This document shows positions 1 to 35,446 of a DNA stretch of 35,446 nt, one piece after another; position 1 is the first letter of the stretch; every line of letters begins with the position of its first letter. The stretch comes from Candidatus Helarchaeota archaeon (lineage in GTDB: Archaea > Asgardarchaeota > Lokiarchaeia > Helarchaeales > HEL-GB-A). The position numbers and the translations under genes were made by a program. The notes beneath the pieces were generated by a model. It worked only from the letters and a program-made list of their open reading frames with translations, made no database searches and was not told where the DNA came from. The stretch covers positions 1 to 35,446 of the forward strand of contig JABXJT010000052.1 in the NCBI GenBank assembly GCA_013375455.1, written 5' to 3'.

Positions 1-48
1 ATCCGTCAGCTCATTAAGGACACCCACGAATTCCTCGCAAAGCCCTAA
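1..48 (+). CDS. 3' end of an unidentified gene (partial)
   Basis: Frame 1 is open from the window edge to a TAA at 46-48 and reads IRQLIKDTHEFLAKP. This stretch is richer in G+C than the AT-rich spacer after it, which fits coding sequence. Only 15 residues are visible, so no family can be named. It could also be chance, because any frame can stay open for 15 codons. Confidence 0.3.
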   Translation: MRQLIKDTHEFLAKP

Positions 49-108
49 AAGACTACTTTTGCGGATCATGTTTTTTTAGGTCATAAGTCCTCTATCATAA
101 TTTAGAGT

Positions 109-1644
109 CTATTTTTTAAAATTAGGTTTCGTTCGTTCCAATCGCTCTATCAAGCTTATCCCAATAATCATTAGAATCACAAATTCAATGACGCCAACGA
201 CCCAAACAGTAGCAGACCACAATACATTAGCGTAAAGTAGATAAATAATCAGACTAATGATGGAAATTGAAGCGCAGAGAATTAAGAGGGTTAATAATTT
301 GTGAGAAATATCTTTAATATTAGATTTTAAGGAATCGATTTTTTGAAAAATTCTGTAATTAAACCAGGTAGGGATGATGATCCCCAGACAAATAGTGAGA
401 ATGATGAGAAAAGACAACATCCAATTTTCTATCATTATTGGTTGCCATAAAAACAAGTTAAGAAAATAAATAAGAAAACCGCTACTAACTGGAACTAAAA
501 GCAAGATTATTGAAAATATAAAGAATCGCCTAACTAATGGACCAATTAAGCCGACTCGGCTAACTATAGCTTCCCCTTCCTCCAATTCAAAGACCTGTTT
601 AACAAGATGTTTCGTTGGTAAAAATTGCTCTATCTCCCCAATCCAATCAGGTAGGATATCCTGAAAGAGATTTTCAAATTGATTCATCAGATTCGCTAAT
701 TTTAAATGATAAATGTGTAAATTTTCGGATACTACGAGCACTGAAGTTGCATATTTCCCATATTCAAAGATAAGTTTAAGGTTTTCATGATCTACTATTT
801 TCAAGTTTTCCTCACTCCTCATCATTCTAGAAATAAATGCTTTAATCCCTGATAGTCCTGCTGAGATTAATTGCGGATTTGGTGAATGTTCCTCCCGTAT
901 AAATGAAAAATGAAAGAGATTAACACCCGATTTATAAATGATGAAGAGGTCTTTTAATTTCTTTGGCCAATCTAATTCCGTAAATGTTTCAAAACTAACA
1001 AATATGTAACCTAATACAAGACCTGAAACTAACAAACCAGTACGAGCAATTATGGGACTGGCCTCTGGTGAGAGAAGAAAGAAGGTCGGTCCTACAGATG
1101 TATCCAAAACATAGAAAAAAAATGCTAGCACCAATACAAATAAACCAATCCCCAACTTACGGCGAATATTTCCTGTTGTTTTCAAAACCAAAATTATTAA
1201 ATAATTAGAAAGAAGTATCACCGCCAGAATAGGTAAAGTTATTTGGGTATATAATCTTAAATCTTCAACTGGTTTGAAAAAAATTATTCCATAAATACAT
1301 AGAATTAAACAGAAAGCCGTAAGTATATATTTCGTCTTCTTCAAAATCATTTCAGTAACAAAAATAAAAGATATAAAAAATAGGTATCCAAATAGCGCGG
1401 CGAGCGTGTAGAATATAATCACTGCATCATTAAATTCGTAATAGTTCAGAAATAACCTGATTAGTGCAAAAAAAAGGAACATCAAAGCCAATCCAACAAA
1501 TGGGGCAACTTCCATTCCCTGATTTCTGGCAGTTCGCGCCTTATTCAGGATAATTATGAAAAAATAGAAATAAACTGCTATAATGATGAATCCTAATCCC
1601 ATTGCAGTGTAGGATAAATAGGTATAGACCATTTCGTTTTTCAC
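109..1644 (-). CDS. 7TM receptor-like membrane protein with a cytosolic longin/roadblock-like domain
   Basis: The 511-residue protein has seven hydrophobic segments in its first ~225 residues, then a soluble stretch (about 226-360), then four more membrane segments. The soluble part has an alternating hydrophobic pattern (LFIIYKSGVNLFHFSF, then a GLSGIKAF helix, then an EYGKYATSVLVV strand pair). It resembles the small profilin-like sensory folds (longin/roadblock class) that are abundant in Asgard archaea and partner with small GTPases. That fold assignment is inference from pattern only. The layout suggests a membrane sensor that presents a GTPase-interacting surface in the cytoplasm. The start is GTG at 1644; an in-frame ATG lies four codons later and neither has a clear ribosome site. 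The gene stands alone on the minus strand, divergent from the small genes at 1767. Confidence 0.6.
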   Translation of the reverse strand: MKNEMVYTYLSYTAMGLGFIIIAVYFYFFIIILNKARTARNQGMEVAPFVGLALMFLFFALIRLFLNYYEFNDAVIIFYTLAALFGYLFFISFIFVTEMILKKTKYILTAFCLILCIYGIIFFKPVEDLRLYTQITLPILAVILLSNYLIILVLKTTGNIRRKLGIGLFVLVLAFFFYVLDTSVGPTFFLLSPEASPIIARTGLLVSGLVLGYIFVSFETFTELDWPKKLKDLFIIYKSGVNLFHFSFIREEHSPNPQLISAGLSGIKAFISRMMRSEENLKIVDHENLKLIFEYGKYATSVLVVSENLHIYHLKLANLMNQFENLFQDILPDWIGEIEQFLPTKHLVKQVFELEEGEAIVSRVGLIGPLVRRFFIFSIILLLVPVSSGFLIYFLNLFLWQPIMIENWMLSFLIILTICLGIIIPTWFNYRIFQKIDSLKSNIKDISHKLLTLLILCASISIISLIIYLLYANVLWSATVWVVGVIEFVILMIIGISLIERLERTKPNFKK

Positions 1645-1766
1645 AGTATCGAAGTAATTGATAAGTATTGTTAACCACTTTTCAATAAATTATGATGGTA
1701 GTCAAAAATGCAATATAGACTAATTTATAAATCAAAAAATTAACAATTATCGGCAGAAAAGTGAGG

Positions 1767-2012
1767 ATGAGTCAAGTGAGTGTCGACCACCGAGTTGTGG
1801 AATCAGAACGATATAAATTTTCGATATCTAAACTCCCAACCACGCCAGGTGTAGTGCAGATAACAATTCAGAGGAAAATGGCAGAAGAGCCAGTAAGTAA
1901 GACCGATGTTGATCAATTATACAAGTTTTTTATGGAAACTTCAAAGTATGAGAAATTATATTGGGGATTGAAAAATATCATTTCAGATTTAGGTTTGGGA
2001 GGGCAAAAATAA
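1767..2012 (+). CDS. Small protein of unknown function, first of an overlapping pair
   Basis: An 81-residue product if it starts at ATG 1767; a GTG at 1761 or 1776 is also possible because the purine-rich GTGAGG lies at 1761-1766. I recognise no family. A beta-rich first half (VVQITIQRK) is followed by a helix (TDVDQLYKFF) and a leucine-rich end (YWGLKNIISDLGL). Its stop TAA (2010-2012) shares a base with the ATG of the next gene (TAATG), so the two are probably translated together. The next product has a similar plan, which suggests they are distant paralogues forming a heterodimer. That is inference. Confidence 0.5.
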   Translation: MSQVSVDHRVVESERYKFSISKLPTTPGVVQITIQRKMAEEPVSKTDVDQLYKFFMETSKYEKLYWGLKNIISDLGLGGQK

Positions 2013-2230
2013 TGCCCGGAGAATATATAAAAACCTTAAATATTGAAGGATATTCCATCCAAATATGGAAAGATCCCGCTGATGATTTCAACATACACGC
2101 TACCATTAAAAAAGCTGGGCATGGAGACATTTCAACGAGAGAGGTGGCCAGTTTAATCGGAAATCTCGTTAAATGGCATAGATTATTAACCTCCTTCAAA
2201 ATTTTGAGAACACTCCTCAAATCCGAATAA
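2012..2230 (+). CDS. Small protein of unknown function, second of an overlapping pair
   Basis: A 72-residue product. I chose the ATG at 2012 because it overlaps the stop of the preceding gene (TAATG); an upstream in-frame ATG at 1961 lies inside that gene and is unlikely to be used. The layout repeats that of its neighbour: a beta-like start (GYSIQIWKD, then NIHATIKK), a helix (TREVASLIGNLVKW) and a leucine-rich tail (SFKILRTLL). No known domain is recognised. The spacing to the dipeptidase gene is about 40 bases, so all three may be one transcript. Confidence 0.5.
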   Translation: MPGEYIKTLNIEGYSIQIWKDPADDFNIHATIKKAGHGDISTREVASLIGNLVKWHRLLTSFKILRTLLKSE

Positions 2231-2269
2231 CCGGACTACTACGCTTTAAAAAGTTGGAATAGATTCGTC

Positions 2270-3322
2270 ATGAACCAAATCAAGTTGAAATATCCCAGGA
2301 TTCCCCTTGATGTTCTAAAATTTCATTATAAATGTTTGCTCATTGATTTACACGTAGATTCATTGTTGATGTGGAGACTTTTTCGCATCAACCTTTGCCG
2401 TCTACATACTAGTCCAAGTATTTTCCCGAGAGGATACCTATTTTTTCACGCAGATGTACCTAGATTGCGGATGGGGAATGTAAGCGCCGCATTTTTAGGA
2501 TTAGTGCCAAAGCCCTTTGGAAGGAATAGGTCTCACATTAATAAAATGATAAAGTATGCTGAAAGAATAACTAAAAAATTGCCGAATCTCTGTTCCATGG
2601 CAAGGTCTGCAGAAGACGTCGTTCAGGCACAGAAGAAACGAAAGACCGCATTTCTCCTTGGGTTAGAGGGCGCTACAGGGCTCGATGGCAATCCGAAAAA
2701 TGTAAATTATTTTGCAAAACGAGGTGTAAGATACTTAGGATTTGTCCATTTCAATAAAAATTTTGCAGCTTCTCCCGGTATTGGTTTGGGATCGAAAGGC
2801 GGTGGCCTAACACCTCATGGAAAAATAATTGTGGATGAGTGCATCCGAAATGGCGTCATAATTGATCTCGCGCATATTTCACCCAAGGGATTTTTTGATA
2901 TTATAAATAGAATCCCACAGAAGATCCCTGTCATCGTATCACATACGGGAATCAACAAAGCACATCGTCATAAACGCAACCTGAATGATGATCAGGTCGT
3001 GGCAATAGGAGCAACGGGAGGAGTGGTCGGTATAATGAATTCTTCAATATTTTTAGGGGGAAATCAACTTCAAGATTATGTGAATCATGTACTAGCCGCA
3101 CGAGATCTCGCGGGATACAGATATGTAGCCATTGGATCAGACTTTGACGGATTGATTTTTCCTATGCGAGGACTGGAGGATGTGACTCGTTATTCTTCCT
3201 TAACAGCAGCCTTATTAGAGGCGGGATTGCCGCGAAATGAAGTAAAAGCCATCCTGGGTGGGAACATGTTGCGTGTTCTGAAGGAGATCCCTCCAAAATT
3301 TCCGCTCGACTCTATCAGTTAA
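2270..3322 (+). CDS. Membrane dipeptidase family protein (peptidase M19)
   Basis: A zinc-dependent dipeptidase of the renal dipeptidase/M19 family (amidohydrolase fold), which hydrolyses dipeptides and sometimes D-amino-acid dipeptides. Visible family marks are the HxD metal pair in DLHVDS (H28, D30), the bridging glutamate in GLEGA, two further metal histidines in DLAHIS and VSHTG followed by a basic RNL, and the late GSDFDG motif. At 350 residues the length is usual for the family. No signal peptide is visible, so it is probably cytosolic despite the family name. The start is ATG 2270 without a strong ribosome site, consistent with co-transcription behind the two small genes. Substrate cannot be read from the sequence. 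Confidence 0.9.
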   Translation: MNQIKLKYPRIPLDVLKFHYKCLLIDLHVDSLLMWRLFRINLCRLHTSPSIFPRGYLFFHADVPRLRMGNVSAAFLGLVPKPFGRNRSHINKMIKYAERITKKLPNLCSMARSAEDVVQAQKKRKTAFLLGLEGATGLDGNPKNVNYFAKRGVRYLGFVHFNKNFAASPGIGLGSKGGGLTPHGKIIVDECIRNGVIIDLAHISPKGFFDIINRIPQKIPVIVSHTGINKAHRHKRNLNDDQVVAIGATGGVVGIMNSSIFLGGNQLQDYVNHVLAARDLAGYRYVAIGSDFDGLIFPMRGLEDVTRYSSLTAALLEAGLPRNEVKAILGGNMLRVLKEIPPKFPLDSIS

Positions 3323-3398
3323 TTTTTTATTTTCAATCATTCATTGTAAATCAAAATCAAATTGATTCTTAGAATTGTGAAAGGAGTTGAGCAATGAA

Positions 3399-3719
3399 AT
3401 GTATATTGTCTTGACATCGACCTATCCGTTTTCCAAGAATGTAGAAGCTCAGAAAGCATTCATGCAGGCATTAAAAACAAACCCGATACCCTCCTATATT
3501 ACACAGGCAGTTCCCCTTGCTGTCAGAGCGGGCAGAGCGGGTGTAGAAACTCTTGCAGTCTTTGAAGTGAAATCAGATAAGATACAAGATGCAATTACCG
3601 AAATAACAAAATTTCTGAGGGCATATTGGGGTATTGAGGGTTACACGTATGAGGCGAAGCTTTGGGCGACTGGAGAAGAAGCATTCGAGATGATCGGAGA
3701 AAAGATGCCAGAAATGTAA
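3399..3719 (+). CDS. Small alpha/beta protein, possibly ferredoxin-like dimeric barrel
   Basis: A 106-residue protein. I take ATG 3399 as start because AAGGAG (3381-3386) sits 12 bases upstream; a TTG at 3387 abuts the ribosome site and is unlikely. The order strand (MYIVLTSTYPF), helix (AQKAFMQAL), strand (ETLAVFEVK), helix (DAITEITKFLRAY), strand (GYTYEAKLWAT) fits a ferredoxin-like fold as in dimeric alpha/beta-barrel proteins. No catalytic motif is recognised and function is unknown. It converges on the DUF362 gene, with a T-rich tract at 3751-3764 between them. Confidence 0.6.
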   Translation: MYIVLTSTYPFSKNVEAQKAFMQALKTNPIPSYITQAVPLAVRAGRAGVETLAVFEVKSDKIQDAITEITKFLRAYWGIEGYTYEAKLWATGEEAFEMIGEKMPEM

Positions 3720-3763
3720 GATCTTCAAATACCTTATTTGAAAATCGCTCTCCTATCCTTTTT

Positions 3764-4894
3764 TTATGAGTTTTCATTCTCTGCTTTACGTTCATAGTAA
3801 TTATTGAAGAGAAAATTAATGAGATCACGATACGAAGGCGGACAGCCTTTGATGAAGGGGAGCTGATATTCCTCCGCCGTTGGTTTGGCACATTTCCCAA
3901 TACAAATAACCGTTGGGCTGTGATTTTCGGGAAGAGGAGACGTGCCAAACAATAAATCGATCTCTTCCTTAGTTTCCAATTCTTGCCGGAGTTCAGGGGT
4001 GAAAAAAACCTTCATGAAGGCACGGGAGAGATTAATTGTACAAGAAGTGCAGGTTTTTTCATCATAATAGGCAAAAATATTTCTAATTTGAAGATAAGGT
4101 TTTGGAGGTTCGAAATCTGACTGAACTTCCTCGATAGCCATCCCACGAATCTCGATATCGGTCCGTTCCGGAATATGCGGGATTTTCGTTGGATCAAATC
4201 CCATTATTCGAGCACTGACATTATCAATTTCAATTACATCTTTTCCTGCAATCAATAGGTCCATTTGTTTCGGTTTAGATCCGAAGACGGCAGGACCCGT
4301 TGCCTCACAGCAATAGATTGCATTCATCACCACCAAATCTGGCTTCGCAACGGTGGCGAGCTCACGAATCATGCCATTCAAATCCACCTGATGAAATCTT
4401 TTTTTATCAGCTAATTTAAGAAGGCCTTTTTGGTTTTTTAAGCCAAGCGTGACCGTGGTTTGATTATGGGTCTTCATGGTTGGAACATTAACATATTCGT
4501 GGGTTTCGAGATATTTAGGAAGTTCAATTTCCCCATAGTTCCAGGATTTTTTCACTCGTTCCGTATTTTCAAGATTGACAATTTCAATGCCGTACTTCTC
4601 CTTTAATTTCGCATAACCGGAGTCCTTAATGAGCTTTTTAAACTTCTCGTCAGTGTTGAAGAATCCAGTGCCCTCCCCGATCACGACCTCCTTTCCAAGT
4701 CCTTGGAAATATAATAATAACGCTTCTATAATTTTAGGATGTGTGGTAACGCCCAATTTAGGATTCGCAGCATCAACAATATTCGGTTTAAGGAAAATCT
4801 TATCTTTTTGTGGCTGATAATTAATGAGATCCAACGCTTCTCGCAGTTTCTCATCGACTTCCTTGATTGTTGACCGGACAATGCTTACCACCAT
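3764..4894 (-). CDS. DUF362 domain protein with cysteine motifs
   Basis: The 376-residue protein matches the DUF362 family, which occurs beside or fused to ferredoxin domains and is thought to be redox-related. Family marks include KIFLKPNIV near the N-terminus, the GEGTGFF turn, the NVPTMKTHNQTTVTLGLKNQKG core and a DLVVMNAI segment. The C-terminal part carries cysteines in CTSC, GKCAK and KGCPP, which could bind an iron-sulfur cluster, but there is no classical eight-cysteine ferredoxin domain. ATG 4894 is the first start. It is divergent from the oxidoreductase at 4977 with only 82 bases between, so they may share a control region. Biochemical role is unknown. Confidence 0.85.
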   Translation of the reverse strand: MVVSIVRSTIKEVDEKLREALDLINYQPQKDKIFLKPNIVDAANPKLGVTTHPKIIEALLLYFQGLGKEVVIGEGTGFFNTDEKFKKLIKDSGYAKLKEKYGIEIVNLENTERVKKSWNYGEIELPKYLETHEYVNVPTMKTHNQTTVTLGLKNQKGLLKLADKKRFHQVDLNGMIRELATVAKPDLVVMNAIYCCEATGPAVFGSKPKQMDLLIAGKDVIEIDNVSARIMGFDPTKIPHIPERTDIEIRGMAIEEVQSDFEPPKPYLQIRNIFAYYDEKTCTSCTINLSRAFMKVFFTPELRQELETKEEIDLLFGTSPLPENHSPTVICIGKCAKPTAEEYQLPFIKGCPPSYRDLINFLFNNYYERKAENENS

Positions 4895-4976
4895 AGAACC
4901 AACTCATATAAAAAACATTAAGAGATTGACTATCCTTATTGTGAAAAAGAGTAAATAAAATTTTAGATGATCAATC

Positions 4977-6389
4977 ATGGAAAAACCACTCACAGCAATA
5001 GTTCTCGGCGCCGGAAGTCGTGGTAGGGACGCCTATGGCGCCTATAGTGCTGCTAATCGAAATAAAATTCAGATCATTGGTGTTGCTGAGCCAGTAGAAG
5101 AAAGGCGGCAGCATTTTAATGAGATTCACGACGTTCCAGAAGAAAATAGCTTTGATACGTGGGAAAAAATTCTAGCCAAACCGAAATTCGCAGACGCCGC
5201 TATTATCACGACGCAAGATGACATACACACGCAACCAGCCATTCAGGCAATGGAATTGGGGTATGACGTGTTGCTCGAAAAACCAATGTCAAATAAATTA
5301 GATGAATGCGTGCAGCTGGTTAAAAAATCCGAAGAATTAGGTAAACACCTTCAAATCTGCCATGTCTTACGGTATGCTAAATTCTATTCAACGGTTTATG
5401 ACGTGATACACAGTGGAAAAATTGGTGATCTCATCAATATCGAATGCAAAGAAAATGTAACTTATTGGCATTTCGCCCATAGTTTCGTCCGAGGTTATTG
5501 GCGTAATTCGATAGAAACATCGCCCTTAATACTCGCCAAGTGCTGTCATGACCTAGATTTACTCTATTGGATGGTTGGCACGCTTCCTAAAAAGATCAAT
5601 TCCTTTGGATCCCTTACGCACTATAAAGCAGATCAAGCCCCTCCTGATGCCCCGAAGCGTTGTCTTGATGGGTGCCCACATACTGACACGTGTATACATT
5701 ATGCTCCTTTTCTCTACATTGATGTGGTTCCATTGCTGCGCATTGGGGTGGAATCGGATTGGAAGCTCGCCAAATTTTTTGCAGGGCTCGCTTTGAATCA
5801 TAAGACTACATTTAAGGTCTTTAGTACCTTGATTCCACCGCTCAAGCAACTCAGTGAGTGGAAACAATGGCCTATTTCGGTCATAACGGATGATTTAAGC
5901 TATGAGGGAAAATTGAAAGCACTTGAGGAAGGTCCATGGGGTCGCTGCGTTTATCATTGCGATAATAATCAACCCGATCACATAATTGTAGGGATTAATT
6001 TTGAGAATGGGGTAACCGCCAATCTAACCGTTCATGGTCACAGCGCTCGTGAGGGGCGAAGCATCCGCGTCGATGGGACCAAAGGTACTCTCATCGGCGA
6101 ATTCCTGCATTCTGGAGAGAAATTATGGTTTTATGATAAATTATCTGGGAAAAAAGAACTAGTTCATAAAGCAAGACTCTTTGAGGAGGGACTTGTAGCT
6201 CATGGTGGGGGGGATTGGAAGTTAATGGATGCGTTCGTGGATCTTTTGCGGAATGATATAACTAAACCTTTGACAGGTGCCCGAGCCTCGTTGGAGAGTC
6301 ACATTATGGCGTTTGCCGCCGAAAAATCTCGAGTTGAGGGCAAAACCATCTCCATGGAAGATTACCGGAAAGAAGTAATGGCGAAATAA
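4977..6389 (+). CDS. Gfo/Idh/MocA family NAD(P)-dependent oxidoreductase
   Basis: A sugar or cyclitol dehydrogenase-type protein. The N-terminal Rossmann domain carries a glycine-rich GAGSRGRDAYG turn (residues 11-21). The family EKP motif is at 101-103, with the catalytic lysine at 102, and the expected histidine/aspartate pair is in CCHDLDLLYWM (H191, D192). A later GTKGTL strand belongs to the C-terminal sheet domain. At 470 residues it is longer than the usual 330-380. Much of the excess is an insert at about 220-330 that starts with a cysteine/histidine patch (C229, C233, H235, C239) which could bind a metal. Substrate is unknown. Confidence 0.9.
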   Translation: MEKPLTAIVLGAGSRGRDAYGAYSAANRNKIQIIGVAEPVEERRQHFNEIHDVPEENSFDTWEKILAKPKFADAAIITTQDDIHTQPAIQAMELGYDVLLEKPMSNKLDECVQLVKKSEELGKHLQICHVLRYAKFYSTVYDVIHSGKIGDLINIECKENVTYWHFAHSFVRGYWRNSIETSPLILAKCCHDLDLLYWMVGTLPKKINSFGSLTHYKADQAPPDAPKRCLDGCPHTDTCIHYAPFLYIDVVPLLRIGVESDWKLAKFFAGLALNHKTTFKVFSTLIPPLKQLSEWKQWPISVITDDLSYEGKLKALEEGPWGRCVYHCDNNQPDHIIVGINFENGVTANLTVHGHSAREGRSIRVDGTKGTLIGEFLHSGEKLWFYDKLSGKKELVHKARLFEEGLVAHGGGDWKLMDAFVDLLRNDITKPLTGARASLESHIMAFAAEKSRVEGKTISMEDYRKEVMAK

Positions 6390-6427
6390 CTCATTTTCTC
6401 GGATATTAAATTATTGTTTTTTAATTA

Positions 6428-9016
6428 TTAAATTGCATTGAGATTTATTTCAAAGCTAAAGGTCGCGCCTTTATTGATTCCGTCAGAGGTACCCCAAATT
6501 CGGCCCCCATAGGCTTCAAGGATTTTTTTACAGATTGCCAAGCCAATCCCGATTCCGGTGACGCTCAATTTGTCGGTCTCTACAAACTCAGGATAGCGCA
6601 TGAACAGTTTCGAATATTCTTCCTGAGATATTCCGATCCCGCGATCTCGAATAGAAAAGGTCCAAGTATTGTCCTTTATGACCGATTTAATGAAAATAAT
6701 GCCATTCGGGAATGAGTACTTCACGGCATTGTCGAATAAATTCCTAATGACCTTACTTATTTGGCTTTTATCGAATGGTAATTTATCATCAGGTTCAAAA
6801 TTCGTTTCAATGGATAAATTTTTAGTTGCAATTAAATCGTGAAATTCCTCTCGAATTTCTTTAATGATGTCAGACGCGTAGAAATAATCTTTTTGAAGCT
6901 GCGTTAGGCCGAGTTTCAATCTGGAGTAGGAGAACATTTCATTAATTAATTGTTCTATTCGATCCTCATTTTTCAAAATTTTTCGCAAGTTCTTAACCTG
7001 AAGGTCATCTAGGTTGGAGGATTTCATCAATATTTCGGTAATATTTTTAATAGTCATTAGGGGCGTGTTTAATTCTTGTGAGATTTCTTGATAGAATTCA
7101 TCTTGTAATTTTTCTAGATCCTTTCTCTGGGTAATATCTCGGACTACTCCCACGTATTTCAGTTTTCCGGCTTCTTTCACTAGTCCGCCGTTTAGGGCTA
7201 CATGCACGTAGTGTCCATTTTTCTGCTTGACCCGGTACTCAACATACAGGCGCTGTTGAGTTTTTAATGCTTCCCGAAGTTTTTCAATAACGTGGGGTAC
7301 ATCATCTGGATGGATGAAATCGAGTCCACTTTTCCCAATTATCTCGTACTCATTATAACCTAACATTGTTCGTATTTGAGGACTCACGTACATGAAAGTA
7401 CCATCCACGCTCATTTCTACGACAACATCTGATAGATTTTGTAATAAATCCCGATACTTTTTTTCTGATCTTTTTAATTCTTCTGCGGTTTTCTTGCGTT
7501 CAGTAATATTTCTTGAAATAATAATGCCTTTAGTTTCACCAAATTTGTCAATAAAAGTTTTGCCTCTTAGTTCTAGCCAGAGATAGTGCCCATCCTTGTG
7601 TCTATATCGTAACTCTGCTGAGCCCTCACCAATATTAACTCCATCTTCAAAAGTTTTCATCGTTTTTCCAAGATCATCTGGGTGAAGAAAATCTAATGCG
7701 CTCTTGCCAATCAAATCTTCTTTACCATGCCCCATGATCCTCTTGTGGGCGTCCTCATTCACGAATTCATATTCGAAATTTTGATTCATAATTTCGATTA
7801 GATCATTTGCATTTTCTGAGATCAGGCGGTATTTTTCTTCTGATTCTTTTAATTTTAATTCAGATTCTCTCCGCTCTGTCATATCCCTTGCAATCATAAG
7901 ACCTTTTAAATTGCCTTCTTTATCTCTAAACGTGCGTCCCTTAATATCGAACCAGACATATTTTCCGTCTTTTCGTCTAAGACGTGCTTCAACTTGCCCT
8001 CCGCCTGTTAGCGACCCTTGTCTTAAATATTCTAATTCTTGCTCAACATCGTCAGGATGGGCAAAATTCAGTGACAATTGTCCGATTACTTCCTCCTTAG
8101 TATAACCCATTATTTCCCGAATCATTCGCTCATTGATGTATTCGAATTCAAATTTATCACTGATTACCGAAATCAAATCGTTTGCATTTTCGCAAATGAG
8201 GCGGTACTTTTCTTCGGATTCCCTCAATTCCAATTCTGCTTGTTTACGTTCGGTTATATCTCTTGAAATGACAATGCCTTTCAACTCGCCATCCACATCT
8301 CTGAAAGTTCGCCCGCGCAATTCAAGCCAAATAACATGCCCATCCTTATGCAATACTCTAGCTTCAACTCTCCCTTCACCTTTTTCAAATCCCATAACCA
8401 GTGCATTTAAAACCTTTCTGTGATCATCCGGATGAACAAATTCCAGAGCATTCGTCCCAATTAACTCTTCCTTGGAATATCCTGACATCCTCTGTAATGT
8501 TTCATCGTTAATAAACTCGATTTCATATCGCTGATTAACAATCCCAATCAAATCATTTGCATTTTCAGAGATGAGGCGGTATTTTGCTTCAGAGTCCCTT
8601 AACTGCGATTCGGCTATCTTGCGTTCAGTGATATCACGAGATATGATACTCAACACGTGCTTATCTTGATAATGTATTAGACTTGCGCGTACTTCAACAT
8701 CTACAAGCCGTCCGTCTTTCGTCCGATACTGCCGCTCTCCCAAGTAACTCTTCTGTTCCTCTAAAATTTGATTGATTTTCTGATTAATATCTTCACTATC
8801 ATGTGCCACGAAGTCAAAAAGAGTGAGGTTCGAGAATTCCTCGGCGGAATACCCCAGGAGACACCGAAGAGCTGCATTACTTACAAGGATCTCTAACGAA
8901 TTTAAACTTACAAGGAAGATGCAATCTGCACTCTGATCAATGATAGCCCTGTAACGTTCCTCACTTTCTCTAACTTCTTTTAGGAGCGCTTGATAAGATT
9001 TTTCTGATGAACTAAT
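6428..9016 (-). CDS. Multi-PAS histidine-kinase-like sensor lacking the phospho-acceptor histidine
   Basis: A cytosolic sensor with five PAS/PAC modules (starting at about residues 15, 142, 267, 391 and 516), each ending in a D[IM]TxR-type PAC tail. These are followed by a HisKA-like helix pair and a HATPase domain with N-box NLFDNAVKYS, G1 DRGIGI and G2 GIGIGL. The canonical SHELxTPL box reads SQELNTPL: Gln647 (CAA at 7076-7078) replaces the phosphorylated histidine, so normal autophosphorylation should be impossible. The first canonical start, GTG 8809, falls inside PAS1. The frame is open upstream to 9016, where ATT follows AAGGAGG (9025-9031) by 8 bases, so I propose an ATT start giving 862 residues. 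No transmembrane segment and no adjacent response regulator are visible. Confidence 0.85.
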   Translation of the reverse strand: MSSSEKSYQALLKEVRESEERYRAIIDQSADCIFLVSLNSLEILVSNAALRCLLGYSAEEFSNLTLFDFVAHDSEDINQKINQILEEQKSYLGERQYRTKDGRLVDVEVRASLIHYQDKHVLSIISRDITERKIAESQLRDSEAKYRLISENANDLIGIVNQRYEIEFINDETLQRMSGYSKEELIGTNALEFVHPDDHRKVLNALVMGFEKGEGRVEARVLHKDGHVIWLELRGRTFRDVDGELKGIVISRDITERKQAELELRESEEKYRLICENANDLISVISDKFEFEYINERMIREIMGYTKEEVIGQLSLNFAHPDDVEQELEYLRQGSLTGGGQVEARLRRKDGKYVWFDIKGRTFRDKEGNLKGLMIARDMTERRESELKLKESEEKYRLISENANDLIEIMNQNFEYEFVNEDAHKRIMGHGKEDLIGKSALDFLHPDDLGKTMKTFEDGVNIGEGSAELRYRHKDGHYLWLELRGKTFIDKFGETKGIIISRNITERKKTAEELKRSEKKYRDLLQNLSDVVVEMSVDGTFMYVSPQIRTMLGYNEYEIIGKSGLDFIHPDDVPHVIEKLREALKTQQRLYVEYRVKQKNGHYVHVALNGGLVKEAGKLKYVGVVRDITQRKDLEKLQDEFYQEISQELNTPLMTIKNITEILMKSSNLDDLQVKNLRKILKNEDRIEQLINEMFSYSRLKLGLTQLQKDYFYASDIIKEIREEFHDLIATKNLSIETNFEPDDKLPFDKSQISKVIRNLFDNAVKYSFPNGIIFIKSVIKDNTWTFSIRDRGIGISQEEYSKLFMRYPEFVETDKLSVTGIGIGLAICKKILEAYGGRIWGTSDGINKGATFSFEINLNAI

Positions 9017-9093
9017 TGTAAAAGCCTCCTTATTCTTAAGTTACTTCAGTTTTAAGTCTTACTTAAAGATATTGGCTTTATCTCTCTATTAAA

Positions 9094-9115
9094 TCCTTTC
9101 CATTATTATGGAAGG
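9094..9115. terminator. Imperfect hairpin downstream of the ABC exporter genes
   Basis: The arms TCCTTTCCAT and ATGGAAGGA pair around a TATT loop with one bulged T. It lies between the permease stop (9164) and the proposed kinase start (9016), both on the minus strand. It could end the exporter transcript or sit in the leader of the kinase transcript. The rest of 9032-9163 shows no gene. Confidence 0.3.
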
Positions 9116-9163
9116 AGGAAATTAATTAATTCTATGAATGGGTAAGAAAATAGAGAAAAGAAT

Positions 9164-9976
9164 TTATTTTAGAGTTTTTCGCTGGAAGAGAAGAATACCG
9201 ATAAGGATTGTAACTGCCAGAAATGCGATTATTATAAGAAAGGCGCCCCAGAGGGGAATGCTTGTATAACCAAGACCCGTGTTATATGGGTCATTGAACA
9301 TTAAGTTAGTCGTCCAGAAATTTTCTCCAAGGAGAACAACTTGTTTATAGATTTGGAAGGCATAAAAGGGTGGAAACGCGTAAACGATAGGAGAGTCAAA
9401 TGGAACCATAGCCCCACTTAAGAAAGTAATGGGAAGCGCATACATCATGGCGATGCCAACGGCAGCATCTTCTGTTTTTGCATAGGCTGAAATAATAATT
9501 CCAAGTCCGAGGGTGGATAGGCCAAAGATAAACATAATTAAAAATCCTATTAACAGCAGGCCCATATTGTTATTATGCCATTTCAGTCCCATAACTGCAT
9601 ATCCAAGGATGAACATTATGATTAATTGAATTATTAATAAAAACGCTTCAGAAACTAATGTTCCAATGAAAATATTATCCCTGCCTACTGGAGTTGTATC
9701 TAGTCTTATTAGAGTGCCTTGGTGTTTTTCATAAGAAAATGCAGATGCTGCATTAATCGTGCCAAATGATGCAGCATAAACCAACATGCCCGCTATCGCA
9801 AAATCAAAAACTACCCAACCCGGCATGCCAACTATATCTTGAGAACCAAACATGAAGAAGAAGAGAATAGTAAATATGATTGGAAATCCGAGCGTGTAAA
9901 GGTAAGTATGCCAATTTCGGAGCTTGATTTTTAAGTTTTTTATGGCGATTGCGACAATTTGTTCAAATCCACTCAA
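9164..9976 (-). CDS. ABC-2 type exporter, membrane subunit
   Basis: A 270-residue permease of the ABC-2 family with six hydrophobic segments. The N-terminal amphipathic stretch (IAIKNLKIKLRNW) is followed by TM1 and ends in a short basic tail (LLFQRKTLK). The segment FLSGAMVPFDSP before TM5 is typical of drug and polysaccharide exporters of this class. It starts at TTG 9976, whose last two bases overlap the TGA stop of the ATPase gene (TTGA), indicating translational coupling and a fixed subunit ratio. It works with that ATPase to move an unknown substrate out of the cell. Confidence 0.9.
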   Translation of the reverse strand: MSGFEQIVAIAIKNLKIKLRNWHTYLYTLGFPIIFTILFFFMFGSQDIVGMPGWVVFDFAIAGMLVYAASFGTINAASAFSYEKHQGTLIRLDTTPVGRDNIFIGTLVSEAFLLIIQLIIMFILGYAVMGLKWHNNNMGLLLIGFLIMFIFGLSTLGLGIIISAYAKTEDAAVGIAMMYALPITFLSGAMVPFDSPIVYAFPPFYAFQIYKQVVLLGENFWTTNLMFNDPYNTGLGYTSIPLWGAFLIIIAFLAVTILIGILLFQRKTLK

Positions 9977-10926
9977 TCACGCAACCTCTTTCCAGTTAAT
10001 TTCAAAAAAACGTCCTCTAGAGTATTTTGTCGTAAATTCATCATCTCGAGCTCTTTTACATCAGTTATAATTTCTTGGTTGAGTATTTTAGTGAAATTAA
10101 TGATTCCACCATCGAAGAAAATTGATGCACTCTTATCTTCATCAACAAGAATTTCTTTCACAAACTCAAGAGGCTTAAGCTTTTCCTTTAGGTCCTCTAT
10201 TTTGCTATCATCTTTAAATTTAATTTCCAAGACATTTCTTTCGCTGTACTTCTCCTTGAGGGCTTCGGGAGTTCCCTCAGCAATAATTTTTCCATTATCA
10301 ATGATAATCACACGATCACTAAGGATCTCCGCTTCATGCATGTCATGGGTGGTAAGGATAATTGTTCGACCTTGTTGTTTTACTTCCCCAATATAATCCC
10401 ATACAACGTGGCGAGCTTGGGGATCCAGTCCAGCAGTTGGTTCATCCAAGAACAGAATTTCGGGATTCATTATCATATTAATAGCCATGTTTAGCCTTCT
10501 TTTCATTCCACCAGAAAAATTTTTTGATTTATCTCTTCTCTCTGCTAGACCGAGTTTTTCCAAAATTTTTTCGGCCTCCACTTTAAGTTGATTTTTGGGA
10601 ATGTAATGCATCTGCCCAAAAAAGACCAAATTTTCCCGAGCCGTTAATTCATCGTAAAAAACGAGTTCCTGAGGGGTAACACCTATGATTTCACGAATTC
10701 TTTTTTTATTCTTTTTTATATCGTATCCTTTAATGAGAGCTGTTCCGTCATCAGGCTTTAATATCGTTGTTAACATGTTGATCGTGGTGGATTTTCCAGC
10801 ACCATTCGGACCGAGCAAGCTCAACAATTCACCTTTCTTCACCTGAAAATTCAGATGATCCACTACCGCATTACCATCATAAATCTTGGTTAAGTCCTGA
10901 GTTTCAATAATTATGCTCAATTGCAT
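9973..10926 (-). CDS. ABC exporter ATP-binding subunit (DrrA/CcmA-like)
   Basis: A 317-residue ATPase. Walker A is GPNGAGKST, the Q-loop follows at TPQEL, the signature is FSGGMKRRL, Walker B is EILFLDEPTAGLD, and the switch histidine is in LTTHDMHEAE. A C-terminal ~80-residue domain (from about 230) is typical of DrrA-like ATPases. The start is uncertain: ATG 10926 lies inside the ribosome-site-like GGTGA (10926-10930), while TTG 10920 is spaced five bases after it. The gene overlaps the permease downstream and lies about 125 bases after the winged-helix regulator, so the three probably form one operon. Confidence 0.93.
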   Translation of the reverse strand: MQLSIIIETQDLTKIYDGNAVVDHLNFQVKKGELLSLLGPNGAGKSTTINMLTTILKPDDGTALIKGYDIKKNKKRIREIIGVTPQELVFYDELTARENLVFFGQMHYIPKNQLKVEAEKILEKLGLAERRDKSKNFSGGMKRRLNMAINMIMNPEILFLDEPTAGLDPQARHVVWDYIGEVKQQGRTIILTTHDMHEAEILSDRVIIIDNGKIIAEGTPEALKEKYSERNVLEIKFKDDSKIEDLKEKLKPLEFVKEILVDEDKSASIFFDGGIINFTKILNQEIITDVKELEMMNLRQNTLEDVFLKLTGKRLRD

Positions 10927-11051
10927 CACCTAACTTTTCTTAGAATATATCAGAAAATAATAGGATTTTAACCTTTGAGTGAAGAAGAGTTTAGTAAAAA
11001 ATTCTTTACTAACAAATAGCATCAGAGAAAGGGAAATTGACCTAGTTTCAC

Positions 11052-11546
11052 CTAATAATATTTTTTACGTAACTGCCAAATTATGACAAAATTCACCCAT
11101 GAAATAGCGGTGATAACAATTTGAATTGTAGGGGAGATCCAAATGCCCAAATCTGAATTTACAATGAGGGGGACGAAAAAATAGGCGCAGACCCAGCAAG
11201 CTACTGTGATAAGATATGCATATAAAAAATTCTTTTTGTATTTTGAAATTTTAATTGATTGGTCGGTTTTTGTAAGTAGAATGAATGCAGCTTCTCCAAT
11301 TTCAGATAATTTGTATTTATTATCTTTTTGGATAAATAACTGCTGCATGCTTTTAAGGTGGTAGGAGAGTGTAGGACTGTCAATCGATTCTAGTCCATTC
11401 TTAATTTCTGTAAAAGTTAATTCTTTCTCTCCCACTATTTTAATTATATCTCGCCGTATTTTATGATTCAGTGATTTGAAAATTTCCTCCTCATTAGCTA
11501 TTTGGGGTTCTCTTAACGATTTCTCTGGGGTACTCATGAGAATCAT
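11052..11546 (-). CDS. Membrane-anchored winged-helix (ArsR-like) regulator
   Basis: A 164-residue protein. Residues ~20-90 form an ArsR-like winged helix (FKSLNHKIRRDIIKIV, then LTFTEIKNGL, a recognition helix around SPTLSYHLKSM and a wing at KDNKYKLSEIG). Two transmembrane helices follow (about 108-126 and 134-158). Its place directly ahead of the ABC exporter genes on the same strand suggests that it senses a membrane signal and controls them. Start alternatives are ATG 11546 and ATG 11537, neither with a good ribosome site. The 11547-11699 spacer holds only AT-rich sequence. Confidence 0.8.
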   Translation of the reverse strand: MILMSTPEKSLREPQIANEEEIFKSLNHKIRRDIIKIVGEKELTFTEIKNGLESIDSPTLSYHLKSMQQLFIQKDNKYKLSEIGEAAFILLTKTDQSIKISKYKKNFLYAYLITVACWVCAYFFVPLIVNSDLGIWISPTIQIVITAISWVNFVIIWQLRKKYY

Positions 11547-11699
11547 CTGTAGTCTTTTAAAATAATTATTTTGTTACAAAATTTAAAATTAATCAACAAA
11601 AAAAGGGAAAATAGCTAAGATTCACCTAATTTCTGTTAGAAAAGCATCAAAAGGACAAAAATTGACATGAGTTAATTGCAAAAGTTTAATTCGAGACAC

Positions 11700-11719
11700 G
11701 TGCCTAGCAATCCAGGCAC
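11700..11719 (-). terminator. Hairpin directly after the flavodoxin stop
   Basis: GTGCCT and AGGCAC form a perfect six-base stem with an eight-base loop, immediately beyond the flavodoxin TAA (11721-11723). It may mark the end of the four-gene operon that runs from 14753. No strong T-run follows on the minus strand, so it may be a processing or stability element instead. Confidence 0.35.
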
Positions 11720-11720
11720 T

Positions 11721-12188
11721 TTATGATAGAAAATTCAAGAACCCGGTGATAAATTTGTTGGTTTTTTCTTCCCAATTCTCTTCCCAGTATTCTCCTTTCA
11801 TATTACCGGTATTTAATGGAAGTGATTCATTGTACATTTCAATATCAGGAAAGGCCGTGGCAATTTTTTTCTCAATCTTATGACAAACATCAGTTCCATT
11901 GTTACAATTGAATGCTGCTGCCTTTTTGATAGCAGCTGATTTACCTTCTTTAAGAAGTTTTCCCATTTTTTTAATGTATCGCCCCAATGTGCGGGCTGGG
12001 TTCCAGGCATGGGTTGGGGCCCCGACAAGGATTGCCTCAGGTTCAAAGGCCAACAAGTCGGTCGGTTTAATTTCCGTTGTACGGAAAGTCTTCACTTCAT
12101 GCCCGCTTGAGCCAAGCCGATCCGCTAAAAATTCTGCCAACTGCTTCGTATTTCCAAATTTACTATCATATAACACGGCTATTTTCAT
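11721..12188 (-). CDS. Flavodoxin
   Basis: A 155-residue FMN-binding electron carrier. The phosphate loop is YDSKFGNTKQ at residues 8-17, followed by GAPTHAWNPA for the isoalloxazine region and an FNCNNG segment. Length is standard for short-chain flavodoxins. It is the last gene of the operon and lies 32 bases behind a radical SAM enzyme, for which a low-potential reductant is required, so it probably reduces that enzyme's iron-sulfur cluster. The start is ATG 12188. Confidence 0.9.
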   Translation of the reverse strand: MKIAVLYDSKFGNTKQLAEFLADRLGSSGHEVKTFRTTEIKPTDLLAFEPEAILVGAPTHAWNPARTLGRYIKKMGKLLKEGKSAAIKKAAAFNCNNGTDVCHKIEKKIATAFPDIEMYNESLPLNTGNMKGEYWEENWEEKTNKFITGFLNFLS

Positions 12189-12220
12189 AATATTATCTCT
12201 TATTCGCTAATTATCTCACG

Positions 12221-13390
12221 TTATGAGTACCAAGTGGCACCCCCAGTTTTATAGGCGCAAACCTCCTTGGCTATGAGTTCAACCTCTTCAGGGTGAGCGA
12301 AAAGCGCGCAAGGTGTCCCTTCGGTTTCTAATAAATGTTCGTTATCGCGAATGATCTTGAATAATTCACTTTTTAATCCTTCTCGCAGTGAAGTTCGCTT
12401 TAGATTGTGTGTTGCGATGTTTGAAACGGGACAAGGAGTAAGGTCTCCTTGGGGGGTTATGTGTGCAAAGCCGCGCCCTGCGGATACGCACCCTCCCATT
12501 AATTCTTCATCTCCCGGAGAATGAATGAGGGATATCTGCTTAGTTTCGCGATAGTATAAGACTTGGTCTCGAAAGGTCTTATTCTCTTCTTCAGTGAGCA
12601 TGAGCTCCATATCATTATCCACAGGAATATACTCAAGGAAGAACATAAAATGGACACCTTTAGCTATCAAAGCATCAATATTTTTCTCATCCATCCAGTA
12701 GCTGTAATTTTTACGTGTGATGGTGGCGGAGATCCCGCTGATAATTCCGTTCTGATCGAGCTTTCGAATTGTTTTAAGCACTTTTTTATGGACACCCGCA
12801 CCACGTCGTGCGTTCGTCATTTCTTGGTCGCCTTCGAGACTCACAACGACTACTGTGTTTCGTAACCGTCTCAATCTGTGAAATTCATCATCATTAAGTA
12901 ACGTTCCGTTGCTAAAGATGACAAATAAGCGATCTGGAAAATCTTCGCTGAGTGATAATAGATTCCGTGTTAGAAAGGGTTCTCCGCCAGCTATGATAAA
13001 GGAGAATACGCCCATATCACTCGCTTCTCGAATTATAGTCCGCCATTGATCTATGCCTAACGAGCTCTTTGCATTTCCAGGGCATAAGGTTCCAGTCGCT
13101 GCGGCATAACACCCAGCACAATGCAAATTACACCTTGAGGTTATGCTAATTATAAGAGCTGGAGGAACTTTTACCCCGCGTTTTAATTCCAATTTCCTAA
13201 GGCTACTTGATTGCGCATAACCTTTTATTAACCGTTTAAGGCTTGGAATAAATCCAGGATGCTTTATGATCCAAGGCAGATATGTTTTTATCAAAGTGGG
13301 GAATTGCATGTGAGTCGGTAAAATGGGTTTTGTAGCCTCAAGTGCCTTAAATACTAATCGCTTGATAAAATTGGTGCCTCTTTTCAGCAT
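12221..13390 (-). CDS. Radical SAM enzyme with C-terminal cysteine region
   Basis: A 389-residue radical SAM protein. The cluster motif is CNLHCAGC (C87, C91, C94), the SAM-binding glycine motif is AGGEP (134-138), and the barrel follows. An N-terminal ~80-residue helical extension precedes it. The C-terminal part contains GGCVSAGRGF, GDLTPCPVSNI and TPCALF, which could hold an auxiliary cluster as in SPASM/twitch proteins. Its ATG (13388-13390) directly abuts the TAA of the TrmB-like gene. The substrate is unknown; no precursor peptide or obvious cofactor pathway is adjacent. Confidence 0.88.
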   Translation of the reverse strand: MLKRGTNFIKRLVFKALEATKPILPTHMQFPTLIKTYLPWIIKHPGFIPSLKRLIKGYAQSSSLRKLELKRGVKVPPALIISITSRCNLHCAGCYAAATGTLCPGNAKSSLGIDQWRTIIREASDMGVFSFIIAGGEPFLTRNLLSLSEDFPDRLFVIFSNGTLLNDDEFHRLRRLRNTVVVVSLEGDQEMTNARRGAGVHKKVLKTIRKLDQNGIISGISATITRKNYSYWMDEKNIDALIAKGVHFMFFLEYIPVDNDMELMLTEEENKTFRDQVLYYRETKQISLIHSPGDEELMGGCVSAGRGFAHITPQGDLTPCPVSNIATHNLKRTSLREGLKSELFKIIRDNEHLLETEGTPCALFAHPEEVELIAKEVCAYKTGGATWYS

Positions 13391-14209
13391 TTAAGAATCC
13401 TCACCGGCACTACTCAAAGTAGGTTTTTTAATTTTTTTAAGGGAGGTTCGTAAAAAATCCGCAAAAGTTTTCGATTTGAGGTACAGATATTCCAATCTCT
13501 GGTCAGTTTGGGTAATGTTAATGAACGAGTGTTCATCAACTATGAACAAGAGTGGAATTTTCTTCAAGGTTTCAAGTATTTCGGGTAACAATTCTTGAGG
13601 GGTGAGGAGTTGGATGTTTAACTCCGGGAATGTTTGCAGAAATTCTAATTGTCTCTCATAGGGATCGAGGAGAGTAACAGAAACTGAAATGGACCCGTGA
13701 GATTTTAATTCCTGCATTAATCGAGATAAGATATCTTTGTAAAACTCCAAGTCATCATGTATTACGAAAAGTACATCTTCGGGGAGAGAAGACAACGTGT
13801 CGAAAATAAGATTCTTAATTAACAACTCATTTTCAATTAAAAGAGTTTTATGTTCTTCAGGGGTTGCCCTCTCTTTTTGAAATTTCTCTAAAGTTGCCAA
13901 GTTCTTTTTAATTTGATCCCCGATTTCAACAATCTTATTTTTTTCCCTCTCGATATATTGGTCTGGCGCAAATGCTTTAAATGTCACGGGACGGGATTTG
14001 GGAATTTCGGCCAGCAATCCCATCTCCTTCAAATCGCTCACAACCGAATATACTTTTGCAGTAGGGACTTTAGAGTAACTAGCAATCTGGGAGATCGAGC
14101 ATTCCTTCAAGATATAGACCGCCCGATAAACCCTTGCTTGATAATTAGTGAGGCCCAATTCCATTAACTGTCGTTCCAATTCAATGGGAATTTTATCCGA
14201 ACTACTCAT
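13391..14209 (-). CDS. TrmB-family transcriptional regulator
   Basis: A 272-residue regulator. Residues ~10-80 form a TrmB-type winged helix (LGLTNYQARVYRAV, then CSISQIASYSKVPTAKVYSVV as the helix-turn-helix, then a wing ending PVTFKAF). A coiled segment (IEREKNKIVEIGDQIKKNL) leads to a C-terminal effector domain with the alternating strands typical of TrmB proteins. I take ATG 14209 as start because GAGGG lies about seven bases upstream; an in-frame start at 14317 would overlap the preceding gene. As first-class regulator inside the radical SAM/flavodoxin operon, it probably controls its own operon in response to a small molecule. Confidence 0.85.
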   Translation of the reverse strand: MSSSDKIPIELERQLMELGLTNYQARVYRAVYILKECSISQIASYSKVPTAKVYSVVSDLKEMGLLAEIPKSRPVTFKAFAPDQYIEREKNKIVEIGDQIKKNLATLEKFQKERATPEEHKTLLIENELLIKNLIFDTLSSLPEDVLFVIHDDLEFYKDILSRLMQELKSHGSISVSVTLLDPYERQLEFLQTFPELNIQLLTPQELLPEILETLKKIPLLFIVDEHSFINITQTDQRLEYLYLKSKTFADFLRTSLKKIKKPTLSSAGEDS

Positions 14210-14231
14210 AATAGATCCCTCAAAAAAAGGA

Positions 14232-14753
14232 TTAGTGGAGGTTCGCACCACATCCAGGACAATATTCTGCATCTCTGGATAATTGAAGTCCGCAATAGGA
14301 ACAATATACATGCCCATTCGAGATCGTTGCCGGTGAATGACTGCCGATCGTTGGAAAAATCACCTCACCCGTCTTCGAATCGAAGCTTACTTTCAATTCA
14401 CCATCGACACGTAGGTCCGTCAGGAGCCTCCTCATATCGCCGTGACTTAAATCAAAATCGCTCGCAATAACATCGAGCTTGGCGCGTCTGCCGTAATCAC
14501 CAGATATAACCGCCCGCTTGACCAATCTCCGCAAACGTTTATTTTGGTAGGATAATCCAATAGCAATAGCAATCATGATAAAACCTGGAAAAAAACATAA
14601 GGTAGCCAATACGGAGAGCCAATTGCCAATTTCGTTTATCCATAAGCTAACAGGGGGGATCACTGATAAAAAAGCGAAAATAAGGAATGCGATCCCAACT
14701 CCAATAATCACGGGTAAATCGGTTTCATACTCTCTTTTATCTTTGGGAGCCAA
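14232..14753 (-). CDS. Membrane protein with winged-helix-like and zinc-ribbon domains
   Basis: A 173-residue protein with two membrane helices (about 15-35 and 43-67). A basic stretch and a winged-helix-like segment follow (KLDVIASDFDLSHGDMRRLL through GELKVSFD). The C-terminal zinc ribbon is CSYCGLQLSRDAEYCPGCG, with four cysteines in two CxxC knuckles. Such zinc-ribbon membrane proteins are common in Asgard archaea but their role is not known. It is the first gene of the operon leading to the TrmB regulator (22-base gap) and is divergent from the Rag-like GTPase gene. Confidence 0.75.
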   Translation of the reverse strand: MAPKDKREYETDLPVIIGVGIAFLIFAFLSVIPPVSLWINEIGNWLSVLATLCFFPGFIMIAIAIGLSYQNKRLRRLVKRAVISGDYGRRAKLDVIASDFDLSHGDMRRLLTDLRVDGELKVSFDSKTGEVIFPTIGSHSPATISNGHVYCSYCGLQLSRDAEYCPGCGANLH

Positions 14754-14812
14754 TCTTTATTACACCTTCTATATTTTTTTAATCTTCTCAAATTCTTTCT
14801 GCTTTTTGTTTT

Positions 14813-14826
14813 TACTACTAGTAGTA
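14813..14826. promoter_or_regulatory. 14-bp perfect palindrome in a divergent promoter region
   Basis: TACTACTAGTAGTA is its own reverse complement. It lies 60 bases upstream of the zinc-ribbon gene start (14753) and 118 bases before the Rag-like GTPase gene. It shares the central ACTAGT with the palindrome at 14904-14925, so both may bind one dimeric regulator. Confidence 0.5.
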
Positions 14827-14871
14827 GTAAATACAAATATTTAAACTTTTCCACTATGGGTGGTAAACTGG

Positions 14872-14883
14872 TTCGCGCGCGAA
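14872..14883. promoter_or_regulatory. 12-bp GC-rich palindrome
   Basis: TTCGCGCGCGAA is self-complementary and stands out as an alternating CG run in otherwise AT-rich spacer DNA. It lies between two ACTAGT-centred palindromes. A regulator site is plausible; Z-DNA-prone sequence is another reading. Confidence 0.4.
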
Positions 14884-14903
14884 AAAGACTAATAAATCCA
14901 CTT

Positions 14904-14925
14904 TTCTTCTTACTAGTAAGAAGAA
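14904..14925. promoter_or_regulatory. 22-bp perfect palindrome upstream of the Rag-like GTPase gene
   Basis: The eleven-base half TTCTTCTTACT is followed directly by its exact reverse complement, with the centre between 14914 and 14915. It ends 18 bases before the GTG start at 14944, so a bound protein would block transcription or initiation. As RNA it would have almost no loop, which favours a DNA operator. Confidence 0.55.
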
Positions 14926-14943
14926 TTTTCAAGAAGTAAGTGT

Positions 14944-15864
14944 GTGGTAACTTTGAGTTTTAGTGATAGAGTGCGGAAACTCGTGATAGTGGGATTAGAC
15001 CGGGCGGGAAAAACCTCTATTCTCAACATATTAAACCAAGAATATAACCTGATGGATAACATCAAGCCGACCTTGGGAGTCGATCGAAGGGTTTTAGAGG
15101 TGCTAGGATTTCAGATTGTGAGTTTTGATCTTGGAGGGCAAGAGAAATTTCGGGATGGGTATTTGAAAGATCTTAAGATTTTTCAAGGCACAGACACTCT
15201 AATTTTTGTGATAGATACATTAGATACGGTAAGATATCAGGAAGCACTTCAGTATTATCAGGAAGTACTCAAAACATTTAAAACGCTTAAATTAAATCCA
15301 AAAATCGTAATATGCATTCATAAAATAGATCCCAACCTCAGATTCGACCCTGAAACGGTTCATAACATCGAAGAAGTGATGGAACTCTTCGTTTCAGCGT
15401 CAAAGGGATACGAAGTAACCGTGTATATAACGTCAATTTATGATCGAAGCTCGATTATCAGGGCTTTTTCAAAAAACTTACAAGAACTCATTGAAACTAT
15501 CAAACCGCTCCAATCAATTCTCATGTCGCTTGTTGGCCTTTTAAAACTAGATGGCGCAGTATTGTTTGATGATAAATTCTTAATAGTCGCGGACTATTTC
15601 CAAGATGCTCAAGCCGAAGAATTATGTTTTGGGACGGTTTATAATAGCGTATATTATATGTCACAGCAGAATCCGGAGTATGCTACAAATTTAGTTGGGA
15701 ATTTCGAAATTGCATTAGGTGAACAAAGCATTCAGAAAACTTATAGTTTTATAGAGGTGCCATTCAAAGGTTGGAACCTTTATTTATTGGCAATGGGGAA
15801 TCAAAGGTATGATCCGAAGACTTTACTAATGAAATTCGAGTCGATTGCAAGGATACGCCAATAG
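14944..15864 (+). CDS. Rag/Gtr-type GTPase with C-terminal roadblock-like domain
   Basis: A 306-residue GTPase. G1 is GLDRAGKTS (17-25), G2 threonine is in KPTLGVD (T43), G3 is DLGGQE (62-67). G4 is HKID (126-129), not NKxD, and G5 is TSIYD (163-167). HKxD plus TSIYD is the signature of eukaryotic RagC/Gtr2-class GTPases, and the following RSSIIRAFSKNLQELI helix also matches. Residues ~190-306 form a second alpha/beta domain as in Rag proteins, where a roadblock-like C-terminal domain mediates dimerisation. The start is GTG 14944, weakly supported; TTG 14953 is an alternative. In eukaryotes Rag GTPases report amino acid status to TORC1; the archaeal role is unknown. Confidence 0.88.
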   Translation: MVTLSFSDRVRKLVIVGLDRAGKTSILNILNQEYNLMDNIKPTLGVDRRVLEVLGFQIVSFDLGGQEKFRDGYLKDLKIFQGTDTLIFVIDTLDTVRYQEALQYYQEVLKTFKTLKLNPKIVICIHKIDPNLRFDPETVHNIEEVMELFVSASKGYEVTVYITSIYDRSSIIRAFSKNLQELIETIKPLQSILMSLVGLLKLDGAVLFDDKFLIVADYFQDAQAEELCFGTVYNSVYYMSQQNPEYATNLVGNFEIALGEQSIQKTYSFIEVPFKGWNLYLLAMGNQRYDPKTLLMKFESIARIRQ

Positions 15865-15894
15865 ACCGATATATAGAACTAAAAATAGTCTAAC

Positions 15895-16518
15895 TTACTG
15901 ATGAAGTGAATTCACTACTTCAATGAGGGAGGACAGCACCTTTTCGGGGTGTGCGAGGTTGTGCAAGGTGACCGAGCGATGTGGAGGGACGAGCTTGATC
16001 CGAATGGACCCTGTTTTTTGATAACGCTTATCCCAAAATGACTTATATAATTTGACCCTTCGGATGGAAGCCAGATCAATGATGCGGAGCTTATAGGGTT
16101 GGGACTGATTCTTCTTGGTTGGACCAATGCGCGTCATCTTCAAATAGAGTTTCTTATTCGTGAGCAGGTATTCAGAGGATTGGAGGGAAGCATAATTCGA
16201 TTCCTTAATTCTCCGAAGGGAGAAGAGAAGATAGCCAATAGCCACGGTAAAAAGTATTAAAAAAAATATAAATAAAATCAATATTTCGACTCCCGAACCT
16301 TGAAGCAGGAGTGGCATGTAGATCCAAATTAGAACTATGTCGATCAGGGCGAAAAATATGATGAATATTAGGCGGGGGATTCGTGCCATATTCGTAAAAA
16401 TTCGCGCAACAACGTGATTAGCGGGAGCAAATGTTTGGAGAACTTCTTCGTCACTCCCTATGACCTGTGAGAGTGGAAGATGGGCGCAAATGAATTTATC
16501 GAAGCATTTAGAATCCGT
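15895..16518 (-). CDS. Membrane protein with PH-like domain (bPH family type)
   Basis: About 207 residues. Two adjacent membrane helices (IPRLIFIIFFALIDIVLIWIY region and VEILILFIFFLILFTVAIGYLLF) are followed by a PH-like beta domain. That domain starts at SSEYLLTNKKLYLK and contains IDLASIRRVKLYKSFWDK, the usual pattern of bacterial-type PH proteins. The N-terminal DEEVLQTFAPAN before the membrane also fits. No ATG, GTG or TTG lies between 16635 (inside the neighbouring gene) and the internal MARIP methionine. GGAGG at 16526-16530 sits seven bases before an ACG (16516-16518) and four before an ATA (16519-16521), so a non-canonical start is likely. It converges on the Rag-like gene. Confidence 0.7.
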   Translation of the reverse strand, partial: TDSKCFDKFICAHLPLSQVIGSDEEVLQTFAPANHVVARIFTNMARIPRLIFIIFFALIDIVLIWIYMPLLLQGSGVEILILFIFFLILFTVAIGYLLFSLRRIKESNYASLQSSEYLLTNKKLYLKMTRIGPTKKNQSQPYKLRIIDLASIRRVKLYKSFWDKRYQKTGSIRIKLVPPHRSVTLHNLAHPEKVLSSLIEVVNSLHQ

Positions 16519-16615
16519 TATAAAACCTCCATAAATGAAGATTAATATTTTCCTTATTACAATGGAATAATATCTAATGTAGCACTCAAATATTTTAAGT
16601 GATGGAGCAAAAATA

Positions 16616-16859
16616 ATGGTAAAGGATATAGAATACACACAACATGCTGAAGATCGCCTTAAGAAGAGCAATTAGTAAAGAATTCATTGAGAATGCGTTG
16701 AATAATCCCGATGAAATATTGAAAAAGAATGATATCAAAATTGTTCATAAAATTATTGGAGAGAAATTATTGAGAATTATATATAGAGAAACTGATGATA
16801 GTATAATAATCATATCCGCATATATTACCAATAAGGAAAGATATTTAGGAGTTAAATAA
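16616..16859 (+). pseudogene. DUF4258-like gene broken by a frameshift
   Basis: GGAG (16604-16607) and ATG 16616 begin a frame reading MVKDIEYTQHAEDRLKKSN, then TAG at 16673-16675. The continuing family sequence (RAISKEFIENALNNPDEIL and onward to GVK) is in another frame that overlaps it. Joining them at AAGAAGAGCA gives HAEDRLKK-RAISKE, the usual DUF4258 spacing, so one AG of an AGAG run seems lost. DUF4258 proteins are small RelE/BrnT-like proteins usually paired with DUF2283, as here. The gene is inactive, recoded by frameshifting, or carries an assembly error. Confidence 0.7.
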
Positions 16860-16860
16860 A

Positions 16861-17079
16861 ATGAAAATCAAATATGATTCGAAAGCTGATGCAATCTATA
16901 TTCTATTTCAAGATCGAAAAGTTGATATTAGTAAAGAAATTGAAGATGGAATAGTTATAGATTATACACGTGACGGAAGGGTCATAGGAATTGAAATTCT
17001 AAATGCAAGACGGCGTATGGATCTTAAAGATATTGAAGAAATCACGGTCTCCATTCCTACCATCAAAGAAGAAGTCTGA
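16861..17079 (+). CDS. DUF2283 family small protein
   Basis: A 72-residue protein matching DUF2283: it opens MKIKYDSKADAIYI and continues with the DISKEIEDGIVIDYTRDGRVIGIEILNAR pattern in which each short strand is followed by an acidic turn. The ATG comes one base after the stop of the broken DUF4258 gene, so they are translationally linked. Such pairs are often seen together in archaea and bacteria and may behave like toxin-antitoxin modules, although that function is not proven for this family. It is intact while its partner is frameshifted. Confidence 0.85.
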   Translation: MKIKYDSKADAIYILFQDRKVDISKEIEDGIVIDYTRDGRVIGIEILNARRRMDLKDIEEITVSIPTIKEEV

Positions 17080-17112
17080 TAATAATGAAAATTTTAAGAA
17101 ATTAAAAAAAAG

Positions 17113-17262
17113 TTAGAGTTTAAAGGCTTTAATTTCATCGATTTTGGTTAATAGCTCGTTAAAGACCGCCTTATTACCTATAAATTCTGCTAATTCGACG
17201 CCCCTTTCAAGTTTTTCTAAAGCCTCGGAAATTTTATTTTCGCATTTCGGTTCTGAGGATGT
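17113..17262 (-). other. Open frame that may be the displaced C-terminus of the 16-TM protein
   Basis: Forty-nine open codons, without a usable start, overlap the last residues of the 772-residue membrane protein in another frame. The product (SEPKCENKISEALEKLERG, then VELAEFIGNKAVF and a NELLTKIDEIKAFKL end) is amphipathic and helical, like the coiled-coil tail it would extend. A single-base shift within 17237-17262 would join them. It may be a frameshift or assembly error, or a leftover of a longer ancestor. Confidence 0.4.
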
Positions 17263-19552
17263 CTATGCCAATTAGGCAAGTCTGATAAGTATCAATCATT
17301 TGGAGGATCTTATGATATCGGGTTTGGAGTTCTTTGAGTTTTGTATCAGATAAATTTTCAGGAGAAATTTTAAGTTCACTAAAAAGTGCTATTTTCTGAG
17401 ATTGGAGATTCTCTATTGCCTTTTGAATTGTACTTTTTTTAGATACGAGTTCGGTTTCCATCATGTACAAGGAAGTTCTTAAGTCCTTCTGTTCGAATTT
17501 AGTTTCCTTTTCTACCATTTCGTAATTCTTGGGATGAATCTTCCGTTTAGTTAATAAACCTGCCATATCTTCCAAGACTTCTCCTATGAGAGTTAATCGC
17601 ATGTACATGTTCATTATTGGTGTATCAATCTCTTTACCTAAGCGTTCTTTCTCCCCTTTATAAAAGAAGATATCTCTTTCTATTCTTTTTAGTTGTATCT
17701 TATATTCTTTTGTGGTTATTTCGTTTAAAAAGACTCTTTGCATTAGTTTTTCTTTCTGAACTCTCAAGGTCTGAATGGTTTCGGTAGTCTTCTTCACTAA
17801 TACGACGCTTGATAAGGTATCTTTCAATTCATCTGATATGATTAGTTTTAAGCGAGGAGGAGGTTTCTGAGGAATCTTGGGGGGAGGTTTCGGAATTTGA
17901 GGAGTAGTAGGTTGAACCTGCGGAGGGGCCCATTCAATTTTATTAATTAACATCAGAGTTGAATGATTCATTGCGAGTACACTGAAAATTAATCCAATGA
18001 TAAGTATGGAATTAACAAGAATAGAAGAGCGTAAAAAGATTAAAGAAAGGATGAAAGTTGGAATGCTTAAAAGAAATATCCAATAAGAATTTTTTGGCAA
18101 ATTTAAATGAGTAAATATAGCGAAATTACACGCAACTACCAGGAGGAGCGTTGCAGGTATTGACTCTGCTGGATATGAAGAGGAAATACAAGAAAATATC
18201 GCGATACCTACGAAAATCCAGCCCGATAATTGTAAGAGTGGTTTAGAGAATTGCATCAGGAACGTCCGGAAAGACATCCTGAATCTGTGAGCATAATAGA
18301 GCATAATTGAAGTTGGAATGAGGAAGGTACAGAAAAATAGAATAAGTTGTATGTAAATAATTGATGAATAACTGTAATAAGGGAAAGGCCCTAATCCAAA
18401 TAGCCCCAATACTATTACAGTCGCTGGAAAAATTGTTATGAGGGGAATGTTGCACCAAAGACTAAATCGTACCACCTTTCTCATATCAATTGGTTCAATC
18501 TGTTGTATGGTTACCGTTGCAAACCATGGAAATATAACCGAAGTGATAAATCCAATTCCGAAGAGCACCATAGTTAATACAACTACAGACTGTCCGTAAA
18601 CAGACCAGGAGGTGAAATGTAGATACATGAGTATAATCCCAAGCATGTACGAAAGAAATCCCTGAAAGACCAATCCAAGACTGAAAATGCGGATATAATT
18701 TCCATCCAAGAGCGCCTTTGTTCCATAAATTGCAAGGAATGCCAAAAATTGGCTGAAAATTATTGCATTAGTAATGGCAAAGGGAGATTTATTTAAGAAG
18801 ACGATGATTAATCCTATTATAGAAGCGATTGTAATAAAAGCCAGTAGAATTAAGATAGTTATTCCTCTAACTTTAAACCGAAACCCAGGCTGTTCTAATG
18901 GCACGATGCTGGTACGGTTTAATTTCAATTTCATGAAACTCCGCACACCGCCAATGCAAGCCATCAGCAGGAAACTGATTGCAAATAAAAGTATTGTAAT
19001 CTTAAGTCCCAGATAACGTTCAAAGGGTGGGTTAAAAGGTTCTCCGGAGACAAATCGAGTTATATTGAGAAAATACATCAAAATCCCACTAAAAATCAAC
19101 CCAAATGCTGCGGCGGTGGACCAATTAGTTCGAGGGGTAGATGAATGGTTAATTAGGATAAAGCCAATGCCCATACATATACTTAGAGGGAGAGTAGTCA
19201 ATAATGGAGTGAGAATATATGTTAATCTAAAAAGTTGGACGTAATCATGGGCAAACGCAATTCTCATTGCATGAAATCCATATCCATTTAGAAAAATGGA
19301 ATTAATGCCTAAAATCAAAACGACAAGTGCGAATTTTCTCCTACTTTCAAGGTAGAAAATGAGGAAGCCTATCAATAGTAGTATTTGAAAAATAGGCAAG
19401 AGATAAGGGTAGATATTATAAGTGAAAAAATCGAAATGTAACAAAAATACACTACTTTTTGATGATGTCAGCGCAAAGAGAATTAAGTGGACAAATTCTA
19501 AACAGAAGTAGCCGATAAAACCGATAACCGGAAGTAAATAAGGTTTTTTCAT
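17234..19552 (-). CDS. 16-TM membrane protein with proline-rich linker and helical cytosolic tail
   Basis: A 772-residue protein that I do not recognise. I count about sixteen hydrophobic helices in residues 1-540, then a proline-rich linker (PQIPKPPPKIPQKPPPR), then some 200 residues of charged helices with coiled-coil character (for example VQKEKLMQRVFLNEITTKEYK and LQSQKIALFSEL). The shape suggests a membrane scaffold or sensor whose tail binds cytosolic partners; the poly-proline stretch could be a ligand for profilin-like or SH3-like proteins. This is inference. The start ATG 19552 has only a weak ribosome site (GGCGGT, 12 bases upstream) and directly follows the TAG of a short in-frame leader frame. 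Confidence 0.7.
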   Translation of the reverse strand: MKKPYLLPVIGFIGYFCLEFVHLILFALTSSKSSVFLLHFDFFTYNIYPYLLPIFQILLLIGFLIFYLESRRKFALVVLILGINSIFLNGYGFHAMRIAFAHDYVQLFRLTYILTPLLTTLPLSICMGIGFILINHSSTPRTNWSTAAAFGLIFSGILMYFLNITRFVSGEPFNPPFERYLGLKITILLFAISFLLMACIGGVRSFMKLKLNRTSIVPLEQPGFRFKVRGITILILLAFITIASIIGLIIVFLNKSPFAITNAIIFSQFLAFLAIYGTKALLDGNYIRIFSLGLVFQGFLSYMLGIILMYLHFTSWSVYGQSVVVLTMVLFGIGFITSVIFPWFATVTIQQIEPIDMRKVVRFSLWCNIPLITIFPATVIVLGLFGLGPFPYYSYSSIIYIQLILFFCTFLIPTSIMLYYAHRFRMSFRTFLMQFSKPLLQLSGWIFVGIAIFSCISSSYPAESIPATLLLVVACNFAIFTHLNLPKNSYWIFLLSIPTFILSLIFLRSSILVNSILIIGLIFSVLAMNHSTLMLINKIEWAPPQVQPTTPQIPKPPPKIPQKPPPRLKLIISDELKDTLSSVVLVKKTTETIQTLRVQKEKLMQRVFLNEITTKEYKIQLKRIERDIFFYKGEKERLGKEIDTPIMNMYMRLTLIGEVLEDMAGLLTKRKIHPKNYEMVEKETKFEQKDLRTSLYMMETELVSKKSTIQKAIENLQSQKIALFSELKISPENLSDTKLKELQTRYHKILQMIDTYQTCLIGIDILRTEMRK

Positions 19553-19621
19553 CTAAGAAAGAACCGCCATCCTCATCAATATTCCATGAAGCCAAAATAA
19601 GTAAAATTGTGGTCTGCTCAC
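19553..19621 (-). other. Possible 22-codon leader frame ahead of the 16-TM protein
   Basis: A GTG at 19619-19621 opens a short frame (MSRPQFYLFWLHGILMRMAVLS) ending in TAG at 19553-19555. The ATG of the large membrane protein follows directly and in the same frame. A strong ribosome site AAGGAGG (19634-19640) sits 12 bases before the GTG. Either this is a coupled leader peptide, or the TAG is read through or miscalled and the protein starts here. Confidence 0.3.
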
Positions 19622-19669
19622 AATTTAATTTTTCCTCCTTAAGATCGATTTTTAAAAGAATTTCTATTA

Positions 19670-19682
19670 TATTATAAAATAT
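19670..19682 (+). promoter_or_regulatory. Probable TATA box of the fucose isomerase gene
   Basis: TATTATAAAATAT lies about 57 bases before the ATG at 19739 in AT-rich sequence, a reasonable place for an archaeal TATA box with a short leader. The match is to the general TTTATA-type consensus only; the upstream BRE is not convincing. Confidence 0.35.
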
Positions 19683-19738
19683 AAATTCTTCAACCTCAAC
19701 ACCCTAAATAACCATAGAAAAAGGTGGGTGAGATAAAG

Positions 19739-21547
19739 ATGGAAAAACATGTTGGAAAACTCAGGCTTAGAGGCTCGATACCAAAAATTGGAATCCGACC
19801 AGTTATTGATGGAAGAAGAAAAGGTGTGAGAGAATCTCTCGAAGACCAGACGATGAATTTAGCAAACGCAGTTGCTGATTTATTATCTCGCAATTTACGC
19901 CATCCCAACGGCCTTCCCGTGGAATGCGTGATGGCTGACACGACTATTGGTGGGGTAGCTGAAGCAGCAGAATGCGCAAATAAGTTTGCAAAAAATGATG
20001 TGGGGGTCTCGATAACAGTAACCCCTTGTTGGTGTTATGGGACGGAGACTATGGATATGGATCCGCTCATTCCCAAAGCCGTTTGGGGATTCAATGGGAC
20101 AGAAAGGCCAGGAGCTGTCTATCTTGCTGCAGTCTTAGCGGGATATGATCAAAAGGGGCTCCCTGCCTTCGGAATATATGGAAAGGACGTCCAAGATGCG
20201 GATGACAACACAATACCTGATGACGTCAAGGAAAAACTGTTGCGGTTCGCTAAGGCAGGTCTCGCAGTGGCCTGGATGCGGGGGAAATCCTATCTTTCAC
20301 TTGGTTATTGCAGCATGGGGATTGCTGGATCTATTGTGAATGAGATCTTTTTTCAGAATTATCTTGGAATGCGAAACGAATGGGTAGATATGAGTGAATT
20401 CATTCGAAGACTCGAGTTAGAAATCTATGATAAAGAGGAATTCAAGCGCGCAATGAAATGGGTTCGCGAAAAATGTAAGGAAGGAGAGGATTTAAACCCC
20501 CCAGAATCACAAAAATCCAGAGAGGAAAAAGATAAAGACTGGGAAACCGTCATCAAAATGGCTATGATTTCGAGGGATTTAATGGTGGGGAATGAGAATC
20601 TTGAGAAAATGAATTATGGTGAAGAAGCACTAGGGCATAATGCTATTTTGGCAGGGTTTCAAGGTCAAAGACAGTGGACGGATTTCATGCCAAATGGCGA
20701 TTTTCTCGAGGCAATCTTGAATTCTTCCTTCGACTGGAACGGGATACGACAACCATACATTATGGCCACCGAAAATGATTCTTTGAATGGGGTTGTGATG
20801 CTCTTTGGACATTTGTTGACTTATACTGCTCAAATTTTTGCGGATGTTAGAACGTATTGGAGCCCGGAAGCCGTGAAAAGGGTTACAGGAATAGAGTTGA
20901 CGGGGTTAGCAAGAGATGGAATCATTCATATGATCAATTCAGGAGCCGCAACATTAGATGGAACCGGTCAACAGAAGATCGATGGAAAGCCTGGAATTAA
21001 ACCTTTTTGGGAAATCACCGAGGCAGAAGTTGAAAAATGTTTGGAGGCAACTCGCTGGGGTCCTGCTATCCTTGAATATTTCCGTGGAGGAGGATATTCA
21101 TCAACGTTCTCAACGGTGGGAGACATGCCAGTTACCGCGTCGAGAATTAATTTGATCCATGGGCTCGGTCCTGTATTACAAATCGCTGAGGGATTTGCAG
21201 TGAATATTCCCAAAGAAGTTCATGAAAAGTTGGATGAACGCACTAATCCGACCTGGCCAACAACGTGGTTCGTACCCCGGCTCACAGGACAAGGTGCGTT
21301 TAGGAGCGTGTATTCTGTAATGAATAGTTGGGGTGCAAACCATGCGGCGATTAGTTATGGGCATATCGGTGCAGAGTTAATTAGCCTTGCGTCAATGCTG
21401 CGAATTCCAGTTTGTATGCACAATGTTCCTGAGGAAAAAATTTTCCGTCCCAGCATGTGGAATGCGTTTGGAACAAGGGATTTAGAAGGCGCCGATTACC
21501 GAGCGTGCGAGAAGCTCGGACCTTTATATGGAGAAAAACTACTCTAA
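19739..21547 (+). CDS. fucI: L-fucose isomerase
   Basis: A 602-residue ketol isomerase that converts L-fucose to L-fuculose (also D-arabinose to D-ribulose) using a divalent metal. It follows the E. coli FucI sequence, as I recall it, closely throughout: [62 protein letters not shown] and [12 protein letters not shown]. The metal ligands are present in [10 protein letters not shown] (Glu345), [11 protein letters not shown] (Asp369) and the late SYGHIG histidine. I choose ATG 19739 because GGTGA (19727-19731) is seven bases upstream; a GTG at 19724 would overlap that site. No fuculokinase or aldolase is adjacent. The close similarity to bacterial enzymes suggests transfer from bacteria. Confidence 0.95.
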
Positions 21548-21601
21548 ATCAGAGTATTTAACGCTTTCTAATAGTTAAATAAACGAAATGTCTGAATTAG
21601 T

Positions 21602-22594
21602 ATGAAGCTTAAAAAAGCCCTTGCCCTGTTTGAAATCACGAATGCGTGTAATATGAACTGCATCCATTGTTATAAGGAAAACCTTGGTGGGAAGCAATTA
21701 TCCTTGGAGGAAATTAATAGGATTATCGACAAGATATCTGCTTTCGGAGTGAGAAATCTAATTTTGACCGGTGGTGAGCCCTTATTAAGGAATGATTTAT
21801 TCGATATTATCGATCACGCTAAAAAACGTAAGATACGAGATGTTGTAATAAACACGAATGGTATTCTTTTAGATAATAGTAAAATAGTCGATGAAATCAT
21901 ACAACGGTTGGATGTGATTGCTGGAATTCCGGTTAGTTTTGACGGTGCGCGGAGTGAAACCCACGATTTCATTAGAGGAAAGGGTCAGTTCGTCAAGTTA
22001 ATGAAAATTTTCGAGAGTGAAACAAGGGATTTACCGTTAGGAATGAATGTCACGTTAGGAAAATGGAATTTTGAGGATTTTGAGACCTTTTTTGAGATTT
22101 ATGATAATTTGCATGCATCCGACATCAATTTCGGGATTTTTATACCCCTGGGTAGGGGGGAGCAACTCAAGGATCAGGTATTGACCCCAGCTCAATGTCG
22201 CTCTTTAATTGAGATGGCAAAGGAAAAGAAAAGGATGGGCTACGAGATTGAATTGTGCTCGCTTCCTTATGCTAACATTGATACCAAAGGGCTATCTGGT
22301 GCCTGTTGTAATATTTTCACTGAATTCATCACGGTTACCGCCGAAGGTGATATGGTTCCTTGTATATTATACGATTATAAGTGTGGTTCTATCTTGGAAA
22401 GGGAATTAGGGGAAATATTCTCAAACCCACTCGTCCACTTTTTTCGTTACCCAAAAAAATTGAAGAAATACATGGTGGGTTATTGTAATACGTGCCCGAA
22501 ATTTGATCTTTGCAAAGGAGGGTGTAAGCTCTTGACTTTTGCACTTAAAGGAACCATATACAATTCTGATCCTTCATGTCCTCTGATGCATTAA
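21602..22594 (+). CDS. SPASM-type radical SAM enzyme
   Basis: A 330-residue radical SAM enzyme. The SAM cluster motif is CNMNCIHC (C16, C20, C23), followed by the TGGEP motif at 56-60. The C-terminal SPASM region has SGACCN, VPCILYDYKCG, then YCNTCPKFDLCKGGC and a final DPSCPL, enough cysteines for two auxiliary clusters. SPASM enzymes modify peptides or proteins and make cofactors such as PQQ and mycofactocin. The gene follows fucI by 54 bases and overlaps the creatininase gene tail-to-tail by 21 bases. No short precursor peptide gene is visible nearby. Confidence 0.9.
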   Translation: MKLKKALALFEITNACNMNCIHCYKENLGGKQLSLEEINRIIDKISAFGVRNLILTGGEPLLRNDLFDIIDHAKKRKIRDVVINTNGILLDNSKIVDEIIQRLDVIAGIPVSFDGARSETHDFIRGKGQFVKLMKIFESETRDLPLGMNVTLGKWNFEDFETFFEIYDNLHASDINFGIFIPLGRGEQLKDQVLTPAQCRSLIEMAKEKKRMGYEIELCSLPYANIDTKGLSGACCNIFTEFITVTAEGDMVPCILYDYKCGSILERELGEIFSNPLVHFFRYPKKLKKYMVGYCNTCPKFDLCKGGCKLLTFALKGTIYNSDPSCPLMH

Positions 22595-23302
22595 GATTTT
22601 TAAGAGTTCTTCAACCATAATCGTTAAGAATTTCCTTCCTTTTTCTGCGGTGGCTACGGTGGGGTCGCCAAAAACGCAATAATCTGTGAGATCTCCCAAT
22701 GGAAAATCGGATGTAAGGTCCTCCTCGGAAATTAGGGGGTATTCAACTTTTGCATCTTCCATCTGAACCAGATCAGGTGAGATTGCAAGCATCAAACTCG
22801 TTTCGAGTTCTTCAGCGTGGAAGATATCGTAGATGCTTTCACTTGTTTTAATTTCATTAAATTTCTTGACTCTTTCTTCATCCGTGAAGAACGGGTAAAG
22901 CACGCTAACTTTTATTTTTAAGACATCACGCATTCTTTCGGATATTTTCTCGAGAAAGCCAACCTGATCCCCATGCCCAGTGATAAAAACTATACTTCGA
23001 ACGCCATGCATGTAAAGACTTTCAGCGAGTTCGTATGCCATTTGTTGTAGAGTTGATTCCGTGAAACTCAGAGTTCCAGGAAAGTTAGCAGCATGAAAAC
23101 AATATCCGATCGGTATTGCGGGTAAAATAAGGGCATTAATTTTCTCTGCGATGAGTTCAGCAATATGGTTAGCTACTATAGTATCAGTTGAGAGAGGTAA
23201 GTGGGTTCCGTGAGCTTCCATTGAACCCCATGGAATAATAACAGTTTTCATTGTTTTGCTTAACTCTTTGAATTCGGGCCAGGTTAAATTTTCAGCTTTC
23301 AT
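22574..23302 (-). CDS. Creatininase-family amidohydrolase
   Basis: A 242-residue metal-dependent amidase of the creatininase/MftE family. Metal-binding residues sit in GSMEAHGTHLPLSTDT (E29, H31, H34, D40), a GHGDQ loop (usually GHGGN) and the FHAEELETS segment (usually HAGexETS). The changes in the last two motifs suggest a substrate other than creatinine. Family members include MftE of mycofactocin maturation and FAPy deformylase-like enzymes. The start is ATG 23302. Convergent overlap with the SPASM radical SAM gene recalls mycofactocin pairs, but the genes are on opposite strands and no MftA-like peptide is seen. Confidence 0.87.
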   Translation of the reverse strand: MKAENLTWPEFKELSKTMKTVIIPWGSMEAHGTHLPLSTDTIVANHIAELIAEKINALILPAIPIGYCFHAANFPGTLSFTESTLQQMAYELAESLYMHGVRSIVFITGHGDQVGFLEKISERMRDVLKIKVSVLYPFFTDEERVKKFNEIKTSESIYDIFHAEELETSLMLAISPDLVQMEDAKVEYPLISEEDLTSDFPLGDLTDYCVFGDPTVATAEKGRKFLTIMVEELLKILMHQRT

Positions 23303-23373
23303 GTTTGCTCACAAGTTGTAATTGTAGTGAATAAAACTTTTATAAAGTTGAGTGCAGGGGTCTCCTCAACCTA

Positions 23374-24777
23374 CTATTCTTGTACTTCACAACCCTTCTC
23401 TTTCAAGTCCAAGATCCATTTTTTTAACGGTTCTGGCAGGCTTGTCAGTTTATTTCTTCGTAGATTTAATTCTTTAAGTGATGTTAAATTTAGGATTGAT
23501 TCTGGGAGCTCAGTTAATTGATTATCTTCTATATGTAGATGCGTAAGGTTAGTAAGCTTTCCTATAGAATTTGGAAGATGGGTTAATTGGTTGTCACGTA
23601 AATCCAATCCTTGAAGGGATTTTAAATTACCTATTTCTTCGGGGAGTTTCGTTAATTTGTTGTATCGTAATCCCAACATTCGAAGTAAAGGTAAATCGCC
23701 GATAGATTTAGGTAGAGAATTCAATTCATTTTCTTGTAAAATTAACATTTCAAGCTCTTTTAATTGACCTATCTCATCAGGAAGAGAAGATAACTTATTT
23801 TTCTGGAGACCTAACAGTTTGAGTGATTCTAAACCACCTATCGATTTTGGGAGATTTTCCAAACGATTATCGTCTAAAAAGCATTCTTTCATTCGTTTTA
23901 AATTTCCAAATGACTCTGGAAGTGCCGTTAAATAATTCTGTTGCACATCGAATAAATATAGGTCTTTGAAATTTCCAATTATTTCAGGGAGTGCACTTAG
24001 GCCCCTTCCTGCCAGTCCAACTCCATTTATGTGCTTGTTCTTTACCATTATTCCAACTACGCCCGCCTCGATAAAATCAACAACATTGAGTTCTTTTCTA
24101 ATTAAGTCTTCCAATACTTCAATTGCTTCAATTTCATAAGTGGGCAATTTTATTCCACGAAACTCTTTTACTTCTGTAATTAATTGTTTTTCCTTAATCT
24201 CTGATATCATAATTTCTCCATTCACATTTTTAGGGGGTTTAGCGAAATTTTGACTTTTTAAAACCTTAATAACATCTGGGAATTTTTCCTTATTATTCTT
24301 AAAAATTACACTAAACATTATATATGGACCAATAAAACATCGCTTTAGACTAGCTTCATATTCAGCATTATTCTTAAGTATCATTTTATCCAATCGTGGG
24401 TCTAATGCTTCAAAAAACTTAGGAATCTTATCCCAGCCATATTTTGGGTCAAATATTATTTGAAAAGATGGAGCCTCATTAACATTTAACTTAATTATTC
24501 CCTTAAATGGAATAATTCCCTTAATTTCCATTCTTGGATTCCCTTTAATTGCCAACGGTCCCCTCTTCAACAATTCAAGATAACTATCATAAATACGAAC
24601 ACTTAGCACTGTAGGGGGAAATAGAAACTTGATATTCTCATGATCCTTTGCATTACTACCTTGAATCAATAATGCTACTCCTTCCCTAAAAGTAATAAGA
24701 GGTGAATCTTTTAATTCAACCTTATGCTTATCTGTTACTTTTTTAGCTTTTTTTGCAATCTTACGCTTTTTTGACAT
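23374..24777 (-). CDS. Leucine-rich repeat protein with basic N-terminus
   Basis: A 467-residue protein. A lysine-rich start (MSKKRKIAKKAKKVTDKHK) leads to a ~230-residue domain that I do not recognise. About eight 23-residue leucine-rich repeats follow (from about 255 to 450) of the form LPxxIGxLxxLxxLxLxxNxL, the class seen in Shoc2, plant PIRL and bacterial effectors. Such repeats make curved binding surfaces for proteins. No signal peptide or TM is present, so it is cytosolic. The basic N-terminal tail resembles that of the divergent gene at 25086. No partner can be named. Confidence 0.85.
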   Translation of the reverse strand: MSKKRKIAKKAKKVTDKHKVELKDSPLITFREGVALLIQGSNAKDHENIKFLFPPTVLSVRIYDSYLELLKRGPLAIKGNPRMEIKGIIPFKGIIKLNVNEAPSFQIIFDPKYGWDKIPKFFEALDPRLDKMILKNNAEYEASLKRCFIGPYIMFSVIFKNNKEKFPDVIKVLKSQNFAKPPKNVNGEIMISEIKEKQLITEVKEFRGIKLPTYEIEAIEVLEDLIRKELNVVDFIEAGVVGIMVKNKHINGVGLAGRGLSALPEIIGNFKDLYLFDVQQNYLTALPESFGNLKRMKECFLDDNRLENLPKSIGGLESLKLLGLQKNKLSSLPDEIGQLKELEMLILQENELNSLPKSIGDLPLLRMLGLRYNKLTKLPEEIGNLKSLQGLDLRDNQLTHLPNSIGKLTNLTHLHIEDNQLTELPESILNLTSLKELNLRRNKLTSLPEPLKKWILDLKEKGCEVQE

Positions 24778-24972
24778 ATAAACTCCCCAATTCTGATCGG
24801 ATAAAATTAAATTTTAAATAATTTAAAAGTTACTTATTTTAAAAGAACCTTTAGTAGAATAGCCTTTTGGACATGTACTGCCTTCCTATTCGTCGCAATA
24901 TTATAGCCACAGATAATTATTATTATAATTATAATCCTTAAAGTTGAACTTTGCCTTTTCTAATGCATAACA

Positions 24973-25045
24973 CTTTTATAAGTTCGGAAGTTCGCATAGA
25001 AGTGATAAAACTTGATCTCACATAAACAAGCTAAGCTTTTATAAA
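24973..25045 (+). promoter_or_regulatory. Two TATA-like elements ahead of the lysine-tailed protein
   Basis: CTTTTATAAG (24973-24982) and CTTTTATAAA (25036-25045) lie 104 and 41 bases before ATG 25086. The second would give a leader of about 20 bases. The 308-base gap between the LRR gene and this gene otherwise holds AT-rich sequence with a 14-bp palindrome of A and T at 24922-24935 and no gene that I can see. Confidence 0.4.
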
Positions 25046-25085
25046 TTTTCAATTCCATATTTGAGGATACTAAGGAGTGATAAAA

Positions 25086-26528
25086 ATGCCAAAGAAGAAG
25101 AAGAAGCCGGCTGGATCGAAGAAAAAGAAGAAACCAACAACAAAGAGAGCAGTGAAAGCTAAAAGAAAAGCGGTAAAGAAGAAAAAGAGAGTTATGACAA
25201 AAGCTCAGAAAAAAGAAATTAAAAAGATAATAGATGCTGGGCGTAGATTAGGTGTGGAAATTGATGACGAAAAAGCATTAAAATGGATTGAAGATATGAA
25301 AGCCGCCCAAGCAACAGCAGAGGATTTAGCAATCGATAAAGACAAGGGTGTTTATGGACATGAAGTTTCGCTCATCGATTTTGATTCGGATGACTTGGAG
25401 AGATTTAGAAGAGTAGCTGATATAGTAGGTCTCCCCGATACGGGAGGAGTTGTGGAAACTGCGATTTCTTTATCAGGGTCTGCAGCGCAAGGGAAAGTCC
25501 AACGTTATCCTGGTGATTTAGATTTTTTCGAACGTGTGAATATAATTGTAAACACTAGGGAAGAGGCGTCAAAAATCATTGGGAAAGTAATGAGAGAGAA
25601 AGCATTGGATAAATTTTATTCGCCTACGTATCAATTAATTGAGGTAAAATGGGGAACGTGGAAAGAAAACGTTATAAAAGGTGATAAGACCATAAAGGCG
25701 GGATCGCCAATGTCATGGAATGCCACTGAAGTAAAACAAGGTTACATAAAAGTTAAGGATCAAAAGGGAAAAGCTAAAAAGATTAACTGGGCATATGGAG
25801 AGAAAGATCCAGGCTGGTGCAAGCTCGATTGGCTGATTGCGGAACCCGAGAAAGGCATAGTTAATGTTTCAAATATGCTGGATGTGACTTGGGAAGCCCC
25901 TGAGGGAAATATAATTCCCCTAGATGGACAACTTGATCCTTATTTCCAAGAAGTTTATCTCGAAGCAGAATCAGTTCCACTCTTTTCGAAATTGCGAGAA
26001 CATCTAACACCTGATAAGTTGGATAACTACGTCAAGGCATTAGAAGGGCAGGTACGTCATTATACGGAAGAAGGACATGAAAACTATGGCAAAGTGGCAA
26101 AGCGTTTATACAATATTTTTCGTTTAACCGGAGCACATATTGAAGCAATGTTTATCCGAGAGTTATTCGATGAGCCTGCTGCAGCGCTATATCAGGTATG
26201 GTCGTTGCTTGATACCATTGATGATGCTGGAAAACCCGATTCTACCATTGATAAAAAGACTGTTGCAAAACAAGCAAGTGATTTAGTGAAACTAGTAGTT
26301 GAAACGTGTGAGGGTGAGGCTGAAACAAAGATCGTGGAGGCCTTGATGACACTCCGGGATGATATTACTGGGGTCGAAGATATTTCAGATAAAGAATGGA
26401 GTAAAACCATCTCTGAATCACGTTTCCTCGTGGTAAAACTCGTGAATGAATATTTCTACAACCGGTTAAATATCGTCCCCAAAATAGTGAAATACATCGA
26501 ACAAATTCGGAAGGAAGCATCTCATTAG
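25086..26528 (+). CDS. Nucleotidyltransferase-like protein with lysine-rich N-terminal tail
   Basis: A 480-residue protein; ATG 25086 is chosen because GGAGTGA lies five bases upstream. The first ~45 residues are mostly lysine with alanine and proline, like histone H1 or nucleic-acid-binding tails. Near residue 140, SGSAAQGKVQRYPGDLDFFE fits the polymerase-beta superfamily pattern (GS followed by DxD), and a later CKLDWLIAE could supply the third acidic residue. This suggests transfer of a nucleotide to RNA, protein or a small molecule, but I place only the motif, not a family. The rest is helical. Its stop overlaps the E2-like gene by four bases, tail to tail. Confidence 0.65.
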   Translation: MPKKKKKPAGSKKKKKPTTKRAVKAKRKAVKKKKRVMTKAQKKEIKKIIDAGRRLGVEIDDEKALKWIEDMKAAQATAEDLAIDKDKGVYGHEVSLIDFDSDDLERFRRVADIVGLPDTGGVVETAISLSGSAAQGKVQRYPGDLDFFERVNIIVNTREEASKIIGKVMREKALDKFYSPTYQLIEVKWGTWKENVIKGDKTIKAGSPMSWNATEVKQGYIKVKDQKGKAKKINWAYGEKDPGWCKLDWLIAEPEKGIVNVSNMLDVTWEAPEGNIIPLDGQLDPYFQEVYLEAESVPLFSKLREHLTPDKLDNYVKALEGQVRHYTEEGHENYGKVAKRLYNIFRLTGAHIEAMFIRELFDEPAAALYQVWSLLDTIDDAGKPDSTIDKKTVAKQASDLVKLVVETCEGEAETKIVEALMTLRDDITGVEDISDKEWSKTISESRFLVVKLVNEYFYNRLNIVPKIVKYIEQIRKEASH

Positions 26529-27127
26529 TAGAGATTTTTTGTAAATAATGCCAAAGCCGTATAATAACTCAGCATGAGGAGAAAGTGGGCGATCCCCATA
26601 CTGCCGTCCTTAGCCCAGCGCTCCTTGATTTTCCCGAGGCATGCGTTCTGGTGGTCGCCCGCGGGTTGGATAAAATGTCTAAACCCATAATTATCGGCAA
26701 TTGGGCATTCGTAAGGATATCGGAGGGGAAGGCGAATTTGGAAGAAGACACGCTTGGTTTCGTTACCAAGGAGGAATTCGCTTTTACAATTGTATATTCG
26801 AGAATTCTTAAGATCAGGCTGAACTTCTTTGAAAATAATCTGTTCATGACAGTTGAACCTTAAATATTCTAACTTCTCCTTTTCTTCTTTCAATCGTGCG
26901 ATCCAGTCTTTTGAAGTCGGTGATGCAATGGTTTTAAAGGGCGGAATTTCAGTTTCCTTCAAAATTAGCTGTTTGCCGCTTTTCATGGCAATTTTAACTT
27001 GGAACTCATGGCGAATCATCCGAAGTTCGGCGAATATTGCAGTTTTAAACTGTTCCCATTGTGAAATCATTGGTTGAATAGCAGACCGGAATTTTTGGTC
27101 AGTCAACCCTCCATCTGCAATGTTCAT
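26525..27127 (-). CDS. E2/UBC-fold-like protein with a candidate catalytic cysteine
   Basis: A 200-residue protein. After a ~70-residue N-terminal part with no match, residues 75-200 follow the layout of ubiquitin-conjugating enzymes. There is a first helix (WIARLKEEKEKLEYL), strands up to VFFQIRLPLRYPYECP (the E2 FxxxFPxxYPxxPP region), a histidine (H151) where HPN lies, and NACLGKIKERW matching the E2 CxxxLxxxW segment, giving Cys163 as candidate active site. Trailing helices follow. The assignment is by pattern only; an inactive RWD-like fold is possible. Its ATG overlaps the stop of the GTPase gene (ATGA), so the two products are made together. Confidence 0.55.
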   Translation of the reverse strand: MNIADGGLTDQKFRSAIQPMISQWEQFKTAIFAELRMIRHEFQVKIAMKSGKQLILKETEIPPFKTIASPTSKDWIARLKEEKEKLEYLRFNCHEQIIFKEVQPDLKNSRIYNCKSEFLLGNETKRVFFQIRLPLRYPYECPIADNYGFRHFIQPAGDHQNACLGKIKERWAKDGSMGIAHFLLMLSYYTALALFTKNLY

Positions 27128-28110
27128 ACCTGTACCTCCGAATATAAAAGATTCTGAAGTTCTTGTATTTTGGCTTGATTTTTAATCACTATCATGCGAA
27201 CCAGACTTCGGACGATATTTCTGAGATTGTGTCCCTGGGTGCCAACTGTTTCAAAAATAGTCAGATCCTGAAACATCGTATCAGTAAAGAGGGATGTTTG
27301 AAGTTTTTCCTCGTAACGGATGTGGGTAAGTAAGCGATAGACGTCATCTGTAGAGATGGTATGAGGGAGATCCATCTTATTTAATGCGATCACCAGAGGA
27401 TACTGAACATTAGGAGGTAAATTTTCCAACAATTCTTTAAAAATATCGAGATTTACTTCTATCCTGCGTGATACATCCCAAATAAAGATAATTCCATCGA
27501 TGCTCGATAAAAAAGTGGTCAGTTCAATCAGGTTTGACGGTATTTTTTTGTCATAGTGAATGCGATAAATTATGTCCTTTTTAGATCCAACAATATCTAA
27601 CGATGAACATGCCTCGTCTTCGTCAATAATTTTATTCCGTTCGGATTGAAGGTATTTTATGGATTTTTCGGTTTGGCGTTCAAGTTCTCTATCGTAGGCT
27701 CGGCAAAGCTCTTGGATACGATAGGTCGCAATATCAAAATAGGTTTTCGCTTCAGTAAAGTTTTCATTTTGAATTAAATGAATCAGGTTCTGCTTTAGCA
27801 TGCGAGGAAGATCTTTTAAATTACGCATGTAGCCGTTGACCTGGCGTCTTAATTGTTTTCGTTCATTTTCAATGGATTTGAGGAAGTTTGCGTCCAAAAG
27901 ATTCTCATTATCCGCTAACCATTGAATAAACGTGCGCCTTCCACTTGCAGGAGGGCCGAACAGGTACAAATTAAAAATAATCGTTTGGTTTTCTCTATGC
28001 ACAGAGCTATTCAGTGGAGGGTACCTTTTAAACATTCGAGAAATAGTACAAACAAAATAATTGCATTCTGAGGGAATACCCGAATTATAGATTCGTTCCT
28101 CTCTTTGCAA
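27124..28110 (-). CDS. MglA-like small GTPase with altered P-loop and a helical insert
   Basis: A GTPase-like protein of 328 residues from TTG 28110, or 302 from ATG 28032, which avoids overlap with the preceding gene. The P-loop reads GPPASGRRT (52-60) with arginine in place of the invariant lysine. A charged ~110-residue helical insert (about 75-170) separates it from the rest of the G domain. The switch II DxxG motif is not evident. The later strands match MglA (IDGIIFIWDVSRRIEVNLD) and G4 is intact (NKMD at 244-247). Nucleotide hydrolysis is therefore doubtful, but binding is possible. It is tied by overlap to the E2-like gene and lies next to an 8-TM protein. Confidence 0.7.
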   Translation of the reverse strand: MQREERIYNSGIPSECNYFVCTISRMFKRYPPLNSSVHRENQTIIFNLYLFGPPASGRRTFIQWLADNENLLDANFLKSIENERKQLRRQVNGYMRNLKDLPRMLKQNLIHLIQNENFTEAKTYFDIATYRIQELCRAYDRELERQTEKSIKYLQSERNKIIDEDEACSSLDIVGSKKDIIYRIHYDKKIPSNLIELTTFLSSIDGIIFIWDVSRRIEVNLDIFKELLENLPPNVQYPLVIALNKMDLPHTISTDDVYRLLTHIRYEEKLQTSLFTDTMFQDLTIFETVGTQGHNLRNIVRSLVRMIVIKNQAKIQELQNLLYSEVQV

Positions 28111-28924
28111 AATAAGTAGGATTTAGACCTCCAAGGATAGAGCCACAGATTATTAAAATAAACCCAATAGTTATAGAGAGAGATTTATCAAATAAAAATA
28201 AATTAGTCAATATCCAGTTGTATGATAAAAATAGCAACCCGAATAGTATGAAAACTATTCCAAACGGGCTGATCCGATAAAACCTTTCGCGGTTATTGAA
28301 GTCTGGGTTTAATTCATGGTTTTTTAGTTTCTCAATGAATTTAGACTTCAAGAAATCGCGATAATCCCGCCCGAGAAGAAATCCCCCAAGTATCATACAA
28401 AACAATCCAAAAAATTGAAGCAGGTGTTCTTTGAGGAAATTAAGACCCCAATGGGTCTTAATTTGCCACCACCACCAACCAGTGAAAACGCAGATAAAGC
28501 CTAATACAATGAGAACGATTCCAAATGCATTCTCATGGATGTGATATCCTCTAACAGAACTTTGTTCATATTTTCCTTGATGTTTGGTAGCGTAAATAGG
28601 CAGTAACCTGAAAAATAAGGCATAAATAAACATGATTGATAGGATATTGATTGTATTGAAGAGGACGTGACTAAAGGTGGATATAAAAAACCAAAAGAAA
28701 TTATTAACCATGCCAATAGCGAAAATAATCCAGGTAACTATTTGGAAAGCCGTAGAGGGAAGGGAAAATAGAGCCATTATCGCAAGTAACGTGCTTGAGA
28801 AAAAAAGACCAGCCCAATGATATATTGTAAAAGAGAGTGGGTCCATAAGTCCAAGCAGCATTAATCCAAATGTAGTAAATGAAAGAAAGCCAAAGGCAAC
28901 CCAAAAAATATATTTTAATTGCAC
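28085..28924 (-). CDS. Multi-pass membrane protein of unknown function
   Basis: A 279-residue protein with about eight membrane helices, including a run of tryptophans (TGWWWWQIK) and a long basic cytosolic loop (GRDYRDFLKSKFIEKLKNH). I recognise no family. Its end overlaps the longest form of the GTPase gene by 26 bases, and it leads the three-gene run membrane protein, GTPase, E2-like. It may be the membrane anchor or receptor of that module. The start is ATG 28924. Confidence 0.65.
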   Translation of the reverse strand: MQLKYIFWVAFGFLSFTTFGLMLLGLMDPLSFTIYHWAGLFFSSTLLAIMALFSLPSTAFQIVTWIIFAIGMVNNFFWFFISTFSHVLFNTINILSIMFIYALFFRLLPIYATKHQGKYEQSSVRGYHIHENAFGIVLIVLGFICVFTGWWWWQIKTHWGLNFLKEHLLQFFGLFCMILGGFLLGRDYRDFLKSKFIEKLKNHELNPDFNNRERFYRISPFGIVFILFGLLFLSYNWILTNLFLFDKSLSITIGFILIICGSILGGLNPTYFAKRGTNL

Positions 28925-29034
28925 CTATTGAAAGCTCCTGAATGCCTAATGTGAATCATCTATCATCATAGAATCGAATAAAAATAACGTTTTTAACAGT
29001 AATTTGTAGAATTTAAAAAGGAGATTCAATTCAT

Positions 29035-30360
29035 CTAAAGTCGGTTTTGGGTTTTTAAAACGCGAACCACATTATCAACAAGAAGTAGAAAGAAGAGTCG
29101 TTGATTTAGAACATCAAAATGTGAAACATCTCCTAAAGACACCAATTTCACAACCTCGGTTTCAGTTAATTTATTATTTTTAATTAAATCCATGCGAACT
29201 TTGAATTGATCTTCCATTTGCACGGGAATGAGGATTTCAAGAAGCGATTTTCTAAGAAAAGCTTTAAATTCTGGATTAATATAAGCATTGACATTATCCT
29301 TTAGATAGGTAAAAATCCTTTCTTTCAAGAGAGTCTCAATCTCGTCATACCCCACCATTTTCGTGTGTATGTTCTTATCAAAGTAAATTATTATTTCATT
29401 CTTTAATTCTTCTGAAATTTTCCAAGGTTGCATTCGGTTTCTTAATTTTTCCAAAAAAACAGATTTTAAATATTTTTTATATTCGATGATGTAAGCCTTA
29501 TTTTGCCTCACATCAGAACAGACTTCGATAACTTCACCCTTAGGGGTTAAATAAACAAATCCTTTGCCTTCAGGTCCAACCCCACCCGTGATAACCATGC
29601 TGACAATGGGATATTCGTAGCCATACTCATTACGCTTGAATTTTTTCTTAATTCGCTCCAACAAGGGCGCATAAACTAGGTGTTTTTCGTAAAAATGCAT
29701 TGTATCGATAAAATACCGAATTTCTTCAAAGGGACTTCGTTCTCTAATTCTACTCATTTTATCTATGTCAAAAACATAATAATCATTATCAAAACTTTCT
29801 TTATTTTCTTCATACGCTTCAAAATACTCGTTAAAAGACCCCACGTTGCGAGTTCGTAATCCGTAGTTCATATATGAGTTCACGTAGAAATAAGCCACTT
29901 CGATCCTTCTCGGTAGGGGGACGTTAGGGTCGTTCATCATCATCAGATTGCCATTTGCTAAGATTTCTGCTAAATAGGCAGGTAAGAAGTACACAATATA
30001 ATCAAAAAACCCCTCAGAAAGGGGCCCAAATAAATTTTGCAAGGTAGCAGTCATTAATTCGCGAGTTTGGCTTGAGATAGGAAAATCTAGCTTTTTTGAG
30101 GTGGCTGTAAATAATTGAAAATCATTAGCAAACTTAAAAACCTTAAATACTCCATCAAGATTGAAATTGGCGAATAAATAAGTGATAAACAGGTTGGAAA
30201 CTTTTTCTTCAACGTCAGAAAGGTGCGTTAAATCAATTTCAATCCCCTCATCACTAAGACGATCCACTAGCCGTTCAAAAGAGACGAAATTCCCAGTTCT
30301 TAGATACCGGTTCAATTGTATAATGTACTGATCTTCGGGTAGGTGCATTGAAACGACCAC
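29035..30360 (-). CDS. Helical protein of unknown function
   Basis: A 441-residue protein that I do not recognise. It is mostly charged amphipathic helix with one glycine-rich turn around VITGGVGPEGKG, followed by a beta hairpin (FVYLTPKGEVIEV). No membrane segment, metal motif or P-loop is seen. The GTG at 30358-30360 shares a base with the TAG stop of the homoserine dehydrogenase gene, implying coupling; ATG 30348 is an alternative start. A 110-base gap separates it from the membrane-protein gene downstream. Confidence 0.7.
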   Translation of the reverse strand: MVVSMHLPEDQYIIQLNRYLRTGNFVSFERLVDRLSDEGIEIDLTHLSDVEEKVSNLFITYLFANFNLDGVFKVFKFANDFQLFTATSKKLDFPISSQTRELMTATLQNLFGPLSEGFFDYIVYFLPAYLAEILANGNLMMMNDPNVPLPRRIEVAYFYVNSYMNYGLRTRNVGSFNEYFEAYEENKESFDNDYYVFDIDKMSRIRERSPFEEIRYFIDTMHFYEKHLVYAPLLERIKKKFKRNEYGYEYPIVSMVITGGVGPEGKGFVYLTPKGEVIEVCSDVRQNKAYIIEYKKYLKSVFLEKLRNRMQPWKISEELKNEIIIYFDKNIHTKMVGYDEIETLLKERIFTYLKDNVNAYINPEFKAFLRKSLLEILIPVQMEDQFKVRMDLIKNNKLTETEVVKLVSLGDVSHFDVLNQRLFFLLLVDNVVRVLKTQNRL

Positions 30361-31379
30361 TATGCCTTAAGTCCAACTGAAATTATATCGCTCAAAAGAA
30401 TCGTGGCTACTTCCTTAGGGCCGGCCCCGATTCCAAATAAGGTGATTTCTCCAGCAAATTTTGTAAAGACGTGAATTGCGTTCATGATGCCATTGACATG
30501 TGCTAAAGGATTGGAAAGATTAATGGATCGTGGTTTAACTGATCCTTGAATTCCATCGTTGTTAATCTCTATAGAGGCGATGTGCTTGATAACTTGATTA
30601 TGGAGATGTGATTCAATGATTTGGGCGTCAGTTATTTTATCAATGCCTTGGATCTTGACTTCATCGAGGGTTAAATTCGAATCTAACAGAACATCTGCGA
30701 TTATCACGAGCTTTCGTGCGGCGTCTAATCCAGAAATATCGTCGTGTGGATTTGTCTCGCAGAATCCTAATTTTTTAGCATCATCAATTGCCTCTGAATA
30801 CGTAGTGCCCTCGCTCATTCGGGTTAGGATGTAATTGGTGGTGCCGTTTAGAATGCCTTCTATCCGCAAGATTTCATTTGCCGATAGCCCACTTTGAACT
30901 GTCGTAAATAAGGGGATGACGCCGCCGACGGTTGCCTCAAAGCGGAATTCACGGTCATTTTGATCCGCAAGGGCTTTAAGTTCAGGATATTTCAGCACTA
31001 ATGGGCTTTTATTTGAAGTCACGACGTGTTTTTTATTTTCAAATGCTTTTTGAATGTGTTCTAATCCAGGGTGTCCATTCTCAGTTGACGGTGTGAGTTC
31101 AACTACGATATCGAAGGATAATTTGTCCAATACTTCCTCGAAAGCTAAATTGGAACTTCGATTAATGAGCTCTAACTTCTTTAAAGATAGGATTTCTTCC
31201 AGATCCAAGCCTTTTTCAGAGGAATCAATGAGCACATAATCAACTTCAATTATTCCAGTAATTACTATTGTAAGCGAATGTTTAGATTGAATATATTTCG
31301 CTTTTTCAAGTAGCATCCGAGCTAGACTGCGACCCATGTTGCCGAATCCAACAATTACGATTTTTACGGTTTTTGCCAG
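30360..31379 (-). CDS. hom: Homoserine dehydrogenase
   Basis: Converts aspartate semialdehyde to homoserine with NAD(P)H, on the way to threonine and methionine. The Rossmann turn is GFGNMG (11-16), followed by a VELTPS strand, SNKSPL, the GILNGTTNYIL core, the ETNPHDDISGLDAARK catalytic segment, and no C-terminal ACT domain. I start at CTG 31377-31379: GAGGGTG (31385-31391) lies five bases upstream and the protein becomes 339 residues, the usual size. The only ATG, at 31490, would add 37 residues with no family match and no ribosome site. It is the only clear core biosynthetic enzyme in the window. Confidence 0.9.
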   Translation of the reverse strand: MAKTVKIVIVGFGNMGRSLARMLLEKAKYIQSKHSLTIVITGIIEVDYVLIDSSEKGLDLEEILSLKKLELINRSSNLAFEEVLDKLSFDIVVELTPSTENGHPGLEHIQKAFENKKHVVTSNKSPLVLKYPELKALADQNDREFRFEATVGGVIPLFTTVQSGLSANEILRIEGILNGTTNYILTRMSEGTTYSEAIDDAKKLGFCETNPHDDISGLDAARKLVIIADVLLDSNLTLDEVKIQGIDKITDAQIIESHLHNQVIKHIASIEINNDGIQGSVKPRSINLSNPLAHVNGIMNAIHVFTKFAGEITLFGIGAGPKEVATILLSDIISVGLKA

Positions 31380-31531
31380 AGTTACACCCTCTAGGCCATC
31401 ATGAGTTTCCTTTAGATGATAATTGCATGCTTTACCTTTAGTTAGAAAATTACATACTTTGATATAATATTGTTTCTTATGAAATAACATGCTTTGAGTA
31501 TTTAGAGTTTTTAATTCAAGGTTGAGAACCA

Positions 31532-32263
31532 GTGACGGACGTGAAATCTGATTTCTACATTGTATTCATGGAACACGAGGCATTTAGGAATATAGTTATC
31601 CATACAGCGCAGCATGCGCATTTTGACATGAAAGTGAAGAATTGGAAAGAAGTTTATGGTTTTCTCTCGGGGTATATAGATGAAGAAAGTCAGTGGACGC
31701 ACATTATAGATGCAATTCCCATAACACATGGAACACATTATGGTGTTGAGTTCAAAAAGCAACATTACATATTATCTGCTTATATAAATTCAATGATCGC
31801 CGAGAACGATGAATTTTTCGTGGGATGGTATCATTCCCATCCGGGATTAGGTCTATTTTTGTCACAAACTGACATAATTAACCATCTTGGCTACCAAATC
31901 GTTAATCCAAAGGCAATTGCACTCGTGTTTGATCATACCAGGGTGATTTCGAGGGAACCACCAGTGGTGGTTTTTCAATTGGATAATACTGCTTTTGGAG
32001 CTTCCTCAGCTTATCATGAAATAGAATATTACATTGGTGGGATCAATAAGAAAAATGAAACTGATCTCATTAAGGAGATGTATTACGAGATTGAGTCAGA
32101 GGTTATTGCCAAGAAAATCCCGTCCATTGAAAAATCAATGGTGGAAAAAGTAAAGAAATGGCGAAACCAGACGAAATTTAAACTACCAACAAAGCAGATG
32201 TATAAAAAGAAAAAAGGCGGGCTTAAAAAAACCCTCTTACCCTATTTAGAAGATTCGAGTTAG
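31532..32263 (+). CDS. JAMM/MPN+ metalloprotease, Rpn11/CSN5-like
   Basis: A 243-residue protein with a complete JAMM zinc site: E40 in EVYGFLSG, then H101, H103, S111 and D114 in VGWYHSHPGLGLFLSQTD. Of known families this best resembles the eukaryotic Rpn11/CSN5 enzymes (VGWYHSHPGxGxxLSxxD), which remove ubiquitin or Nedd8 through an isopeptidase reaction. A ~70-residue helical, lysine-rich C-terminal part (KQMYKKKKGG near the end) follows the domain. The start is GTG 31532 with AAGGTTGAG ahead. The gene ends three bases from the pseudo-Rab gene. No ubiquitin-like gene lies in the window. Confidence 0.9.
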   Translation: MTDVKSDFYIVFMEHEAFRNIVIHTAQHAHFDMKVKNWKEVYGFLSGYIDEESQWTHIIDAIPITHGTHYGVEFKKQHYILSAYINSMIAENDEFFVGWYHSHPGLGLFLSQTDIINHLGYQIVNPKAIALVFDHTRVISREPPVVVFQLDNTAFGASSAYHEIEYYIGGINKKNETDLIKEMYYEIESEVIAKKIPSIEKSMVEKVKKWRNQTKFKLPTKQMYKKKKGGLKKTLLPYLEDSS

Positions 32264-32266
32264 AGT

Positions 32267-33421
32267 CTAGAGGGGTGTTATGATTTTGATAAATCGTTCT
32301 TTTATACGAATGTAGACTGAATAGGGGAGCCGGCCTGACATGAATTGAATGTGATGATTGCGGAGTAGTGCCCGAGCTTCCGCGGGAGTGAGGTGCGCGT
32401 CCAAGTCGTCTGTTGCATATATATTTTCATTGAAAATTGGATAAGTCTCTTCAGGTAAGGGTTCCGGTTCCGGTAAAACAACATCATAAACTGGGAGATT
32501 CCGCGGTTCCCCAGAGAAATCCTTGCAAACCGCAACCTCCGCCATTTGGTTTAAAACATGGTTAGGCAGATTATCGTCCGCAATTGCCATGATCTTGGCG
32601 AGAATGAGGAGTTCGTGATCATACAATTCCTGATTGGACCACCCATGACCTCCTGAAACGATACATAGGGATTTCCTACGGGGTCGTTTTTTATAGTGAC
32701 AGCTGTAATTTTCACACTTGCCACAGATGATGGGTTCAAATGTTACGCTTCCATTAAGTATGTTAATAGAAAAGAGGCCATGGTGTGTGAAGATTACGAC
32801 CTCATCCCTCTCATTCACGTGGAAATCCAATTCGTCTAGGACCGACATTATCGTTTCGAGTTGCTTCTGTTTCCACTCGAAAGCGATTCGTCTGTCTACT
32901 TCATCATAGCCGAGGTGGTTTAGGATTAACCCTGCTGCGGTTTCAAAAACCGAAACCATTTGGGTAGGGTCATGGGCAATTTCAAAATAAACAACATGCG
33001 CCATCCTTTCACATAATTGTTCAATTTCCTCACGAGAAATTTGTCGAAGATCCGCTCTATGAGCATTACAACCGATCAAAATGATGGGGACTGCACCTAA
33101 ATTTGTATAAATTTCAGTGATTAAATTTATCAGAGTGGGATTAAAGGAGTGGTGGCGGGTCAAATCAAATGCAAGAATTGCACAAGATGCACCCCGAAAA
33201 AAGGAAGAACGGAAAAAACGAAAGCGTTCAGAACTGGCAATGTCCCAAATCGAAAGCATCACCCGGTCATAAGGTAATTCGACATCAATAATACCAATAT
33301 CGCAGCCTATAGTATGTTTATATCGCTTGGTGAAGGAGCTTTGTAGGTGATCTGCTATGATATTCCACGTATCAATGCGTGTATCGCCAAGCATTACACA
33401 TTTTACCTTATAACTGGACAT
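32267..33421 (-). CDS. Rab-like pseudo-GTPase with a C-terminal zinc-binding region
   Basis: Residues 1-170 keep the Ras/Rab fold pattern (YKVKCVMLGD, KHTIGCDIG, VMLSIWDIA, ASCAILAFDLTRHHSF) but the nucleotide motifs are gone. The P-loop reads GDTRIDTW instead of GDxxVGKS/T, WDTAGQE reads WDIASSE, and NKxD reads CNAHRAD. It should not bind GTP in the usual way. A second region (~190-384) has four cysteines (C233, C236, C241, C253), probably a zinc site, then a helical end. It may act as a scaffold. Start is ATG 33421. It converges on the JAMM gene and lies near the other atypical GTPase. Confidence 0.75.
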   Translation of the reverse strand: MSSYKVKCVMLGDTRIDTWNIIADHLQSSFTKRYKHTIGCDIGIIDVELPYDRVMLSIWDIASSERFRFFRSSFFRGASCAILAFDLTRHHSFNPTLINLITEIYTNLGAVPIILIGCNAHRADLRQISREEIEQLCERMAHVVYFEIAHDPTQMVSVFETAAGLILNHLGYDEVDRRIAFEWKQKQLETIMSVLDELDFHVNERDEVVIFTHHGLFSINILNGSVTFEPIICGKCENYSCHYKKRPRRKSLCIVSGGHGWSNQELYDHELLILAKIMAIADDNLPNHVLNQMAEVAVCKDFSGEPRNLPVYDVVLPEPEPLPEETYPIFNENIYATDDLDAHLTPAEARALLRNHHIQFMSGRLPYSVYIRIKERFIKIITPL

Positions 33422-33566
33422 CGACTAGTACCGACCTCACTCCTAGTAAGAAAGCCAACCGTACCTTATATATTTTCACAATTTTTGAAGATTGGGACCT
33501 TTTGAATGGAAACACTTATCAAAGCTTTTTTGAACATAAAGAGTAAAAAACCTAAGTGAGTCAGAC

Positions 33567-33950
33567 ATGCTATCGCCCGAAGAAGAAGAATTTCGAGAAA
33601 TGCAGGAGGAGCTCACAGATGAAGATCCCAATATGAGAGGAATGGCGGCTGTCGATCTGGGAGCTTTCGCCATTGAGCATCCAAGGTTCAAGGAGCGATG
33701 TGTTGTTCTTTTACAGAGAGCATTGAACGATCTTGACCCGGATGTTAGATCTAGTGCCCAAAAATCGCTTCAAGAAATTGAGGGAAAACCAATAGTTGAG
33801 TCGGGAGGACAAATCATAGCGTTTGGATACATGCCAAAAGAACATCAAGAAGAACGGCCAGAAATTGATCAAAAACAGATGATTATTAGCTGTATTTGTT
33901 GCATCACCCTAATAGTAACGGTGGTCATGATGTTTATATTATATTTCTGA
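33567..33950 (+). CDS. Tail-anchored HEAT-repeat protein
   Basis: A 127-residue protein. An acidic start (SPEEEEFREMQEEL) leads into about two HEAT-like helical pairs (RGMAAVDLGAFAI and DLDPDVRSSAQKSLQEI). A linker follows, and the protein ends in a single membrane helix (IISCICCITLIVTVVMMFIL) with almost no residues after it. This is the layout of a C-terminally tail-anchored protein facing the cytosol, a class that in eukaryotes needs the Get3 pathway. Function is unknown. The start is ATG 33567. Confidence 0.7.
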   Translation: MLSPEEEEFREMQEELTDEDPNMRGMAAVDLGAFAIEHPRFKERCVVLLQRALNDLDPDVRSSAQKSLQEIEGKPIVESGGQIIAFGYMPKEHQEERPEIDQKQMIISCICCITLIVTVVMMFILYF

Positions 33951-34018
33951 ATGAGAGTGCCTTTAAGAAGTCATTCATTTTAAGTTGTGAGATTGAAGTC
34001 ACGAACTTTTTCTCCCCT

Positions 34019-34039
34019 TTTATAAAGAATCTTTATAAA
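34019..34039. promoter_or_regulatory. Inverted pair of TATA-like elements upstream of the TBP gene
   Basis: TTTATAAAG, AAT, CTTTATAAA form a perfect nine-base inverted repeat of two TATA-like boxes. A third TTATAAAT is close by (34049-34056). They lie about 210 bases ahead of the TBP gene. The 300-base gap 33951-34250 shows no convincing gene; a long AT-rich leader or a small RNA are both possible. Confidence 0.4.
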
Positions 34040-34250
34040 GGATTTCCTTATAAATAAAGTTGAAATGTGAAATTTTTTTTTATGAATTTTTTCAAAGCAG
34101 AGAAGAAACCAGATAAGTTGAGGAAGTAATAAAAAGGTATAAACAAAAGTGGATGAAGAAGTTTCACGAGTGAAAAGTTGGTGGAGAATAAAAGTTAAAA
34201 AATGGAAAATAAGAATTCCCTTCACACCTGATTAGAGGAATAGAAGAAAA

Positions 34251-34805
34251 ATGTCCAAACCAACCTACAATATTGTTAATATCGTTGCGTCGGTGCGATT
34301 CGATATTGAAAAATTGGTGGACCTCAATCTCATTGCCATGAGTAATAAGAACATAGAATATAATCCGGATACCTTTCCGGGGCTTATTTTACGCCTGCAG
34401 AAACCCAAAAGCACGATTCTCGTGTTTAGTACAGGTAAATTAGTCCTTACTGGTCTGAAAAAAGAGAAAGATGTCAGACCCATCACGCAAAAAGTCATTA
34501 AGATTATTGAGCGGTCAGGGGCCGTCATTAAAAGTGAGCCGGAGATCAAGATTCAAAATATTGTCGCTTCTGGAGATTTAAATCTAAAATTGAATCTTGA
34601 TTTGATGTCAATTAGTTTAGAGCGGGCCCTTTATGAGCCAGAAGTCTTTCCTGGGCTAATTTACCGAATGAAAGTTCCAAAAGTCGTCTTTCTAATTTTT
34701 GCAAGTGGGAAAATCGTCTGTGTCGGTGCCAAATCCGAATTTGACGTGAAAGATGCAGTGGCAAATCTCCTTGAGGAGATACAGGAACTCGATTTTGTGA
34801 CCTAA
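34251..34805 (+). CDS. tbp: TATA-binding protein
   Basis: A 184-residue general transcription factor of two direct repeats (about 5-90 and 98-180). Both contain the NIVAS strand, an FPGLI(L/Y)R strand and an F(S/A)SGK- or FSTGK-type strand. The four DNA-kinking phenylalanines are at F42, F59, F133 and F150. It lacks the acidic C-terminal tail found in some archaeal TBPs. It binds the TATA box and recruits TFB and RNA polymerase. The start is ATG 34251 with AGAGGAAT upstream. This gene is the strongest evidence that the window is archaeal. Confidence 0.97.
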   Translation: MSKPTYNIVNIVASVRFDIEKLVDLNLIAMSNKNIEYNPDTFPGLILRLQKPKSTILVFSTGKLVLTGLKKEKDVRPITQKVIKIIERSGAVIKSEPEIKIQNIVASGDLNLKLNLDLMSISLERALYEPEVFPGLIYRMKVPKVVFLIFASGKIVCVGAKSEFDVKDAVANLLEEIQELDFVT

Positions 34806-34841
34806 AAATCTTACTTCCTATTTTTTTGAACCTGCCTCTTT

Positions 34842-35423
34842 TTACCAAGAATTTGGCTTGCAGAGAACTTGCTTTACGCGTAAATCAAGGAAAGTTGCGG
34901 TATGAGCAGGGCGGATTAAAGCGACGGTGTCGGCACCTCTTCCAGTACCGGCGATGGCAAGCACGTCGTTATCGCAGGAAATTGCCCCAGCATCAGCTGC
35001 CATCAGGATAATCTCGATGCAAACTTTCAAGCCGTCCCCAAAGACCGAACGCAGCATTCGAGCAATGATTTCTACGGGCGTATGCACTTTCATAACCTTC
35101 CTGAAGGAGCGTGAAATACCAGAAAAGGCATGAATACTCGTGAGAATCTTGGCATTCGGTTTCTGTTGGATTTTTTCTCTGTTTTCTGGTAACAATTCTT
35201 GGAAATTCTTTTTCATAAATCCGTCCGCATGCGTGACAATTACAAGGTTATATTTTGCATCATCGAAGGTTTTAATAAGCTCAAGTCCTGTTGCACCTGT
35301 CGTGGAAGCGCAAATGATGCTCGTGATATTATTTTTTTCAGCATATTCTTTGGCTATCCGCAGAGCTTTGCCTGTATTATCTGGTCCGGCATTTTCAAAA
35401 TAAACCACTTCAACTTTAGGCAT
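34842..35423 (-). CDS. COG1751-type pyruvate-kinase C-domain-like protein
   Basis: A 193-residue stand-alone alpha/beta domain like the C-terminal domain of pyruvate kinase, as in the archaeal COG1751 family. Marks are YFENAGPDNTGKALRIA near the start, ICASTTGATGLEL, a VVTHADGF strand, the AFSGISRSFRK segment, and IAGTGRGADTVALIRPA near the end. No catalytic role is established for the family. Start is ATG 35423 with AGGAAG eight bases upstream. It converges on the TBP gene. Confidence 0.88.
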   Translation of the reverse strand: MPKVEVVYFENAGPDNTGKALRIAKEYAEKNNITSIICASTTGATGLELIKTFDDAKYNLVIVTHADGFMKKNFQELLPENREKIQQKPNAKILTSIHAFSGISRSFRKVMKVHTPVEIIARMLRSVFGDGLKVCIEIILMAADAGAISCDNDVLAIAGTGRGADTVALIRPAHTATFLDLRVKQVLCKPNSW

Positions 35424-35446
35424 TCGACAACTTCCTTTAATGTTTT

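Follow-up and report, generated by a model that had tools for sequence, protein, structure and literature searches.

A UFC1-like E2 gene overlapping that of a degenerate GTPase in a Helarchaeota archaeon and its probable link to a UFM1-type conjugation system

The window (the whole 35,446-nt stretch of Candidatus Helarchaeota archaeon DNA analysed here) carries three successive genes on its minus strand, in the order membrane protein (28085-28924), GTPase (27124-28035) and E2-like protein (26525-27127, 200 aa). The stop codon of the GTPase gene (TGA) overlaps with the start codon of the E2 gene (ATG), the two sharing ATGA at 27124-27127, as had been read in the first-pass annotation. The membrane gene encodes a polytopic protein of 279 aa, for which a crude hydropathy scan gave overlapping windows read as approximately seven to eight membrane segments; an 8-TM protein had been proposed here, of which the strand is correct and the number eight plausible, not fixed. 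This protein had no Pfam match over cut-off and no NCBIfam match (E up to 0.01), and the E2 and GTPase were also without an NCBIfam match at that threshold. The GTPase had been given a start at TTG 28110 (range 26525..28110). This is probably not the start, as homologues begin at ATG 28035 or GTG 28002: two of them (P0021 and P0022, 303 and 304 aa) start like the window's ATG 28035, which would give a product of 303 aa, and 12 of the 17 rows of the GTPase alignment (A8) start at columns 11-12, corresponding to GTG 28002. With either start, at least 49 nt separate the GTPase gene from the stop of the membrane gene at 28085. A gene convergent with the E2 gene (25077-26528) overlaps its end by 4 nt; the product (483 aa) has a nucleotidyltransferase-like motif, recognised by eye, and no Pfam match over cut-off. 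Elsewhere in the window are a RagA/Gtr1-like GTPase (14944-15864; 2.3e-29) and a JAMM protein closest to RPN11 (31532-32263; 6.3e-11), whose gene adjoins that of a Ras-like GTPase (32267-33421).

The E2/UBC-like layout proposed for the 26525-27127 product was upheld by structure prediction and fold search, which gave a predicted E2/UBC fold. A first model, built on 18 close homologues, was set aside (pLDDT 51.6); addition of divergent relatives raised the pLDDT to 79.0. The nearest structure in PDB is UFC1, the matched part beginning at residue 53-57 and running to residue 199, and this part is preceded in the modelled secondary structure by a long N-terminal helix (residues 3-50; 26978-27121, minus strand). 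Cys163 (codon TGC, 26639-26641, minus strand), singled out in the first-pass annotation within NACLGKIKERW, is indeed conserved as a candidate catalytic cysteine: it is present in 18/18 rows of the close E2 alignment (A1) and 49/49 rows of a wider one (A5), and in the alignment with UFC1 it falls on the ICL cysteine of that enzyme. Trp171 and His181 are likewise invariant in the 49 rows of A5. The protein scores 16.4 bits against Pfam UFC1 (PF08694), below the curated cut-off of 25, and it is therefore called UFC1-like rather than UFC1. The TAK motif that stands in for HPN in UFC1, so named in the title of a PDB entry, is absent at the expected place, where the window has IQPAGDHQNA before Cys163. 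No match to Pfam UQ_con (E up to 1) or to Pfam RWD was obtained for the window protein; among A1 members, 5/18 match RWD (best 0.0041) versus 16/18 that match UFC1 (best 1.3e-5), and plain E2 and RWD-only readings were ranked low. The UFC1-like identity is very likely, and conjugating activity likely. The earlier suggestion of an E2-like protein accordingly stands for the fold, with a UFC1-like in place of a generic UBC protein and a UFM1-like modifier to be expected rather than ubiquitin.

Left out of the 18 rows of A1 are the window's own protein (P0001), a partial sequence (P0017) and a methyltransferase-E2 chimera whose longest contig has 1040 bases (P0018). A5 is also without P0016, L085, L088 and the Zn-ribbon-linked E2-like proteins of L029, L033, L036, L037 and L091; these last are divergent, have FCMPP or similar at the cysteine and adjoin a Zn-ribbon-like gene, with a large helicase-like gene near those of L029, L033 and L036 (all by eye). 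Three named E2 homologues at 69-83% identity bear a Helarchaeota label. In a FastTree phylogeny of A5, the window clade groups with three E2s of a Helarchaeota cluster (L025 8500-9030, L027 4856-5386 and L039 7341-8171; local support 0.986), which share 38-43% identity with the window protein. A scan of IMG/VR with A1 gave no relative.

The GTPase was confirmed as MglA-like, MglA being the best match of profile A8 in PDB (7.7e-11), followed by Arf. Its family retains DxxG and NKxD (N, K and D invariant in 17/17 rows; NKMD, the G4 motif, at 27370-27381), with a long insert between the P-loop and DxxG. The P-loop (GPPASGRRT, 27931-27957, minus strand) departs from GxxxxGK[ST], having Arg at the Walker Lys and again at the next, Ser/Thr, place. 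Among the 15/17 rows of A8 that reach the P-loop, seven have Lys at the Walker position and eight, the window included, Arg; the following place holds Ser/Thr in 0/15 (K 7, N 4, R 3, Q 1), and the place after that T or S in 15/15.

Six of the 17 GTPase clusters have a longest contig identical in size to that of one of the 20 E2 clusters (24731, 35703, 21977, 15721, 11036 and 3486 bases); identical size is taken as the same contig, and speaks neither to distance nor to the other 11 GTPase clusters. One such pair carries locus tags ACTSYB_18760 and ACTSYB_18765, five apart, which is the usual step between neighbouring locus tags, and another lies within the contig of 3486 bases. Deferrimicrobium is the name given to one member of the GTPase clusters, perhaps from a mislabelled bin. 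A purely chance neighbourhood of GTPase and E2 was ranked low, since homologues co-occur on these six further contigs. Across 227 Asgard genomes (assigned through the phylum of LW55_61), with at most 10 candidates scored per genome, no close relative of the GTPase was found (best E 1.1e-20), and none of the 48 matches listed starts before profile position 129, leaving the first 128 positions unreached. The GTPase/E2 pair therefore seems limited to one sublineage. As to the adjacency proposed for checking across Asgard genomes, same-contig homologues are found, and a spread through the whole group, as far as seen, is not. Elsewhere, UFC1-like genes are accompanied by E1, JAMM and modifier genes instead of a GTPase gene.

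Relatives of the window E2 were identified with A1 in 10/227 genomes, one of which (G128) is probably false, the match being weak and lying inside a frame of 364-375 aa that resembles another enzyme by eye. The surroundings of several of these repeatedly contain an E1 of ThiF type, a JAMM protein, up to three E2s (at least one) and the putative modifier, a small protein with LG near its end. The E1 profile (A3) matches UBA5 best in PDB (6.2e-38, versus 5.6e-26 for ThiF and 1.8e-25 for MoeB), as does that of a larger group of loci (A9; UBA5 3.9e-74 versus MoeB 5.8e-38). The E2 profile of this larger group (A7) has UFC1 first in PDB (5.5e-7), the match stopping before the cysteine, and hhalign links A1 to A7, which consists of canonical-operon E2s, only modestly (71.5% probability, E 3.6e-5, 84 columns, cysteine region outside). 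A five-row modifier profile (A2) matched nothing in PDB (threshold E 10), so that the link to UFM1 comes from a broader alignment, A6 (26 rows), whose 13 best PDB matches are UFM1 (0.0024-0.025, followed by a match at 0.11), with the alignment reaching the terminal Gly. The PDB rows for UFC1, UBA5 and UFM1 are mostly variants of few proteins and not independent; that E1, E2 and modifier of one locus each match their own UFM1-pathway counterpart is nonetheless stronger than any single match.

The modifier profile A2 matched 9/227 genomes, eight of them among the 10 with an E2, five of these eight having supplied A2; without the source genomes, 3/4 modifier genomes are among the 5 E2 genomes of 222 (chance 2.2e-5, kinship ignored). 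At a threshold of E 0.01, Pfam UFC1 matches 18/227 genomes (best 3.0e-10; over cut-off in 12) and 0/14 controls, the proteins over cut-off in those 12 genomes being other proteins than the window E2. At 18 UFC1-match loci from 15 genomes (L080-L097), E1 was found in 14, JAMM in 11 and the modifier (A2) in nine, a less circular count with E1 and JAMM profiles from seven other genomes, the JAMM profile also holding that of the window. This set omits G058 (internal stops) and a second G111 match, as well as G002 and G025, whose loci had been retrieved earlier. With the final profiles, 20/227 genomes have E1, JAMM, modifier and E2 within one stretch of at most 18 kb, a partly circular count, as the profiles include members found, and one covering the surroundings of E2 or modifier matches. 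UFL1 domains match in 95/227 genomes and 0/14 controls, and in 16 of the 20 genomes with a four-gene locus (chance 0.0003; 15 and 0.0018 without a weak match in G167; kinship ignored in both). Pfam Ufm1 was uninformative across the 227 genomes (five weak matches, none over cut-off, one control also matched); of eight single modifiers, three match it below cut-off (best 0.0046; threshold E 1). Peptidase C78 matched nowhere, controls included, and this is no evidence that UFSP is absent. Modifier homologues occur in bins named Helarchaeota, Lokiarchaeota and Hodarchaeota, and by size no longest contig is shared between the 28 modifier clusters and the 20 E2 clusters. A contig scan built on two peptide patterns gave two loci only. 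No E1 or modifier was seen within the window.

Several loci have further features of their own. One genome has a UFM1-like modifier fused to Sec61beta (L057 1225-1803; Pfam 1.8e-12), and two other genomes have the gene order modifier-JAMM-Sec61beta (L056 6267-7600, Pfam 2.9e-12; L058 561-1892, by eye), which suggests a link to the translocon. The modifier and a UFC1-like E2 share one frame in five loci (L080 7816-8637, L082 7584-8402, L084 7696-8508, L088 7463-8482 and L089 7775-8587), as if a protease were needed for modifier release. ESCRT-related neighbours of UFM1-type loci (L059 2843-3877, L081 8337-9371, L082 8574-9626 and L080 10604-11782) comprise EAP30/Vps36 domains (L081 1.7e-9; the other two just below cut-off) as well as an AAA ATPase carrying a Vps4 C-terminal domain. 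An AAA-like ATPase gene adjoins the Helarchaeota cascade in L001, L025 and L027 (L027 by Pfam, the others by eye), followed in L001 and L025 by an SMC-like gene. The 866-aa frame L085 7331-9931 combines modifier and UFC1-like parts with a SIR2-like start (by eye) and is perhaps a defence protein.

We consider it probable that the 26525-27127 product acts as a UFC1-like E2 in a UFM1-type conjugation system of archaea. This reading draws directly on the gene order, the invariant cysteine, the contigs that carry both a GTPase and an E2 homologue, and the genes resembling UBA5, UFM1 and JAMM beside relatives, and for the fold on a predicted model. For the genome of the window, we infer an E1 and a modifier as well. 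A UBA5-like E1 would adenylate the UFM1-like modifier at its C-terminal Gly; the modifier would then move via the E1 cysteine to Cys163 of the E2 and from there to a target, and the JAMM peptidase would trim or remove it. In the Helarchaeota sublineage, the E2 with its N-terminal helix may be co-produced with the degenerate GTPase, the long insert of which would serve as docking surface, and the membrane protein and GTPase would position the E2 at the membrane; this GTPase and membrane part of the model is possible.

A protein derived from UFC1 may instead be without conjugating activity and, in the manner of a UEV, act as an adaptor that binds the GTPase. The lack of an E1 or modifier near the window, the degenerate P-loop of the linked GTPase and the position of the N-terminal helix outside the UFC1 part would suit such a role; the invariance of Cys163, Trp171 and His181 in 49/49 rows argues against it, as inactive E2 variants usually lack the cysteine that is retained here, and an adaptor is considered unlikely. 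The cascade could also be a prokaryotic defence conjugation system of Bil/CBASS type (E1, E2, JAMM, Ubl) that resembles the UFM1 pathway by convergence only. Bil systems encode E1, E2, JAMM and Ubl together, the same four-part make-up as here; the JAMM protein of one relative matches PADLOC BilC (0.0018) and that of another JAB (0.0044), relative E1s match CBASS E1-E2 models (up to 2.1e-17), one relative E2 (L095) weakly matches an E1-E2 model (0.001, PADLOC), and L085 joins its SIR2-like start with modifier and E2 parts. However, PADLOC matched neither the window E2 nor the E2 and modifier of L027 (threshold E 0.1), and the E1, E2 and modifier profiles each have the corresponding UFM1-pathway protein as best PDB match; a convergent defence system is considered very unlikely.

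That the E2 serves the ubiquitin pathway of the archaeon, with the GTPase a chance neighbour, would agree with the Rpn11-like JAMM gene 4.4 kb away and with the ubiquitin-ESCRT cluster that PMC9192718 places in Helarchaeota. It is highly improbable given an E2 that is UFC1-like rather than UBC-like and without a UQ_con match, and given the six further contigs common to GTPase and E2 homologues. The cascade as a whole may also have reached archaea from eukaryotes. Under the preferred UFM1-type reading, the UFM1-, UBA5- and protease-like genes beside E2 relatives suggest a system that may have arisen before eukaryotes. In its widest form, which we hold tentatively and place somewhat under an even chance, a complete pathway would predate eukaryotes and have been kept in Asgard archaea (UBA5-like E1, UFC1-like E2, UFM1-like modifier and UFL1-domain proteins) with gene links to ESCRT (EAP30/Vps36, Vps4) and the Sec61 translocon, the window representing a branch whose E2 is brought to a membrane by a pseudo-GTPase together with a membrane protein.

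UFM1 tagging is a system known from eukaryotes, and here a UFC1-like E2 gene lies in an archaeon. In the literature, UFC1 and UFM1 are stated to be eukaryote-only, whereas UFL1 and DDRGK1 are traced to Asgard archaea (PMC10183829), and Ufm1 is stated to be absent from archaea (PMC4327156). Asgard ubiquitin-ESCRT clusters, Hel_GB_B among them, are described in PMC9192718, where the sole Asgard mention of UFM1 in the accessible text is as outgroup in a tree method; its gene plot of Hel_GB_B may include the L001 locus. High UBA5 scores in Helarchaeota are noted in PMC11354881, and no archaeal UFM1 cascade appears in the accessible parts of that paper, PMC12985071 or PMC11698992. No report of an archaeal UFC1 or UFM1 cascade was found among the open-access matches listed, in the parts accessible; a preprint or subscription report could exist. 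With such a cascade in archaea, small archaeal proteins would allow in vitro tests of how UFMylation arose and what it first served for; the gene links to ESCRT and Sec61beta direct attention to membranes and the translocon, and the GTPase pairing, if true, would be a new way of positioning an E2.

The window E2 resembles UFC1, the eukaryotic E2 of UFM1, in predicted fold over residues 53/57-199, in the position of the cysteine and in WxxRLKEE, YPxxxP and W...AH; it differs in being archaeal, in lacking TAK, in its extra N-terminal helix, in its score below the Pfam cut-off and in the pairing of its gene with that of a GTPase. The GTPase family shares NKxD, DxxG and its best profile matches with MglA/Arf small GTPases, from which its degenerate P-loop and long insert set it apart. 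Bil and CBASS likewise bring together E1, E2, JAMM and, in Bil, Ubl, but the closest solved relatives of the archaeal proteins are not theirs and for E2 and modifier PADLOC gives weak matches or none. The UFM1 pathway (UBA5, UFC1, UFM1, UFL1/DDRGK1) finds counterparts in the UBA5-like E1, UFC1-like E2 and UFM1-like modifier of the relatives' loci and in the UFL1 domains of Asgard archaea, with the difference that the archaeal loci encode a JAMM protein whereas eukaryotes, according to PMC12985071, use papain-like UFSP enzymes.
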